Below the pieces are notes generated by a model. That model was not told the origin of the DNA and searched no databases. It was given only the letters and a program-made list of their open reading frames with translations. Made by a program: the position numbers and the translations under genes. A DNA stretch of 64,000 nt from Prochlorococcus sp. AG-412-P08. GTDB taxonomy: Bacteria; Cyanobacteriota; Cyanobacteriia; PCC-6307; Cyanobiaceae. Of the stretch, positions 1 through 64,000 are shown in pieces. Each line of letters starts with the position of its first letter. Position 1 is the stretch's first letter. The stretch spans positions 1 to 64,000 of the forward strand of contig QCLI01000003.1 of assembly GCA_003214695.1 (NCBI GenBank), written 5' to 3'.

Positions 1-293
1 TCTAAGCGTTGAGGCAAGTCCATATCAAAAATAGGAGTAGTAGCTAAAACCGAAGGAGCTCCTTCAGTAGGAGATGAAAGCTCATACCTAATTTGATCCT
101 GAGTAATATATGCCCTCTTCACCTCACCATCATTTACTTGATTTATAAATAATGAATATGGCACTCTTGGTACTTGCATGTTTTGGCTTGGGAAAAAGCT
201 GCTAAAAAGCAACAGCGCACCAAAACCAATGAGAATAAGGTTTATGACTCCAAAACGACGATTTGGCTGATTCTCATCTTGACGAATCGGCAT
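1..293 (-). CDS. ftsH: ATP-dependent zinc metalloprotease FtsH, N-terminal fragment (runs off window)
   Basis: Only the first ~97 codons are present; the gene runs leftwards past base 1. Translation begins MPIRQDENQPNRRFGV at the ATG read from 293. One strong membrane segment follows at about residues 14-36 (ending LLLFSSFFPS), then the start of the membrane-exposed domain with PYSLFINQVNDGEVKRAYI. This matches the N-terminus of cyanobacterial FtsH, the hexameric AAA+ protease that removes damaged membrane proteins such as photosystem II D1. The AAA and zinc-protease domains lie outside the window, so which FtsH paralogue this is cannot be fixed. It lies downstream of ribD on the same strand after a gap of about 95 bases. 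Confidence 0.85.
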   Translation of the reverse strand, partial: MPIRQDENQPNRRFGVINLILIGFGALLLFSSFFPSQNMQVPRVPYSLFINQVNDGEVKRAYITQDQIRYELSSPTEGAPSVLATTPIFDMDLPQRL

Positions 294-389
294 GACAACT
301 AAAACCTAATGGAATACAAAACTAACAAATTTGTTCATATCTCATACAATCAATTAGGTGTAAGAACCGAACGAAATTTAAATAAGTTC

Positions 390-1493
390 TTATAAATGAC
401 TATCAAGAAGCATATTTAGGACAATATCCTCACCTTTCCTAAAGGAAGAAAGCTCTTTCAAGGTGATCACTTCTTCAATCGATTCAAATCCAAAATCGGC
501 TAAAGGTGTCATAGCAGAAATCCCACCTAGAAGCTTAGGTGAAAGAAATAACAAGATCTCCTGAACACAATCCTGCTGAATTGCAGCAGTAGCAAGATTG
601 CTGCCACACTCCCAAAGGACTTGATTACATCCTTTTTGACCAAGAAGCTCTAAGAGCTTAAAAGGACTGTTTTCCTCAAGGAGAACTTTCTCAGGACCAT
701 TAGGAAGAGAGTCTAAAAGTGACGCGTCACTCTCAGGACCATAACAAATCAAAGTCTTTGCAGGTTTGGTATCCCAAAGCTGGGAATCAATTGGCAAATC
801 CAATGAAGAACTTAATACAACTCTTAAAGGCTCTTTTTTAGAAAGACCTCTACTGGTTAGCAAAGGATTATCAATTCTGACGGTTCTACCTCCAACAATT
901 ACAGCATCACATCTTGACCTAAGAGCATGCACATTCTCCCTGGATTCCAGCCCACTAATCCACTTACTTGAGCCATTAGGGAGTGCTATCCGCCCATCGA
1001 AGCTCATTGCCCATTTAAGTATTCCCCATGGCCTACCAGTCTGGTTACGAAAGATAAAAGCTCTATTAAGGTAAACAGCTTCTTTCTCGAGAACTCCACA
1101 AACAACTTCAACACCTGCTTGACGTAGAAGATCAACACCTTTACCTGAAACTCTTGGGTCAGGATCGTTTACAGCTATTACAACCCTTGAAATACCCGAT
1201 TTTAAAATCGCATCTGTACAGGGTGGAGTTCTACCTTCATGGCAACATGGTTCAAGGTTCACCAATAGTGTCCCTCCTTTTGCAGAAGATCCCGCTTGAG
1301 AGAGAGCTTCTACTTCTGCATGGGGTTGACCTGCAAAAGAATGATACCCCTCGCCCACCAATCTTTGCTGAGAGTCTAAAATGACTGCTCCAACAATTGG
1401 GTTAGGACTAGTTTGGCCATAAGCCAAAGAAGCTAAATGCAATACTCGTCTCATCCATGGCACCCAATTATGTTTCTTTAGATCAGTTTTCAT
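390..1493 (-). CDS. ribD: Riboflavin biosynthesis bifunctional deaminase/reductase RibD
   Basis: Catalyses deamination of diaminohydroxyphosphoribosylamino-pyrimidine and then reduction of its ribose, the second and third steps of riboflavin synthesis. The N-terminal deaminase domain shows the zinc site: HAEVEAL with His58 and Glu60, then PCCHEGRTPPC with Cys83/84 and Cys92. The C-terminal reductase domain begins near residue 155 (GILKWAMSFDGRIA) and carries GGRTVRIDNPLLTSR. Length of 367 aa is normal. The first ATG overlaps the upstream DUF3122 gene by 11 bases. The internal Met14 (MRRVLHLASLAYGQTSPNP) begins the conserved part and is an equally plausible start. It is third in an overlapping operon with two cyanobacterial genes of unknown function. 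Confidence 0.95.
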   Translation of the reverse strand: MKTDLKKHNWVPWMRRVLHLASLAYGQTSPNPIVGAVILDSQQRLVGEGYHSFAGQPHAEVEALSQAGSSAKGGTLLVNLEPCCHEGRTPPCTDAILKSGISRVVIAVNDPDPRVSGKGVDLLRQAGVEVVCGVLEKEAVYLNRAFIFRNQTGRPWGILKWAMSFDGRIALPNGSSKWISGLESRENVHALRSRCDAVIVGGRTVRIDNPLLTSRGLSKKEPLRVVLSSSLDLPIDSQLWDTKPAKTLICYGPESDASLLDSLPNGPEKVLLEENSPFKLLELLGQKGCNQVLWECGSNLATAAIQQDCVQEILLFLSPKLLGGISAMTPLADFGFESIEEVITLKELSSFRKGEDIVLNMLLDSHL

Positions 1494-2037
1494 TTTTGTA
1501 AGAGATTGGATCCATTGAACGCCACTCCTTGACTACATAAGGAGGTACTGGCAATTCAGATAAACCTCCTTTCAAAGAAAGCCTCAATGGTCGATTGTTT
1601 TGTAAATCTTTTAACAAAGGATTCAATAGAAATTCTACGGCCGCATCACGAGAATCATTTGCTAATTGGGAATTATCCAAAGTTATATCTTCAAGGTCCC
1701 AAGTCTTCAAGCCTGATCTTACAATTAATTTTGTTGGATGATCCAATCTGAGGCTGCCTGTAAATCCAACAATCCTTAGAACAAATTCATCTTGGTTTTC
1801 TTCTTTGGGATAAACAACTAATTGCCAACTCTGGTCATCAAGATCTCGCAAACTTTCTAGGCTTCTTTGAATTTGAACACCTTGATTGCTCTCAAAAAAT
1901 TCTAATGTTGAGTCAACGGACGCAGGCCAAATAAATAAACATGAAAAGGATATTAATAGAAATGAAATAAAATACTTAAAGTATTTGCGAAAAAGAGTTT
2001 CAATCACATTGAATTGCCTCCGAGTCCAGCATTGCAT
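1483..2037 (-). CDS. DUF3122 family protein (cyanobacterial, membrane-anchored or exported)
   Basis: A 184-residue protein matching the cyanobacterial DUF3122 family; function unknown. One hydrophobic segment near residues 21-40 (YFISFLLISFSCLFIWPAS) looks like a signal peptide or anchor, followed by a soluble, mostly beta-predicted domain ending PPYVVKEWRSMDPISY. The ATG start lies inside the upstream gene, giving a 38-base overlap. A GTG at residue 11 (VIETLFRKYFKYF), overlapping the upstream stop by only 8 bases, is a more economical start. The stop overlaps the ribD start, so translational coupling of the three genes is likely. That a DUF3122 protein sits with riboflavin synthesis is positional only and does not assign a role. 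Confidence 0.8.
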   Translation of the reverse strand: MQCWTRRQFNVIETLFRKYFKYFISFLLISFSCLFIWPASVDSTLEFFESNQGVQIQRSLESLRDLDDQSWQLVVYPKEENQDEFVLRIVGFTGSLRLDHPTKLIVRSGLKTWDLEDITLDNSQLANDSRDAAVEFLLNPLLKDLQNNRPLRLSLKGGLSELPVPPYVVKEWRSMDPISYKNEN

Positions 2038-2278
2038 CTAAAGTAATTGAGGAATTAACTAATGATTGGTACTTAGCCATAACACGTCGATTACGATCCA
2101 ACCATTGAGCAGGGTCAAGCGGATTTCTCCCTTTAGACTCTAATAGTGGCGACTCTGAGTCAATTAATTCCAAATCATCTTGCTGATTAATGAGAGCAAT
2201 CAGCAGCTCATGTTGACGCTGCCGTCTTATAGGATCTTTATTGATGTTGAGGCTTGTCTTTTCCAATGAACTCTTCAA
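2000..2278 (-). CDS. Conserved cyanobacterial hypothetical protein, 92 aa
   Basis: A short, charged, soluble protein with no signal peptide or membrane segment. The middle part (GRNPLDPAQWLDRNRRVMAKYQSLV) is the most motif-like stretch. I recognise no enzymatic motif and assign no function. It is first in the operon that continues with the DUF3122 protein and ribD; its stop codon lies inside the next gene. The start at ATG 2278 faces the divergent cobL start at 2327, leaving only 48 bases for two promoters. Reality of the gene is supported by the overlap arrangement and by the lack of any other gene in this interval. Confidence 0.65.
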   Translation of the reverse strand: MKSSLEKTSLNINKDPIRRQRQHELLIALINQQDDLELIDSESPLLESKGRNPLDPAQWLDRNRRVMAKYQSLVNSSITLDAMLDSEAIQCD

Positions 2279-2326
2279 GAAGCTACAAAAATTTAATCAG
2301 TCTAGATAATTAAAGCAGTTTTTCAT

Positions 2327-3631
2327 ATGGAGGGAAACAATCAAAAAAAAAATAACGGTGACTTTCCTATTCATGTAATTGGTATTTCAGCATCAGGTGT
2401 TTCAGATCTCTCTCAGAAACTTCAAAATATTATTCTCTCAACAAAAAAACTAGCAGGTCCATCAAGAATTTTAACCAATTTCAATAGCTGGTGGACGGAT
2501 AAAAGATCAAAGAACACACTCCCTGAATTTTTTGAAAGTGATAGACCAGTCGACTTAATTAATTGGCTTAAGAAGCAAGATCAACAAGTAGTTTTATTGG
2601 CAAGCGGAGATCCACTTTGGTATGGAATTGGGAGAGTACTTCTCCAGCATTTCCCTGCAGATAAGCTCTTCTTTCACCCTTCCCCAACATCGTTACAATT
2701 AGCATTCTCAAGATTATCCCGACCATGGCAAGACACTAATTGGATTAGCCTTCATGGTCGAGATTCTAGTCCTCTAGTTAAACTCTTACAGCAACGACCT
2801 CAAACTATTGGAATCCTTACTGATCCAAAAAAAGGAGGGGCTCAAGAAGTTAAAGACATTCTTTGTGCATCACAACTAGAGAACATTTATCAATTTTGGA
2901 TTTGTGAAAGGCTTGGACACAAAGATGAGCGCATATTTCAAATTTCTCACAAAGAAGTTTTGCCAATATTAGATCCTCTTCATCTAGTAGTTCTAATCAA
3001 AAAAAAATCAACAGTAGGCAATAGCAATGATATCCCTCTCTTTGGAATTGCAGATGGTTTTTATTTAACTCATATTGATCGGCCAAGTCTTATAACAAAA
3101 AGGGAAGTCCGTGTACAAATTCTAGCGGATCTTGAGCTTCCTGAAAATGGAGTCATCTGGGATATAGGAGCAGGAGCTGGGACAATTGGTCTAGAAGCAT
3201 TAAGAATAAGGCCAAAACTCAAGCTTCTTTCCATTGAAAAACGTATAGGTGGAAAGGAATTAATTCATGCCAATGCACAACGCCTATCAGTTTCACCAAG
3301 TAAAGTCATTGAAGCAGAAGCATTATCTCTATTGCAAGGAGGGAGAATTCCTAATGATCTTTCAAAACCAGATCGGGTAATAGTTGGTGGTGGAAGTTCT
3401 AACAAAACCGACCTTATTGAAGCAGCTATAAAGAACCTCTCGCCTAAGGGAGTCATCGTGATTCCATTGGCAACTTTAGAAAGCCTTGAAAAAATCTTAT
3501 TAATACTAAAATCAAAAGAATGCGAGTTGAAAGTTAGTCAACACCAAAACTTCAGAGGCGTAGCATTAAGTAAAGGCACTAGGCTGCATCCAATTAATCC
3601 TGTTTTCATTATTAAAGGAAAATTCAAATAG
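2327..3631 (+). CDS. cobL: Precorrin-6Y C5,15-methyltransferase (decarboxylating), CbiE-CbiT fusion
   Basis: Methylates C5 and C15 of precorrin-6Y and removes the C12 acetate carboxyl group in cobalamin synthesis. Two methyltransferase domains are visible. The N-terminal CbiE-type (tetrapyrrole methylase) domain covers about residues 14-225 with the LLASGDPLWYGIGR loop at 90-103. The C-terminal CbiT-type domain has a classical SAM-binding motif DIGAGAGTIGLE at 279-290. Length of 434 aa is as expected for a fused CobL. Prochlorococcus makes its own B12-type cofactor, and cbiB lies about 50 kb downstream. No cobalamin riboswitch is visible in the 48-base upstream gap. Divergent from the ribD operon. 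Confidence 0.93.
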   Translation: MEGNNQKKNNGDFPIHVIGISASGVSDLSQKLQNIILSTKKLAGPSRILTNFNSWWTDKRSKNTLPEFFESDRPVDLINWLKKQDQQVVLLASGDPLWYGIGRVLLQHFPADKLFFHPSPTSLQLAFSRLSRPWQDTNWISLHGRDSSPLVKLLQQRPQTIGILTDPKKGGAQEVKDILCASQLENIYQFWICERLGHKDERIFQISHKEVLPILDPLHLVVLIKKKSTVGNSNDIPLFGIADGFYLTHIDRPSLITKREVRVQILADLELPENGVIWDIGAGAGTIGLEALRIRPKLKLLSIEKRIGGKELIHANAQRLSVSPSKVIEAEALSLLQGGRIPNDLSKPDRVIVGGGSSNKTDLIEAAIKNLSPKGVIVIPLATLESLEKILLILKSKECELKVSQHQNFRGVALSKGTRLHPINPVFIIKGKFK

Positions 3632-3651
3632 GAAGGGCGCCTCAAGAAAAT

Positions 3652-4572
3652 TCAATTTTTATCTGGCTTAGCAATATGAGGCAAACCCCAGCCCAACTTG
3701 TTGCGAAGTACTTGAAAAAACTCATGATCAGATAAACGAACAAACCTTACAGGGTGACTGCTTTTTCTGATAAGGACTCTATCTTCTGGCCAGACATAAC
3801 ACCCTGCCGTTCCATCAACCACCATCATTAATCTTTCGGGCGTAGCAGGGAAAACTGTTACAGGTTCCAAATCACTAAAGACCAGTGCTCTTGATGCTAA
3901 AGAGTGAGGAGCTATTGGAGTTAGTTGAAGCACTGGACAATCTGGTGTAATCACTGGTCCACCTGCACTTAGAGAGTAAGCAGTAGAACCAGTAGGGGTA
4001 GAAAGAATCACTCCATCTGCGGAGATATCGACAGGGGCATGTCTCCCAATTGATATTTCGAAATGGCACATACTTGTAAGAGGTTCTCTGTGCAATGCCA
4101 TCTCATTTAGGCAAAGAGCCTCCCATCGCCTTTGATCTCCTCTAAAAACACTTACAACAAGGCTTGTTCTTTCTTCTATATCCCATTTTGTTGTTAAAAC
4201 CTTCTCAAGCGCTTTATCAAGATCAGGTAAATAAGTTTCTGTAAGAAAGCCTAAATGACCGGTATTTATCGTAAGAATAGGGATGCCAATTGGTGCTGTT
4301 TGTCGAGCAGCAGAAAGGACTGTTCCATCACCCCCTAAAACAATGGCTAATTCCAAAGAAGAATCAAAATCTTCTGGCACGCAGGCGTTGTAACCAAGGG
4401 TTCTCATATGTTGATCAGGGTTAGCAAATCCAACCATCCCCCCAGAGCTACTAGCCCTTATAACTTCATACCCTGATTTCTCAAACCTATTTTGAATATG
4501 AAGAGCTGTCTCGACAGAAAGCTTCTTACCATCATTAAGAATCAGTCCTAATCTAGGCACTGATAAAAACAA
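3652..4572 (-). CDS. nadK: NAD kinase
   Basis: Phosphorylates NAD to NADP. The glycine-rich catalytic motif GGDGT is at residues 80-84, followed by NTGHLGFL at 103-110, the CLNEMALHR segment near 154, and the substrate loop [18 protein letters not shown] at about 184-201. All are canonical for the PpnK/NadK family. Length of 306 aa is normal. The first conserved residues are [11 protein letters not shown], so the upstream MFLSV is short and the start could be a few codons later. Convergent with cobL (20-base gap) and transcribed from the ~86-base gap shared with pheS upstream. Cyanobacteria usually carry two NAD kinases; the other is not in this window. Confidence 0.95.
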
Positions 4573-4658
4573 GCAACAACGTAATCACTTTAATTTAAAA
4601 TTATTATTTATGATAAATCTAACTAGAGTTCTATAGAAATTATAGGGCATAATCACAC

Positions 4659-5666
4659 CTAGAACTGCTCTAAAAATCGAAGGTCACTTGTATAAAACCT
4701 TCTAATATCGTCAATGCCATGTCGAACCATACAGAAACGCTCTACTCCTAATCCAGCTGCAAATCCAGTCCAAATATCAGGATCAATCCCCAATCCTTCT
4801 AAAACGGCAGGGTCAACCATCCCACATCCCATGACCTCAAGCCACTTACCTTTCCATTGAACATCAACTTCAACAGAAGGCTCTGTGAAAGGGAAATAAC
4901 TTGCTCTAAATCGAACAGGCAAATCACCAAAAAAGGTCTTTAAAAAAGCCATAACAGTTCCACGAAGATGACTAAAATCCAATCCCTTATCAATTGCTAA
5001 AACTTCAACTTGATGAAAAACAGGGGAATGAGTTGCATCAACAGCATCTCTTCTATAAACCCTCCCTGGGGCAACAATCCTGACAGGTGGTGGGGTCTTC
5101 TCAAGACATCTAATCTGAACTGGCGAGGTATGCGTCCTCAGGAGCAAATCATTTTCTAAATAAAAAGTATCCTGCATATCCCTTGCCGGATGATTTTCTG
5201 GGATATTTAAAGCCTCAAAGTTATAAAAATCATTTTCAATTTCAGGACCCTCATGAACTTCATATCCAAGACCACAAAATATATCTACAATCTGTTCGGT
5301 TGTTGAAATTAAAGGATGTCTATGACCAAATGGCCTCCCAGCAGGTGGAGCAGTGATATCCAGTTTTTCACTGGCAATTAATTCAGTTAAAGCTTTTTCA
5401 TTTAATTTACTTAACCTCTCAGCAATTAGTTCTTGAAGTTGATTTTTCAACAAGTTTGCCCTTTGACCAACAATTGGCCGTTCAGCGCTATTCAAAGATC
5501 CCATCGTCCCAAGAATCTTAGACAAACGTCCTTTCTTACCAAGAAACTGTATCCTCAGACCTTCGAGGTCTTCCTTATCCCCTGCAAGAGTAATATTATT
5601 AGCAGCTTCTTTTTCCAACCTCTCAAGGTCATCATTTAGCTGCTTAAGAGAAAAGTTATTACTCAC
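4659..5666 (-). CDS. pheS: Phenylalanyl-tRNA synthetase alpha subunit
   Basis: Charges tRNA-Phe as part of an alpha2-beta2 enzyme. The N-terminal ~85 residues are a charged coiled-coil arm typical of bacterial PheS. The class II catalytic core follows, with [29 protein letters not shown] and [10 protein letters not shown]. The C-terminal motif 3 region [19 protein letters not shown] ends the protein with DLRFLEQF. Length of 335 aa is standard. The beta subunit gene is not in the window, as is usual in these genomes where pheS and pheT are unlinked. The start is the ATG opposite to, and about 70 bases from, the divergent surE start. Confidence 0.96.
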
Positions 5667-5735
5667 AAGAAAAAGACATTAAATACAATTTTAAACAACT
5701 ATGGGTACTAATTTAAAAAAGAGACCTCAGAAACA

Positions 5736-6545
5736 ATGAAACCTTTGAGAATTTTAATCACTAATGATGATGGTGTTTTTGCAGAAGGGATAAGAACTCT
5801 TGCTATTGCAGCAGCAAGTAGAGGGCATGAGATTACCGTTGTGTGTCCAGATCAAGAACGCTCTGCAACTGGCCATGGACTTACTTTGCATGCCCCGATT
5901 AGAGCAGAGAGAGCTGATAAGCTTTTTGGGGAAGGCATCAAGGCATGGGGATGTAATGGAACACCTGCAGATTGCATAAAGCTTGCCTTAAATGAACTTC
6001 TTGAGAAAAGACCAGACTTAATACTTTCTGGTATAAATCATGGTCCAAATCTTGGAACAGATATTTTCTGCTCTGGGACAGTTGCTGCTGCTCTTGAAGG
6101 AACCCTTGAGAATATTCCCTCACTAGCAGTAAGCATAGCCAGCTTTCAATGGAAGAAATTTAATACTGCTGGAGAGATAGCATTAAATATTGCTGAAGAT
6201 GCATTGTCTAGAAACTGGCCGAAAAAATTGCTTCTCAATCTCAACATTCCACCATGTATCGCAACGGAAATGGGAGAAATTAAATGGACTCGACTTTCAA
6301 TTAGACAATATGAGGAACAATTCAGCAAACGCGAAGACCCTAGAGGTAACACCTATTACTGGATGGCAGGAGAAGCAGTCAAAGATATTCAATCTGCAGG
6401 AGACGGTCCAATTGAATGGCCAAGTGATGTTTCGCAAATTGAAACGAAATCACCATCTCTAACTCCTATCCAACCAGATTTGTTTTGGAGAGGAAATATT
6501 GATGATCTCCCAAAGTTAAGTTTTAGAAATCACCTTGAACGATAA
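5736..6545 (+). CDS. surE: 5'-nucleotidase SurE
   Basis: Metal-dependent nucleoside-5'-monophosphate phosphatase of the SurE family, associated with stationary-phase survival. The metal-binding acidic pair is in [13 protein letters not shown] (Asp11, Asp12). The family signatures [12 protein letters not shown] and [20 protein letters not shown] follow. Length of 269 aa is normal. The 3' end overlaps the convergent DUF3611 gene by 16 bases, so the two transcripts must be complementary at their ends. The short gap to pheS (about 70 bases) holds the divergent promoters. Confidence 0.95.
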
Positions 6546-7096
6546 ATCCTTTGAAGCAGCCAAAGAGAAAAAATCAAACCAATTAAATGTGCAAACAATA
6601 CTTGGGTATTACTTAAAACCGAAAGCATTTCTAAAGATGTAATAGGATAATTTTCCATTGATCTCATACCTGCCCCAATAGAAATACCAGGAGCTTGCAT
6701 CGATGCCTGTACAAAAAGAGCCCCTGCTAATGATTGATAACCAACCGAAGAAAAAACTAATCCCAACAAATCCACTATCAGCCCCCTCTTTAACAAACGA
6801 GCCGTCTCGCCTCTACTAGGACGGGCGGGACTATTAATTGCTCTTCCAGTCAGTACTATTAACCAACCCTGCCAAAGGCTGTATAACAATAAAATAAAAG
6901 CCAAACTGGTTAGGGACAATCCAGGTCCTAGCCCTAAAGCTCTTTCTGAGTTCCTCGCTAAACTGCTACCTACATTGTTAAAAAGCAAAACGCCTACTAC
7001 CACTACTCCAAGCACTGTTTGGATCCAAAAACGTATCCAGCCAATTCGTCTCAGGCCTAGGGCAAGCAAAGGAAAATCAGGCTGGTCAGCCATCAA
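6530..7096 (-). CDS. DUF3611 family integral membrane protein
   Basis: A 188-residue protein with four hydrophobic segments: about 25-42 ([14 protein letters not shown]), 60-80 ([18 protein letters not shown]), a weaker one near 108-126, and 160-183 ([18 protein letters not shown]). It resembles the cyanobacterial/plastid DUF3611 family, whose function is unknown to me. The N-terminal [17 protein letters not shown] is the conserved amphipathic entry. Met2 (MADQPDFP) may be the true start. The gene is convergent with surE (16-base overlap) and divergent from ribF with only about 25 bases between starts. Confidence 0.85.
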
Positions 7097-7120
7097 AGTT
7101 AATGCGGTATTAATTCAAAC

Positions 7121-8065
7121 TTGCCACCAAATCATGAAAATTGCACGTTCATCTTGATATCAGTCTGCTCCCCTCTTCAAGCTCATCTTCCTACAGCTTT
7201 AGCTCTTGGAAGCTTTGATGGTCTTCATGCAGGTCATAGAAGCGTTATAAAGACAATATCAAAAACCAACCTCGGCATTCCAACAGTTGTAAGCTTTTGG
7301 CCTCACCCTAGAGAAGTGCTTTTTGGTGAAACCAGACTTCGTCTTGATCTTCCTTCTGAAAAAGCGGTTTTATTGGAACCTTTGGGAATTAAACAGTTAG
7401 TTCTAGTGCCATTTGATTTATCATTAGCGTCTTTAAGTGCAAAAGAGTTCTTTGACCAAGTCCTAATAAAGCAACTTCAGGCAAAACACATATCAATAGG
7501 AGCAAACTTCAGGTTTGGTAAGAATAGAGAAGGAGATCCTGCGATTTTGTCCAAGCTAGGAAGAGAATCAAATGTCGAAGTTTCTGTAGGGAAAATAATT
7601 GAAGATGATCAAGGGCGAATGAGCAGTAGTCGAATCCGGTCGGCTCTAAGAGCAGGAGACTTGAAACTTACAAACATTCTTCTTGGGAGGGAATATTCAT
7701 TCTGTGGCTCAGTGGTATCTGGGAAAGGGCTAGGGAAAGAAATAGGTTGGCCTACAGCAAACCTTGAGGTTGATGCAAGGAAACTTTTGCCAGGTCCCGG
7801 AGTATATGCTGCATTCGCAAAAGACGCTGACACGGACGTTTTCTTTCCTGCAGTTATGAATCTAGGGCTTCAACCTACAGTTGATCCAAATGCTCACTCA
7901 GCAACAGAAGTCCACTTCATAAATAAGAAATTAAATCTTGCGCAGAAAGATCTGGTGGTTAAACCAATTGAAAGAATTAGAGGGCAGAAAAAATTTGATA
8001 GTCTTCAAGATCTAAGCAATCAGATCAACTTAGATGCAAAACAAGCTCTTTCTATCTTGACTTAG
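7121..8065 (+). CDS. ribF: Bifunctional riboflavin kinase / FMN adenylyltransferase
   Basis: Converts riboflavin to FMN and then FAD. The N-terminal adenylyltransferase domain has the nucleotidyl-transferase signature LALGSFDGLHAGHRS. The C-terminal flavokinase domain has GKGLGKEIGWPTANLEVD with the PTAN motif. Length and domain order are normal. The start is uncertain: the longest frame opens with TTG at 7121, and another in-frame TTG at 7154 (just before ISVCSPLQAHLPTALALG) fits the family's usual short lead-in better. No ATG lies before the first conserved motif, so a non-ATG start is forced. No FMN riboswitch fits into the ~25 bases between this gene and the divergent DUF3611 gene. Confidence 0.95.
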   Translation: MPPNHENCTFILISVCSPLQAHLPTALALGSFDGLHAGHRSVIKTISKTNLGIPTVVSFWPHPREVLFGETRLRLDLPSEKAVLLEPLGIKQLVLVPFDLSLASLSAKEFFDQVLIKQLQAKHISIGANFRFGKNREGDPAILSKLGRESNVEVSVGKIIEDDQGRMSSSRIRSALRAGDLKLTNILLGREYSFCGSVVSGKGLGKEIGWPTANLEVDARKLLPGPGVYAAFAKDADTDVFFPAVMNLGLQPTVDPNAHSATEVHFINKKLNLAQKDLVVKPIERIRGQKKFDSLQDLSNQINLDAKQALSILT

Positions 8066-8082
8066 CGATAGAATTAAGCAGG

Positions 8083-8190
8083 TTAGGGATAAGCATTTGT
8101 GAGACCCCAAACCACAAAAAAACCAATACCACCAAGCAATAAAACTCCCCAAATGAGCACATTAGTGCTATCAAAATCAGTTTTTTCCAT
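8083..8190 (-). CDS. Small single-span membrane protein, 35 aa
   Basis: The reverse strand encodes MEKTDFDSTNVLIWGVLLLG, then GIGFFVVWGLTNAYP and a stop. A soluble N-terminus of about 10 residues precedes one 20-residue hydrophobic helix and a short polar tail. Size and layout resemble the tiny helical subunits of thylakoid complexes (photosystem, cytochrome b6f, NDH-1). I cannot name the subunit, and an NDH-1 or photosystem assignment would be a guess. It sits convergently at the 3' end of ribF, 17 bases after its stop, and its start faces thiE, 42 bases away. A short length makes false positives possible, but the clean helix argues for a real gene. Confidence 0.6.
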   Translation of the reverse strand: MEKTDFDSTNVLIWGVLLLGGIGFFVVWGLTNAYP

Positions 8191-8232
8191 GAACAGGGGA
8201 AGTGAAACCTCCTTTACATTGGCACGAAACAG

Positions 8233-9270
8233 ATGAGTTTCACCCATAAGACAACCCAAGATGTGGCTCAGCTAATAGATGCCAATCTCGATAGAGCAAG
8301 GGAAGGTCTTCGAGTGATTGAAGATTGGTCTAGATTTGGATTAAATAATAAAGATTTTGTAATCACCCTTAAAGACTGGAGACAACAACTTGGGCAACAT
8401 CACTATGAATACTATAAAAAAGCTCGGTCTACATCTAATGATAAAGGAGCAGGTTTAAAGCATCCAGCACAATTAAACCGGATTCACCCAAAAGAAATAG
8501 TCGCAGCAAATTTCGCAAGAGTGCAAGAAGCGTTAAGAGTCATAGAAGAATTTACACGCACAACTCATCCAGAACTATCAAGGATATCAGCAGATATTAG
8601 ATACAGAATTTATGATTTAGAGATCGATGTTTTAAAAGCTTCCAATAGTAAAGTTAGACTTGAGATACTTAACAGCTGCAAGCTTTATTTAATAACAAGA
8701 CCTCATCCAAAATTAATCAAAACTGTTTCCTTATCCTTAAAGGCAGGAGTGAAAATGATTCAGTTTCGATGCAAAGAAGGAACGGATTCAGAAAACCTAG
8801 AACTAGCAAAAAACATAGCCTCATTATGTAGAAGCCATAATTCACTTTTCATAATTAATGACAGAATAGACATTGCAATTGCATCAGAGGCTGATGGAAT
8901 TCATTTAGGGCAAGAAGATATTCCTATAGAAATTGCAAGAGAGTTAATTGGTCATGAGAAGATAATTGGACTCAGCACACATTCCTTGAAAGAAATTGAA
9001 AGTGCTAAGAAAAAGCCATGTGACTATTTAGGAGTGGGCCCTATATACAAAACCCATTCAAAGCCAAATAAAAAAAACCTTGGCATAGATTTTATAAAAA
9101 AGATTTCAAACAAAATTGATATTCCTTGGTTTGCAATTGGGGGAATAAATAAAGTAAACATATCCGAAATCAATCGTTTAGGGGGCAAAAAAATAGCCTT
9201 AATAAATGCGATCATGAGTGCAGAGGATCCATACACAGCCAGCAAAGAACTTTTGGAGAAACTAAAATGA
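8233..9270 (+). CDS. thiE: Thiamine-phosphate synthase with N-terminal ThiD2-type domain
   Basis: Joins HMP pyrophosphate and the thiazole phosphate to give thiamine monophosphate. At 345 aa it is much longer than a stand-alone ThiE. The first ~135 residues (LIDANLDRAREGLRVIEDWSR, later VQEALRVIEEFTR) are the helical extra domain found in cyanobacterial ThiE. The TIM-barrel synthase domain starts near residue 145 with LYLITRPHP, then MIQFRCKE, INDRIDIA, DGIHLGQED, GVGPIYKTHSKP and FAIGGIN, all canonical. The stop overlaps the thiS start by 4 bases, so the two are coupled. No TPP riboswitch is apparent in the upstream gap. Confidence 0.95.
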   Translation: MSFTHKTTQDVAQLIDANLDRAREGLRVIEDWSRFGLNNKDFVITLKDWRQQLGQHHYEYYKKARSTSNDKGAGLKHPAQLNRIHPKEIVAANFARVQEALRVIEEFTRTTHPELSRISADIRYRIYDLEIDVLKASNSKVRLEILNSCKLYLITRPHPKLIKTVSLSLKAGVKMIQFRCKEGTDSENLELAKNIASLCRSHNSLFIINDRIDIAIASEADGIHLGQEDIPIEIARELIGHEKIIGLSTHSLKEIESAKKKPCDYLGVGPIYKTHSKPNKKNLGIDFIKKISNKIDIPWFAIGGINKVNISEINRLGGKKIALINAIMSAEDPYTASKELLEKLK

Positions 9271-9476
9271 AATTCTTAATCAATGGGGAAGTTAAAATTA
9301 TAAGTTTTCAAGAAGCCAACCCAAACCTTTCATCATTAATAGCTGCACTTGGTTTCAACCCAAAGGTGATAGTCGTTGAATTTAATGGGGTAATTCTAAA
9401 TCAACAAAGGTGGGAGCATCAGGAAGTAAATGATGAGGATAGATTAGAAATAGTTACGGTTGTTGGCGGAGGGTGA
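9267..9476 (+). CDS. thiS: Sulfur carrier protein ThiS
   Basis: Ubiquitin-like carrier whose C-terminal glycine is thiocarboxylated and donates sulfur to the thiamine thiazole ring. The 69-residue protein has the expected beta-grasp pattern (MKFLINGEVKII, VIVVEFNGVIL, DEDRLEIVTVVGGG) and ends in the obligatory Gly-Gly, here Gly-Gly-Gly. It overlaps thiE by 4 bases (ATGA), indicating translational coupling and shared expression. ThiG and the other thiazole enzymes are not in this window. Confidence 0.95.
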   Translation: MKFLINGEVKIISFQEANPNLSSLIAALGFNPKVIVVEFNGVILNQQRWEHQEVNDEDRLEIVTVVGGG

Positions 9477-9743
9477 TCAAATTCTTTTTGATAAATGCAA
9501 TAGGAACGAACCTCCCACTGACGCATATTTTCACCTATCGCCTATCACTTACTAAAAGTAATCGAAAATTATTTCTGCAAGAATCAGGTCCATTTACCTT
9601 CTAAATCTTAAGCATTTATGGAATTATTTCCCAAAAAGTCCTTTTTTTTTAAATCTTAAGATTTTCTTCTACTAAAAACTCGCAACATGAGCCAAGTCAG
9701 GGCTTTAACACAGTTAAGTTAAACGAAAGTTATTTTTTTAAAA
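9477..9743. other. Intergenic region after thiS, no recognised gene
   Basis: AT-rich spacer of 267 bases. It holds a weak GGAA-TTAT-TTCC hairpin near 9620-9631 followed by a run of nine T at about 9643-9651, which might end the thiE-thiS transcript. The decamer aaatcttaag occurs twice, at about 9603 and 9651. I see no ORF or RNA gene with convincing support here. Confidence 0.35.
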
Positions 9744-9911
9744 GTGTCTACTTCATCTCAACCTGAGCCTCGCTCAATGAAGTGGGAAAGCAATGGTGAA
9801 TTAGCTCAACGTGATCTATCAGAGCTTGTAAATCGTTTGCTGGATGTTGAGTCGCAAACTCATAGCAATGAACTCTCTAGATTAGGGATGAAATATGAAG
9901 AACACGATTAA
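9744..9911 (+). CDS. Small conserved-type hypothetical protein, 55 aa
   Basis: A GTG-initiated frame, MSTSSQPEPRSMKWESNGEL then AQRDLSELVNRLLDVESQTH and a short tail ending KYEEHD. The central part is an amphipathic helix rich in Glu and Leu; there is no membrane segment or Cys motif. The internal ATG at codon 12 (MKWESNGELAQRDL) is an alternative start. I do not recognise a function. The composition (many charged residues, few rare codons) looks like a real small soluble protein rather than random sequence. It is flanked by a long spacer upstream and a second tiny frame downstream. Confidence 0.5.
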   Translation: MSTSSQPEPRSMKWESNGELAQRDLSELVNRLLDVESQTHSNELSRLGMKYEEHD

Positions 9912-9979
9912 TCTTGTGTTCAACCACTTGCAAACTTTATATTTGTGATCCAGATTCAAGAAACTAAGTAATATTTTCT

Positions 9980-10120
9980 TTGAAAAACAAAAGATCCAGG
10001 TCATTAAATTGGGTAAATACTCCTGTTATTGCAGAGGCATTGTCTCGCTATCAAGAAGGTAGATTGTCACGTTCAATAACTTTATGGCTTGAAGAAATTC
10101 TGGATTTAAACAGCAACTAA
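9980..10120 (+). CDS. Possible small protein, 46 aa
   Basis: A TTG-initiated frame reading LKNKRSRSLNWVNTPVIAEA, then LSRYQEGRLSRSITLWLEEI and LDLNSN. The frame is closed upstream by a stop at 9965-9967, so TTG 9980 is the only standard start. The coding look comes from the clean amphipathic pattern and a position tandem to the 55-aa gene. There is no recognisable domain. It converges on larB with 21 bases between stops. Alternatively this is non-coding. Confidence 0.35.
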   Translation: MKNKRSRSLNWVNTPVIAEALSRYQEGRLSRSITLWLEEILDLNSN

Positions 10121-10141
10121 CATCTCTGAATTCAATTATTG

Positions 10142-10804
10142 CTAATGAAAACTTGATTTAATAATCCTTAAGGCTGCCATAGCAGCGCCGTAACCATTGT
10201 CAATATTCACTACAAGTAATCCTGGAGCACAACTTGCGAGCATGCCTTGCAAGGCAGCATTGCCTCCCATGCTTACACCATATCCAACTGATACCGGCAA
10301 CCCAATAACTGGCTGAGGAATCAGTCCTGCAATGATTGTTGGGAGAGCTCCTTCCATCCCAGCACAAACAATTACAGTTCTAGCAGTTTTGAACTTATCC
10401 AATCTTCCTAATAGCCTTTGCAATCCAGAGACACCTACATCCATCAAAACCTCTGCTTTAACACCATGGCATCTTAATGAGACAAAAGCTTCTGCTGCAA
10501 CATTTAAATCACTTGTTCCACCAGTTACAACTAAAACCTCTCCCAGTGATTCATCTATGTCAAAGGATGGTCCTAATGTTAAACATGATGCTTGAGGATG
10601 GTACTTGGCTTGTTTAAAAGTCTGCAATAAAGTTTCTGCTTTTTCCTGAGTTAATCTCGTTACAAGTGCCAACTGAGAAGCTGACTCTAGATCTCTGAGA
10701 ATCCCAATAATTTGATCACATGACTTGTGTTCCCCCCATATCGCTTCAACCATTCCTAAACGACGTAAGCGATCGAGATCTAGGAGGGCTTCTTTTTCGA
10801 TCAT
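10142..10804 (-). CDS. larB: LarB-family protein (nickel-pincer cofactor synthesis; PurE-like)
   Basis: LarB proteins carboxylate and hydrolyse nicotinic acid adenine dinucleotide, the first step to the nickel-pincer nucleotide cofactor. Older annotation calls them AIR-carboxylase-like. The N-terminal ~85 residues are the helical LarB-specific part. The C-terminal PurE-like domain has VVTGGTSDLNVAAEAF, MDVGVSGLQRL, VIVCAGMEGALPTIIAGL and NIDNGYGAAMAAL. Length of 220 aa fits. It is the last gene of the ispF operon and overlaps its predecessor by 4 bases. LarC and LarE are not seen here, so whether the pathway is complete cannot be judged from this window. Confidence 0.88.
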   Translation of the reverse strand: MIEKEALLDLDRLRRLGMVEAIWGEHKSCDQIIGILRDLESASQLALVTRLTQEKAETLLQTFKQAKYHPQASCLTLGPSFDIDESLGEVLVVTGGTSDLNVAAEAFVSLRCHGVKAEVLMDVGVSGLQRLLGRLDKFKTARTVIVCAGMEGALPTIIAGLIPQPVIGLPVSVGYGVSMGGNAALQGMLASCAPGLLVVNIDNGYGAAMAALRIIKSSFH

Positions 10805-11256
10805 TGAGGAAAGAATTCACCTTGGGATTTAATAGGGAAAGGATTAATTCCTTCCCTACCAGTCAAATCACTCGCTATTGCTTCAAAGGCATTCTGAACA
10901 TGATCTATATCTTCATTGGGAATCATTTTCCACTCAGTGCGGCTAGCCCAACTGATAAGCAGGAGAGCCTCTTCTGCCTCAGGGTCCCACAAGAGCTGTC
11001 TGCCAAGAAAACCCTTTTGCTTTTTCAACCATGGCTCCCAACTCTTTTGTTCAGCAATTAACCAAGCATTTCGATCTTGATTAGGAACGTGTAGTCGAAG
11101 GAACTCAACAATCGGTTGACTAGAAGGATTCAATTCGAATGAAGCAGCAGCTAATGCAACTTGTGTATTACTGAATAAAGAGATAACTACAAAAAAAAGA
11201 GCTGAAAAACAATTGATCACTCTTCTAGATAATAATGAAAATAAAAAAAGCATCAT
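10801..11256 (-). CDS. TIGR03792-type cyanobacterial protein, probably exported
   Basis: A 151-residue protein with an N-terminal hydrophobic segment at about 14-36 ([17 protein letters not shown]), ending QVALAAA like a signal peptide. The mature part contains [20 protein letters not shown] and [20 protein letters not shown], typical of the TIGR03792 family. That family has a dimeric alpha/beta-barrel look (antibiotic-monooxygenase-like fold) but no proven function. It overlaps ispF upstream and larB downstream by 4 bases each, so it is translated as part of one operon. Confidence 0.8.
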
Positions 11257-11753
11257 ATTCTTTCTAATAAGACAACCGCGTGACTGCTAATCCCCTCCTC
11301 TCTACCTTCAGGTCCAAGCAATTCATTTGTAGTTGCTTTAACGCCAACTGATTTACAGTCTATACCAATAGAATTGGCAATATTTTCACACATCAAGTTG
11401 ATATGAGGCTTTAGTTTAGGTCTTTCAGCGATAACAACAGAATCAATATTTACCACCTGCCAACCTTCTATTTTAAGCAACTCTGAAACTTTCTTTAATA
11501 AAACCAAACTGTTTGCATCCTTCCATTCAGCATTTTCTGGGGGGAAATATTTTCCAATATCTCCTAATGAGAGAGCCCCAAGCATTGCATCCATCAAGGC
11601 ATGAACAAGTACATCCGCATCGCTATGACCATCCAGACCTAATCCAGAAGGATGTTCAAGTTTCACCCCTCCAACAATTAAAGCCCTATCAGGAACCAAT
11701 CGATGAATATCATATCCGTTGCCGATGCGGAGGTTGCACTTCGAGCCAGTCAT
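11253..11753 (-). CDS. ispF: 2-C-methyl-D-erythritol 2,4-cyclodiphosphate synthase
   Basis: Forms the cyclic diphosphate intermediate of the non-mevalonate isoprenoid pathway, needed for chlorophyll phytol, carotenoids and quinones. The zinc ligands are visible: GNGYDIHRL (Asp15, His17) and [18 protein letters not shown] (His51). The C-terminus [18 protein letters not shown] is the family's CDP-binding loop. The length of 166 aa is normal. First gene of an operon with the TIGR03792 protein and larB. In related genomes I expect trmD nearby upstream; here the two are separated by about 2.7 kb of accessory DNA. Confidence 0.96.
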
Positions 11754-11852
11754 AGCAAGGGATTACAGGTAATGGATATAGGTTTGGACACCGCTGGGAT
11801 TCAACAACAACATTCAATTAAGATTAAATATCTAGTATCTTGAGCTGTTCCC

Positions 11853-11858
11853 ATTATA
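11853..11858 (-). promoter_or_regulatory. Candidate -10 box for the ispF-larB operon
   Basis: The reverse strand carries a perfect TATAAT here, inside CGCTATAATGGG, about 95 bases upstream of the ispF ATG. No good -35 element is seen at standard spacing, which is common in Prochlorococcus. The only other gene nearby, the barrel protein at 11986, is transcribed in the opposite direction, so this box best serves ispF. Confidence 0.45.
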
Positions 11859-11985
11859 GCGGAGACGATTGACTTTGAGAGAAATGTGCACGAAGAAGCA
11901 AAGTTTTAACCTTCACAAACTTATAAAAAATTTTTCTTATAGCTAAATTATTAAAGGTTATAAATTTAGCCTAAGAAATTAAAAG

Positions 11986-12672
11986 ATGAAAAGACACAAG
12001 GTCCTAAGTCTAATCAGCATATGTTCTCTTTTCCTCTTCTCTCCTTCCACAATTGCAGAAGAAAATGATAGCAAAAAAGGGGTTTATATTACTATCGGTT
12101 CAGGTTCTGCAAATATAGAAGATCAAACTTGGCTTAATAAAGATTCAGTACCTTATAAGGGTGATTTTAAGATAGATACAGGCAATTCAACTGAATTAGG
12201 ATTAGGTTATGACTTTGGTGAGAAGTATCGTTTAGAACTTACTTACCTAAAAAGTACATCTGATTACTATGGATACAATAATCATCTTGGAGAAGAAGGT
12301 GAAGCTTGGGGACCTGTAAAAGTTGAAAGTATTTTCCTAACAAGTTATAGAGATTGGTCGATTAAAGGTTCCAAGTTTTCTCCATACTTAGCAGCAGGAA
12401 TTGGTATTAGTAAAAGAGCCTTAGGTAATTTTCATCCTGATACGGGTGGATCCCATACTGCAACTCCACACCATAATATGCTTGCATATCAAATCAAAAC
12501 AGGTTTAAGTTATTTTATCAACACTAAATCTGATTTATTTTTTGAAGCAGCTTATAGAGATGCTTCTGGAACATCAACTCATGGGGTTTTTGGAGATGAT
12601 GACAATAATTTCCGCTATGAAAGAGGAGTCGCAGCTCTAGAATTTAGAACAGGTGCACGTATCAAATTATAA
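11986..12672 (+). CDS. Outer-membrane beta-barrel protein (exported, 228 aa)
   Basis: A signal peptide of about 25 residues (MKRHKVLSLISICSLFLFSP, then STIAEEN) precedes a protein made of alternating hydrophobic/polar strands. Examples are GVYITIGSGSANIE, STELGLGYDFGEKYRLELTY, SPYLAAGIGI, AYQIKTGLSYFI and DLFFEAAYRDAS, ending AALEFRTGARIKL. This is the pattern of small 8-strand outer-membrane barrels (OmpW/OmpA-like 'outer membrane beta-barrel' families). No enzymatic residues are recognised, so adhesion, small-solute passage or envelope structure are all open. It lies in the accessory interval between ispF and trmD, transcribed alone and divergent from ispF. Confidence 0.8.
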   Translation: MKRHKVLSLISICSLFLFSPSTIAEENDSKKGVYITIGSGSANIEDQTWLNKDSVPYKGDFKIDTGNSTELGLGYDFGEKYRLELTYLKSTSDYYGYNNHLGEEGEAWGPVKVESIFLTSYRDWSIKGSKFSPYLAAGIGISKRALGNFHPDTGGSHTATPHHNMLAYQIKTGLSYFINTKSDLFFEAAYRDASGTSTHGVFGDDDNNFRYERGVAALEFRTGARIKL

Positions 12673-13004
12673 GTTTTTAGATAGATTTATTAGTTATCGT
12701 AAATATATCTTTTGAGAAATTTTATTGAACTATTTACTATAAATTAGACATCATAAGTATTTATTTAGACTTTTATTATGGTTTTTCTATTTTAGAGAAG
12801 AACTCGGCGATAGAACTTTAATGATTGAGTTTGTTTGATCTGAAATCAATTTCACCAAGTACTATTTTCACGAAGAAATTAAATAAGGTTTTCTGGGATT
12901 CTTCTGTGACTAGGATTCTTTACTTTGCTGATGGTTACTCAACCTGGGATCCAACTGGGACTCTATTGTTCTATCACGTCAATCTTCAAAAGCTAGTCAT
13001 AGAA
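12673..13004. other. Low-coding spacer downstream of the barrel gene
   Basis: About 330 AT-rich bases without a supported gene. A 63-codon TTG-initiated frame crosses it (12825-13016, plus strand), but it has no start context and no recognisable motif. Its 3' end runs antisense into the trmD-tail remnant. It is most simply read as decayed or non-coding DNA within an accessory insertion. Confidence 0.5.
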
Positions 13005-13076
13005 TCAATCATCTAACCAAGGATCAGGAATGTAATATTCGTTGCCTATTCTTAACTGTGGGAAAGCTTTAGTCAT
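13005..13076 (-). pseudogene. Remnant copy of the trmD 3' end
   Basis: The reverse strand reads, from an ATG at 13076, MTKAFPQLRIGNEYYIPDPW then LDD and stop. The functional TrmD at 14438-15235 ends SLPIGSECDIPDPWLED and stop. Aligned from QLRIGNE / SLPIGSE to the stop, 11 of 17 residues agree, including the IPDPWL block and the final D-stop, and the remnant is in the same orientation as trmD. Only this tail survives; upstream sequence is not recognisably TrmD. It is interpreted as a displaced or duplicated trmD 3' end, with the methyltransferase gene sitting between the two copies. Translation as a 23-residue peptide is unlikely. Confidence 0.65.
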
Positions 13077-13248
13077 GTTTTAAGGTAGCTGGTTTGAATA
13101 GTTCCAAGCTAGAAATCACTGACTCAAAGCAATATAAATAATCCTTTGCCCTAAAACCTTTAGAAAATATTTCAGGCGAATTTCTCAAAAAAACCTTTTA
13201 AGTAACATATGAATAAATGTCAAATAGAACCTAAAGGTTTGATTATAC

Positions 13249-14232
13249 TTATTTAGTTAAAATACAATTAATTCGTCCCAAAAACAATTCATTTAAAAAG
13301 GGTACATAGGCAAAAGGAGTTAAGAGCTTGCTTAAAACTTTAAATACGAGCCATTCAGATTTTCTTCCATCCGTTAATATGGGTTTGATTTTATATTCTT
13401 TAGAAGTCCAACTCTGATTAAGAATCAATGATTTAAAGTCCTTAATAGATGTTCCATTTAAGCTAAATAACTTTTCCCAAGTCCTTAGAGGGAAAGCTAC
13501 AGGTCTATACCAATAAGAATCAGGTGCTCTTTGTTCTATTATTTCATTATAAGCTTCAGCAATTATTTCTCCTGAGAAAAGCCATTGTAATGCCTGTGCA
13601 TTTGTCACCATGCCTAAATGAGCTTCTAATGGCTGCATGTATTGAGGGAAAGCTACACATAGCTTGCCACCTTTTTTCAAAACTCTATAACATTCATTTA
13701 GGACCATTCCTAAGTCTTGAACATGTTCAAAGACATCTGTTGACACAATAAAATCCAATGAATTAGATTCATAAGGTAATTTCTCACCAAAGCCTGTTTT
13801 AAAATAAACATTGTTAGCATTAACACTTTTCGCAAATTCTTCAGAAGCAAGCTGAAATATAGGGTTTATGTCTAAACCAAACCCTTTTGATAGTTTATAC
13901 TTTTCAGTCCAAGCAGTTACACGCCCACCAGTAAAGGATCCTAAATCTAAAAGCGTTTTACCTTTAAGAGATTCCTCAGTTATTCTAGAAAAAAAATACT
14001 GTCTTATCCAGCTTATTTGGTTATTTTTCTCCCATTCATAGGAAGCTAAAGAAGATGAATATCTTACATTTCTTTGGTAATCGACTGTACCTTTGATATA
14101 TTCGTTTGTATTAAATATTTCCCACAAATGAGGATCAAGGGGGTCTGGATAAGCTGGAAATATTTCCATTATTTTCTTACATATATTTTTTCTTATTGGC
14201 ATATGAGTTAAATTAAAAGGGATTTCTATCAA
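13249..14232 (-). CDS. Class I SAM-dependent methyltransferase
   Basis: A 327-residue protein with a Methyltransf_11-type Rossmann domain. Motif I is LLDLGSFTGGR at 94-104, an acidic residue closes the next strand (GFGLDINP, 117-124), and the post-motif block IVSTDVFEHVQDLGMVLNEC runs from 162, followed by YRVLKKGGKLCVAFPQY. The N-terminal ~90 residues and C-terminal ~120 residues match no domain I know. The substrate is unknown; proteins of this shape often act in cell-surface glycan or lipid modification. It lies alone between two copies of the trmD 3' end and looks acquired. The flanking spacers are unusually long for this genome. Confidence 0.85.
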   Translation of the reverse strand: MIEIPFNLTHMPIRKNICKKIMEIFPAYPDPLDPHLWEIFNTNEYIKGTVDYQRNVRYSSSLASYEWEKNNQISWIRQYFFSRITEESLKGKTLLDLGSFTGGRVTAWTEKYKLSKGFGLDINPIFQLASEEFAKSVNANNVYFKTGFGEKLPYESNSLDFIVSTDVFEHVQDLGMVLNECYRVLKKGGKLCVAFPQYMQPLEAHLGMVTNAQALQWLFSGEIIAEAYNEIIEQRAPDSYWYRPVAFPLRTWEKLFSLNGTSIKDFKSLILNQSWTSKEYKIKPILTDGRKSEWLVFKVLSKLLTPFAYVPFLNELFLGRINCILTK

Positions 14233-14437
14233 TTATAAACATTAAAATTAATTTTTCTTGAATTTTAGCTAACAGACTCGAACTGATAACTGACTGCTCA
14301 AAACATGTCCAAATCATTATCAACGTCTTAAACCGGCTAACTTCTCACTGGTAAGAATTACTTAATTTAATTCTCAATACAGTCTGAACTCAATCTATAA
14401 CTCCCTACTTATCATTCGTTAAAAGATTGTCGGAGCC

Positions 14438-15235
14438 TCAATCCTCAAGCCAAGGGTCTGGAATGTCGCATTCGCTCCCTATTGGCAAGCTCAAGCTAAG
14501 TGAAGCAGATGAATTTTTCCTAGAATTATACGATGTCTCTTTTTCTTGAATCCATTGTTCATAAAGTTCAGGTCTTCGTGCCCTAGTTCTTAATTCCCTT
14601 TGAGTTTGTCGCCATTTCTTAATCTCTGAATGATTACCGCTTAGTAAAACCATCGGAACTTCAAGATTTCTAAACCTCGCAGGACGAGTGTACTGAGGAT
14701 GTTCAAGTAGTAAGTCTGAATGACTTTCTTCCACTAATGATTCTGAGCTTCCGATCGTCCCTGGGAGCAATCTTATAACTCCATTAATAATTGACATTGC
14801 AGCTAGTTCTCCTCCGGTCATCACAAAATCACCTAAGGAAATCTCTTCATCAGCAAGAGTTCTAATACGCTCATCAAAACCCTCATATTGACCACAAATA
14901 AAAACAAGCTGGTCATATTGTGTGGCCCAATTAAGGAATTTTTTTTGCGATGGGCGACGACCCTGTGGTGTCATCATCAACACTCTTCTCTTTGGCAAAA
15001 CAGGAATCGCGTCAAAAGCCCTGAAGAAAGGCTCAGGCTTAAGGACCATTCCGGCACCTCCGCCATATGGCTCATCGTCTACTTGGCGATAGCTGTCTTT
15101 TGTGTAATCTCTAGGATTAAAAACTCTAAGATCCGCAATTCCTGAAGACAAAGCTCTTCCAATGACACCGAGTTGAAGCAAGCTGTCAAAAGATTTAGGG
15201 AAAAGGCTCAGCACTTCAATTCGATATGTTCTCAT
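14438..15235 (-). CDS. trmD: tRNA (guanine-N1-)-methyltransferase TrmD
   Basis: Methylates G37 of tRNAs reading CUN, CCN and CGG, preventing frameshifts. The SPOUT knot region shows FICGQYEGFDERI near residue 113 and LGDFVMTGGELAAMSIING after it. The N-terminal RVFNPRDYTKDSYRQVDDEP and GGGAGMVLKPEP are also canonical. The 265-residue length includes a C-terminal extension rich in Ser that ends GSECDIPDPWLED; a degenerate copy of this ending lies 1.4 kb downstream. It starts 5 bases after the stop of era, so the two are one operon. Confidence 0.96.
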   Translation of the reverse strand: MRTYRIEVLSLFPKSFDSLLQLGVIGRALSSGIADLRVFNPRDYTKDSYRQVDDEPYGGGAGMVLKPEPFFRAFDAIPVLPKRRVLMMTPQGRRPSQKKFLNWATQYDQLVFICGQYEGFDERIRTLADEEISLGDFVMTGGELAAMSIINGVIRLLPGTIGSSESLVEESHSDLLLEHPQYTRPARFRNLEVPMVLLSGNHSEIKKWRQTQRELRTRARRPELYEQWIQEKETSYNSRKNSSASLSLSLPIGSECDIPDPWLED

Positions 15236-15240
15236 CGCAA

Positions 15241-16185
15241 TTACTTACCTTCATACCCTAGTTCAGTGAGTCTTCCTGGTTTGCTTCTCCAATCAGGAAC
15301 AACCTTTACAAAAAGCTCAAGATATACAGGGCCATTTATAAGTTTCTGCATCTGAAGCCTCGCTTCCTGACCTATCGTTCTCAGCATAGACCCTCCTTTG
15401 CCAATTAAAATTCCTTTCTGACTTTTACGTTCTACTAAAACAGTAGCCAATACAGCCGTTCTTTTAGAAAAATCACCTTTATTCTTCTTTAAAGGAACTT
15501 CTTCTATACGATCAATTTTTACAGCAACACTATGAGGGACTTCTTCCCTTGTATTTAACAAGACCTGCTCACGAATAAGTTCGCTTAACACAATTTCTTC
15601 AGGTTGATCCGAAATAATATTAGGCGGATACAAATAAGGTCCAACTGGTAAAGAAGTGGAAAGTTCCTCTATTAATCCATTACAACCTTCGCCAGTAATT
15701 GCACTACCACAAAAGATTAACCAATCATCACTCCCAATAAGAGTTCTATATTCTTTTATCCTTTCTTTCTGATCATTTACTTGAACTAGATCCCATTTAT
15801 TTAAAACAATAACGACAGGTATGGCTTGAGCCTTTAGTAAATTAACAATAAAAGAATCCCCTCTGCCAGGAGATTCACAACCTTCAAGGACCAGCAATAT
15901 CGTATCAACTTCACCTATGAGATTTTTAGAGCTTGCCACTAATCTCTCACCTAATAGATGGTGGGGTTTGTGAATTCCTGGCGTGTCAACAAAAACCAAC
16001 TGTGCTTTTGAAGTAGTTAAAATTGCTCGTAATCGATTGCGAGTTGTTTGAGCAACTGGAGATGTTATGGCAACTTTCTCCCCAACAAATTTATTCACCA
16101 AAGTTGACTTGCCAACATTCGGCCTCCCAATCAAAGCCACAAATCCTGATCGATAATTCTCTCTTGGGGGCTGCAAAGATGACAT
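15241..16185 (-). CDS. era: GTPase Era
   Basis: Ribosome-assembly GTPase binding the 3' end of 16S rRNA. The G1 loop is GRPNVGKSTLVNKF (about 16-29), G3 is DTPGIHKP, and G4 is NKWDLV. The C-terminal KH domain is recognisable in KGILIGKGGSMLRTIGQEAR near residue 260-279. Length of 314 aa is standard. Upstream partner of trmD (5-base gap). The start is opposite the 172-aa hypothetical gene, with about 50 bases between. Confidence 0.96.
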   Translation of the reverse strand: MSSLQPPRENYRSGFVALIGRPNVGKSTLVNKFVGEKVAITSPVAQTTRNRLRAILTTSKAQLVFVDTPGIHKPHHLLGERLVASSKNLIGEVDTILLVLEGCESPGRGDSFIVNLLKAQAIPVVIVLNKWDLVQVNDQKERIKEYRTLIGSDDWLIFCGSAITGEGCNGLIEELSTSLPVGPYLYPPNIISDQPEEIVLSELIREQVLLNTREEVPHSVAVKIDRIEEVPLKKNKGDFSKRTAVLATVLVERKSQKGILIGKGGSMLRTIGQEARLQMQKLINGPVYLELFVKVVPDWRSKPGRLTELGYEGK

Positions 16186-16234
16186 AAGCTAATTACCTTA
16201 CTCCTCTAGCCTCACTCCAAAAGAAAATAAAGCT

Positions 16235-16753
16235 ATGCAAAAGAAGAGTCCAAGTTTTGAAGAAGCAATAAATGCTGCATCTTTATGGTGTACCGCATGG
16301 GAACAAGGTGAGCTAAGTGATGAAATTTTAGCTGACAGAATTTCTGAACTATTAGAGACCAGGAATGGTAGTAGAGGTTTTTTTGCATTCAGTCTTTCAA
16401 GCAATTCTCCTCTGATGGACCGTCTACCTGATGCACTGATATTTCGACTAAGAGAAGCTGGTGAAATAGTTGTTGACCTCACAGCAAAAAACCTTGCGAT
16501 GAGTTCAGCCATGACATTACATCATCAACTTAATAAAAAACCTGACAAGAAAGCTGCATCTGAAAATATTCAAAGAAGATGTATAGAACTTTTAAGGTTG
16601 CTAGAACCACATTCTGTTAAAGAAAGACTCGAAAGTCTTCTCGAAGCAACAAATGGGAAAGGGAAAGATTTGGATTTTCTTAGCCGATGGAATTACGACG
16701 ATGCTCAGAAAAGAGAAATCGCTAAAGCAATTAATTCAATTCCTGAAAATTGA
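16235..16753 (+). CDS. Conserved cyanobacterial hypothetical protein, 172 aa
   Basis: A soluble, largely alpha-helical protein (EEAINAASLWCTAWEQGELS, LADRISELLETRNGSRGFFA, LEPHSVKERLESLLEATNG). No signal peptide, membrane span or catalytic motif is visible. I recall similar sequences next to era in marine cyanobacteria but know no function. The ATG start is preceded by a purine-rich stretch. It is transcribed divergently from era and ends at a strong palindromic terminator shared with the convergent Bax-inhibitor-like gene. Confidence 0.8.
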   Translation: MQKKSPSFEEAINAASLWCTAWEQGELSDEILADRISELLETRNGSRGFFAFSLSSNSPLMDRLPDALIFRLREAGEIVVDLTAKNLAMSSAMTLHHQLNKKPDKKAASENIQRRCIELLRLLEPHSVKERLESLLEATNGKGKDLDFLSRWNYDDAQKREIAKAINSIPEN

Positions 16754-16763
16754 GAAAAAAAAA

Positions 16764-16781
16764 AGAGGGTTAAAACCCTCT
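16764..16781. terminator. Bidirectional Rho-independent terminator
   Basis: AGAGGGTTAAAACCCTCT is a perfect 18-base palindrome flanked by a long A run on the left and T-rich sequence on the right. It can therefore form a hairpin plus U tract on either strand. It separates the convergent genes ending at 16753 (plus) and 16807 (minus). Confidence 0.8.
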
Positions 16782-16806
16782 CCTTTTTTCTTTGATTAAT
16801 TAATTT

Positions 16807-17553
16807 TTAATCTCTGCGCCCACCACCTTGAAGAGCAATGATCAAACGAAGTATAAAAACAAATAAATTGATATAAGTCAAATACATTCCTAATGCACCC
16901 GCAAGGTACTGCTCATCATTATATCTACGAGGCATTGTATAAAAATCAACAAAAGACATAGCAACAAAAAGAACCGTTCCAAAGCCTGCAATCATCAACT
17001 CAAAGCCACTTCCACCAAACATTCCAGGAGCAAAGAAACCTCCAATAAGTTGAACAACCATTGCAATGATTAACCCTATAAGACCTAATCCAACAGCCCC
17101 ACTTAAAGCCTGACCAACACTATCACTCATTTTTCTTCCAACTGATGAAGCTATGACAAAGGTTATTCCTGTCGCAAAGGCCGCTGTACCAACGGAACCT
17201 ATCCCTGCTGTCCCAATAGCAATAGCAACAATTCCACTAAGAGTAAAACCTGTTAAGAGACTAAAAGCAGTAAGCAATGGCAAAGCTTTTACATTATTTG
17301 CATTGTTTGCTGCACTTGTGGCCATGAAAAACAGAACTATTTCTGCGATAAGGGCTACAAAAGAAAGAGGTTGAAATAGAGCAGGATTAGAAGCCAAAAG
17401 AGACAGTCCACTCAAAACTCCCAGAGCAGTAAGGACCATCCCTCCACCAACATAAGGCAAAGCCTTATTAACTACATTTGGGCCGACTAAAGAACCTGAT
17501 TGAGCCTCGCGAATGGCTTGTTGAAAATTGCTACTAGCTGGCATATGTATCAA
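16807..17553 (-). CDS. Bax inhibitor-1 / YccA family membrane protein
   Basis: A 248-residue protein with about seven membrane segments, starting with VGGGMVLTALGVLSGLSLLA and ending INLFVFILRLIIALQGGG. The pattern and the acidic residue in the final hairpin region (DFYTMPRRYNDEQYLAGALG) fit the BI-1/YccA-like superfamily, which includes proton-coupled calcium leak channels and FtsH modulators. Met4 (MPASSNFQQAIREAQSG) is probably the true start, because the conserved part begins there. Exact role in picocyanobacteria is not known. Convergent with the 172-aa gene, with a shared terminator between. Confidence 0.88.
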   Translation of the reverse strand: MIHMPASSNFQQAIREAQSGSLVGPNVVNKALPYVGGGMVLTALGVLSGLSLLASNPALFQPLSFVALIAEIVLFFMATSAANNANNVKALPLLTAFSLLTGFTLSGIVAIAIGTAGIGSVGTAAFATGITFVIASSVGRKMSDSVGQALSGAVGLGLIGLIIAMVVQLIGGFFAPGMFGGSGFELMIAGFGTVLFVAMSFVDFYTMPRRYNDEQYLAGALGMYLTYINLFVFILRLIIALQGGGRRD

Positions 17554-17613
17554 AGTAATTAACTAGTACTTTGGCAGAAAAAAAATATTTGCGCGAATTA
17601 TTTTGTGCGGATG

Positions 17614-18588
17614 TCACGAACTTTTTTCTTTTTTTGCATAAGCATCAACTACTCGCTGTACAAGTTGGTGTCTCACAATATCTGCAGAAGTCAATTTACA
17701 AATAGCAATGCCTTTAACTTTTTTAAGAACCTCAATCGCTTCAACAAGACCACTAATCTGTCCTAATGGGAGATCAATCTGAGTTATATCACCTGTAACT
17801 ACCATACGAGACCTTTCTCCTAAGCGAGTTAGCGCCATGCGCATTTGTGCAGAAGTTGTATTTTGAGCTTCATCAAGGATAACGAAAGCATCTTCTAAAG
17901 TCCTACCGCGCATATAGGCCAATGGAGCAACTTCAATAATCCCCTTCTCAAATAACGTTGTGGTTTTCTCCAAACCAAGCAACGAATGAAGTGCGTCATA
18001 AAGAGGTCGTAAATAAGGATCAACCTTCTGCTGGAGGTCTCCAGGCAAGAATCCCAAGTTCTCCCCAGCCTCCACTGCTGGTCTAGTGAGGATAATTCTT
18101 TCTATTTTTCGATCAGACAACATTTTTACGGCCAACACAGTTGCAAGAAAAGTTTTTCCCGTACCAGCTGGTCCAAGAGAAAAAGTCAAGTCATTGCTTT
18201 CCATTGCATCTAAATAAGCCTTTTGTCTTAGTGTTCTTGGCCTTAAAAGGTTTCCTCTTTGGCTTCGAGCGAAAACATGATCTCCCAAAGATGCATAGTC
18301 TCCTTTCCTCCCAGTATCAATTGAGGAAAGAGCTGCTTTAAGATCAACATCAGAGACTGCCTGTCCCTCTTCCCAAACTGGACGCATTAATTCAACCAAT
18401 GCTGCTGCTCTTTCAATCTGGCTTGAACGACCACTGAGCTCCAGTTGTAGCCCTCTTAAAACAATTGATGCGCCTGTTAATTCTTCTAACCTATGAAGCG
18501 TTGAGAGCCCTGCACCTGCAAGAGCTATAGCAGCATCTGAATCAGGTAAATCAATTGCAAATCTTCCAGAAGACTCTGCTCCTGACAT
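17614..18588 (-). CDS. phoH: PhoH-like ATPase
   Basis: Cytoplasmic P-loop ATPase of the PhoH family, linked to RNA metabolism and, in some bacteria, phosphate starvation. The Walker A motif is GPAGTGKT at 139-146, preceded by LRQKAYLDAMESNDLTFSL. The Walker B region is AFVILDEAQNTTSAQMRMAL, and the sensor-like TRLGERSRMVVTGDITQIDL follows. The N-terminal ~110 residues include a KH-like RNA-binding region (LHRLEELTGASIVLRG). It lies 6 bases downstream of rpsP and is probably cotranscribed with it and ffh. No PhoB-box is evident nearby. Confidence 0.95.
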   Translation of the reverse strand: MSGAESSGRFAIDLPDSDAAIALAGAGLSTLHRLEELTGASIVLRGLQLELSGRSSQIERAAALVELMRPVWEEGQAVSDVDLKAALSSIDTGRKGDYASLGDHVFARSQRGNLLRPRTLRQKAYLDAMESNDLTFSLGPAGTGKTFLATVLAVKMLSDRKIERIILTRPAVEAGENLGFLPGDLQQKVDPYLRPLYDALHSLLGLEKTTTLFEKGIIEVAPLAYMRGRTLEDAFVILDEAQNTTSAQMRMALTRLGERSRMVVTGDITQIDLPLGQISGLVEAIEVLKKVKGIAICKLTSADIVRHQLVQRVVDAYAKKEKSS

Positions 18589-18594
18589 AAAATA

Positions 18595-18954
18595 TTAATT
18601 TTCAGAAGAAGCTTCTTCTGAACTCGCTTCTTCTATCTTCTTGGACGACTCTTTTGCCGCTGATTTTCTAGTTTCTTCTTGTTTCAATTTACCAATCAAT
18701 TGAGCTGGGCGAATGGTTTTTTCAAGAATACCTCCTTTTTCCAAGAGAGAGCGAACAGCATCAGTAGGTTGAGCACCTTGACTCAATCTCAATCTAAGAG
18801 CCTCAGTATCTAGCCTTGTTTCCTTAGTTCGAGGATTGTAAAAACCAAATTCCTGAAGAGGGCGGCCATCCCTTCGCGAAGTGCTATTGCAAGCAACTAA
18901 GCGGAAACTAGCCTCCCTCTTCTTACCGAACCGCTTCAGGCGGAGCTTGATCAT
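18595..18954 (-). CDS. rpsP: 30S ribosomal protein S16 with acidic/Ser-rich tail
   Basis: Structural protein of the small subunit. The N-terminal 80 residues are canonical ([54 protein letters not shown]). The 119-residue length exceeds the ~80-90 aa of most bacterial S16 because of a C-terminal extension of Lys, Ser and Glu ending [12 protein letters not shown]. Such tails are common in marine cyanobacterial S16 and are probably disordered. Lies between ffh and phoH on the same strand, with gaps of about 80 and 6 bases. Confidence 0.97.
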
Positions 18955-19032
18955 CTTCGCTTTACTTCTTGGTTGTTTGTGTAAAAGCAGTGGAAAACCA
19001 CCTACCAGTTACATACATTAGCTTGTCATGGC

Positions 19033-20469
19033 TCATAAGTCTCCAAACCCTTTCTTTTTCTTATGCGGACGCTGACGTTTTGGGGCTCTAACTGAGCCGC
19101 CGCCACCTTTAGGCATTCCAATTCCACCAGTCCCCCCAAGACCTGGCAAGCCTCCCATTCCAGGAAAACCGCCACCACTAGACATTTGTTTCATCAAACC
19201 ACGCATTTTTTGGAAATCTGACAAAACTTTATCCATTTCTGCAGGCGTATGCCCACTGCCAAGAGCTACTCTTCTCCTTCTTGAAGGCTGAGCTGCAAGT
19301 AATTCTGGTTGTGTTCTTTCAGCATTTGTCATAGAACCAATCATTGCCTCAATCCGCTTGAGCTGTTCTTCACCACTCTTCAACATTCCATCATCAATTT
19401 TATTCATTCCAGGAATCATTTTCATTAATCCCCCTAACGACCCCATCCTTTTAATAAGTCTCATCTGCTTAACAAAATCAGAAAAATCAAAAGTTGCTTC
19501 TTGAAACTTCCTTTGCATTTGCTCAGCATCTGCAATTTCAACTTCCTTCTGAGCTTTTTCAACAAGAGTTAAAACATCACCCATTCCCAGAATCCTGCCC
19601 GCCATCCGTTCTGGATGAAAAGGCTGCAAAGCCTCAACCTTTTCTCCAGTACCAATAAACTTAATGGGCTGACCACTGACCTGGCGAATAGATAGGGCTG
19701 CACCACCTCTTGAATCACCATCGAGTTTTGTAAGAACAGCCCCTGTAATGCCAACTTTTTCATGAAAAGCTCGAGTTAGATCAGCGGCCTCCTGGCCAAT
19801 CATCGAGTCAACTACTAATAAGACTTCATCAGGATTAACAGCAGTGCGGATTCGTACCATTTCATCCATCATGTCCTCATCTATCTGCAATCTCCCAGCT
19901 GTATCAACTATTAAAGTATCGAAATTTTCTTCTTTGGCCTTAGCTAAACCTGACGCAGCAATTTCTTCAGGCTTTAAATCTTGACCAAGACTAAAAACCT
20001 CTAATTCAATCTGTTTTCCCAAAGTATTCAACTGATCTATAGCAGCAGGCCTATATACATCTGCAGCAACTAATAAGGTCCTTTGTCCTTTTTCTTTTAA
20101 ATGCAAACCTAGCTTCGCAGTGGCTGTTGTTTTACCTGCTCCCTGAAGACCTGCCATAAGAATGACAGACGGTTTCTTTGTTGAGTCTGCCAAAGGTGCA
20201 TTACTGCCGCCCATTACTTCAACTAATTCTTTGTGAACAACCTCAATAAATTTCTCTCCTGGCTTAACTCCCCGAACCACCTCTGCTCCAATAGCTTTCT
20301 GACGAACTTGTTCTATAAACTCCTTAACGACAGAAAGACTAACGTCAGCTTCTAGAAGCGCACGACGAACCTGCTTAAGTGCAATGTCCACATTATCTTC
20401 ATTAATCTGATTTTCGCCTCTAAGACCTTTTACAGCATCTTCAAAACGTGCAGAAAGCTCATCAAACAT
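19033..20469 (-). CDS. ffh: Signal recognition particle protein Ffh (SRP54)
   Basis: GTPase that binds the SRP RNA and signal sequences and targets nascent membrane proteins to SecYEG. The N domain occupies about residues 1-85. The G domain has GLQGAGKTTATAKL, DTAGRLQIDEDMM and LTKLDGDSRGGAAL. The M domain (about 300-430) shows the RNA-binding GSGHTPAEMDKVLSDFQKM. The C-terminal ~45 residues are Gly-rich with a basic end (KRQRPHKKKKGFGDL). Its RNA partner is encoded at about 47.0-47.1 kb. First gene of an ffh-rpsP-phoH run. Confidence 0.97.
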   Translation of the reverse strand: MFDELSARFEDAVKGLRGENQINEDNVDIALKQVRRALLEADVSLSVVKEFIEQVRQKAIGAEVVRGVKPGEKFIEVVHKELVEVMGGSNAPLADSTKKPSVILMAGLQGAGKTTATAKLGLHLKEKGQRTLLVAADVYRPAAIDQLNTLGKQIELEVFSLGQDLKPEEIAASGLAKAKEENFDTLIVDTAGRLQIDEDMMDEMVRIRTAVNPDEVLLVVDSMIGQEAADLTRAFHEKVGITGAVLTKLDGDSRGGAALSIRQVSGQPIKFIGTGEKVEALQPFHPERMAGRILGMGDVLTLVEKAQKEVEIADAEQMQRKFQEATFDFSDFVKQMRLIKRMGSLGGLMKMIPGMNKIDDGMLKSGEEQLKRIEAMIGSMTNAERTQPELLAAQPSRRRRVALGSGHTPAEMDKVLSDFQKMRGLMKQMSSGGGFPGMGGLPGLGGTGGIGMPKGGGGSVRAPKRQRPHKKKKGFGDL

Positions 20470-20535
20470 TTAATTAAGATTTTATTTCTATTCTTCCAGC
20501 CTACCTAAACAAAAAGCTGTAACACAAAAGTTCCT

Positions 20536-22593
20536 TTATTTTTCACTCCCAAAATCAATCAACTTCCACTGAGACTTATTTCTACCTAATACATATTTCA
20601 CTGTCAAAGAAGGTATATTTGTCTCAGAAATGACCTCTCCAGATTGCTTGACCAGCTTCTCTAAATAAGCTATCTCAACCCTAACTGCAATTCTTTTGCT
20701 TGTTTGATCTAGAATTTTCAATGATTTAATTTCCGCATTAATGATTTGTTTCTGACCTAATGCCTCATCTTTCTTTCTCTGGTCGCTAACTATCTTTACA
20801 AGCTGATTCCTTGCTACTTTTGGTAAATTACTATTGGCTTTACCTTCAAGAATATCTGCTTTTGAACGCAGCCAAACTTCTATTAGTCTAAGGAGTTGAT
20901 CTTGACTAGGACTTTCATTAGTTAGAGCTCTAAACTCCAACATAGTTGACTTAGACATTGTGTTTTTTGTATTAGCTTTATCCTTTTCGGCAGGCTTTTT
21001 AACAGCTGTTTTAGTCTTAGCAATTGATAATTCTGGAGCCTTAGTGTTTTCCCGAAGCTGACTCCTAATTGAAAGCCAGCTGATCAGAGATCCGGAAGAA
21101 AACATACTAATAAAAAGTAAGGGGACCCATATCACCCTTTGATTTATTAGCTTTACTCTTGTCGTAGATATATTAAAAGAAGGAACCTTGAGAGTAGCAA
21201 TTCCCCTTTTATAGATTGCAAGAAGGTTTTCTATCAAGGTGTCTCTATTAACAACATCTTCGCTTAAAGTTTCATTCTCTAAAGAAAATTCATCAGATCC
21301 AGTTAAAGGCCTATCGGAAGATTCTTCAATTTCTTTCGTTGAAGCTAATGACTTTGAGCCTGATTTTTCGGAGGATAATCCAGAAATCAATGAAAAGCCT
21401 GCTTTAGCAATTCCTAAAGCTCCTCTTTTCTCAATCTTTTCAACATAATCTTGAACATCTCTATCTGCAAACCATGCCTCTAAATCAACAGTGTCAACTT
21501 CTATATCTCTAAAACCAGGAAGAACATCTCTTAATAGCCAATTTCTAGAATAGTCACATAATGCCGCTAGCTTTTCTCCTGGGTATGAATCAAACCATTC
21601 TTTTAATCCTATATCACTACTATTAGCAAAACATTCTTCCGCCTGTTTCAAATCAGCAAGCAAAAGATCTATGCATCCAAGTAATGGCATTGCATCAAAA
21701 CCTTGCAAATTAAGCTTAGTAAGCTTCTTCCTAGCTTTTTGCAATGACTCAGGTTTTCTTCTATAGAAACCAGAAGCAACCAGAGAGATAGCACATAAAA
21801 AACCTGCATCAACAGAGCCATTTTTATTCCAATGCCAAAATAAATCTATCTGTTCTTGGACAGTCAAAAACTTTCTTATTTGCTGAAAAAATAACTCAAA
21901 GTCAGACTGTTTTAATTCCGTATTCGAATGATTAAGTTTCTTACCTTCTAATCCACCTCGCTTGAGAACGAACCCATCCAGTAAATTTAATCCCTCTTGA
22001 TGAGCCTTTTGATCTGAAAGATCTCTGCTTAGTAAGTCAAGAATCCTATAAGGCAATAGTGTTTCAAGCTCCTTTTCAAGGGTTCTTCTATGTTCAGCGA
22101 GCTTCCCCATCCTTTGAAGCAAATGAATCCCTTCTTCTAATAGCTCCGCAGCAGATGAATAATGTCTTTGTTCTTGTTCTTGGAAGGCTGCATCTCGACA
22201 AGAAAGAGCTGCCAATAAAGTCAAATCAGATTCTCTACCACTTCCAAGTGCAGGCGCTTGAGGAGGCTGGAGTGCTTTCCTAGAAAGTTTAAAAGCCTCA
22301 TAAGAAATGTTTGCTTCCCATAAAAGTATTAAGCCAGCAACATCCCGATTTGACGAAAATTCAAGTCCTTCAGCCCCTCCCAACAAAGCGGATTCATACT
22401 TCTCTCGTGACTCCTTATCACAAAGCAAATCAGCAGATCGGCGCAAAAGCTCCGATCGTTGTGAAATCACTTCAGGGGTAAAACCCTTATCAGGAGTACG
22501 ATCTAAGCGCAACTGGAAAAATCTCAGTACTTCCTCAGGTCCAGAAGAAGGACTAACTCCAAGTAAACGAAAGTGATCGATCGGCAGTTCCAA
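20536..22593 (-). CDS. ftn2: Cell division protein Ftn2/ZipN (ARC6-like)
   Basis: Cyanobacterial and plastid division factor that anchors FtsZ to the membrane. The N-terminal region (LPIDHFRLLGVSPSSGPEEV, about 2-70) is a J-like domain without the HPD motif. A long helical middle follows, including a TPR-like stretch. One membrane segment sits at about residues 489-510 (VIWVPLLFISMFSSGSLISW). The C-terminal ~120 residues are the IMS/DUF4101-type domain (LRLIEVWLRSKADILEGKAN, IPSLTVKYVLGRNKSQWKLI). Length of 685 aa fits the family. ftsZ and ftsQ lie about 23 kb downstream. Divergent from pdhA. Confidence 0.9.
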   Translation of the reverse strand: MELPIDHFRLLGVSPSSGPEEVLRFFQLRLDRTPDKGFTPEVISQRSELLRRSADLLCDKESREKYESALLGGAEGLEFSSNRDVAGLILLWEANISYEAFKLSRKALQPPQAPALGSGRESDLTLLAALSCRDAAFQEQEQRHYSSAAELLEEGIHLLQRMGKLAEHRRTLEKELETLLPYRILDLLSRDLSDQKAHQEGLNLLDGFVLKRGGLEGKKLNHSNTELKQSDFELFFQQIRKFLTVQEQIDLFWHWNKNGSVDAGFLCAISLVASGFYRRKPESLQKARKKLTKLNLQGFDAMPLLGCIDLLLADLKQAEECFANSSDIGLKEWFDSYPGEKLAALCDYSRNWLLRDVLPGFRDIEVDTVDLEAWFADRDVQDYVEKIEKRGALGIAKAGFSLISGLSSEKSGSKSLASTKEIEESSDRPLTGSDEFSLENETLSEDVVNRDTLIENLLAIYKRGIATLKVPSFNISTTRVKLINQRVIWVPLLFISMFSSGSLISWLSIRSQLRENTKAPELSIAKTKTAVKKPAEKDKANTKNTMSKSTMLEFRALTNESPSQDQLLRLIEVWLRSKADILEGKANSNLPKVARNQLVKIVSDQRKKDEALGQKQIINAEIKSLKILDQTSKRIAVRVEIAYLEKLVKQSGEVISETNIPSLTVKYVLGRNKSQWKLIDFGSEK

Positions 22594-22700
22594 TCAAGAA
22601 TCGAGCTATTAGCATTAAACTTTAGACAGAACAAAGATCTATGCAATGCTTATTACTTCCATAGACCTTTAAAGTCATACATGGATAAGCAGATGATTAA

Positions 22701-23798
22701 ATGACACAATCAACAAACGTGACTAATCAACAAGCTAAAAATAATCTGAATTTGGAAGGCGCACATGCAGAGCGTCTAAAGAACATATCAGAACAAAAGC
22801 CAGCTCCTATAGATCGTGAAACAGGTCTAAGGCTCTTTAAGGACATGACATTAGGGAGAAGATTTGAAGATAAATGCGCAGAAATGTATTACAGGGGGAA
22901 GATGTTTGGCTTTGTTCATTTATACAACGGCCAAGAGGCCGTTAGCTCAGGTGTAATTGGAGCAATGAAACAAAAACATGACTGGTTTTGTAGTACCTAT
23001 CGTGATCATGTTCATGCTTTAAGCGCTGGTGTACCAGCAAAAGAAGTGATGAGTGAATTATTTGGCAAGGAAACTGGTTGTAGCAAAGGGAGAGGAGGCT
23101 CAATGCATCTATTTTCCAAAGAGCACCACCTTCTAGGTGGGTATGCATTTATTGGAGAAGGTATCCCTGTAGCACTTGGATCTGCCTTTACTAGTCGTTA
23201 CAAAAAAGAAGTTTTTAACGACAATTCAAGTGATGCAGTTACAGCTGCATTTTTTGGTGATGGGACCTGCAATATTGGTCAATTTTACGAATGTCTAAAC
23301 ATGGCTCAACTATGGAAACTACCGATTATTTTTGTTGTTGAGAACAATAAATGGGCAATCGGAATGGCTCATGATAGAGCAACTAGCGAACCTGAGATTT
23401 GGAGGAAGGCCAGTGCTTTTGGAATGAAAGGAGAAGAAGTAGACGGGATGGATATACTTGCAGTTCGTGGAGCAGCTCAAAGAGCGATTGAAAGAGCCAG
23501 ATCAGGCCAAGGTCCAACCTTACTGGAGTGTCTTACGTATCGGTTCAGAGGACATTCCTTAGCTGATCCTGACGAACTTCGTTCATCAGAAGAAAAAGAG
23601 TTTTGGGCTAAAAGAGACCCAATAAAATCATTTAAAACAAACCTTTGCGAGACAGGTCTTGTTACAACCGATGAACTACTAACAATTGAAAAAGAAATTG
23701 ATCAAGAAATCCAGGATTCAGTAGAGTTTGCTCTTGGAGCAGCCGATCCAGATCCTTCTGAGTTAACTAAATATATTTGGGCAGAACAAAAAGAATAG
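22701..23798 (+). CDS. pdhA: Pyruvate dehydrogenase E1 component, alpha subunit
   Basis: Decarboxylates pyruvate using thiamine diphosphate and passes the acetyl group to E2. The cofactor motif is [20 protein letters not shown] (about 189-208), ending in the usual VENN. The active-site region [13 protein letters not shown] and the phosphorylation-loop-like [14 protein letters not shown] are conserved. Length of 365 aa is normal. The beta subunit is not adjacent, as in other cyanobacteria. The E3 candidate lpd lies about 9 kb away. It converges on the sigma factor gene with about 30 bases between stops. Confidence 0.95.
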
Positions 23799-23830
23799 TC
23801 TCTTAATTAGTTAAATCTAAAGACTATTAA

Positions 23831-24772
23831 TTAAATCCCACTAGGAAGTTTTCTAGTCAAGTTCCTTAATTTACGCAGAGACTTTAATTCAACTTGCCTT
23901 ACACGTTCTCTAGAGACCTCTAGTAAGCGTCCTATCTCTGCAAGAGTATGTCTATCATTTCCTTCTAACCCAAATCTAAGCTTAAGAACATGTTGTTCCT
24001 GCTCGCTTAAATGAGTCAACCATCTGCCCAGTTGTTCTTGATGAATACTTTGTTCAACTTTGTCCAAAGGTTCCTCTGCAGAAGCATCTGCAATTAAATC
24101 ACCAAGGAAGCTACGCCCATCATCTCCATTCACAGGTGCATCTAGGCTGCTAGTAGTAAGTGCTTGGCGCAATATTGAATCAAGCTCTTCAACTTCTATA
24201 TCCATTTCTTCGGCTATCTCAATACGATTAGGAATAGCGCCTAATTTATGAGCCAAATCAAGGCTTACTTTTCTAATAGTTGCAAGTCTTTCACTTAAAT
24301 GAACTGGTAATCGAATGGTGCGAGACTGACAAGCAATCGCTCTAGTCATGCTCTGACGAATCCACCAGAAAGCATAGGTAGAAAATTTATACCCACGAGT
24401 TGGATCAAACTTTTCTACTGCCCTTTCTAACCCAAGAGAACCTTCCTGAACTAAATCTAAAAGTTCTAGTCCCTTACCTTGATACTTCTTTGCAACACTG
24501 ACTACAAGACGGAGGTTTGCTTTCATCATCCGTTCTTTGGCTCTTCTACCAATTCGAATCAACCTACGCTCATGAGAAGTGAATTTCTTCGTTTTTTCGT
24601 CAACCATTCCATCTTCAGTCAAATTCATCATTATCTGTACTTGATTACCTAATTCAATTTCTTCTGCAGGAGTCAACAAAGGTACTCTTCCTATAGTTGC
24701 TAAATACCAACTAATAGGATCGGTGCTACGCCTTTTTTGTGATTCAGCTGCCTTGGGTGCTGATGAAACCAT
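23831..24772 (-). CDS. Group 2 RNA polymerase sigma-70 factor
   Basis: Primary-like but non-essential sigma factor. Region 1.2 is DPISWYLATIGRVPLLT; region 2 has NLRLVVSVAKKYQGKGLELL and the -10-binding segment GYKFSTYAFWWIRQSMTRAI; region 3 follows; region 4 ends with the helix-turn-helix TLAEIGRLLEVSRERVRQVE. At 313 aa it lacks the long region 1.1 of the housekeeping RpoD. It belongs to the cyanobacterial group 2 (SigB/C/D/E-like) set; which member cannot be fixed from sequence inspection. Promoters with near-consensus -10 boxes are the expected targets. Confidence 0.93.
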   Translation of the reverse strand: MVSSAPKAAESQKRRSTDPISWYLATIGRVPLLTPAEEIELGNQVQIMMNLTEDGMVDEKTKKFTSHERRLIRIGRRAKERMMKANLRLVVSVAKKYQGKGLELLDLVQEGSLGLERAVEKFDPTRGYKFSTYAFWWIRQSMTRAIACQSRTIRLPVHLSERLATIRKVSLDLAHKLGAIPNRIEIAEEMDIEVEELDSILRQALTTSSLDAPVNGDDGRSFLGDLIADASAEEPLDKVEQSIHQEQLGRWLTHLSEQEQHVLKLRFGLEGNDRHTLAEIGRLLEVSRERVRQVELKSLRKLRNLTRKLPSGI

Positions 24773-24924
24773 TTTTTCTTTATCCCAAAACGTGTAGTAA
24801 CTTTCCTACAGATTTTGTAAAAGAGGCCAATGCTTCAAAAACCCTACAGATTCTTGCTTTGAAACGTACACATTTCTACAAAAAAGCGTCAAAAAACACG
24901 CCAATATGTATAAAAGTAAACTTT

Positions 24925-26472
24925 TTAGCGTTGAAGTTTGTTCATAACCATTCCTAAATTTTTAGCAATCAAGCTCGCATTTGAACCTTCTTCGCATTTC
25001 TTTGCAGCATCTGCATGGATTAAAACTGCTAGTGCGAACAAATCATAATTGAGTTTGTTTTCCGAACAGCTTCCCATCGCCCCAATCCCTGCAACAAAAC
25101 CTGCCAACAAATCTCCCAAACCCGTTCGAGCTACGACACTAGAGGTGTTCACCAATTGCCAAACAGAACCAGAAGGAGAAGCAATAACACTATGTGCTCC
25201 CTTAATTAAGACTCCAACCCCACTTGCCTTCGCAGCTAAAGCTGCTGCTCTCAAAGGGCAAGAAGGATCTAATTCTGGGAACAATCGAGAGAATTCATCT
25301 ATGTGAGGGGTTATCCATGTAAGTCCTTTACGTTTTCTTAGCCATTTCCACCCTTCATTGGAGCTAGAGAGTCTATTTAAACCATCAGCATCAAGTACTA
25401 ATAGCCCAGCAAATTCTTCAAGAGCTAAGGCAAAATGATCCCAATTTTCATTTGCAAGGCCTAACCCTGGTCCTATCAACAAAGAATCAATACGTGCAAA
25501 GTTAATTTTTTCGAAACATTTAGCAAGATAAATCTCTTCATTTTGAGAATAAGCATAATTATGAAAAATCACTTCAGGAACAATTCCAAACAAAGAGTTA
25601 GAGATATCTGAGGGCAAGACAGTTTGGATACTTCCCACACCACTTGCAATTGCTCCTTTTAAGGCAAGCAAAGAAGCACCTTTATATTTCTTACAACCAG
25701 CAATAACAAATAATCTTCCTCTCTGATATTTACTTGAATTAGGGCAAATTTCTGGAAAGTTAAAAGACGCAATATCATTTGAAGAAATTTTCAACGGTGG
25801 CTTATTAGGTAATGAATCAAAAAAAGCTTTTGGTATTCCGATATCAAGCCTGACCAAAGTTCCTACATAATGCAATGCACGATCCTGTATCAGGCCTGTC
25901 TTTATTAGGCCTACTGTTAACGTAAAGGCTGCTTTTGCAGCACCAGTCTCAAATATTCTTCCATCTTCTGAACATATCCCAGCAGGTACATCCAAGCTAA
26001 TTAAATGGCCTGGTTTGAGTTCTTCTCTTGTTTTCAAAAGTCTCCCAATCTCTTTCGGTATTGACCTGGTTTGAGATAGGCCAAAAAGAGCCTCAATCCA
26101 AAGTGCCTGATCTGAAGCATCAGGTTCACTTTGTAATTGAGTTATCCCAATAGAAATACAATAGGAAAGATGTTTAGCAGTTAAAGGCTTTTTAATTTCC
26201 AGTGGGCACCATAAAGAGACTTCTACACCTGCTAAATGAAGCTCCCTTGCTAAGACAAGACCATCTCCACCATTGTGACCAGGTCCAACTAAAACAAGAA
26301 CTCCTTTATTGAGAAGTTCTCGATTCTCCATGAACCAACCTTTAATCCTCAAGCCAACCTTTTCCATCAATGCTTCTTCAGGCATTCCATACGAAAAAAG
26401 TTTTTCTTCTAATCCTCTCATCTGTGAAGATGAGACAATTAAATGATCAGCATCAGAAGCAGGCCAGCTCAA
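24925..26472 (-). CDS. nnr: Bifunctional NAD(P)H-hydrate epimerase / dehydratase
   Basis: Repairs damaged NAD(P)H hydrates. The N-terminal epimerase (YjeF-N) domain has GPGHNGGDGLVLARELHLAG near residues 63-82. The C-terminal ADP-dependent dehydratase (YjeF-C, ribokinase-like) begins near residue 245 and has RGRLFVIAGCKKYKGA, LLIGPGLGL, VLDADGLNRL, ITPHIDEFSRL and the catalytic TGLGDLLAGFVAG. Length of 515 aa is standard for the fusion. Head-to-head with mnmA, with about 46 bases between starts. The first residues MSWPASDADHLIVSSSQM resemble the family's start. Confidence 0.94.
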   Translation of the reverse strand: MSWPASDADHLIVSSSQMRGLEEKLFSYGMPEEALMEKVGLRIKGWFMENRELLNKGVLVLVGPGHNGGDGLVLARELHLAGVEVSLWCPLEIKKPLTAKHLSYCISIGITQLQSEPDASDQALWIEALFGLSQTRSIPKEIGRLLKTREELKPGHLISLDVPAGICSEDGRIFETGAAKAAFTLTVGLIKTGLIQDRALHYVGTLVRLDIGIPKAFFDSLPNKPPLKISSNDIASFNFPEICPNSSKYQRGRLFVIAGCKKYKGASLLALKGAIASGVGSIQTVLPSDISNSLFGIVPEVIFHNYAYSQNEEIYLAKCFEKINFARIDSLLIGPGLGLANENWDHFALALEEFAGLLVLDADGLNRLSSSNEGWKWLRKRKGLTWITPHIDEFSRLFPELDPSCPLRAAALAAKASGVGVLIKGAHSVIASPSGSVWQLVNTSSVVARTGLGDLLAGFVAGIGAMGSCSENKLNYDLFALAVLIHADAAKKCEEGSNASLIAKNLGMVMNKLQR

Positions 26473-26518
26473 AACTGTTCAACATTTACATCCACACTAT
26501 TAAGAAATTAATAGGTCA

Positions 26519-27739
26519 ATGACTATTACTCCAAAAAAAACATCATGTTTATCGATCAAACAAAACGCCAAAGCTACGCCTGAAGGGCAAGAAGTTTTGA
26601 AAAGACTAAAAGAAGTTAGCGGTTCTCATCAGATAGCAGTAGGACTTTCTGGGGGAGTCGATAGCTCTTTAACTGCTGCTCTTCTAGTAGAGGCAGGTTG
26701 GAAAGTTGAAGGGATAACTCTTTGGTTAATGAGTGGCAAAGGTTCATGTTGTACAGATGGGCTTATTGATGCAGCAGGGATATGTAAGCAACTTCAAATA
26801 TCACATCATATTATTGATGCCAGAGAAAACTTTAAGAAAGAGATCATTGATTCTGTAGTTAGTGGATATGAAGAAGGTATTACTCCTTTACCCTGTTCAA
26901 AATGCAATCGCTTTGTAAAATTTTCACCAATGCTCGAATGGAGCCACAAAAACCTAGGGTTAGATCGCATTGCAACAGGTCATTATGCTCGAATAAGATA
27001 TTTTCAAGAAGATAGAAGTCAAGAAAACAATTCAAAACAACTAATTAAACGTCATCAACTTCTGAGGGGTCTTGATGAAGAAAAAGACCAAAGCTATTTT
27101 CTTTACGACTTATCCCAAGAGGTTCTAGGAAAAGTGATTTTTCCTCTTGGAGAATTAAAAAAATCTGATACAAGAAAAGAAGCAAGTCGCTTGAATCTAA
27201 GAACTGCAACTAAGCCCGAAAGCCAGGACTTATGCCTAGCTGAGCATCATGGTTCAATGAAAGCATTCTTAGACAATTATCTACCATCGAAGAAAGGTGA
27301 AATTATTCTTAAAAATGGTCATGTTTTAGGACACCATGATGGAATTGAGCACTTCACAATTGGCCAAAGAAAAGGTCTAGGAATTGCCTGGAAAGAACCT
27401 CTTCATGTAATAGAAATAGAATCTTTAACTAATCGAGTAATAGTAGCTCCTAGGTCAGAAGCCAGCAAGATAGATTGTATTGTTGGTGAAATCAACTGGG
27501 TCTCAATTGAGCCACCTAAGAAGAAAATTAAAGTAGAAGTCCAGTTACGTTATAGAAGCAAACCTGTAATAGCCACTCTTACTCCTTTAGAACCATTGTT
27601 AAAAGATATTGAGAGCAAACGACCTTATCGTTGCAATTTAATTTTTCAATTAGATCAGTTTTCTATAACTCCAGGACAAGCTGCAGTTTTTTATGAAGGT
27701 GACGTTCTTCTTGGAGGAGGAATAATAGAAAAAAAATAA
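26519..27739 (+). CDS. mnmA: tRNA-specific 2-thiouridylase MnmA
   Basis: Thiolates U34 of the Lys, Glu and Gln tRNAs. The PP-loop is [15 protein letters not shown] near residues 43-57. The catalytic Cys pair is in PLPCSKCN (first Cys) and SQDLCLAEH (second Cys). [10 protein letters not shown] and the tRNA-binding segment [12 protein letters not shown] are conserved. Length of 406 aa is slightly longer than the typical 360-380 because of about 30 extra N-terminal residues; the internal start could be later. It converges on lnt with 14 bases between stops. Confidence 0.95.
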
Positions 27740-27753
27740 TTTCAACTATGAGA

Positions 27754-29241
27754 TCAGTTATCAATTGTTTTTTTTAGACGAGAAATTGCAATAAGAGTAA
27801 TTATTAAACTAGTTATCAATGGAAGTTCTTTCCAACGAGCATAACCACTTATTTTATTAGATAAATGAACATCTATAGAAGCAACATCATTCTTAAAAGG
27901 AGGGATTAATGATACGACTTCCCCTGAGCTCAGGACTAAAGAGGTTGGGCCAGTATTGGCAACAGTAATTACATCTCTAGCTAATTCAATACTTCGCAAT
28001 TGGGCCAAGGCAATAAATTGCTTTTGAAGAGATAAGGGGTAGGGATCTAAATTGGCAATAGAGAGGATCCATTCAGCTCCTCTGATGGTTGCTTTAGCTA
28101 AGGCATTCCCATCACTGAGTTCATAACAAATAGCAACTCCCACAGGTGGTCCATTCCAACTAAGAAACCTTGATGCTTTCCCTGGCTCAAGACCACCTAC
28201 AAAAGAAAGGCCTTTAGGTGCAATCCCAGGCAGCCTTGGTAGCCATTCTCCTAATGGCACTAAGCGATATTTATCAATTGCTTCTTTAAACTTTGTTTCA
28301 CCCTCTCTGAAAACAAGCAAAGAACTTCTTTGCTTACTATCACTCCAGCGAAATCCACCTGTTAGAAATGGAATAGGCGAGGGCGAGGCAAGTCTCTGAC
28401 CTGCTTGCATTGTTCCTTCAGGGGCAACCAAAAAATCAGAATTCAGTTTTTCGGCCTGTTCTAATGCTTCTTGAATAGATTCAGGGAGTCTCTTTAATTG
28501 CAAAGTTGTAAATTTCTCTCTTGTCGGAATATTTGTTTGCCAAAGAGCTATTCGCTTAGTCAATGAAAACTGATCATTAGTAATGAGTTGCCAACCCAAA
28601 TAATGAATTAGCAGTAACGCGAAGGCACCCCAAGCCAATAAACGCAAAAAAAGCTCCCCTCTTACCTTCGCAACTCCCAGCTGCCAAAGCCACCAACCCA
28701 TTAATAATTGAACAGTAACGACTCCGCCTGATCCAATCCACCTAGCCAAACCAACTAACCATCTATCCTGAGGCAAAAAGCTTACGTTTAGTCCAACCCA
28801 AAATATTGGGCTTTTTGTAAGACATACTTCTATCAAAGCCCAGATCAATGCCAAAGCAAAAGCAACTAAAAGTTGCTGCTGAATTGAAGACTGAGCAGTC
28901 TTTTTAAAGAAAGATGTATTTCCCAAAAAGCACCAACATCCAACAAGCAAAGCCCCAAAGGTGCCACAAGACAACCAAATCAATACTGCAATTGGAAGAC
29001 TTAACCACTCAGGGATACCTAACCAAGTCAAAGGGTGAAGAGCTAAAAGCCAACGATGACTTAACAAGGCGGCCCCCCCACCCCACAAACAACCTGCAGT
29101 TGGAAAACCTTTGGATGCCCAAAGAAAAGCTAATGCTAATAATGTAAACAAAAAACCACCTTGAGATAGTCCAATACCAGCAAGAAGGCCTCCAGATGTT
29201 CCAAAAAAGAATGCCAAATATTTTTTACGACTAATATTCAT
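27754..29241 (-). CDS. lnt: Apolipoprotein N-acyltransferase
   Basis: Adds the third acyl chain to lipoproteins at the outer face of the inner membrane. About seven membrane segments fill residues 8-215. The nitrilase-like catalytic domain follows. The catalytic triad is visible: Glu in FLVAPEGTMQAG (about 274), Lys in DKYRLVPLGEWLP, and Cys in GVAICYELSD. One more membrane helix closes the protein (LPLITSLIITLIAISRLK). Length of 495 aa fits. Divergent from the FKBP gene, with about 107 bases of promoter space. Confidence 0.93.
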   Translation of the reverse strand: MNISRKKYLAFFFGTSGGLLAGIGLSQGGFLFTLLALAFLWASKGFPTAGCLWGGGAALLSHRWLLALHPLTWLGIPEWLSLPIAVLIWLSCGTFGALLVGCWCFLGNTSFFKKTAQSSIQQQLLVAFALALIWALIEVCLTKSPIFWVGLNVSFLPQDRWLVGLARWIGSGGVVTVQLLMGWWLWQLGVAKVRGELFLRLLAWGAFALLLIHYLGWQLITNDQFSLTKRIALWQTNIPTREKFTTLQLKRLPESIQEALEQAEKLNSDFLVAPEGTMQAGQRLASPSPIPFLTGGFRWSDSKQRSSLLVFREGETKFKEAIDKYRLVPLGEWLPRLPGIAPKGLSFVGGLEPGKASRFLSWNGPPVGVAICYELSDGNALAKATIRGAEWILSIANLDPYPLSLQKQFIALAQLRSIELARDVITVANTGPTSLVLSSGEVVSLIPPFKNDVASIDVHLSNKISGYARWKELPLITSLIITLIAISRLKKTIDN

Positions 29242-29348
29242 CTTTTATGGGATCAAGAAAAACTATTTGATTTTTACTCTTTCCAAAAACAAAAAGACTT
29301 AAAGACAATTCTTCTGCAAGAATCAATTTATATGAATTATAAATTTCC

Positions 29349-29942
29349 GTGAAAGAAATCTTCATTAGTTTTTCAGTTTTCCTGGCTTGCATAATTGTGG
29401 CCGTTGCCAGTCAGGTTATTTCCCCAACACTTGTTTCTGCAGAAACCAACTTATCAAAAGCTTTTGATTCTGGGATACAAACCCTAGAGAGTCAACCAAC
29501 TATCAATAATCCAATGGAATTGGATCCAGACGACCCCAATCCTTATCTTTTTACCATGGCAAATGATTCTTCATCAGATGCAAGCCCTCTTGGAGGTTCC
29601 TTAAAGACAGAGACAACATCAACAGGTCTTAGAATTACTGAGCTTGTAATTGGAAATGGAGAAACAGCACTAGAAGGCAAAAATGTCTCAGTTAACTACA
29701 AAGGAACTCTAGAAAACGGAAAAGAATTCGACAGTAGCTATGGGAGAGCACCTTTCACATTCCCTCTTGGTGCCGGAAGAGTGATCAAAGGATGGGACGA
29801 AGGGGTAGCAGGTATGAAAGTTGGCGGGAAGAGAGAACTAACTATTCCACCATCATTAGGTTATGGAGAAAGAGGAGCTGGTGGGGTAATACCTCCAAAT
29901 GCAACTTTGATTTTTGAAGTTGAATTATTAAGTGTTCAGTAG
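29349..29942 (+). CDS. fkpA: FKBP-type peptidyl-prolyl cis-trans isomerase, exported
   Basis: Folding helper of the periplasm or thylakoid lumen. The GTG-initiated protein starts with a signal peptide, MKEIFISFSVFLACIIVAVA, then SQVISPTLVSAE. A low-complexity linker follows to about residue 90. The FKBP domain occupies about 95-197 with VSVNYKGTLENGKEFDSSYG, FTFPLGAGRVIKGWDEGVAG and GYGERGAGGVIPPNATLIFE, which include the usual active-site aromatic and Asp residues. Length of 197 aa is normal. Located between lnt and sodN, with about 80 bases before sodN. The symbol follows common cyanobacterial usage. Confidence 0.9.
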   Translation: MKEIFISFSVFLACIIVAVASQVISPTLVSAETNLSKAFDSGIQTLESQPTINNPMELDPDDPNPYLFTMANDSSSDASPLGGSLKTETTSTGLRITELVIGNGETALEGKNVSVNYKGTLENGKEFDSSYGRAPFTFPLGAGRVIKGWDEGVAGMKVGGKRELTIPPSLGYGERGAGGVIPPNATLIFEVELLSVQ

Positions 29943-30024
29943 AAATCTTTCTACCACAAAAACAAAAAACACTCATTAATTCTCATATCCAAGTAATGTG
30001 TTACTAGGTTTTAATTAATGCCAA

Positions 30025-30498
30025 ATGCTTCGTTCGGCAATTTCATCGATTTTAAAAAGGCTTCCTGCAAAGAAAGCCCTTGCTCATTGTGATGGGCCTT
30101 GTGGTGTATACGATCCTGCATCAGCTCGTATTGCGGCTGAAGCAGTACTTTCTATGACTAAGAAGTTAATTGCCTTAGCTCCTCCTGAAGGAAATGATCC
30201 AATCGCCTGGGCTACTTATAACAATACTTTCTCAAGATTTGTTGCTGTAAAAGAAGAACAAGCACAAGAAACAAAAAAAGAACTCTTAATTCTGTGGACA
30301 GATTATTTCAAGCCAGAGCATTTGGCCTCTTTCCCTGATCTGCATGACACTTTCTGGAAAGCAGCAAAGCTTTGCAGCGCTTGCAAGGTCAATATTGATC
30401 AAGGGAAAGCGGAGGAGTTAATGGCTGCTGTAGAAAAAATCCATAACATGTTCTGGACATCTAAAGGGCGTTCAGATTCTTGGACTACAGCCAGTTAA
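30025..30498 (+). CDS. sodN: Nickel superoxide dismutase (NiSOD)
   Basis: Dismutates superoxide using a Ni site at the processed N-terminus. The nickel hook HCDGPCGVY begins at residue 21, after a 20-residue propeptide (MLRSAISSILKRLPAKKALA) that must be removed so that His21 becomes residue 1; Cys22 and Cys26 supply the thiolates. The remaining helical-bundle sequence is typical (DPASARIAAEAVLSMTKKLI, FPDLHDTFWKAAKLCSACK). Length of 157 aa matches marine cyanobacteria, in which NiSOD replaces FeSOD. The maturation protease starts inside its 3' end. The converging Ni transporter lies next to it. Confidence 0.97.
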   Translation: MLRSAISSILKRLPAKKALAHCDGPCGVYDPASARIAAEAVLSMTKKLIALAPPEGNDPIAWATYNNTFSRFVAVKEEQAQETKKELLILWTDYFKPEHLASFPDLHDTFWKAAKLCSACKVNIDQGKAEELMAAVEKIHNMFWTSKGRSDSWTTAS

Positions 30499-30857
30499 GA
30501 AATAATCTTTCTCGCAAGCGCATTCTCAGCTTTCTTGTTTCCTTATTAATTGGTTCCCTGAAGTACTGTCGTGTTTCAGGGGATTCGATGTATCCGACAT
30601 TAAAAGAAGGTGATCTAATAATTTTTAAGCCTTTTAGGAATTTTGAGAATGAACTTTCAGAAGGACTGTTGGTAGTAGTGACACATCCTTTAAAAAAGAA
30701 AACCTTAATTGTTAAACGGATTTCAAAAATTTATTCTGAAACAATAGAAATTCTTGGGGATAATGAGTCAAGAAGTATTGATAGTCGTCAGTTTGGACAA
30801 ATTCATATAAATCAACTTCAAGGAATTGTGGAAACCATAATTCCACTACAAACCTAA
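30480..30857 (+). CDS. sodX: NiSOD maturation protease SodX (S26 signal-peptidase family)
   Basis: Cleaves the NiSOD propeptide to expose the Ni-binding His. One N-terminal hydrophobic stretch (RILSFLVSLLIGSLKY) precedes the serine-protease core with GDSMYPTLKEGDLIIF (catalytic Ser36) and LIVKRISKI (Lys79 as the general base), the Ser-Lys dyad of S26 peptidases. Length of 125 aa is typical. The start is TTG at 30480, inside sodN, giving an overlap of 19 bases and probable translational coupling. Always found next to sodN in organisms with NiSOD. Confidence 0.92.
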   Translation: MDYSQLRNNLSRKRILSFLVSLLIGSLKYCRVSGDSMYPTLKEGDLIIFKPFRNFENELSEGLLVVVTHPLKKKTLIVKRISKIYSETIEILGDNESRSIDSRQFGQIHINQLQGIVETIIPLQT

Positions 30858-30858
30858 G

Positions 30859-31569
30859 TTAGAAAATATAATCAGATGTTTTCTGAATCCAAAAAAGGCC
30901 TGTAAGAACTGAGAGTACCCCTGTAAAAGCAAACACAAGTGGAATAGCTTTTTGTCCTACTCTCAATGTTGCTAAAGACATTGCAGAAATAACTGCTCCC
31001 ATAGCAAAGACAGATCCTAAAAGGTAAAACAGCAAATATAGGGAAGCGCCAAAAGTAGGCAAAGCCAACGCAGGTATAACTGCCAACAAATGACTAGCTC
31101 CAGCAATTCCATGAAGCAAACCCAAGCTTGTTGAAGCATGAGAGTGGCTAGTATGTTTTTTCCTTCCTCTTATATGCAAATGAAAATGTTGGTGATTTGA
31201 TCCATTACCATGATTGTGAGTATGAGTATGTATACGTAACCCGAAAGACGTTTTAATGGTCAGCGTACCCACAATCAAGAGAAAGACTCCTACGCATAGC
31301 TCCGCAAAATTAGACATCCTTTCAATTTGCACAAAATCTTTAACTAGAATCCCAGCGATAGACAAAAGAAGGACACCAGCAGAATGGCCTAATCCCCATG
31401 CGAATCCACTCCTTAAAGCCAATCTTGGTTGCCGAAAGGCTGTTGGTGCCATTGCAACCAAATGATCAGCGCCACTAACAACGTGCATCGCTCCAGCAGC
31501 AAAACCAGTTAAGATACTAAAAAGCATTTCATTCACACACTTCTTTAAGTCTGCCCAATAAGCAGCCAA
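30859..31569 (-). CDS. Nickel transporter-like membrane protein (HupE/UreJ-type) with His-rich loop
   Basis: A six-span-like protein with Ni/Co transporter features. The first helix has HVVSGADHLVAMAP near residue 29, resembling the H-X-DH metal motif. It continues with WGLGHSAGVLLLSIAG and later LLHGIAGASHLLAVIPALAL. Residues 114-144 form a hydrophilic loop with eleven histidines (HTHTHNHGNGSNHQHFH and following), a likely metal-binding loop. Met15 (MLFSILTGFAAGAMHV) may be the true start. Convergent with sodX with 1 base between stops. I recall a putative Ni transporter (sodT) beside sodN in marine cyanobacteria, and this fits that role. Ni specificity is inferred. Confidence 0.75.
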   Translation of the reverse strand: MAAYWADLKKCVNEMLFSILTGFAAGAMHVVSGADHLVAMAPTAFRQPRLALRSGFAWGLGHSAGVLLLSIAGILVKDFVQIERMSNFAELCVGVFLLIVGTLTIKTSFGLRIHTHTHNHGNGSNHQHFHLHIRGRKKHTSHSHASTSLGLLHGIAGASHLLAVIPALALPTFGASLYLLFYLLGSVFAMGAVISAMSLATLRVGQKAIPLVFAFTGVLSVLTGLFWIQKTSDYIF

Positions 31570-31627
31570 TATGTATATTGTTCTTATAAAGAAAAAAGGT
31601 AATTAATGAAGAGTTTTTCAAGCTGTT

Positions 31628-32509
31628 CTATCCCATAATTGTCTTCAAGGCTTTTAAAACATCATTTTGCCTCATCAACGACTCACCAACTAAAACGGCT
31701 TGAGCACCAAAAGAAGAAACATTGTCTAAATCCTGGCGAGTAAAAAGCCCAGACTCACTTACTACCAAAATATTCTGTTCTTTTAAAGTGTTGGCGCATG
31801 CTTTAGATAACTTCTCAGTAGTAGATATATCAGTTTTAAAAGTTTTAAGATCCCTATTGTTGATACCTATCAAAGGAAATCCACCAATAGAAAGGATCCT
31901 TTGCATTTCTTCAACGTTATGAACCTCAACCAAAACAGACAACGAAAGGTTAGATGCTATCTTTTTTAAATAGGTTAAATCTTGGTCAGACAATATTGCT
32001 GCTATTAGTAAAATGGCATCAGCACCTGCAGCTCTAGCTTGGTAGATTTGATAAGGGTGAAGAATAAAATCCTTGCAAAGTAAAGGCAATTCAATTCTTT
32101 GTCGAACATCATTAAGAACATCAAAACTTCCTTGAAAAAAAGTTTTATCCGTTAATACAGAGACACATGTAGCACCTCCTTTTTCATAAGCAAGGGCTAT
32201 TTGAATTGGATCAAAATCTTCTCTAATGACTCCCCTGCTAGGGCTTGCTTTTTTAATCTCTGCAATCACAGATGGAGAATGAACAGAATTCTTTAAAGCT
32301 CCCAAAAAATCCTTAGGTTGTTTCAACTGTTCAATTTTTCCAATCAGTTTCGACAACGGCACACGTTCTCGCGCAAGAGTTACTTCACGTTCCTTCTTCC
32401 AAACAATCTTTTCAAGAATATTTCGAGGTTCAGAATCTTTATGCGGTATTGCATATTCTAGATTTTCTACCTGAACTTTAGGGTTTGGTGGACGTCGTCG
32501 AATCTCCAT
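31628..32509 (-). CDS. trpC: Indole-3-glycerol phosphate synthase
   Basis: Closes the indole ring in tryptophan synthesis. The TIM-barrel signatures are [63 protein letters not shown] and LVVSESGL. The catalytic Lys and Glu residues sit in these strands. Length of 293 aa includes an N-terminal extension of about 35 residues ([20 protein letters not shown]) that is common in Prochlorococcus and Synechococcus. It is downstream of lpd on the same strand with a 22-base gap. Confidence 0.96.
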
Positions 32510-32531
32510 CTGAGAAATTAAGTAAAAGTAG

Positions 32532-33977
32532 TTAAGAACTCTTCAATTGGTTAGCTGCCTGTTTATAGGCAACTTCAACAACTTCACTCAAAGTAGGATG
32601 CGTATGAACTTCTCTAGATAAGTCGATTACAGTTTGCTTCCTTGACAAGGCATTAGCTACTTCTTGTATTAGGTCGGCAGCATGTAGGCCGTATATATGC
32701 GCACCTAGAATCTCACCGGTATCTTTTCTAAACAATAATTTCATTAACCCATCACTCTCCAACTCAGCCAAAGCCTTTGAATTTGCCTTGAAATAACTTC
32801 GGACAGTACCAAGATGAAAACCTTCATTAGCAGCAAATTCCTTAGCTTCTTCCTCAGAAAATCCAACCGAACTTATCTCTGGATGAGTAAAAGTCGCAGC
32901 AGGGATACTTCTATAGTCAATTGTTCTATTGTTTCCAAGAATGTTTTCAACAGCAACCGTTCCCTGTGCTGCTGCGGTGTGCGCCAACATCAACTTCCCA
33001 GTTACATCTCCAACAGCCCAAAGATGTGGCAATGGCTCACCATTGGAAAGAACCCTCATCGAATCATCAATAGGTATAAAGCCTTTATTAGTTTCAACAG
33101 ACATAGAAGCCAAATTTAAATTCTTGCTACTTGGGACCCTTCCTGTAGCAACAAGAACTGCATCTACTTCTAATTCTTCAACTAACTTGCGCGTACCAAC
33201 ATCAGAAAGTTCTATTTTCACTGGACACCCTGGATAGACTTTGCTAGCTAGGACAGCTGACTTTGCATCTATATCTCTCCCTGCAATCAAATTACGAGCA
33301 GCAATCTTTGTTATATCGGGATCAAATGTAGGCATCACTCTATCCAACGCCTCAATCATGGTCACTTCACAACCTAAAGCTGTATATATATCTGCAAATT
33401 CCAATCCTATATATCCACTACCAATAATTGCGATCCATCTAGGGAGCCATTCTAAATTCACAGCCTCATCACTTGTAAAAACTGTTCGTCCATCAATCTC
33501 AATACCTGGAGGGACAAATGGATCCGAACCCGTTGCCAAAATAACGTCCTGCGCTGACAAAATACGATCAACACCATTAACTCCTCTCAACCCAACTTTC
33601 TGATCCCCCTCTAGGCGTCCTATTCCTCTAAGAATAGTCACACCAGCTCTCTCTAATGTCTTTGTCAAATTATTCCTAACATTAGAGACTAAATTATTTG
33701 CATGATCAGCAATCTTTCGTCGTTCAAAGCGTACAGGTGCTGCATGAATACCAAACTTAGATAAATGGTCAGCATCTGCAAGTTCTCGGACCTTGCCGCT
33801 AGCAGCCAGCAAAGCCTTTGAAGGGACACAACCTCTATTTACACAAGTTCCTCCCATCTCTCGAGATTCAATAATCCCTACCTTCATGCCATGATCAGCA
33901 GCATGTTTGGCAGCATCAAAGCCACCATATCCTGCCCCAATGACAATTAAATCAAAATCAGAATTCGTTTTACTCAC
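32532..33977 (-). CDS. lpd: Dihydrolipoyl dehydrogenase (E3)
   Basis: Reoxidises lipoyl groups of the pyruvate dehydrogenase complex and the glycine cleavage system using FAD and NAD. The FAD-binding motif is [19 protein letters not shown] (about 12-30). The redox disulfide is [16 protein letters not shown] with Cys45 and Cys50. The NAD-binding motif is [18 protein letters not shown]. The C-terminal [10 protein letters not shown] supplies the catalytic His-Glu pair. Length of 481 aa is standard. Upstream of trpC (22 bases) and downstream of the RNA methyltransferase (15 bases), so all three may be one transcript. Confidence 0.95.
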
Positions 33978-33992
33978 CTTTCTTGTTTGATA

Positions 33993-34859
33993 CTAAGAGG
34001 TCATTCTGGCCCGTAGCCTTTCTAACAGTAGAGGAACGGCAGCAGATGCAACATTTAGAGACTCAACAATTTTATTATGTGGCAAAGTTACTGCATGAGT
34101 ACAGCAGGATTGAAGCTTTGGATGAACCCCACTACCTTCATTGCCTAAAACTAATACTGTTGGTTTTTGCCAATCTATCTCCCAATAAAGAGAAAGGTCT
34201 ATATCAATTCTAGAGCTATAAGCTCCTACTACCTGAAACCCTCTATTTTTCGCATCCTTCAATTTGCACGAAAGCTTATCAACAGCATCCTCTTCATGCG
34301 ACCCTAAACGCTCAAAAGGCAGGTGAATAATGGCTCCTGCAGAGGCTCTTATAACTTTTTGACCTAAGGGGTCAGCCCCCAAAGCAAGCCAAATCAGTTC
34401 AACATCAGCAGCTAAAGCAGTACGAAATAAAGTCCCTAAATTGCCTGGGTCCTGTAATCGATCAAGAGCCAAAATAAACGTGCTCTCCTTATTTTTTTTA
34501 GGAAGAGCCGAAAAGGGTAAAAGAGATGCAACTCCATCAGGTGTAACAGTTGATAGAGATTCCTCCAATACAGATTTTGTAACCATATGGATTTGAACTC
34601 CTTGAGAGATTTCTTGGAAAATCTCTTCATGATCTTCCAACCATTTTGGCGTCGCAACAATCTCAGAGGGCAAACAACACGCTTTCAAGGCTTCTTGTAG
34701 CAAATGGGTCCCTTCCAGCAGAAGCATAGAAGCCTGATTTCGTTCTTTAGGCCTTGAAAGTGCCTTTAAACGACGTACTAAAGGGTTACGTCGACTCGAA
34801 ATCAAAGGCATATCTAATGTCTTAATTTTTCTTCTCCTTAATGATTCCAAGGAGCACAA
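33993..34859 (-). CDS. SpoU/TrmH family RNA 2'-O-ribose methyltransferase
   Basis: Predicted rRNA or tRNA ribose methyltransferase of the SPOUT class. The SPOUT motifs are visible: LALDRLQDPGNLGTLFRTAL (motif 1, about 146-165), VLVLGNEGSGVHP (motif 2) and NKIVESLNVASAAVPLLLER (motif 3). An N-terminal substrate-binding domain precedes them. Met17 (MPLISSRRNPLVRRLKALSR) is the likely true start, since the homologous region begins there; the upstream residues are basic and unconserved. Target RNA is not known; RlmB- or TsnR-like roles are possible. First gene of a probable cluster with lpd and trpC. Confidence 0.88.
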   Translation of the reverse strand: MCSLESLRRRKIKTLDMPLISSRRNPLVRRLKALSRPKERNQASMLLLEGTHLLQEALKACCLPSEIVATPKWLEDHEEIFQEISQGVQIHMVTKSVLEESLSTVTPDGVASLLPFSALPKKNKESTFILALDRLQDPGNLGTLFRTALAADVELIWLALGADPLGQKVIRASAGAIIHLPFERLGSHEEDAVDKLSCKLKDAKNRGFQVVGAYSSRIDIDLSLYWEIDWQKPTVLVLGNEGSGVHPKLQSCCTHAVTLPHNKIVESLNVASAAVPLLLERLRARMTS

Positions 34860-35197
34860 GATCTGACTCCTTTCTTACAATTTAGCGTTATCAAGGAATC
34901 CATAATTGTTCAAGAACTTTTATGGACTCATTCTTCAAAAAAAAAGCAGCAGAAGATGAAATTTGAACTCCTACAGCAAAAAGTCACTTGTACCTGAAAC
35001 CGTAGCTTCTAGCAATTCCAGAGTCCCCTCATAAGCGTCCTAAAGTCAATAATGAAACTACATAAAGTTTTAAGAAAAGCTTTCAAAAAAATATAGATTT
35101 TCTGGTAGTTAAGAAAATAAATTGCATAGTATTTCATTTATCTATAACTGATCTCATGTACTTGTCATCCTTGAGAATTGGTGATTTGATTTAGTGT
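34860..35197. other. Intergenic region between RNA methyltransferase and murA
   Basis: A 338-base divergent promoter region without an ORF I can support. On the minus strand a T run (34938-34946) follows sequence that can pair in short stems (CTACGG with CTGTAG at about 34974-35008). This is weak evidence for a small RNA or terminator. AT-rich DNA nearer murA (about 35060-35160) is the likely murA promoter area; I could not choose a -10 box. Confidence 0.35.
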
Positions 35198-36586
35198 ATG
35201 CAAAGAATGGAAGCTTTAAAAAAAGAAATAAGTCTTTTACCATTTCTAAAGGTTGAAGGTAAAAGAAAGCTTTCAGGTCACATGAGAGTCAGTGGTGCAA
35301 AGAATTCCGCATTAGTTCTTATGGCTGCTTCTTTATTAACCAATGAAGTTGTATATCTAAGAAATGTTCCTCACCTTACAGACATTGATGTCATGTCAAG
35401 GCTTCTGAGGACCATCGGATCAAAACTAAGCCAAGATTCAAACACCTTAACGCTAAACACTAGTGAGCTAAAACCGTCATCAAGTCATCTTCCTTATGAA
35501 CTTGTTCATGCACTTCGAGCTAGTTTTGTTTGTGTTGGTCCTCTTCTTGCAAGGCTTGGAGAAGTCAAAATCCCATTACCTGGTGGTTGCAGAATAGGTG
35601 CAAGGCCTATTGACGAGCATATCCAGGGGCTCAGAGCCTTGGGAGCAAAAATTGAAATTGAGAATGATTATGTTGTCGCAAAGGTGATTAGTCCCCAACA
35701 ACGATTAACTGGTGCACGAATCAAATTCAATTGTAAAAGTGTTGGAGCGACGGAAACCATCTTGATGGCAGCGACTCTTGCTCAAGGAACGACAATTCTC
35801 GAGAATGCCGCACAAGAACCTGAGATTCAAGATCTCGCAACGATGTTGAACAAGATGGGTGCCAAGATTCAAGGTGCAGGAACTTCTCAGATCACGATTG
35901 AAGGAGTGGATCGTCTAAAGGGTTGTATGCACAGCGTAATTCCTGATCGCATAGAGGCTGGGACATTCCTTATCGCAGCAGCCATTACACGCTCTCCCTT
36001 AGCTATCTCTCCTGTTATTCCAGAGCACTTAGAATCAGTCATTTCCAAGCTTCAAAAATGTGGCTGTTTAATCGAATACTCAGATGACACTCTAAGCATC
36101 ATGCCAAGAGAAAGTCTTCAAGCAGTAGATATCACAACAAGTCCATTCCCAGGATTCCCGACTGATTTACAAGCTCCTTTTATGGCACTGATGACTACGG
36201 TGAAGGGGACCTCAAAAATTAAAGAAACTGTTTTTGAGAACCGAATGCAGCATGTTGGAGAATTACAGAGAATGGGAGCAACGATTCTACTAAAGGGCAA
36301 TACTGCCTTTGTTGTTGGAAGCAACATTTTAAAGGCAACTTCTATTACAGGAGGGGACTTAAGATCATGTGCTGCAATGGTAATAGCAAGCCTTGCTGCA
36401 AATGGAACAAGCATTGTTCAAGGTTTGGAGCACCTAGATAGAGGTTACGAAGACCTCTCACCAAAACTTAATGGAGTTGGAGCATCCATCACTAGGTCTC
36501 ACAGTCAGGTTCAAAAAACATCGAGCCTAACCACAAAAACATATGAAGATACACAAAATCTTTATTCTGATACCGAAGTGGCTTAA
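35198..36586 (+). CDS. murA: UDP-N-acetylglucosamine 1-carboxyvinyltransferase MurA
   Basis: Transfers enolpyruvate to UDP-GlcNAc, the first committed step of peptidoglycan synthesis. The EPT-fold signatures are [16 protein letters not shown] (about 30-45, with the catalytic Lys-Asn), [16 protein letters not shown] with the reactive Cys that fosfomycin alkylates, and [16 protein letters not shown]. Length of 462 aa is about 40 residues above E. coli because of an N-terminal lead and a Ser/Thr-rich C-terminal tail (about 442-462). The true start may be Met4. Followed closely by tRNA-Leu and argD on the same strand. Confidence 0.95.
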
Positions 36587-36621
36587 AATCTGAACTTAGT
36601 ACTGACCTAAAACACAACTAA

Positions 36622-36703
36622 GGGAGCGTGGTGGAATTGGTAGACGCACCGCACTCAAAATGCGGCACCTTCGGGTTTGTCGGTTCAAGTCCGACCGCTC
36701 CCA
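36622..36703 (+). tRNA. tRNA-Leu (anticodon CAA)
   Basis: Acceptor GGGAGCG pairs with CGCTCCC; discriminator A. D-arm GTGGAATTGGTAGAC, anticodon stem CCGCA/TGCGG around the loop CTCAAAA (anticodon CAA), a long class II variable arm (CACCTTCGGGTTTG) and T-arm with GTTCAAGTC. It reads UUG codons. No CCA is encoded. The argD ATG follows only 8 bases later. Confidence 0.95.
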
Positions 36704-36711
36704 TCTGTTTG

Positions 36712-37905
36712 ATGAATACTTATCAACGACTTCCTCTCAAACTAGTAAGGGGAAAGGGATGCTGGGTTTGGGACCAGAAAGGGAATAAATATCTAGACGC
36801 TATTGCAGGAATTGCTGCATGCAGTCTTGGTCATAGTAATAAGGAATTAATCAATGTTCTAAATAAGCAGCTTAGAAGAATTCAGCATGTTTCAAATCTA
36901 TTTTGCATACCTGAGCAGGAAGATTTGGCTCAATGGTTAGTTAATAAAAGTTGTGCTGATAGCGTTTTCTTCTGTAATAGTGGTGCAGAAGCAAATGAAG
37001 CAGCAATAAAGTTAGCTCGAAAATATGGTCATATTAAAAGAGGGATTGAAAATCCAATTATTCTTTCTGCTAAATCAAGTTTTCACGGAAGAACTCTCGC
37101 AGCATTAAGTGCTACGGGTCAAGAAAAATATCACAAAAACTTTGAGCCGTTAGTCCCAGGATTTGAATTCTTTTCTTTTAATAGCTCAAAATCATTCCAA
37201 GCTTTACAAGAAAAGTTAGAAAAGGACTTACCTAGAATTGCTGCTGTATTAATAGAGCCTATCCAAGGGGAAGGGGGTGTTTTTCCAGGAGACAAAGCTT
37301 TTTTCCATTTTCTTAGAGACTTTTGTACAAAGCATAAAGTTTTACTTATCTTTGACGAAGTCCAATCGGGGATGGGCCGGACTGGGAAGTTTTGGGCATA
37401 CGAACACTTTCAAATAGAACCAGATGCCTTCACTCTTGCGAAAGGATTAGGCGGTGGGCATGCTATTGGAGCACTTCTTGTCAAAGAATGCGTAAATTTA
37501 TTTGAGCCTGGTGATCATGCAAGCACATTTGGAGGGAATCCGTTTGCATGTAAAGCAGCCCTAACAGTTGCAAAAGAAATAGAAAATAAAAACCTTTTGG
37601 AAAATATCAATTCCAGAGGAGAACAAACAAGAAAGGGACTAGAAAGAATTGTAAATGATCATCCAAATCATTTTAACGAGGTAAGAGGAATTGGCTTAAT
37701 GCAGGGGCTAGTTATCAAAGAAGAAAGTTATTTAAGCTCCCAAGATATCACCAGAGAAGCAATTAAAGAAGGTTTACTTACTATTGGTGCAGGGCCTAAA
37801 GTAATAAGGTTAGTACCACCTTTAATAATTACAAAGAGAGAAATAAATCAATTGCTTTATAGACTAGACAAGTCTATAAAGCAATTGATTGAATCATCTA
37901 CATAG
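36712..37905 (+). CDS. argD: Acetylornithine aminotransferase
   Basis: PLP enzyme making N-acetylornithine in arginine synthesis (and possibly succinyldiaminopimelate transamination). Family signatures: LDAIAGIAACSLGHSN, FFCNSGAEANEAAIKLARK, KSSFHGRTLAALSATG, LIFDEVQSGMGRTGKFWAYE, and the PLP-lysine motif FTLAKGLGGGHAIGA. The start is the ATG at 36712 (MNTYQRLPLKLVRGKGCWVW). The frame also stays open upstream through the tRNA-Leu gene, but those 28 codons are tRNA sequence and are not coding. Length of 398 aa is normal. folC follows after 6 bases. Any shared transcript would be cut by tRNA processing 8 bases before the start codon. Confidence 0.95.
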   Translation: MNTYQRLPLKLVRGKGCWVWDQKGNKYLDAIAGIAACSLGHSNKELINVLNKQLRRIQHVSNLFCIPEQEDLAQWLVNKSCADSVFFCNSGAEANEAAIKLARKYGHIKRGIENPIILSAKSSFHGRTLAALSATGQEKYHKNFEPLVPGFEFFSFNSSKSFQALQEKLEKDLPRIAAVLIEPIQGEGGVFPGDKAFFHFLRDFCTKHKVLLIFDEVQSGMGRTGKFWAYEHFQIEPDAFTLAKGLGGGHAIGALLVKECVNLFEPGDHASTFGGNPFACKAALTVAKEIENKNLLENINSRGEQTRKGLERIVNDHPNHFNEVRGIGLMQGLVIKEESYLSSQDITREAIKEGLLTIGAGPKVIRLVPPLIITKREINQLLYRLDKSIKQLIESST

Positions 37906-37911
37906 ACTGAA

Positions 37912-39138
37912 ATGTCTCGCCTATTGAGCCTTTATGAGCTAATTCCTTCTTTCCAATCCAAGGGAATAAATCTTAGTCTGAGTAGAATAGAAAGTACAAT
38001 TCATAGAATGGGGAATCCCTGCAAGGCAATACCTGCAATTCAAGTTATAGGGACAAATGGTAAGGGTTCAATTGCTTCTTTCCTTGAAAGTTGCCTAACA
38101 AATGCTGGAATCAAAGTTGGTTGTACAGTTTCCCCTCATTTAATTAACTGGTGTGAAAGAATAAGAATTAATGGTAAGATGATTTGCCAGAAAGATTTTG
38201 AAGAATGTATAAACAACGTTAAAGATTATTCTCCTGAAGAACAATTAACTCCTTTTGAGCTTGTAATAGCCTCTGCTTTTAATTATTTTTCAATCAATCA
38301 AGTTGACTTGATGGTTTTAGAAGTAGGACTGGGAGGAAGGCTTGATGCTACAACAGCTCACCCTTATAGACCTTTAATAGCTATAGCAGGAATAGGCTTA
38401 GACCATTGCGAATATCTAGGGAAGGATTTGAAAAATATTGCAGCCGAAAAAGCAGCTGTTATAACACCAGGGAGCATAGTAATTAGCTCAAAGCAACATC
38501 CAGATGTTCAAGAAGTTCTTCTTAAAGCCACAAAAAAGCAAAATTCGAAATTGATTTGGGTTCCTCCTTTGTCAAATGATTGGGAACTGGGTATCCCAGG
38601 AGAAATACAAAAAGAAAATGCATCCGTAGCAAAAGGAATATTAGAAGAATTGCCAAGCATCGGATTCAAAGTCAGCACTCAAGATATTCAAAAAGGTCTT
38701 GCCTCTGCAAAATGGCCAGGAAGGCTACAAAGCACATCATGGAAGAACCTTCCTCTTATTTTGGATGGTGCACATAATCCACATGCAATAAGACAACTTT
38801 CTAAAGAGCGTTCAATTTGGAAGAAACAAAGTCAAGGTGTCCATTGGATTATTGGAATACAAGCTAATAAGGATGCACCGGAGATGCTGAGATGTTTATT
38901 AAAAAAAAATGATTTAGCATGGTTAGTTCCTATTCCCAAGCATCACAGTTGGGAATTAGAAGATCTAATAAAAGCTTGTCCAGAGATATCATCCCAATTA
39001 CACAAAGCAAATTCTGTAGAACAAGTTTTAGAGACCTTAAGGTTAAAAGACAAATGGCCAATACCTTGTCCTGTCTTAACTGGCTCACTTTACCTAGTTG
39101 GAGACATGCTTCAAAGACTTAGGGCTAAAACTCAGTAG
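37912..39138 (+). CDS. folC: Bifunctional folylpolyglutamate / dihydrofolate synthase
   Basis: Adds glutamate to dihydropteroate and folates. The Mur-ligase-like P-loop is VIGTNGKGSIASFLESCL near residues 45-62. ERIRING, LEVGLGGRLDATTAHPYRPL and AIAGIGLDHCEYLGKDLKNI are the usual family blocks; the C-terminal ligand domain has LPLILDGAHNPHAIRQL. Length of 408 aa is normal. Six bases after argD, same strand, so they form one transcription unit. Convergent with the FAD-linked oxidase (3-base gap). Confidence 0.93.
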   Translation: MSRLLSLYELIPSFQSKGINLSLSRIESTIHRMGNPCKAIPAIQVIGTNGKGSIASFLESCLTNAGIKVGCTVSPHLINWCERIRINGKMICQKDFEECINNVKDYSPEEQLTPFELVIASAFNYFSINQVDLMVLEVGLGGRLDATTAHPYRPLIAIAGIGLDHCEYLGKDLKNIAAEKAAVITPGSIVISSKQHPDVQEVLLKATKKQNSKLIWVPPLSNDWELGIPGEIQKENASVAKGILEELPSIGFKVSTQDIQKGLASAKWPGRLQSTSWKNLPLILDGAHNPHAIRQLSKERSIWKKQSQGVHWIIGIQANKDAPEMLRCLLKKNDLAWLVPIPKHHSWELEDLIKACPEISSQLHKANSVEQVLETLRLKDKWPIPCPVLTGSLYLVGDMLQRLRAKTQ

Positions 39139-39141
39139 AAG

Positions 39142-40482
39142 TCATGACCATCCTTTTAACTTGCCAGGATTCAAAATACCTTTCGGATCAAAATCTCTTT
39201 TTGCCTGAACTTGGTCAGAGTCAATTACACCTAAACCACCATCCTCAACTGTAATGACATGTGGATTAAACAAAATCGCCCCAACCTTTCTAAAGTCATT
39301 CATTAAAATCTCCAACTGATTGCTACCTTCCCATTGAACTAAAGGCAAAGCCGCCATGCGTTGAACACCTTGCTGTCTAACAGCTTCAAAATGCCAAAGT
39401 ATCTTGTTCCCCCATTTACTGTTGATGGCATCAATAGCATTGACTTCTGGCTGAGGCAAAAGCATCTGAAGGTATGTCCACTTAGGGTCAATTGATCTCA
39501 TATGAAGAGTAGTGTGATTCCAAGTAAGTTCACGTAAGCCCCCTCCTCCTTGTTTCGCTTCTGGTCCTAGATGATAAAAGTCAACGCCATTTCTCATAGA
39601 AATTCTTTTTAAAGTGCTCACCCCGTCTGGAGCAACCAAAAGCAATAAACGATTCTTCCCTCTCCACTTTCCACTCCAAGAAGGAAGGCATTCAACAATC
39701 TTATTCTCTAAAAAACTGCAAAGGAATAAATCTACAGCTGCTTTAGTACAAGACTGGAAGATTTCAACTGCTTCAAAAAAATCATCACAATCAATTGCTA
39801 CCTCATGCCAATCAACAGCATTACAAGTTGACAGGGTTAAAGAAGTAATAATTCCATTTGTCCCATAGGCATGATTAATTGCCTCAGAGGATCTTGCATC
39901 AAGTTGAATTTTTCTAGGGCACTCTTCTAGGGTTACAACTTCAAGTCCAAGCAAATGGCCAGGGTCACGAAGAAAGCCCCATCGAACAGAACCAATACCT
40001 CCAGAACCTCCAGCGATAAAGCCAGCAACAGAAGCAGTTCTCCAAGTACTAGGAAGCAATCGAAGCTGGCGTCCTTTTAAAAGCAAATATTTATTCAGAT
40101 CTCCAAGCAAGCAACCTGCCTCAACAGTGACTTCAAAAGTTTCCGAATTGAAATTTCTTACTTTGGTTAAAGAGGTCATAATCATTACTACACCTCCTTC
40201 TATAGGGACACATTGACCATAGTTTCCTGTACCTGCACCTCTAATAGTCAAAGGGACCTCATGTTTTTGACAAGTAAATGCAACTGACAAAACTGCATCA
40301 ACAGAAAGGGGTTTAACGACAAAGTCTGCGCAACACTCAGCAAGCTTCTCTCTAAGAATCGGTGAATAATCAAAAAAATCGCGAGAAAACCTTTTTTGTT
40401 CAGCAGGCCTAAGAAGGAGCTCTAAATCACTGATTCTCCTGATTTCCTCCAGAAATTCATCTAAGTTTGATGTATTAAGCAT
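39142..40482 (-). CDS. FAD-binding oxidoreductase (GlcD/FAD_binding_4 type)
   Basis: A 446-residue flavoprotein. The FAD-binding PCMH domain (about 55-230) shows VPLTIRGAGTGNYGQCVPIE, GGVVMIMTSLTKVRNFN, VEAGCLLGDLNKYLL and VAGFIAGGSGGIGSVRWGFL. The C-terminal part ends DFDPKGILNPGKLKGW, the usual FAD-oxidase C-cap. It resembles glycolate/D-lactate oxidase-type dehydrogenases but the substrate cannot be read from the sequence. It lies downstream of the amidohydrolase with a 31-base gap on the same strand, so the two may be coexpressed. Confidence 0.85.
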   Translation of the reverse strand: MLNTSNLDEFLEEIRRISDLELLLRPAEQKRFSRDFFDYSPILREKLAECCADFVVKPLSVDAVLSVAFTCQKHEVPLTIRGAGTGNYGQCVPIEGGVVMIMTSLTKVRNFNSETFEVTVEAGCLLGDLNKYLLLKGRQLRLLPSTWRTASVAGFIAGGSGGIGSVRWGFLRDPGHLLGLEVVTLEECPRKIQLDARSSEAINHAYGTNGIITSLTLSTCNAVDWHEVAIDCDDFFEAVEIFQSCTKAAVDLFLCSFLENKIVECLPSWSGKWRGKNRLLLLVAPDGVSTLKRISMRNGVDFYHLGPEAKQGGGGLRELTWNHTTLHMRSIDPKWTYLQMLLPQPEVNAIDAINSKWGNKILWHFEAVRQQGVQRMAALPLVQWEGSNQLEILMNDFRKVGAILFNPHVITVEDGGLGVIDSDQVQAKRDFDPKGILNPGKLKGWS

Positions 40483-40513
40483 GTGTAGAAAAATGTTTGA
40501 ATGAATTAACTAG

Positions 40514-41770
40514 TTATTCAACCCAAGCCCCATTAATCATTATCTTTCTATCTGGTGACATAGAAAGAGCGCTAGTCCAACTATCAGCGTCTAACAAAAC
40601 AAAATCTGCTGGACTACCTACTTGAAAGCTTCCATCCCACTCAAGATCCATTATTCGAGCCGCTCCAGTTGTAAATGTAGCTAATCCTTCCCTCTGCCAT
40701 GGAGCGACTTGAGCCATTGGGATAGAAGCTGCGATTAAAGATAACGGATCAAAATCCCCAATTGGATTCCAAGGATCTTGCACATTGTCCCCACCAATAC
40801 CAACTGTGACACCTGCCTTTTGAAGCTGATTAATTGGTGCTAGAGGCCTTTTAACTGGTGTCTCCATGTAATGTCTGGAAAGCAACCAAAAGTTAGTAAG
40901 CGGCAATGCAACCACTTTTACGTTGTAATGAGCCAATCTTTCTGCAAAGAAACACAAGTTTTTATGAGAGAGCAAGCTCATGCTACTTAGGTGGCTACAG
41001 GTTATTGGTACATCAATGCTTATGCGATCAAGTACATAAAGCAATTCTCGCAGACCTCCTCCAGGATCCAAGTGTGACTCATCTATATGGAAGTCAACCC
41101 CACACCCCAAATCATTTGCCAAAGAGAAAACATTAAGCAACGATTCTCTCAATAGTTTTTTCTTGTAAGGCGGTCCTATGACTCCTCCAAGCAAGCCACC
41201 TTCTATTGACACTCTCTTCGCCAAAGTTTCCCCTTCATTGCTAATCCAGTATTCCAATGGGACCATCGCAACAAGTTGCAATTCAATTTTCTGCTCCCAT
41301 TCACTTTTAATTTCCATCAAAACATCCCAAGTTTGGCCTCCTACAAGTCCGAAACTGTCTACATGACTTCTAACTGCTCTAATACCATTTTTTAGTCCTA
41401 ATCCCAATAATTTCTCTGCTCTAGAACGGACTTGTGATTTATTACGATTTTTATGTTCTTCTAAATTTGCCTTCATCGCTCCTTCATATGTTCCAGACAA
41501 ATTAGGGAAATCTTTCCAGGTGAAAGCCTTGTCTATATGTGCGTGAGGTTCTACAAGCCTTGGAAGCAATAAGCCAAAACATTTTTCTGAGCAATAACTA
41601 ATTTTGTCAAAACCTCTAATAATGCCATCACCTAAAAATATTCTTAACGAGCAAAGGCCCTCACTCGTAACTGGTGCCTTTAAAAGATTTCTTCCACTTG
41701 TCACTAAGCCACGTGGAACAAGTACATCAAGGTAACGAATATCAGAAGATGTCTTTTTTTGCGCAAACAT
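40514..41770 (-). CDS. Amidohydrolase family protein, cytosine deaminase-like
   Basis: A 418-residue TIM-barrel amidohydrolase. The metal ligands are all visible: HAH in LVEPHAHIDKAFTW, His in VDFHIDESHLDPGG, His in TCSHLSSMS, and Asp in VGIGGDNVQDPWNPIGDFDP. The HIDE motif and the DNVQDPW block are close to cytosine deaminase (CodA) and related triazine or creatinine deaminases. The C-terminal composite barrel (VGSPADFVLLDADSW) is usual. Exact substrate is uncertain. Upstream of the FAD oxidase; tRNA-His starts 41 bases beyond its start on the other strand. Confidence 0.85.
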   Translation of the reverse strand: MFAQKKTSSDIRYLDVLVPRGLVTSGRNLLKAPVTSEGLCSLRIFLGDGIIRGFDKISYCSEKCFGLLLPRLVEPHAHIDKAFTWKDFPNLSGTYEGAMKANLEEHKNRNKSQVRSRAEKLLGLGLKNGIRAVRSHVDSFGLVGGQTWDVLMEIKSEWEQKIELQLVAMVPLEYWISNEGETLAKRVSIEGGLLGGVIGPPYKKKLLRESLLNVFSLANDLGCGVDFHIDESHLDPGGGLRELLYVLDRISIDVPITCSHLSSMSLLSHKNLCFFAERLAHYNVKVVALPLTNFWLLSRHYMETPVKRPLAPINQLQKAGVTVGIGGDNVQDPWNPIGDFDPLSLIAASIPMAQVAPWQREGLATFTTGAARIMDLEWDGSFQVGSPADFVLLDADSWTSALSMSPDRKIMINGAWVE

Positions 41771-41810
41771 TTATATGAATGAGGAAGAATTGGTTAATTT
41801 GTATACATGC

Positions 41811-41884
41811 GGCGGGCGTCGCCAAGTGGTTAAGGCAGCGGCTTGTGGCGCCGCTATTCGGGGGTTCGACTCCCCTCGCTCGCC
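41811..41884 (+). tRNA. tRNA-His (anticodon GTG)
   Basis: The acceptor GCGGGCG pairs with CGCTCGC (one G-U), with an extra 5' G opposite C73, the hallmark of tRNA-His. D-arm GCCAAGTGGTTAAGGC, anticodon loop TTGTGGC giving GTG, and T-arm GGGGGTTCGACTCCCCT. No CCA is encoded. The downstream gene miaB begins about 70 bases later. Confidence 0.95.
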
Positions 41885-41955
41885 CTTTATAAATAGAATC
41901 TTATGAAATATCACATCAAAAAGTAGACCTCTATGAGAAAAATCAAAAAAGTCGT

Positions 41956-43386
41956 TTGTTCCATCACCAGAGAAACAATTTCACTGTGATATCAACAAAA
42001 TCACAATCAAGTTATAAAGGTTTAGATAACTCTCTAAACAATAGAGGAAGTTATTGGATTACAACCTTTGGATGTCAGATGAACAAGGCTGATTCAGAAA
42101 GAATGGCTGGGATATTACAAGAGATGGGATATCAAGAAGCGGATAATGAGCTTAATGCAGATCTTGTTTTATACAATACTTGTACTATCAGAGATAATGC
42201 TGAACAAAAAGTATATAGCTACCTAGGCAGACAAGTTTTAAGAAAGAAAACAACTCCCAACTTAAAACTTATAGTTGCAGGTTGTGTTGCACAACAAGAA
42301 GGGGAATCTCTATTAAGAAGGGTTCCTGAGCTTGACCTAGTCATGGGGCCTCAGCATGCAAATCGTCTTGAGACACTCCTCTCCCAAGTAGACAATGGTC
42401 AACAAGTTATAGCCACAGAAGAACATCAAATTCTCGAGGATTTGACTACTGCAAGAAGGGACAGTGAAATATGCGGTTGGGTCAATATAATCTATGGATG
42501 TAATGAGAGATGTACTTATTGTGTTGTTCCATCAGTAAGAGGAAAAGAGCAATCCAGAAAGCCCCTATCAATAAAAAAAGAGATAGAAGATCTCGCGAAA
42601 AAAGGTTTTAAAGAAATAACTTTGCTTGGTCAAAATATTGATGCATACGGGCGCGATTTACCTGGCATTTCTGCATCGGGAAGAAGGGAAAATACCTTGA
42701 CTGATTTACTTTATTACATTCACGATATTCCTGGAATTGAACGAATTCGTTTTGCGACAAGTCATCCTCGTTATTTTACAAATCGTCTCATTGAAGCCTG
42801 CGCAACTCTTCCAAAAATTTGTGAGCACTTCCACATACCTTTTCAAAGTGGTAATAATGAAGTTCTTAAAAGAATGAGTAGAGGTTATACAATTGAAAAA
42901 TATAAGAGAATTATTTATCAAATACGTACTTTAATTCCTGAAGCATCTGTTAGTTCTGATGTTATAGTTGCTTTTCCTGGCGAAACAGAGGCTCAATTCA
43001 AAAATACACTTGACGTTGTTAAAGAAATTGGGTTTGACCAAGTTAATACAGCTGCTTATTCACCAAGGCCTAATACACCTTCAGCAACATGGTCTAATCA
43101 AATACCTGAAGAAATAAAAGTAGCTCGCCTAAGAGAACTTAACTTACTTGTTGAGACAACAGCCAAGGAAAGGAATTCAAGGTATTTGAACAAAGTCGAA
43201 GAGGTTCTTGCAGAGAAACTTAACCCCAAGGATTCCAATCAATTAATGGGACGAACTAGAACAAATAGACTCACTTTTTTCCAAAAACAAAGTGCAAGAG
43301 ATTATTCATATAAACCAGGTGATTTAGTAAAAGTAAGAATCAATCAGATTAGACCTTTTTCATTAACAGGTTTGCCTATTGAATAA
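41956..43386 (+). CDS. miaB: tRNA-2-methylthio-N6-dimethylallyladenosine synthase MiaB
   Basis: Radical-SAM methylthiotransferase that modifies i6A37 in tRNAs reading UNN codons. The UPF0004 domain supplies three Cys of the auxiliary cluster ([37 protein letters not shown]). The radical-SAM cluster motif is [22 protein letters not shown]-terminal TRAM domain follows (about 405-475). The first in-frame start is TTG 41956; the GTG at 41986 (VISTKSQSS) is a plausible alternative, and the conserved region begins at [11 protein letters not shown]. Length of 476 aa is slightly long. Followed by ddl after 40 bases. Confidence 0.94.
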
Positions 43387-43426
43387 ATATAGCTCTTAAC
43401 TAATATGAATAACATCGGGTAAAGCC

Positions 43427-44488
43427 ATGCGGGATGAGATCACTACAGTCGGGGTTATTTTTGGTGGAATCTCAGGAGAGCATAATGTGTCAATCAAATC
43501 TGCAGCAACTGTTATCAATGCATTAAGAGATAATTCTAATAAGAAAAAATTTGAAGTAGTTAGCATTTATATCGACGAAAAGGGAGCTTGGTGGTCTGGT
43601 GATATTTCAGAAGAAGTTTTAAAAGAAGGTTCTAGTTTCTTAAGCAACCATATTGTCACTTCTTCACCCTCAAGAGAGTTCACTCGCTTACCAGCAGGGA
43701 GTGAAGCGGTAGATGTATGGTTTCCGGTTCTTCACGGTCCCAATGGTGAGGATGGAACCATTCAAGGGCTATTCAAACTTACAGGGAAGCCTTTTGTAGG
43801 AAGCGGTATCTTGGGATCTGCCTTAGGCATGGACAAGCTGGCAATGAAAGCGGCATTTGCTAAAGAACACTTACCTCAAGTGACTTATTGCAAAGCTTAT
43901 GCAAAAGATTTATTAGACAAAGAAAGAAAATTCCATTTAATTAAACAAATTGAATCTGAATTGGGTTTTCCATGTTTTGTAAAACCAGCCAACCTTGGCT
44001 CATCTGTTGGAATCACTAAGGCGCAGACTCAAAAAGAGCTTATAGATGGATTGACACTTGCCGCCCAATTAGATCAACGCATAATTATTGAACAAAGTAT
44101 TAAAGCAAGAGAACTCGAATGCGCCGTGCTTGGTAAAAAATATATTTCTGCATCTTGCGTTGGGGAGATCGATTGTAACTCTGATTGGTATGACTATGAC
44201 TCGAAATACTCTGAAAACTCAGCAAAAATAATAATTCCTGCTCCAATAAAAGAACATATTGCTAAAAAAGTTCGCGATTTATCTCTACTTGCATGTAAGG
44301 CAATTGCAGTTGAAGGAATTGCAAGAGTAGATTTCTTTTATGAAGAAGACAAAGATTCTATTTTAATCAATGAAATAAATACTCTTCCTGGCTTCACATC
44401 CAAGAGTATGTATCCCTTGCTTTGGGCCGCCTCAGGAATCAATCTTTCACAACTTGTGGCAAGGTTGGTAGAAAGCGCTAAAGAATAA
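43427..44488 (+). CDS. ddl: D-alanine--D-alanine ligase
   Basis: ATP-grasp enzyme that makes the D-Ala-D-Ala dipeptide of peptidoglycan precursors. It starts VGVIFGGISGEHNVSIKSA, the family N-terminus. VWFPVLHGPNGEDGTIQGLF, GSALGMDKLAMKAAFAKEHL, FVKPANLGSSVGITKA and INEINTLPGFTSKSMYPLL are the standard substrate- and Mg-binding blocks. Length of 353 aa is normal. First of a wall/division run with the small membrane protein, ftsQ and ftsZ. Confidence 0.96.
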   Translation: MRDEITTVGVIFGGISGEHNVSIKSAATVINALRDNSNKKKFEVVSIYIDEKGAWWSGDISEEVLKEGSSFLSNHIVTSSPSREFTRLPAGSEAVDVWFPVLHGPNGEDGTIQGLFKLTGKPFVGSGILGSALGMDKLAMKAAFAKEHLPQVTYCKAYAKDLLDKERKFHLIKQIESELGFPCFVKPANLGSSVGITKAQTQKELIDGLTLAAQLDQRIIIEQSIKARELECAVLGKKYISASCVGEIDCNSDWYDYDSKYSENSAKIIIPAPIKEHIAKKVRDLSLLACKAIAVEGIARVDFFYEEDKDSILINEINTLPGFTSKSMYPLLWAASGINLSQLVARLVESAKE

Positions 44489-44530
44489 ATTAGCTTCATA
44501 TAAATAGTTCTTAAATAGCTTTGAAAAAAT

Positions 44531-44941
44531 ATGATTCATGGATTGCTTTGGTTCCCCTTACTCTTAGTATTCGTACTGTTAACCTCACTAGGATGGCTTG
44601 AGCGAAGACGACAGAACCTTTATCGAATATGGGCAGAAGGCTCAGAATTAGCCAAATTAGATGAATGCGGAGCTGCCAAGGTCAAAGGAGGTTTTATTAG
44701 CTGGAGCAGCTTTGAAGCAGGCAGCTTTCAAGAAAAAGACAAGTTTGAGATTAAATCCTTAGAACTAATTGAACTAATGGCTCTAAGTTCTGGAGAAGCA
44801 CCTCTAACGAATGAGTCTCAAGGTCAATGCCGTTTACGCTTGATTGGCTGCGGGAAAGAGCTAGACGTTCCATTTTCAGATGCTGACAGAGCTCGTGAGT
44901 GGATGAATCAACTAATGAGGAAAGCACGCTGTGACCTATGA
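44531..44941 (+). CDS. Conserved hypothetical membrane-anchored protein between ddl and ftsQ
   Basis: A 136-residue protein with a single N-terminal membrane helix (GLLWFPLLLVFVLLTSLGWL) followed by a basic stop-transfer stretch (ERRRQNLYRI) and a cytoplasmic-type domain (KGGFISWSSFEAGSFQEKDK, QCRLRLIGCGKELDVPFSDA). I recognise no enzyme motif. The gene overlaps ftsQ by 4 bases (ATGA), which suggests coupled translation and a possible envelope or division link. I believe homologues occupy the same position in other picocyanobacteria, but that is recollection. Confidence 0.8.
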   Translation: MIHGLLWFPLLLVFVLLTSLGWLERRRQNLYRIWAEGSELAKLDECGAAKVKGGFISWSSFEAGSFQEKDKFEIKSLELIELMALSSGEAPLTNESQGQCRLRLIGCGKELDVPFSDADRAREWMNQLMRKARCDL

Positions 44942-45717
44942 AAGGTTCCACATTTAAAAAGCCTTCAAATAATCCCTCTGTCCTTAAAATTGTACAAATC
45001 TGGCGAATCATTTGTTTTTTATCAATGTCCACCAGTCTGGGGTTACTCCTTGTGACTAAAGGATGGGAAGCAATTGATAAGAACCAAATCTATATAAAGG
45101 GTGCTACCCACACTCCAAGGGAAAAAATTCTAGCCGCAATGAAACTTAATTTACCCAAGGCTATATTAGAAATAAATCCAAAACAAATTGAAGAGAACAT
45201 ATATAGAGATCTATCAGTTCAGGCAGTTTCAGTAAATAGAAGGCTTGCACCTTTAAGTATTGAAGTAAAAGTTGTTGAGAGAATACCAAAAGCATTTGCC
45301 CTAAGAAGAGGCAATAATGGCCAAGAAAAAGGAATGATTGATGAAAAAGGGTATTGGATTCCTATCTTCAAATCTGCACAAAGCAAGGCTCCCTCACTTG
45401 AACTAATTATCGACGGTTGGTCAGAACAGAATCAAAAATTGATTTCAATCATTTTGAGAAATGAGCAAAAGCTTGGGAGCCAGTTAAAACGAATCATCTT
45501 CAAACCTAATGGGAACATTGTCTTACAAACTGCAGATTTTTTATTTATTTATCTAGGAAACAACCCTGCTGTTCTACAACAGCAGATCAAGTCAATAAAA
45601 CAACTCTCGAAGTCTCTTCCGCATGAATTAATTCAAAGCTCATCGACCATTCTTGACTTGAAAAACCATTTAAAACCAAAATTGTTCCTCCCCGAGGAAA
45701 TAGATTTATCAAAATAA
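44938..45717 (+). CDS. ftsQ: Cell division protein FtsQ
   Basis: Divisome scaffold with a short cytoplasmic tail, one membrane helix (ICFLSMSTSLGLLLVTKGW, about 26-44) and a periplasmic POTRA plus FtsQ domain. The POTRA start is recognisable in IYIKGATHTPREKILAAMKL. VSVNRRLAPLSIEVKVVERI is the typical POTRA end and GMIDEKGYWIP follows the FtsQ pattern. Length of 259 aa is normal. Coupled to the small membrane protein by a 4-base overlap; ftsZ follows after about 157 bases, which hold its own promoter. ftsA is absent here, as in cyanobacteria generally. Confidence 0.88.
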   Translation: MKGSTFKKPSNNPSVLKIVQIWRIICFLSMSTSLGLLLVTKGWEAIDKNQIYIKGATHTPREKILAAMKLNLPKAILEINPKQIEENIYRDLSVQAVSVNRRLAPLSIEVKVVERIPKAFALRRGNNGQEKGMIDEKGYWIPIFKSAQSKAPSLELIIDGWSEQNQKLISIILRNEQKLGSQLKRIIFKPNGNIVLQTADFLFIYLGNNPAVLQQQIKSIKQLSKSLPHELIQSSSTILDLKNHLKPKLFLPEEIDLSK

Positions 45718-45874
45718 ATTCGGCCAAAAGACAAGAATCTTGACTTATGCATTTGGCAAAAGTCAGTGAATTCTGATTTATTTCTTTAAAGAAAAGAAGA
45801 GACTTTCTTGAAAAAGCAAATATGATCTATAACAAGTTAATAAAGCAGCAAAAATCATTATTTAAATTTTCAAT

Positions 45875-46996
45875 ATGGGTATGGGAAACAACTCAAATTC
45901 TCCTTCTAGGAGCGAAGGCATTCAACCAAGCCAGAGCGCCCGAATTGAAGTAATCGGTGTTGGCGGCGGTGGAAGTAATGCTGTGAATCGAATGATTCTT
46001 AGTGATCTTCAAGGAGTTTCCTACAGAGTTCTTAATACAGATGCTCAAGCTTTATTGCAATCTTCCGCTGAGAATAGAGTTCAACTTGGACAAACTCTTA
46101 CGAGAGGGTTAGGTGCAGGGGGAAATCCTAATATAGGAGAGAAAGCTGCAGAAGAATCAAGAGCAGACCTTCAGCAAGCATTAGAAGGAGCAGACCTAGT
46201 ATTTATAGCTGCAGGAATGGGAGGTGGAACAGGAACAGGAGCTGCACCAGTAGTTGCGGAAGTGGCTAAACAAAGTGGTGCCTTGACCGTAGCAATAGTT
46301 ACAAAACCCTTTGGGTTTGAGGGTAGAAGAAGAATGCGTCAAGCCGATGAAGGGATAGCAAAGCTATCTCAAAGTGTAGACACACTGATTGTCATACCAA
46401 ATGATCGACTTAAAGAAGCAATTGCTGGCGCACCTCTTCAAGAAGCTTTTAAAAACGCTGATGACGTTTTAAGAATGGGAGTTAAAGGTATAACTGACAT
46501 AATCACTTGCCCAGGTCTTGTTAACGTTGATTTTGCTGATGTTCGTTCTGTAATGACTGAAGCAGGCACTTCATTGTTAGGAATAGGTATTGGTTCTGGT
46601 CGTTCCAGAGCAGCAGAAGCAGCTCAAACAGCTATAAATAGTCCTTTGCTCGAAGCTGGCCGCATAGATGGAGCAAAAGGGTGCGTGGTTAACATTACTG
46701 GAGGGAAAGACATGACATTAGAAGACATGACTTCTGCTTCTGAAGTTATTTATGATGTAGTTGATCCAGAAGCCAATATTATTGTTGGAGCTGTTATCGA
46801 TGAAGCTCTTGAAGGAGAAGTTCAAGTTACTGTAATAGCAACAGGTTTCGAGGGCAATCAACCATATAGAAATCAAAAACCAGGCTCACAATTATCTTCT
46901 CAGTCACTTTATCGACAAGCAAAAAATAAAGAAGCTGGAGCTAGTATTCCTGAGTTTTTAAGACTTAGGCAACTAAAGCGTGATCCTGGGAACTAA
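45875..46996 (+). CDS. ftsZ: Cell division protein FtsZ
   Basis: Tubulin-like GTPase forming the Z ring. The tubulin signature GGGTGTG is at residues 116-122 within [20 protein letters not shown]. The N-terminal nucleotide motif is [16 protein letters not shown], and the T7 loop appears as [11 protein letters not shown]. The C-terminal linker is short (about 325-355) and ends with the conserved partner-binding peptide [16 protein letters not shown], which in cyanobacteria contacts Ftn2 and SepF. Length of 373 aa is normal. Met3 could be the start. An SRP RNA lies 3' on the opposite strand. Confidence 0.97.
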
Positions 46997-47010
46997 TTCT
47001 CACCGTTTAA

Positions 47011-47118
47011 TTTAGGTGACCCGGAATCTACGCCTGCTTCGAGCATCCCTTTTGGCTGCTACCTTCCGGTCCTGACCAGATTTAGGCGTCGAGGCCGCAT
47101 AGGTCCGAGTCTCCTAAA
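47011..47118 (-). ncRNA. ffs: Signal recognition particle RNA (4.5S/scRNA type)
   Basis: The reverse strand contains GGTCAGGACCGGAAGGTAGCAGCC's core: GGTCAGGACCGGAAGG then TAGCAGCC, the universal SRP domain IV loop bound by Ffh. The ends TTTAGGAG... and ...TCACCTAAA can pair, closing a rod of about 100 bases, the size of small bacterial SRP RNA. Exact ends are approximate. It lies between ftsZ (plus) and panB (plus) in antisense orientation, 14 bases from the ftsZ stop. Ffh is encoded at about 19-20.5 kb. Confidence 0.9.
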
Positions 47119-47153
47119 GTTTAGCAATTCAAATCTCTTAGCCAACAAGCTAA

Positions 47154-47972
47154 ATGCTTCCTAAGGAATTAATTCGATTTAAAGAGCAGGGACGTGACAT
47201 CACAATCCTTACTGCTTGGGACAGTCTTTCATCTGCAATTGTTGAGGCTGCAGGAGCAGATGTCGTCCTTGTAGGAGACTCACTAGCAATGTTTGTTCAT
47301 GGGCATAGCACCACATTGCCTGTAACTTTGCAACAAATGCTCCATCACACTCAAGCAGTAGGGAGGGGTTTCTCTAGCTCTAAACAAAAACAACCTTTAG
47401 TTGTATGCGACTTGCCTTTCCTAAGTTACCAATGCGGGGAAGATAAAGCTGTAGAAGCCGCAGGGAGTCTTTTAAAAGAATCTTGTGCGGCAGCTGTCAA
47501 GATTGAAGGAGCTGAGCCTGAAGTAATAATGGTAATTGAAAGATTAATCCGTATGGGAATACCAGTCATGGGACATCTTGGGCTGACACCACAATCAGTA
47601 CATAATCTTGGTTACCAGAAGCAAGCAGAAACTGAACTAGAGCAAGAAAAGCTAATTAGCCAAGCGGTTCAACTAGAAAAGGTAGGGTGTTTTGCTTTAG
47701 TCCTAGAACATATTCCTTCAACAGTCGCAAGAAGTGTAAGCCAGATCTTAAAAATTCCAGTAATAGGTATTGGTGCAGGTGATCAATGTGATGGACAAGT
47801 TCGAGTAACTGCCGATTTGCTTGGGCTAACTGATAAACAGCCCCCTTTTGCACAGCCATTAATCCACACAAGGCAACTTTGCATAAAAGCTCTTAAAGAA
47901 TGGGTTAATCATAAGAACAGCCGTTCAAAGACTCCCACCACTCCAAAATCTGGACAAGTATCTGATTACTGA
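47154..47972 (+). CDS. panB: 3-methyl-2-oxobutanoate hydroxymethyltransferase (ketopantoate synthase)
   Basis: First step of pantothenate (B5) synthesis. TIM-barrel signatures are [72 protein letters not shown] and [13 protein letters not shown]. The catalytic Glu is in ALVLEHIPS. Length of 272 aa is normal. The 3' 68 bases overlap the 3' end of the convergent hemW gene; the overlapped part of PanB ([19 protein letters not shown]) is an unconserved tail. The start follows the antisense SRP RNA by about 35 bases. Confidence 0.95.
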
Positions 47973-49143
47973 TTTCCATTCCCTCTGGATCAGTCAAGTA
48001 AAACCTCCAACCTTTCTGCTTAATCCATCCCTTTTTCAAAGGATATTCCCAGACCATTTTCAATTCATTTGTATTTGTCTCTAACTGATTATTAGTCCAA
48101 CCCAAACCTTTAGAAAGCTCCTGCATATTCACACCCTCTCTACGGCGTAATCCAACAATTAAAAGATCTTCAATAGGTATGGATTGGCTTTTTTTTATTG
48201 ATTTAAGTGAACCTAGTTTTGAAGTTGTTTCTTCCTTTTCAAGCCATTCTTTATATAATTTCCTAGTTCTTGGTCGTGAGAACCTATTACCCCAAGGGCA
48301 GGCTGTAGCACCTTGACCAAAACCCCACCAACTGGCTCCACTCCAATAAACTCTATTGTGACGAGATGCGTGCCCTGGTAAGGCATAATTGGAAATTTCA
48401 TAACGGGAAAAACCTGCTCTGTTTAAGATTTGACTAGTAATCTTCGAAATATCAAAAGAAAGATCATCATTCGGTAAAGATAATTGTCCTCTATTAACTC
48501 TCCAAGCAAAAACAGTCCCTTTCTCAATAGTCAAGTCATATATAGACAAATGAGGGGGCGCAATAGAAATCGCTTTTAATAATTGTCTCTTCCATGCAAT
48601 TAAATTTTGTCCAGGTAAATTTCTTATAAGGTCAAGGTTCCAACTAGCAAGCCTACCTCTTTTAAAATTTTCTTCAATCCAATCACATGCTTCTAAAATG
48701 TCGTTAGAAGAATGACTTCTACCTAATTCTCTTAAGACATTATCATCAAAACTTTGTGCACCTAAACTTAAGCGATTAATTCCAGCATCTAAAAACCCTT
48801 CAAGTGAGCGTTTATCAAAACTTGCAGGATCGATTTCTAGTGTAATTTCTGCTCCATATTGAAATCCAAAATGTGACCGCAAATGGTCTAATAAACTTGC
48901 CACTTGAGAAGCACTTAGCAGCGATGGCGTTCCACCACCTATATAAATAGTTGCCAATGGAATTCCTTTTGGGGACAAAGAAATATCTCTAAAGAGCAGC
49001 TCTAAATATGACTTAATTGAATTACTGCCTGGGCCATGCTCCCCTCGAGCACTGTCTCCTAAAGGCACAACAGGAAAGTCACAATAAAAACATCGTCTAT
49101 AACAAAAAGGAATATGCAAATAAGCACTTTGAGGATAATTCAC
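47905..49143 (-). CDS. hemW: HemW, radical-SAM heme chaperone (coproporphyrinogen oxidase-like)
   Basis: Radical-SAM protein of the HemN/HemW family, now viewed as a heme chaperone rather than a coproporphyrinogen oxidase. The [4Fe-4S] motif is CYRRCFYC (Cys14, Cys18, Cys21) in [16 protein letters not shown], followed by [12 protein letters not shown] and [31 protein letters not shown] is also canonical. Length of 412 aa is typical of HemW. Its last 68 bases overlap the convergent panB; only the C-terminal ~23 residues are affected. Confidence 0.9.
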
Positions 49144-49251
49144 AAGTTGACTTATAAATCAATACATAAAGGTATCCATCTACCACTAAAGCAATAGATT
49201 AAATAAGAACAATGCTCCATAAATCAAAGAGAAGGTCCCAAAATTAATGCC

Positions 49252-50361
49252 ATGCTGGAGATCCTAATACTAATTTTATTTTGTATTGCTGGAGGTGCTA
49301 GTGGTTGGCTTGGAGTGAACTTATTTCCTCACAACATATTAGAAAAGTTCCAATCGCCAAACGAAGCCAAAATATTTGCAACAGTGGTGAGTACTTTTAT
49401 AGCTTTACTCATCGGAGTTTTCTTTCAACAGTTACGAAAAAAGCTAACTCAACAAAATAGAACCACCCCTACTGATCTTCTAGTCAGTAGATCAGTAGGC
49501 TTAATACTAGGTTTACTCGTAGCAAACCTAGTATTAGCTCCGATACTTCTGATTCCTCTTCCAAAAGAAATATTTCTTGCAAAACCAATTTCGGCAGTAC
49601 TTAGTAATGTGTTCTTTGGTCTTCTTGGTTACAATCTTGCCGAAATCCATGGAAGAACATTTCTTCGGCTTTTAAATCCAAATAGTACAGAAGCCTTACT
49701 TGTAGCTGAAGGCATCCTTACTCCTGCATGCGCAAAAATCTTGGACACAAGCGTAATTATTGATGGTCGCATTAAAGATCTTCTTAATTTCGGATTAATT
49801 GAAGGGAAAGTAATAGTCGCAGAAACAGTTATAGAAGAACTACAACAATTAGCTGATTCAAGTAATAATGATAAAAGAGCAAAAGGAAGAAGAGGTTTAA
49901 AGATGCTTACAGCATTACGTGAAAGTTTAAAAAAAAGGCTTGTTATAAACAGCACGAAGTATCAAGGAACTGGAACAGATGAAAAACTTCTAAAACTCAC
50001 TTCTGATACTGGTGGGATGCTAATCACTGCTGACTATAATCTTGCCCAAGTTGGACAAGTAAAAGAATTAAAGATATTAAATTTAAGTGAATTAGTAATA
50101 GCGCTTAGACCAGAAGTTCAACCTGGTGAGAAATTATTATTAAAAATAGTTAGAGAAGGGAAAGAGAACAGTCAAGGAGTTGGTTATTTAGACGATGGCA
50201 CTATGGTTGTAGTAGAGGGTGCAAAGAATTTATTAGGTCAAAGACTAGATGTAATTATCACAGGCGCATTGCAGACTCCAACAGGACGAATGGTTTTTGG
50301 AAAACTTGAGAAAAATCCTACTACCAACAAATCTGACAATAAGAATGTCTCTTCTAACTAG
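49252..50361 (+). CDS. PIN and TRAM domain membrane protein (YacL-like)
   Basis: A 369-residue protein. The N-terminal part has about four membrane helices (EILILILFCIAGGASGWLGV, FATVVSTFIALLIGVFF, SVGLILGLLVANLVLAPILL and AVLSNVFFGLLGYNLA). The PIN nuclease-like domain follows at about 160-285, with KILDTSVIIDGRI giving the first acidic residues, VIEELQQLADSSN, and LITADYNLAQVG as the C-terminal acidic site. A TRAM domain comes after it (about 290-350, GVGYLDDGTMVVVEGAKNLL). Predicted membrane-linked RNase or RNA-binding factor; substrate unknown. clpR follows after about 40 bases. Confidence 0.88.
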   Translation: MLEILILILFCIAGGASGWLGVNLFPHNILEKFQSPNEAKIFATVVSTFIALLIGVFFQQLRKKLTQQNRTTPTDLLVSRSVGLILGLLVANLVLAPILLIPLPKEIFLAKPISAVLSNVFFGLLGYNLAEIHGRTFLRLLNPNSTEALLVAEGILTPACAKILDTSVIIDGRIKDLLNFGLIEGKVIVAETVIEELQQLADSSNNDKRAKGRRGLKMLTALRESLKKRLVINSTKYQGTGTDEKLLKLTSDTGGMLITADYNLAQVGQVKELKILNLSELVIALRPEVQPGEKLLLKIVREGKENSQGVGYLDDGTMVVVEGAKNLLGQRLDVIITGALQTPTGRMVFGKLEKNPTTNKSDNKNVSSN

Positions 50362-50401
50362 ATATATCGCTAAGATTTAGGCCTGAACATTTTTGGTCAA
50401 T

Positions 50402-51073
50402 ATGACGGTTTCGGCCCCATACTACGGCGATTCAGCCGTAATGCGCACTCCACCTCCAGATTTGCCATCATTATTACTTAAGGAAAGGATTGTTTATCTT
50501 GGGCTTCCTTTGTTTTCTGACGATGATGCCAAAAGACAGCTAGGTATGGATGTTACCGAGCTAATTATTGCTCAACTATTATTCCTTGAATTTGATAATT
50601 CTGAAAAACCAATTTACTTCTATATAAATTCCACAGGAACTAGCTGGCATACAGGAGATGCAATAGGTTTTGAAACTGAAGCCTTTGCCATTTGTGACAC
50701 AATCAGCTACATCAAACCACCTATTCATACTATTTGCATAGGCCAAGCTATGGGGACTGCTGCTGTAATACTCTCTGCAGGCTCCAAAGGTCACAGGGCT
50801 GCGCTACCTCATTCTTCAATAGTTCTTCATCAACCAAGAAGTGGTGCTAGTGGGCAAGCAACAGATATCCAAATACGTGCCAAAGAAGTAATTCACAATA
50901 AACAAGCCATGCTGAAAATTCTTTCTGCTAACACTGGTAAAAGCGTAGATCAGCTATCCAAGGATTCTGACAGAATGAGTTACTTGAACCCTCATGAAGC
51001 TGTTGAATATGGCCTAATTGACAGAGTCCTGAAAAGCCGAAAAGATTTACCAAGCACTGAAACCACAAGCTAA
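50402..51073 (+). CDS. clpR: ClpR, inactive ClpP-like subunit of the Clp protease
   Basis: ClpP-fold protein without a working active site. Aligning ICIGQAMGTAAVILSAG with the ClpP3 segment [17 protein letters not shown] puts a Gly where ClpP3 has its catalytic Ser. The His (ALPHSSIVLHQPRSG) is kept. Cyanobacterial ClpR forms a mixed ring with ClpP3, and here the ClpP3 gene follows after about 46 bases. The ATG at 50402 (MTVSAPYYGDSAV) is the start I favour; a TTG three codons upstream is possible. Length about 223 aa. The extra N- and C-terminal residues are typical of ClpR. Confidence 0.9.
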   Translation: MTVSAPYYGDSAVMRTPPPDLPSLLLKERIVYLGLPLFSDDDAKRQLGMDVTELIIAQLLFLEFDNSEKPIYFYINSTGTSWHTGDAIGFETEAFAICDTISYIKPPIHTICIGQAMGTAAVILSAGSKGHRAALPHSSIVLHQPRSGASGQATDIQIRAKEVIHNKQAMLKILSANTGKSVDQLSKDSDRMSYLNPHEAVEYGLIDRVLKSRKDLPSTETTS

Positions 51074-51119
51074 TTTACTTGTCACTCATTCTTTTATCTC
51101 ACCTTATTCCTAATCAATC

Positions 51120-51728
51120 ATGCCCATCGGTACTCCAAGTGTCCCCTATAGACTTCCTGGCAGTCAATTTGAACGCTGGGTAGATATTTATACAAGGCTA
51201 GGTGCCGAAAGAATCTTATTTCTTGGACAAGAAGTAACTGATGGAGTTGCGAATAGTCTCGTTGCCCAAATGCTATACCTAGACTCAGAAGACAGTACTA
51301 AACCTATTTATTTGTATATCAATAGTCCTGGAGGATCAGTCACAGCTGGCTTAGCCATATATGACACTATGAAATATGTCAAAAGTGACGTTGTAACTAT
51401 TTGTGTTGGTCTTGCAGCTTCAATGGGAGCATTTCTTTTATCAGCAGGTACTAAAAATAAACGTCTTGCCTTACCCCACAGTCGAATTATGATACACCAA
51501 CCTCTTGGCGGTACTTCTCAAAGACAAGCTAGTGACATTGAAATTGAAGCGAAAGAAATTCTAAGAATCAAAGAAATGCTTAACCGTGCAATGTCTGAAA
51601 TGACAGGCCAACCATTTGAAAAAATTGAAAAAGATACTGATAGAGATTATTTTCTAAGTGCAGCAGAGGCCAAGCAATATGGTCTTATTGACAGGGTTAT
51701 TTCTCATCCCAATGAGGCCGACAATTAA
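51120..51728 (+). CDS. clpP3: ATP-dependent Clp protease proteolytic subunit (ClpP3 type)
   Basis: Active ClpP peptidase subunit. The catalytic Ser101 is in [14 protein letters not shown] and His126 in [13 protein letters not shown]; the Asp is in the [14 protein letters not shown] region. [20 protein letters not shown] is the oxyanion loop. Length of 202 aa is normal. In cyanobacteria ClpP3 and ClpR are cotranscribed and share one essential heteromeric protease with ClpC. The gap of 46 bases after clpR fits one transcript. Confidence 0.93.
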
Positions 51729-51832
51729 AGGAAATCAGTAGCAAGGTAAATGTAAAGGGTTTTTCATATGCTTCAACACAAAACCTACCTAATTTTAAAA
51801 AAGTCCTTTTCGCAAAGCTTTCTTATTTATAA

Positions 51833-52876
<1,044 letters not shown>

Positions 52877-52920
52877 AACTATATCTTTCGCTAATTATTG
52901 CCGCAACATTAGTAGATCTA

Positions 52921-53892
52921 GTGGTTGGGGACCCCAGATTTTTACCTCACCCAGTAGAAGCTATTGGACAATTAATTCAATTTCTCAGAAGAAAGATTGA
53001 ATCCTTTGCTGGTGAGAATACTTTTTCTCTAAGACTTGGAGGTACATTTCTTACACTCTTTGTTATTAGTTTAAGTTGTGGGAGTGGTTGGATAATAGAA
53101 CAATTCTTTTTTAAAGGACATTATTTATCAATCCCAAATCAGATAAGATATATTATTTTAGTTTTAGCATTAGCAAGCTCTCTTGCAGCAAGAAGTCTTT
53201 CTCAAGGTGTCTCAAATGTACTTATCTCATTAAATGATAATCTCCCTTATGAAGATCTTTCCCTTGCAAGGAAAGAGTTAAGTCATATTGTTGGGAGAGA
53301 TGTTGAGAATCTCAGCAAAAAAGACATACTTCGGGCAACTGCTGAATCGGCAAGTGAGAATGCTGTTGATGGAATTTTCGCGCCTTTATTTTGGATGATC
53401 ATTGGGACATTCTTATGGAGCAATTCGACAACGTTGCCTGGGCCCCTAGCAATGGCATGGCTATTTAAAGCAAGTAGCACTATTGATTCAATGCTCGGCT
53501 ATAAGATTGGAAAACTTAGATGGTTAGGCGAGTCAGGAGCCAAGCTTGATGATGTTCTTACTCTTATTCCATGCAGGTTAGTGCTTCTCACTCTGCCTTT
53601 AATTAGTAAAAACTGGATTAAAGCTCCGTCAATAATAAGAGCAGCTTGGAAAGACGGAGTGAACGATATCTCTCCAAACTCAGGGCTTTCAGAAGCAATA
53701 TTTGCCTATTGTGCTGATATTAGAATGGGAGGCATAAACAAATACAAAAGTCACTACATTTCAAAACCAATATTAGCCTTACAAGCACCTCCAGCAAGTA
53801 AAGAAAGTATAAAAAAAATTATTACATTATACCCTAGGTTAGAGATATTTTGGATCTCAATAATGATTTCAATTCACATGATAATTCAATAA
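52921..53892 (+). CDS. cbiB: Adenosylcobinamide-phosphate synthase CbiB/CobD
   Basis: Attaches the aminopropanol arm to adenosylcobyric acid in B12-type cofactor synthesis. Integral membrane protein with several helices; the signatures are GDPRFLPHPVEAIGQLIQF, RATAESASENAVDGIFAPLF and MLGYKIGKLRWLGESGAKLD. The usual start GTG at 52921 leaves out the first expected helix. The same frame is open back to 52867 and encodes [20 protein letters not shown], which fits the family's N-terminus. The only start-like codons there are CTG 52873 (overlapping the ilvC stop as CTGA) or ATT. The real gene therefore probably starts at 52873. It overlaps the convergent sugar transferase by 7 bases. Confidence 0.88.
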   Translation: MVGDPRFLPHPVEAIGQLIQFLRRKIESFAGENTFSLRLGGTFLTLFVISLSCGSGWIIEQFFFKGHYLSIPNQIRYIILVLALASSLAARSLSQGVSNVLISLNDNLPYEDLSLARKELSHIVGRDVENLSKKDILRATAESASENAVDGIFAPLFWMIIGTFLWSNSTTLPGPLAMAWLFKASSTIDSMLGYKIGKLRWLGESGAKLDDVLTLIPCRLVLLTLPLISKNWIKAPSIIRAAWKDGVNDISPNSGLSEAIFAYCADIRMGGINKYKSHYISKPILALQAPPASKESIKKIITLYPRLEIFWISIMISIHMIIQ

Positions 53893-54629
53893 GCTCCTCT
53901 ATCTCTAGGAAAGATCAGCACACCAAAAGTTCTTAAAATTATCTTTAAATCAATTAGAAAGTTTCTCTTCCTTACATAAAGCAAGTCAAGGATAACTCTC
54001 CTTTTATAAGTTAGATTATTACGTCCACTAACTTGCCATAAGCCAGTAATACCAGGCCGAACAGATGCAACTTCCTTCATATGAACACCATAACGTTTCA
54101 ACTCATCTTGAACAATAGGTCTAGGACCTACAATGCTCATATGTCCCCTGAGGACATTAAAGAATTGCGGAAGCTCATCTAAGCTGGACAACCTTAGAAA
54201 TCTACCAATAGGAGTAATTCTAGGATCATTGCGCAACTTGAAATCTTTCTCAAACTCTGATTTTAAAGATAGATCTCTTTCAAGAAGTTTTTCTAGCATA
54301 CTATCTGCCTCTGAATGCATAGTACGAAATTTAATACACCCAAAATAAATATAGTTACGTCCTAATCTTTGTTGAAGATAGAAAACTGGCCCTTGAGAAC
54401 TAAGTTTAACAAGAACAGCTATGAAAAGGAAAAAAGGTGCTCCACATATTAGAACAAAAGCAGAAAAAATAATATCTGCTGTCCTCTTTATAGTTCGATC
54501 GTAGAGATTTTGATTCTTGAGTAATTCCTGAGTTGTAAGTTGATCTAGAACTAAAGGTAGGTCAACAAAGTCTTCTTTCTTAAAATCTGGCTTATTATTA
54601 TTTTCCTGAGGGGACTTGCTTTTCATCAA
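53886..54629 (-). CDS. Polyprenyl-phosphate sugar-1-phosphate transferase (WcaJ/bacterial sugar transferase)
   Basis: Begins a surface-glycan repeat unit by moving a sugar-1-phosphate to a lipid carrier. One membrane helix (ADIIFSAFVLICGAPFFLFI, about 51-70) is followed by the catalytic domain: PVFYLQQRLGRNYIYFGCIK, FRTMHSEADSM, LRLSSLDELPQFFNVLRG, MSIVGPRPIV and RPGITGLWQVSGRN. These are the conserved blocks of PF02397. Length of 247 aa is the short form without an extra N-terminal domain. Cotranscribed with the glycosyltransferase upstream (gap about 49 bases), suggesting a small polysaccharide gene pair in an accessory region. Confidence 0.92.
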   Translation of the reverse strand: MMKSKSPQENNNKPDFKKEDFVDLPLVLDQLTTQELLKNQNLYDRTIKRTADIIFSAFVLICGAPFFLFIAVLVKLSSQGPVFYLQQRLGRNYIYFGCIKFRTMHSEADSMLEKLLERDLSLKSEFEKDFKLRNDPRITPIGRFLRLSSLDELPQFFNVLRGHMSIVGPRPIVQDELKRYGVHMKEVASVRPGITGLWQVSGRNNLTYKRRVILDLLYVRKRNFLIDLKIILRTFGVLIFPRDRGAY

Positions 54630-54678
54630 ATGTGTAACTCAAACATGTTCTTACCCAGCAGAGTCTAGTAAAAAACAG

Positions 54679-55911
54679 TCAATTTTTAAATGCCATAGGG
54701 TCGCTTGATGCAATATCTAACTTATGTAAATGCATTTGCCATGCTTCCATTAAAACTAACTCAAAATATCTATTGAACGACTTAATACTGAATTTTTGAG
54801 CCCATTTGTTTATTGATTCAGAACTCATCTTTTTCCATAATTCATTCTCTTCAAACCAAATTACCGCCTCCAACAAAGACTTAACTTTTTGATCTCTGAA
54901 AAGGACACCTGTAGCAGACTCTATTCCCTTAGTAGCACATTTAACCGTATCCAAAAGTCCGCCTTGACCAAGGGCAATAATTGGAGCCCCTGCCGCCATT
55001 GCTTCTACAGGGGCTATTCCAAAATCCTCCACTCCTGCATAGACATAAGCTCGGCATTCCTGCATCAATTTCTCAACAACATGCTTTTCTTGATATCCCA
55101 AAAGATTGACAGTTGGGCCCGCAATTCGCTCTAAGTAGAAACGCTCAGGCCCATCACCAACAACTAATAAGGGGAGTCCTAAGGCATTAAATGCTCTAAT
55201 AACTAGATCAACTTTCTTATTAGGAACAAGGCGACAAAGGCATAAGTAATAATCACTTCTTTCTTCACTATATTTAAATCGATCCACATCAACTGGCGGA
55301 TGAACAACTATTGATTCTCTTCCCCAATATTTCGAAATCCTTCTTGCTGTAAATCTAGAATTCGCCAATAAACAATCTACTCTTGCAGCACTAAGTTGGT
55401 CCCACTGTCTCAGCTGATGTAATTGCGCGCGAATAAGTGGTCCAAGACCAGATCTACTTAAAATTGATCTGGCTAAATATGTATTCATCTGATCCCAGGC
55501 ATATCTCACAGGGGTGTGAATATAACTAAGGTGCAATTGATCTGGTGAAGTAAGAACTCCCTTTGCTACAAGATGGCTACTGCTAATAACCAACGGATAA
55601 GCACTTAAGTCAAATTGTTCGATTGCAAATGGGAGCAAGGGCAAAAAACTTTGAACATGCCTAATACCAAAGGGCAATCCTTGTATGAAACTCGTGTTAA
55701 CGGATCTACCAAACAACCAACTCTTTCTATTTAAGCTTTCACCATCTACTAGTGCAGAAAGTTCTGCAGAACTTCCTAAAGATGAAATAAGCCCATCTAT
55801 AATTCTTACAACTTGTTCGGCTCCACCTACAGAGCGAGGTGAGAACCATTCATGAACTAATGCTATTTTTTTAGGGATGTCATTCATAAATAAAAACAAG
55901 AATGTCAGCAA
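54679..55911 (-). CDS. Glycosyltransferase family 4 protein
   Basis: GT-B fold glycosyltransferase. The N-terminal domain starts KIALVHEWFSPRSVGGAEQV, where the GGAE loop binds the nucleotide sugar phosphate. The C-terminal domain has SRFTARRISKYWG, LCLCRLVPNKKVDLVIRAFN, LPLLVVGDGPERFYLERIAG and the EX7E-like signature PVEAMAAGAPIIALGQGG. Met9 (MNDIPKKIALVHEW) is the better start, because the first eight residues are hydrophobic and unconserved. Length about 402-410 aa. Sugar donor and acceptor are unknown. Paired with the sugar transferase downstream; a long perfect inverted repeat lies just upstream. Confidence 0.9.
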   Translation of the reverse strand: MLTFLFLFMNDIPKKIALVHEWFSPRSVGGAEQVVRIIDGLISSLGSSAELSALVDGESLNRKSWLFGRSVNTSFIQGLPFGIRHVQSFLPLLPFAIEQFDLSAYPLVISSSHLVAKGVLTSPDQLHLSYIHTPVRYAWDQMNTYLARSILSRSGLGPLIRAQLHQLRQWDQLSAARVDCLLANSRFTARRISKYWGRESIVVHPPVDVDRFKYSEERSDYYLCLCRLVPNKKVDLVIRAFNALGLPLLVVGDGPERFYLERIAGPTVNLLGYQEKHVVEKLMQECRAYVYAGVEDFGIAPVEAMAAGAPIIALGQGGLLDTVKCATKGIESATGVLFRDQKVKSLLEAVIWFEENELWKKMSSESINKWAQKFSIKSFNRYFELVLMEAWQMHLHKLDIASSDPMAFKN

Positions 55912-55924
55912 TCTCCAAGAGTTC

Positions 55925-55956
55925 TCTTCTAAGAAGGAGTTCTCCTTCTTAGAAGA
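55925..55956. repeat. Perfect 15-bp inverted repeat (hairpin)
   Basis: TCTTCTAAGAAGGAG at 55925-55939 is followed, after two T, by its exact complement CTCCTTCTTAGAAGA at 55942-55956. It lies between the glycosyltransferase start and the stop of the NdhF-like gene, both on the minus strand. No U-run follows on the minus strand, so it is not a textbook terminator. A 12-base palindrome GCTTTTAAAAGC sits at 55969-55980, overlapping the NdhF-like stop codon. Confidence 0.85.
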
Positions 55957-55972
55957 TCAGTTCAAGCCGCTT

Positions 55973-56419
55973 TTAAAAGCTAAAAGAAATAAAGTCAGTT
56001 GAATAAGTACTAAGAACATAAAGAAATAAAAGGCCAAAGAAAGAACATACAGAAGTCAAGTACATTACATACCCTTTATTTCTAGGCAACTTAATATAGG
56101 ATAATAACATTATTCCTAATGCTATTATGCCACTAATAATTAGCAATATTTCTGATGGTTCATCTAATCTGAAGCTAATTAGAAAGTCAGAATTAAATAA
56201 TAAAAAAGGCTGTATATCAACTTTTCCACTAACATGCTTATAAAATAAATAAAAAGAATAAAGTGTTGAGGCTAGGATACTATTTATAAGCAAAAAGGAC
56301 ACAGGCTTTGATAGCCTGTTCATTGTTCTGTTAAAGCTAAAAACTAAAATAGCGACTAACAACGAAAATGATAGTGGTAAGAGAGGTATAAGAAGTGAAT
56401 AGTTGATGAGTTTAGACAT
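55973..56419 (-). CDS. NdhF N-terminal-domain-only membrane protein
   Basis: A 148-residue membrane protein with about four helices (YSLLIPLLPLSFSLLVAILV, FLLINSILASTLYSFYLFY, ILLIISGIIALGIMLLSYIK, YLTSVCSFFGLLFLYVLS). The order and the LDEPSEILLIISGIIALGIM block match the N-terminal domain (PF00662) of NADH dehydrogenase subunit 5/NdhF. It stops where full-length NdhF would enter the antiporter domain. It may be a stable short gene, as I recall similar short proteins in Prochlorococcus, or a decayed NdhF paralogue. No frame downstream continues the homology. The gene precedes a large inverted repeat. Confidence 0.65.
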   Translation of the reverse strand: MSKLINYSLLIPLLPLSFSLLVAILVFSFNRTMNRLSKPVSFLLINSILASTLYSFYLFYKHVSGKVDIQPFLLFNSDFLISFRLDEPSEILLIISGIIALGIMLLSYIKLPRNKGYVMYLTSVCSFFGLLFLYVLSTYSTDFISFSF

Positions 56420-56696
56420 TGCATGCTTTGCTTATATCTCTTGACACTAACCTGCTTAAGACTAACTCAATAGTAATTAAGAATAAAACAAAACAATTGC
56501 AAGATAAAATTCATAGGCGAATATTGGCTAAGCTATAGCTTTTCCATAGGAATTTCAGAAAGGTCAGTTCTTAGGAAGAAACTAAATAGGTATAGGGTAA
56601 AAAAGAAGCCTGGTTTAAAAATATTTAAAGAGGTGTCAATTCAATTAAATTTACTTCTTTTCTGAAATAAGATAGGCAAAGAACTTCTTATAAGAA
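56420..56696. other. AT-rich intergenic region, no gene seen
   Basis: About 277 bases between the NdhF-like gene (minus) and a 59-aa small gene (plus). No ORF, RNA gene or strong hairpin was found. It would hold the divergent promoters for these genes. Confidence 0.5.
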
Positions 56697-56876
56697 GTGA
56701 ATAACTACTATCTATTGATCTTTCTAATTGTAGCGTTATTTTCAATCTTAAGCTTTATGCTTTACATGAGAGAAAAGCACAATTACTTGGGACAAGTCAA
56801 AAAGCTGGTCAAGAAAAGGAAAAAGAAATTGCTGAAACGTAAAAAAAATAATAGGATTCATAGATATCATTCCTAG
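56697..56876 (+). CDS. Small membrane protein with highly basic tail, 59 aa
   Basis: A GTG-initiated frame: MNNYYLLIFLIVALFSILSF followed by a polar stretch MLYMREKHNYLGQVKK and a Lys/Arg-rich end (LVKKRKKKLLKRKKNNRIHR). One N-terminal helix plus a very positive tail fits a membrane-anchored, nucleic-acid- or lipid-binding peptide, but no family is recognised. An internal ATG (codon 21) would delete the helix. A purine-rich AAGAA stretch precedes the GTG. The stop lies 9 bases before the hli ATG, so the two genes may be cotranscribed. Confidence 0.5.
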   Translation: MNNYYLLIFLIVALFSILSFMLYMREKHNYLGQVKKLVKKRKKKLLKRKKNNRIHRYHS

Positions 56877-56885
56877 CAGTTACAA

Positions 56886-57131
56886 ATGGTTAAAAATCAA
56901 GAAAGAGTAGAGGAGTTCAATTCAAGCGATTCAAACATACAAGTTCCAGACTATGCTAATGCGAAGTGGCTAGACAACGAAGACAAAGCTGTAGAGAACG
57001 TTTTTGGATTTAATAAAAATGCAGAGTTAGTAAATGCCAGGGCGGCGATGGTTGGCTTCCTAATGCTTTTATTAACGGAATTAATTTTTGGTGGGAAGCC
57101 CGTCACCCTTGCAATTTTTGGCATCAACTAA
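56886..57131 (+). CDS. hli: High-light-inducible protein (Hli/SCP)
   Basis: Single-helix relative of light-harvesting proteins that binds pigments and protects photosystem II during stress. The signature is NAELVNARAAMVGFLMLLLT near residue 45-64, with the chlorophyll-binding ExxNxRxAMxGF-like pattern, followed by ELIFGGKPV. The first ~40 residues are hydrophilic. Length of 81 aa is usual. It lies in a cluster of small genes and close after the 59-aa gene. Confidence 0.9.
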   Translation: MVKNQERVEEFNSSDSNIQVPDYANAKWLDNEDKAVENVFGFNKNAELVNARAAMVGFLMLLLTELIFGGKPVTLAIFGIN

Positions 57132-57195
57132 TCGGTCAAAGGAGAACATTTTTTTCTTTTCAGGTATTATAAGTAATTAGTTTCTGAATATTAGT

Positions 57196-57411
57196 ATGAA
57201 CAAGAAATACTCTATAGGTTTCATTTATGTATCTGTGTGTATCTTGATTTGGGGAACCATCGGATCTTTTGTTGATTACCCACTTCTACAAAAAGAAATT
57301 TATCAGCCTGGCTCCTTTGGGCAATTAAGCACTTTTCTAGTAGTCGGTTTACTGACTCTTTTCATTGCAGTTGTTTTATTTAAAAGAATTCCTAGAAATT
57401 TTGTTGAATAA
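57196..57411 (+). CDS. Small two-helix membrane protein, 71 aa
   Basis: MNKKYSIGFIYVSVCILIWG forms the first helix, a polar loop (FVDYPLLQKEIYQPGSFGQ) follows, and TFLVVGLLTLFIAVVLFKRI forms the second, ending RNFVE. This looks like a real inner- or thylakoid-membrane protein, but I know no function. The upstream 60 bases contain TATTATAAG as a possible promoter. It converges on the 57422 gene with 10 bases between stops. Confidence 0.6.
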   Translation: MNKKYSIGFIYVSVCILIWGTIGSFVDYPLLQKEIYQPGSFGQLSTFLVVGLLTLFIAVVLFKRIPRNFVE

Positions 57412-57421
57412 AGTTAAGTCT

Positions 57422-57670
57422 TCAATATTTATACCTTTTTATTACTTCTGCTGGTTGATTGCCCCTTTCAGCATCAAAGAGCAACCACTGTCTAGTTTCA
57501 GTATCATGATCGCATCCTAAATTAGGCTTGTCAGCTTTTAAAGTTGACATCTCAAAGTGGCACTGTTGATCTGCCTCAAAAGCTGATTCATATTCAGGCC
57601 TAAAATAAGCAGTAGTAAAGATTGAAATGAGAACTAGAAACAAACAGCTTATAGCTGTAAATATATTCAT
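57422..57670 (-). CDS. Small exported or membrane-anchored hypothetical protein
   Basis: The ATG at 57670 gives MNIFTAISCLFLVLISIFTT, a signal peptide or anchor, then a hydrophilic part with two Cys (EADQQCHFEMST, PNLGCDHDTETRQWLLFDAE). A longer TTG-initiated reading from 57697 adds nine residues without conservation value. The spacing of the two Cys suggests a disulfide in the periplasm or lumen. No family is recognised. Convergent with the two-helix protein gene. Confidence 0.55.
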   Translation of the reverse strand: MNIFTAISCLFLVLISIFTTAYFRPEYESAFEADQQCHFEMSTLKADKPNLGCDHDTETRQWLLFDAERGNQPAEVIKRYKY

Positions 57671-57825
57671 AATAAATACTTTAGCCTTGCAATTCAATAT
57701 TAGTACAATTATAAAACATTAATCAAGGCTTTATGTTTTCATTTCTTTTCAAAAAGGACTTGGAAGATTGAAAATAAGATCTTATAAAATGAATAGATCT
57801 TGTTAATCTATATACCCTATCCAGT

Positions 57826-58122
57826 TTAAGTTCTACCAATGTTATAAATAAAATCCTTAAATGCGGGAACATAAAAATAAAGAGCAGTCGCCAAAACAAG
57901 TAATACGTTCAGTCCTATGACAAGGGAACCCAATAAAACTCGGGTTCTCTTTGTAGGAGTTTTATATTCAAACCCACCAACCTTAATAAGCACCTCACGC
58001 TCTGAAGAGCCTGAGGTGGAGTTGTCAGTCGTATTTCTTTTTTTAGATTTAGAAGACTTCAAGAAGATTTCAGGATCTTTTGATTTGCTTGAATCTTCCG
58101 CAGGTGTCTTTCCCTTTCCCAT
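57826..58122 (-). CDS. Hypothetical protein with Ser/Lys-rich N-terminus and C-terminal helix
   Basis: The ATG at 58122 starts MGKGKTPAEDSSKSKDPEIF; a longer start at 58161 adds a hydrophobic lead with no merit. A disordered Ser/Lys-rich part (about 1-45) leads to EVLIKVGGFEYKTPTKRTRV and a single C-terminal helix (VLLGSLVIGLNVLLVLATAL), leaving a short tail. This resembles tail-anchored small proteins of picocyanobacteria; function unknown. Confidence 0.6.
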   Translation of the reverse strand: MGKGKTPAEDSSKSKDPEIFLKSSKSKKRNTTDNSTSGSSEREVLIKVGGFEYKTPTKRTRVLLGSLVIGLNVLLVLATALYFYVPAFKDFIYNIGRT

Positions 58123-58248
58123 TTGCTTGAGGTAGTTTTCTTCTATAAGAATTAGCAGCAAAAGCTATTGAAATTCCTACAAAAGGGTAAAACTCAATAA
58201 TTGAAGATTATCTTTAGCCCATTTAACCTTGAGTTTAAATCAATACCA

Positions 58249-58605
58249 TTAATCACAAAATGTCTGTACTTCCTTCAAAGTACTCTGACGAGAACGGTTT
58301 TTCTGTTTATTGAGAATAACCATTATTAACTTTGATTCTAAGCCAAGCAGTCGTGTTTGGCATGAGTAATTTTCTTGAGAACCACTAATCAATTGAAATT
58401 CCTCAATTTGCTCTATTGCATTTAAGCAGGTCTGCCTTTCTCTAGAGTTGAAACATTCATTAGACAAAGAAATCACTAATTGGAAATCCCTAGCTTGAAC
58501 ATGAGAGAATAATAACTGAATTAAACAAAGCAAAGCACCAGAGATAAGTAAAGACTCTGAGCTAAAAAACTTCTTTGAATTATTCTTAATCAATTTGCAG
58601 CTCAT
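58249..58605 (-). CDS. Small exported hypothetical protein, 118 aa
   Basis: An N-terminal hydrophobic stretch (SLLISGALLCLIQLLFSHVQ, about 19-38) ends at an AR/DF junction typical of signal peptides. The mature part has four Cys (NECFNSRERQTCLNAIEQIE, NYSCQTRLLGLESKLIMVIL, QTFCD), a pattern of two possible disulfides. No domain is recognised. It lies downstream of gluQ on the same strand, 18 bases after its stop. Confidence 0.6.
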   Translation of the reverse strand: MSCKLIKNNSKKFFSSESLLISGALLCLIQLLFSHVQARDFQLVISLSNECFNSRERQTCLNAIEQIEEFQLISGSQENYSCQTRLLGLESKLIMVILNKQKNRSRQSTLKEVQTFCD

Positions 58606-58623
58606 AGAGCGAATATAGAAATA

Positions 58624-59553
58624 TTATCCTTTTTCATTATTAAATACATTTAACAACTTTCTTTTGTTATTTTTCAATTCGGAAAGCAACTCCAATAAAG
58701 ATAACTCTGAATTTTTACTGACAAGATTAAGTCCTGCTGCTAATTTCCCGATCACTTGTGGAGGGTGAAGGCCCTGAGATTGATAGAAAGATAATGAATC
58801 ATCATTATTTCTCTTTGAAAGCTTTTTTCCTAATGGATTTAATAAAATAGGAACATAGCGATAAGACACAGGTTTCTGTCCTAGAGCATCAAAGATTGCA
58901 TTTTGGGAATACCTTTCTCCAACTAAATCATCTCCTCTTACTACTTCATTTATTCCTAGCATCAATTCATCTACAACAGTAGCCAAGGTATAAGAAACTA
59001 TCCCATCTGATCTTCTTAAAATTATATCTCCGCAGAGAGAGGCAAAGTTTGCTCCGACTTTCAGTCTCAAGCTAGAAGCATTAGCAGTTTTATCAGGGAA
59101 AGGTTGATTAAGTTTTCTACATTTCCCTGAATAGATAAAAGACCGATTAGAAAACAACCTTTCTTTTAAGAGTATCTTCCTACTGCATGAGCAGGGGTAT
59201 ATCACTTTTCTATTTCTAAGAGCATCAATTACATCATCATAGATATGTTTTCTTTTGCTTTGAAAGATAATTGGTTCGTCCCAATTTAGCCCTAACCAAA
59301 GCAAATCACTTTTTATCTTTTCGACGGAACCTGATTTATTCCTTGGTGTGTCAAGATCATCTATTCTCAAAATAAATTGACCAGAAAAACATCTGGCTCT
59401 TAACCAAGCGATTAAGGCCGTTCTTAGATTGCCAAGGTGAAGGTCACCTGAGGGGGTAGGAGCAAAACGCCCTCTATATCCATCTTTCCTAAGGTGATCT
59501 CCATATTCAAAAGAATGAATAAGTTTGTCCGGAAAAGCTAGAAGGTCTTTCAT
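58624..59553 (-). CDS. gluQ: Glutamyl-Q tRNA(Asp) synthetase
   Basis: Truncated GluRS paralogue that attaches Glu to the queuosine of tRNA-Asp rather than to tRNA-Glu. The class I HIGH-type motif is APTPSGDLHLGNLRTALIAW (about 32-51); the zinc-binding Cys are in YPCSCSRKIL with a further Cys in IYSGKCRKL; the KMSKS motif reads GKKLSKRNND. Length of 309 aa, without an anticodon-binding domain, is the GluQ form. The start lies 8 bases after the hairpin at the end of the HU gene. Confidence 0.9.
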   Translation of the reverse strand: MKDLLAFPDKLIHSFEYGDHLRKDGYRGRFAPTPSGDLHLGNLRTALIAWLRARCFSGQFILRIDDLDTPRNKSGSVEKIKSDLLWLGLNWDEPIIFQSKRKHIYDDVIDALRNRKVIYPCSCSRKILLKERLFSNRSFIYSGKCRKLNQPFPDKTANASSLRLKVGANFASLCGDIILRRSDGIVSYTLATVVDELMLGINEVVRGDDLVGERYSQNAIFDALGQKPVSYRYVPILLNPLGKKLSKRNNDDSLSFYQSQGLHPPQVIGKLAAGLNLVSKNSELSLLELLSELKNNKRKLLNVFNNEKG

Positions 59554-59560
59554 TAAAATT

Positions 59561-59586
59561 AGAGACTCAGCAAAAGCTGAGCCTCT
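59561..59586 (-). terminator. Hairpin between HU gene and gluQ
   Basis: AGAGACTCAGC and GCTGAGCCTCT flank AAAA, giving an 11-bp stem with one A-C mismatch. On the minus strand it follows the HU stop and is trailed by AATTTTAATG, only a weak U tract. It may end or attenuate the HU transcript just before gluQ. Confidence 0.55.
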
Positions 59587-59629
59587 AAAAAAATTAAGAG
59601 TTCAAAGGAACTAATTCCTTAATGACTCC

Positions 59630-59911
59630 TTACTTACCGCTCTGAACGCGATCCTTGAAAAGCTTACCAGCTGTAAAAGCAGGTACTCGTTTCGCAGGAA
59701 TAGCAATTTTTTCACCAGTTTTTGGATTGAGTCCTTGACGCGCTGAGCGGTCACGAGGCTCAAAAGAACCAAACCCAAGTATGGAGACTTTCTTATCATC
59801 CACAACTGAGTCAACAATTGTTTCTATGGCAGCATCGACAACAAGTGCCACGTCTGTCTTAGTTAGCTCAGTACGAGCTGCAACCAAATTAACTAAATCT
59901 GCTTTGTTCAT
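59630..59911 (-). CDS. hup: DNA-binding protein HU
   Basis: Histone-like nucleoid protein. The 93-residue product MNKADLVNLVAARTELTKTD... contains the arm/signature region SILGFGSFEPRDRSARQGLN and the DNA-intercalating Pro in IPAKRVPAFTAGK. The correct start is ATG 59911; the frame stays open upstream for 19 codons (to 59968) but those residues are not HU-like. Single gene followed by a hairpin and gluQ. Confidence 0.96.
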   Translation of the reverse strand: MNKADLVNLVAARTELTKTDVALVVDAAIETIVDSVVDDKKVSILGFGSFEPRDRSARQGLNPKTGEKIAIPAKRVPAFTAGKLFKDRVQSGK

Positions 59912-60069
59912 TGGAAAAGTGTGTTGTAGCAGAGAGTGAATGAAAAAAGACTTTAAGAAGCCAATCAAACAAACACTCGATCCCGCTAATCGTATGGAGC
60001 TAAAGCAATTGAGGCAATAGAAAAGTAAGGTGGTGCAAAGCTTTATACCAAAAACTTAAGGATCATTCA

Positions 60070-60699
60070 CTATTCTGCGCTAGGCTTCCAAGCAATCCAA
60101 GGCAGAAGCTTTTCATCATTCAGAAGATGGAGGTTTTGCCCAGAAGCCAATAGGGGAGATTGTTCTCGGGGAAGCCAATTACGCAACTTTAACAAACTTT
60201 CCTGGTACATAGTCCAATGAAAAGTGCTTCGAGTGCGTATCGGACTAATTTGATCATTTGAGCCTGGTGTTAACAAACGTCCGCAGAACAGAACATTCCA
60301 AGGTGGTGGTACATGCAAAACGCAACTGCCAGGCGTTGGGCCAGGGGTCCAAAGAATCCGAGCTCCTGAAGAAAGGATTAGTTCTTCTGAAAAAGTCACT
60401 AAGTTCTCAACAAGAGGCAACAAGTACGCCTCTTGTTCCTGAACAATCAAAGGCCAACCAAGCTTTCTATTGAGGATAGAGGCGTCATGATGCGCATCTC
60501 GATTGGTCAAGACAACATTTGGGCAAATCCCTCCTGAAAGCTCCTTCAAGTCATTAATAACTTCCTCTGTGACTTTGGGGCAATCAATTAAAATAGGTGC
60601 ATTATCGAGACTTAAGAACCAGGAACTCATAAGTGATGAGCCCTTCTCAGATGGAAATAGCCAAAGCCAATCCCTAACCTTCTTCACGGAAATACTCAA
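60070..60699 (-). CDS. Metallo-beta-lactamase-fold protein with degraded metal site
   Basis: A 209-residue protein whose order of strands looks like the MBL fold: FLSLDNAPILIDCPKVTEE, NVVLTNRDAHHDASILNRKL, ILWTPGPTPGSCVLHVPPPW and VLFCGRLLTPG. The usual HxHxDH metal motif is replaced by NRDAHHDA, so it keeps His and Asp residues but not the standard spacing. It may be a non-catalytic or altered member. I recall a conserved cyanobacterial gene of this type but no function. Divergent from glgX. Confidence 0.7.
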   Translation of the reverse strand: MSISVKKVRDWLWLFPSEKGSSLMSSWFLSLDNAPILIDCPKVTEEVINDLKELSGGICPNVVLTNRDAHHDASILNRKLGWPLIVQEQEAYLLPLVENLVTFSEELILSSGARILWTPGPTPGSCVLHVPPPWNVLFCGRLLTPGSNDQISPIRTRSTFHWTMYQESLLKLRNWLPREQSPLLASGQNLHLLNDEKLLPWIAWKPSAE

Positions 60700-60790
60700 G
60701 TTTACTGAAAAATAGAGCCATGAAGTTGCTAAAAACGACTATGGCATTAGTTTGGGGTCAATGCTTATTGTAAAAGAATAAAAATCATCA

Positions 60791-62848
60791 GTGCGAAAAA
60801 TCAACATTGGCACTGCTTACCCTCTTGGGAGCTCAGCAACTGAGAGAGGTGTTAACTTCTCAGTTGCTGCCCCTGCAACAACTGAATTGGAACTTTTATT
60901 ATTTGAAGAAGAAAATGATATTAACCCTAGTGAAGTAATCAAATTTAGCCATGAAAACAAGTCTGGAGATTATTGGCATATTGAGATCGAAGGGTTAAGT
61001 ATAGGTTGTTTTTACGCATACAGACTTAATAATCATGGTGAGAAAGGAGAGATCAGCTCTATATGCAAAAAAGTATTATTAGACCCATGTGCACGATCAA
61101 TTGTAGGTTGGGATATCTTCCAAAGGAATTCATCCAACAATAAAAATGCCTATCTAAAAGCTGTTGTTACAGAAAGAAAGTGTTTCAACTTTCAAGATCA
61201 CCCTCGTCCCAGACATAGATGGAATAAAACAATTATTTATGAGCTTCATGTAGGCGGATTTACAAAAAGTCCAGCTTCAGGGTTAAGTGATGAACAAAAA
61301 GGAACATTTATTGGCCTTATTGAAAAAATACCTTACCTAAAGGATCTTGGCATAACAGCAATTGAATTGCTTCCTATCTTCTCATTTGATCCATCAGACT
61401 CACCCTTCGGCTTGGAAAATTACTGGGGTTATAGCCCATTAAATTGGTTTACCCCACATCAGAATTACATATCAACAGTGACTCCTCTCTCAGCAAGAGA
61501 TCAGTTCAGAAAACTTGTTGAAGCCTGTCATGATAATGACATAGAATTAATTTTAGATGTTGTTTTCAACCACACAACTGAGGGGGATCAGAATGGTCCA
61601 ATAATCAGTTGGAAAGGTTTTGGAGAATCTGTCTATTACCACAAAAATGAGCAGGGAGAATTCTTAGATGTAAGCGGGTGTGGCAATACAGTTGCAGCAA
61701 ATCATCCGTTAGTAAGACAATTAATACTTGAATCTATGAGGTGCTGGTCCTACGAACTTGGTGTTGATGGATTTCGTTTTGACCTAGGAGTTGCATTAAG
61801 TAGGGGAGAAGATTTAGCACCTCTTGATTCACCACCAATTTTCGAAGAAATTGAATCAGATCCTTTATTAAGTGAACTAAAGCTTATAAGTGAGCCTTGG
61901 GACTGCGGGGGATTGTATAGGCTATCTGATTTCCCAGCCAAAAGAATAAGTACTTGGAACGGACACTTTAGAGATGATCTTCGACGTTTTTGGAAAGGGG
62001 ATAAAAATACTACATGGCCTTTGAAAGATAGGCTTTTAGGAAGTCCACTTCTTTACAAAGACAACGCAAAGTCTGTTGAAAAATCTATTAATTTTATAAC
62101 TTCACATGATGGCTTTACATTAATTGACCTACTAAGTTTTAATAAGAAACACAATCTTTCTAATGGAGAGAATAATCGCGATGGTGAGAATCACAATAAC
62201 AGTTGGAACCATGGAGTCGAAGGCCCCAGTACAAAAGAGAGTTTAAATAATGTTAGGAAAAGGCAGCAAAGAAATCTATTGTCAAGCTTATTACTTTCAC
62301 CAGGCATACCAATGCTTCTTATGGGTGATGAAGTAGGCAGAAGTCAAGGTGGAAATAATAACTCTTGGTGTCAAGACACATCTCTTGGATGGATGATCTG
62401 GGACATCAACAATTGTGATAATGAATTAAGAAGCTTCTTAAAGAAAATCATACAAATCAGGAAAGACTTATCAGGTATATTTAGTCCAGAAACCACACTA
62501 TTTACTGAACCTAACCTAACTTATACTTCTCAAGAATTATGGATTCAATGGCATGGGGTAAAAGTTAATTCTCCCGATTGGAGCAGCTGGTCACACACAA
62601 TTAGCTATAGCATTAACCAAGGTAAAAAAGGCTCTGTAATATGGCTTGGATTAAATGGATATAATCAATCAATGGAATTCGAATTACCAAAATCAACATC
62701 ACGCTGGATGAAAATAATTGACACTTCTTTAATAAAAGAAAAAGAAGTTAGCCCGACGCAGATTTCTAATCAAGATGAAATACAAATAGAAAGTAGAAGT
62801 CTTGTATTAATCGTTTCAAAAGATTTCTACAATCCTTCCAAAGCTTAA
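60791..62848 (+). CDS. glgX: Glycogen debranching enzyme / isoamylase (GlgX, GH13)
   Basis: Removes alpha-1,6 branches of glycogen. An N-terminal CBM48-like domain occupies about 1-150. The GH13 barrel has YELHVGGFTKS, ILDVVFNHTTEGD, DGFRFDLGVALSR (Asp nucleophile), LISEPWDCGG (acid/base Glu) and FITSHDGFTLIDL (transition-state Asp). The start is GTG at 60791 (MRKINIGTAYPLGSSATERG), which matches the family's N-terminus. Length of 685 aa is normal. No other glycogen gene is nearby. A tRNA-Gly lies 13 bases after its stop on the opposite strand. Confidence 0.94.
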   Translation: MRKINIGTAYPLGSSATERGVNFSVAAPATTELELLLFEEENDINPSEVIKFSHENKSGDYWHIEIEGLSIGCFYAYRLNNHGEKGEISSICKKVLLDPCARSIVGWDIFQRNSSNNKNAYLKAVVTERKCFNFQDHPRPRHRWNKTIIYELHVGGFTKSPASGLSDEQKGTFIGLIEKIPYLKDLGITAIELLPIFSFDPSDSPFGLENYWGYSPLNWFTPHQNYISTVTPLSARDQFRKLVEACHDNDIELILDVVFNHTTEGDQNGPIISWKGFGESVYYHKNEQGEFLDVSGCGNTVAANHPLVRQLILESMRCWSYELGVDGFRFDLGVALSRGEDLAPLDSPPIFEEIESDPLLSELKLISEPWDCGGLYRLSDFPAKRISTWNGHFRDDLRRFWKGDKNTTWPLKDRLLGSPLLYKDNAKSVEKSINFITSHDGFTLIDLLSFNKKHNLSNGENNRDGENHNNSWNHGVEGPSTKESLNNVRKRQQRNLLSSLLLSPGIPMLLMGDEVGRSQGGNNNSWCQDTSLGWMIWDINNCDNELRSFLKKIIQIRKDLSGIFSPETTLFTEPNLTYTSQELWIQWHGVKVNSPDWSSWSHTISYSINQGKKGSVIWLGLNGYNQSMEFELPKSTSRWMKIIDTSLIKEKEVSPTQISNQDEIQIESRSLVLIVSKDFYNPSKA

Positions 62849-62860
62849 AATAACTCACTA

Positions 62861-62931
<71 letters not shown>

Positions 62932-63003
62932 GCTAAGCACTCAAGATAACCAGTCCAATAATAGGATCTGAAGTTTGTCTTAGCACTACTACATTATTAC
63001 CTC

Positions 63004-64000
63004 GTGCAACCCAATTTAACGAGAGAATCCAAAACCAAGGCCTTAAGTAATGGTGGTCGAAGAAGGTTGATGCTTGCTTATGGCTTAGGTGATGCTGGGA
63101 CTGGCCTTGCTGCTTCTCAGTTGGGGTTCTATTTATTTGCCTTTTTCACTAGTACCGCCGGCTTACCTGCCTTTATAGCAGGGTCTTTACTAATGGTAAT
63201 AAAAATTTGGGACGCAATAAATGATCCTCTTATTGGATGGCTAAGTGATCATACAAAATCAAAGTGGGGGCCTAGGCTTCCCTGGATGATAGTAGGTTCT
63301 GTTCCACTTGGAATTAGTCTTGCAGCTATTTGGTGGGTTCCATCTGGGGGAACATCTGACAAAGTTCTTTATTACGTAGGAATAGCCCTTCTACTGATGA
63401 CTGCTTACACAAGTGTAAACCTTCCATTTGCAGCCTTAGCAACTGAAATAACAGAAGAAACCTCTATTAGAACTCGCTTAAATGCGGCTAGGTTTACAGG
63501 TTCAATACTAGCCTCATTAAGTGGTCTTGTAGTTGCAGCATGGCTTTTGTCTTCAAGTAATAATGGCTTTGTTCAAATGGGTCGAATTACTGGGCTAATA
63601 GCAACTTTTGCGACTTTAGTTTCGTGCTGGGGATTAGCTCCATTTGCAAAGAAAGCAAGGAAGCCAAAGTTTCATGCAGAACCTCTCAATCTCCAAATAA
63701 AAAGAATCTTTAACAACAATCGTTTTATTAAAATAATCTGTCTTTATTTAATGCTTTGGTGTTCCCTTCAATTGATGCAAACTGTCTCTCTAATTTATTT
63801 AGAGCAAGTTATAAATGTGCCCAATCAAATTTCAAAATGGATTCCAATACCTTTTCAAATTAATGCTCTTATTGGTCTTCAATATTGGAGTTTTTTTTCA
63901 AATAGACATGGAAGGATAAAAGCCCTTTCAAAAGGTGTGTTTATATGGATTATCGCATGTCTAATATTAACTTTTTTCCCTCCATTAAAGGCAGGAATGA
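63004..64000 (+). CDS. MFS transporter, GPH (sugar:cation symporter) family, 5' part
   Basis: A GTG-initiated frame that runs past base 64000. It starts MQPNLTRESKTKALSNGGRR (GTG read as Met), then MLAYGLGDAGTGLAASQLGF and membrane helices typical of MelB-type symporters. The family's loop is visible: IKIWDAINDPLIGWLSDHTK then SKWGPRLPWM, where the Asp residues bind the coupling cation in relatives. About eight to nine helices lie within the window. Substrate is unknown; a sugar or glycoside is likely. The end is cut off. Confidence 0.85.
   Translation, partial: MQPNLTRESKTKALSNGGRRRLMLAYGLGDAGTGLAASQLGFYLFAFFTSTAGLPAFIAGSLLMVIKIWDAINDPLIGWLSDHTKSKWGPRLPWMIVGSVPLGISLAAIWWVPSGGTSDKVLYYVGIALLLMTAYTSVNLPFAALATEITEETSIRTRLNAARFTGSILASLSGLVVAAWLLSSSNNGFVQMGRITGLIATFATLVSCWGLAPFAKKARKPKFHAEPLNLQIKRIFNNNRFIKIICLYLMLWCSLQLMQTVSLIYLEQVINVPNQISKWIPIPFQINALIGLQYWSFFSNRHGRIKALSKGVFIWIIACLILTFFPPLKAGM

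Follow-up and report, generated by a model that had tools for sequence, protein, structure and literature searches.

A fused trmD–ispF gene as the probable attachment site of tandem tyrosine-recombinase elements in Prochlorococcus

Why does the end of trmD occur twice, on either side of a methyltransferase gene, in Prochlorococcus sp. AG-412-P08? The window analysed here is a stretch of 64,000 nucleotides from this genome (contig QCLI01000003.1, positions 1 to 64,000). The initial annotation proposed that foreign DNA had been inserted at the 3′ end of trmD, in the manner of islands targeted to tRNA genes. On the minus strand, trmD (14438–15235; PF01746, E = 1e-55) ends in SLPIGSECDIPDPWLED and a stop codon, and the segment 13005–13076, also on the minus strand, encodes MTKAFPQLRIGNEYYIPDPWLDD, which consists of 23 residues followed by a stop codon, as had been claimed. 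The two ends align over 72 nt of DNA without a gap, through the stop codon and beyond; the alignment scores 49, whereas 300 shuffles reached 27 at most. The DNA alignment and the shuffles rule out chance similarity, and the tail copy is homologous to the end of trmD. One methyltransferase reading frame lies between the copies, again as described (13249–14232, minus strand; PF08241, Methyltransf_11, E = 2.6e-16). Over its first 15 residues, the tail copy is as similar to the start of ispF (11701–11753) as to the end of TrmD. The window therefore contains three copies of a core sequence rather than two, and a second insert, with a reading frame at 11986–12672 on the plus strand, separates the tail copy from ispF.

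Comparison with relatives identified the interrupted gene. In the closest relative, G008, which is free of inserts, trmD and ispF form a single in-frame gene of 408 codons with both domains at full length (PF01746 and PF02542; TIGR00088 and TIGR00151 above cut-off). Joining the flanks of the window at the core (14479 to 11723) gives a TrmD–IspF protein of 408 residues, which is identical to that of G008 at 357 of the 408 positions and aligns without a gap. Both inserts therefore sit exactly within the fusion gene. Inserts at identical codons occur in many relatives. The search for ispF matches covered the family (300 genomes) and, in addition, a single genus (200 genomes). Many matches fall in open frames of 400–450 aa and are fused, and others fall in short frames and are split; of the roughly 150 matches listed for the single genus, about 47 were counted by hand as split. 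Fused and split states coexist within single genera, including the genus of the window, and a TrmD and IspF tree of 91 genomes requires at least 11 changes of state, a tally in which two loci where trmD and ispF only overlap (L084 and L092) were counted as not fused. In another genome of the same family, G030, about 30 kb separates trmD from ispF on a single contig (C9; L080 and L081), which may reflect a large insert or a rearrangement. In three genomes with fragmented assemblies (L053 in G006, L056 in G191 and L066 in G110), the contig breaks off no more than a few hundred bases ahead of ispF, which might be expected if core repeats disturbed assembly.

Comparison of occupied with empty sites places the predicted exchange in GGTAATG. 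Empty sites of one genus have the sequence CAATTCATGAAATTT AGAATA GGTAATG GATACGATATTCAC. On the left of occupied sites, the native flank continues up to the core and is followed by AATACGACATTTACCCTGATTGG TAG, which encodes EYDIYPDW and a stop. On the right, the sequence begins with ATGACN, proceeds through CCACAGTTT CGTATT GGTAATG and then enters the native GATACGATATTCAC. The 7-bp GGTAATG is the sole block common to both flanks. On the element, a 6-bp inverted repeat (CGTATT and AATACG) borders this block; of 23 left halves, 13 have the exact sequence AATACG, and the right halves show variation around CGYATY. An overlap of 7 bp set between inverted binding sites is a standard arrangement for tyrosine recombinases. 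The short overlap, the inverted core-binding repeats and the attL/attR hybrids that characterise tyrosine-recombinase elements are all present. The core is located directly ahead of the codons for D-x-H of IspF, which binds a metal ion, and the target may be so strongly conserved because these next codons encode the metal-binding residues.

The left end of the element provides TrmD with a stop (EYDIYPDW), and the right end provides IspF with a start (MT....PQF). Right ends carry paired TNNCAG repeats, 11 bp apart, at −46/−47 from the ispF start codon, with a chance expectation of about 4% per end, and left ends carry similar repeat pairs about 30–55 nt past the stop. These pairs are putative arm-type binding sites. 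Within modules, left arm repeats seemed by eye to match the right ones, but the match had no statistical significance (391 of 5000 permutations; n = 9). The right end of the element is conserved across about 100 bp. A right-end block resembling C-AAACC-ATTG-TATGACT, about 20 nt ahead of the ispF start (11754–11775 in the window), is kept across distant clades and is not a usual ribosome-binding site.

In the window, the last 13 or so codons of trmD, IGSECDIPDPWLED and a stop, represent the putative element-derived left end (attL), and the linker up to SLP is native, as it aligned as far as the core with the fusion gene of G008. The 7-bp core at this site, GGGAGCG (14473–14479, minus strand), is an eroded copy of GGNAAYG. 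Module 1 (13077–14437, minus strand) is bounded by core copies, has eroded ends and carries the methyltransferase as cargo; no recombinase match was found in it. Near its right end, close to the position of the right arm in other modules, lies an eroded and weak candidate arm repeat, GAGTCAGTGATTTCTAG (13109–13125, minus strand). The segment 13005–13076 has an ispF-type start at one end and a TrmD-type tail at the other. From its sequence, it is a predicted hybrid attachment site, in which MTKAFPQL is the right end of module 1, RIGN is the core (GGCAACG, 13040–13046, minus strand) and EYYIPDPWLDD with its stop is the left end of module 2. Hybrids of the same order (right end, core, left end) were found in five other genomes (L043, L067, L072, L042 and L136), and that of L072 reads MTRKSPQLRIGNEYDIYPDW followed by a stop. 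Such a hybrid is the expected leftover of a second integration into an existing scar.

Module 2 (11754–13004) extends from the hybrid site to the ispF start and carries a predicted outer-membrane beta-barrel protein (11986–12672, plus strand; PF13505, E = 4e-7). Its left arm repeats are TCCCAG and TCCCAG with a spacing of 11 bp (12944–12961, minus strand), and its right arm repeats are TCCCAG and TCCAAA (11783–11802, minus strand), about 46 nt ahead of the ispF start; TCCCAG is present at both ends. The attR (11701–11753, minus strand) is composed of the element-supplied ispF start MTGSKCNL, the core GGCAACG (11717–11723, minus strand) and the native codons for GYDIHR. The ispF gene (11253–11753, minus strand), which is now separate, and the ispF part of the 408-aa fusion are orthologous. 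The ends of module 2 are better preserved than those of module 1, and module 2, with the outer-membrane protein, is therefore probably younger than module 1, with the methyltransferase.

The recombinase gene is absent from the genome of the window, and both modules are therefore non-autonomous now. Because neither module has a recombinase and the ends of module 1 are eroded, the origin of the window modules rests on relatives. Most modules at the trmD–ispF site have no recombinase gene, and complete tyrosine-recombinase genes were found there in two genomes only. In G301 (L072), the module adjoining ispF is 4.0 kb long, and one of its products, a protein of 524 aa, has a phage-integrase domain (PF00589). 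In G418 (L123; C5:43500–51000), the sole module is 3.8 kb long and encodes a 505-aa relative, which is 46% identical to the protein of G301 and matches a PHROG integrase family (E = 1e-20). The recombinase genes begin at most about 80 nt past the TrmD-type stop, just downstream of the left core. Truncated 5′ ends of recombinase genes are located at the same place in L124, L125, L135, L139, L146 and L162, and a remnant of the 3′ end is present in L043. In total, nine loci have a recombinase gene or remnant at the site (two complete and at least seven remnants). When 200 genomes were searched with a recombinase profile, the two best matches fell inside trmD–ispF intervals, and so did partial matches in G462 and G447. 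A tyrosine recombinase encoded beside the attachment core is thus found in the family (L072 and L123), not in the window's own modules.

Recombinases related to that of the trmD–ispF site occur elsewhere in the family. G041 (Prochlorococcus sp. MIT 0701) has a 48% identical recombinase at another location, around which no att repeat was found, and its own trmD–ispF is fused. In G103 (L114; C10:40000–48000), a degraded relative lies in cargo-like DNA (3518–3763 and 6209–6295) about 2.4 kb from a tRNA-Ser gene, which is a link to tRNA-targeting islands. Neither the recombinase nor the attP pattern was found in IMG/VR or phage records, and a carrier virus was rejected on this basis. No circular form, excision product or within-strain polymorphism between empty and occupied sites was seen. 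Both modules with a complete recombinase also encode an HxH protein of 253–277 aa (L072, 11854–12687, in the trmD-forward orientation; L123, 5109–5870). The two HxH proteins are only 23% identical to each other, have no Pfam or PHROG match and have no relative among 201 genomes, and the predicted structure (pLDDT 35) is too poor for use. The HxH protein is possibly a replication or mobilisation protein.

The intervals between trmD and ispF contain FkbM-like and other methyltransferases, putative hydroxylases, sulfotransferase-like, sugar-modifying and radical-SAM-like proteins and proteins without assignment; these identities were mostly read from sequence rather than from domain searches. The contents vary between near relatives. 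The methyltransferase of the window has a 73% identical orthologue in the congener G007, in a variable stretch about 2.8 kb beyond tRNA-Met.

Our data indicate that the window very probably contains two tandem insertions of tyrosine-recombinase integrative elements, for which the trmD–ispF fusion would be the attB. The attB would consist of the codons for residues IGNG of IspF, immediately upstream of the metal-binding D-x-H codons. The recombinase, encoded beside the left end of intact members, would exchange strands within the 7-bp overlap GGNAAYG. Integration would split the fusion and leave both halves intact, the left end giving TrmD a short tail and a stop and the right end giving IspF a start codon and 7–9 codons, and both separated enzymes would presumably function. 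The cargo is mainly methyltransferases, surface-polymer enzymes and hydroxylases, and here also the outer-membrane protein. A second element may then integrate into either scar, so that tandem modules are parted by a hybrid site.

Other explanations account for part of these observations. An island at the 3′ end of trmD, with the old ending displaced to 13005–13076 and a new one supplied, agrees with the DNA homology of the tails, and the insert is indeed the source of the present TrmD ending. However, insert-free relatives have the fusion and no separate trmD ending that could have been displaced; an ending like QLRIGNEYYIPDPWLDD was expected in such relatives, but in G008 TrmD runs into IspF instead. 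In addition, the tail copy opens with an ispF-type start and a third copy of the core stands at the ispF start. The fused relatives exclude the 3′ end of trmD as the target; the actual target is the set of ispF 5′ codons (RIGNGYDI) within the trmD–ispF fusion. The island model in this form therefore has next to no probability, but the general idea of site-specific insertion of foreign DNA stands, and so does its comparison with tRNA-targeted islands. It is also very improbable that separate genes are the ancestral state and that the fusion arises repeatedly by deletion between similar trmD-end and ispF-start sequences. More distant cyanobacteria do appear, from frame lengths, to have separate genes, and precise excision would also yield a fusion, so that the direction of change at single nodes is ambiguous. 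Nevertheless, the similarity between TrmD tail and ispF start is best explained by duplication of an att site. TrmD tails at occupied sites are nearly identical to the fused linker as far as the core, beyond which recombinase-adjacent sequence begins, and near relatives differ in what the interval contains.

Cassettes might instead be swapped without a dedicated recombinase, by homologous recombination between core repeats or flanking core genes. This would fit the lack of a recombinase gene in most modules and the presence of the methyltransferase in another island of a congener, and the conserved right end could act as homology. In contrast, nine loci have the recombinase gene or a remnant at the same place beside the core, and the exchange point falls within a 7-bp block that inverted repeats flank on the element. 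At about 20 bp, moreover, the core repeats offer little length for homologous recombination. We therefore regard such swapping as unlikely and favour tyrosine-recombinase integration into the fusion.

The tail added to TrmD may itself be under selection. At 76 split loci, the tail ends in YPDW in 23, DPWxD in 9 and WxWD[ILM] in 9. The other 35, about half, have no recognisable tail, which counts against the integration model; some of these tail-less loci are outgroups that perhaps were never fused. The codons of the 23 YPDW loci vary at synonymous positions only (TAC/TAT, CCA/CCT/CCC and GAT/GAC), and 60 of 184 residues are changed in the core that precedes the motif. Tails that match YPDW at exactly three of its four residues do not occur. 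The constancy of these residues suggests selection on the peptide, an argument qualified by the fact that the group was picked by the motif itself. Tails rich in Trp and Asp (YPDW, DPWWD and WFWDM) recur across left-end types, for example in L034, L067, L134 and L146, and persist beside an eroded core. We offer as a tentative idea, somewhat less probable than its opposite, that the element-added tail (YPDW, DPWWD/DPWFDD or WFWD[ILM]) is selected as part of the host enzyme and that the element might act as a natural switch between a bifunctional TrmD–IspF and two free enzymes.

Several known systems share features with these elements. In dusA islands, a tyrosine recombinase integrates the element near the 5′ end of a protein gene and the element gives a new 5′ end (PMC4482086). 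The trmD–ispF element likewise supplies a new 5′ end (MT...PQF to ispF). Its target, however, is not the 5′ end of dusA but the ispF start in a two-enzyme fusion, and it must also give the upstream protein a stop; moreover, the trmD–ispF elements are found in other hosts as small cassettes in tandem. Tycheposons of Prochlorococcus are described as elements of 4–200 kb at seven tRNA genes, with the same hosts and the same combination of tyrosine recombinase and cargo (PMC10872708). The recombinase remnant near tRNA-Ser in G103 and the orthologue of the window methyltransferase beyond tRNA-Met in G007 are further likenesses. Unlike tycheposons as presented there, trmD–ispF elements sit in a protein gene, with the core in ispF codons rather than at a tRNA gene, and are mostly 0.2–5 kb long. 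SGI1-type islands are also site-specific islands in a tRNA-modification gene, but their target is the 3′ end of trmE, which is not a fusion gene, and they are mobilised by conjugative plasmids (PMC8409611). Integron gene cassettes are similar in that small single-gene modules stand in tandem at one site with recombination sites between them. In contrast to cassettes, trmD–ispF modules have no fixed platform, and a core located within a protein gene is their site. No integron-type integrase was recognised in the intervals read. No paper linking trmD, ispF and Prochlorococcus or naming ispF as an integration site was found, which is weak evidence because the search covered few subscription papers. 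The elements would form a tyrosine-recombinase family whose target is a two-enzyme fusion gene and whose insertion separates the two essential enzymes without loss of either.

Our study points to a hotspot of integration within a protein gene of abundant marine phytoplankton, with an attachment site fixed to within 7 bp. Mobile DNA could drive the fusion and fission of two essential genes, and the site offers a route for surface-modification genes between cells outside tRNA-linked islands. The att site could become a tool for chromosomal integration in a group that is hard to engineer.
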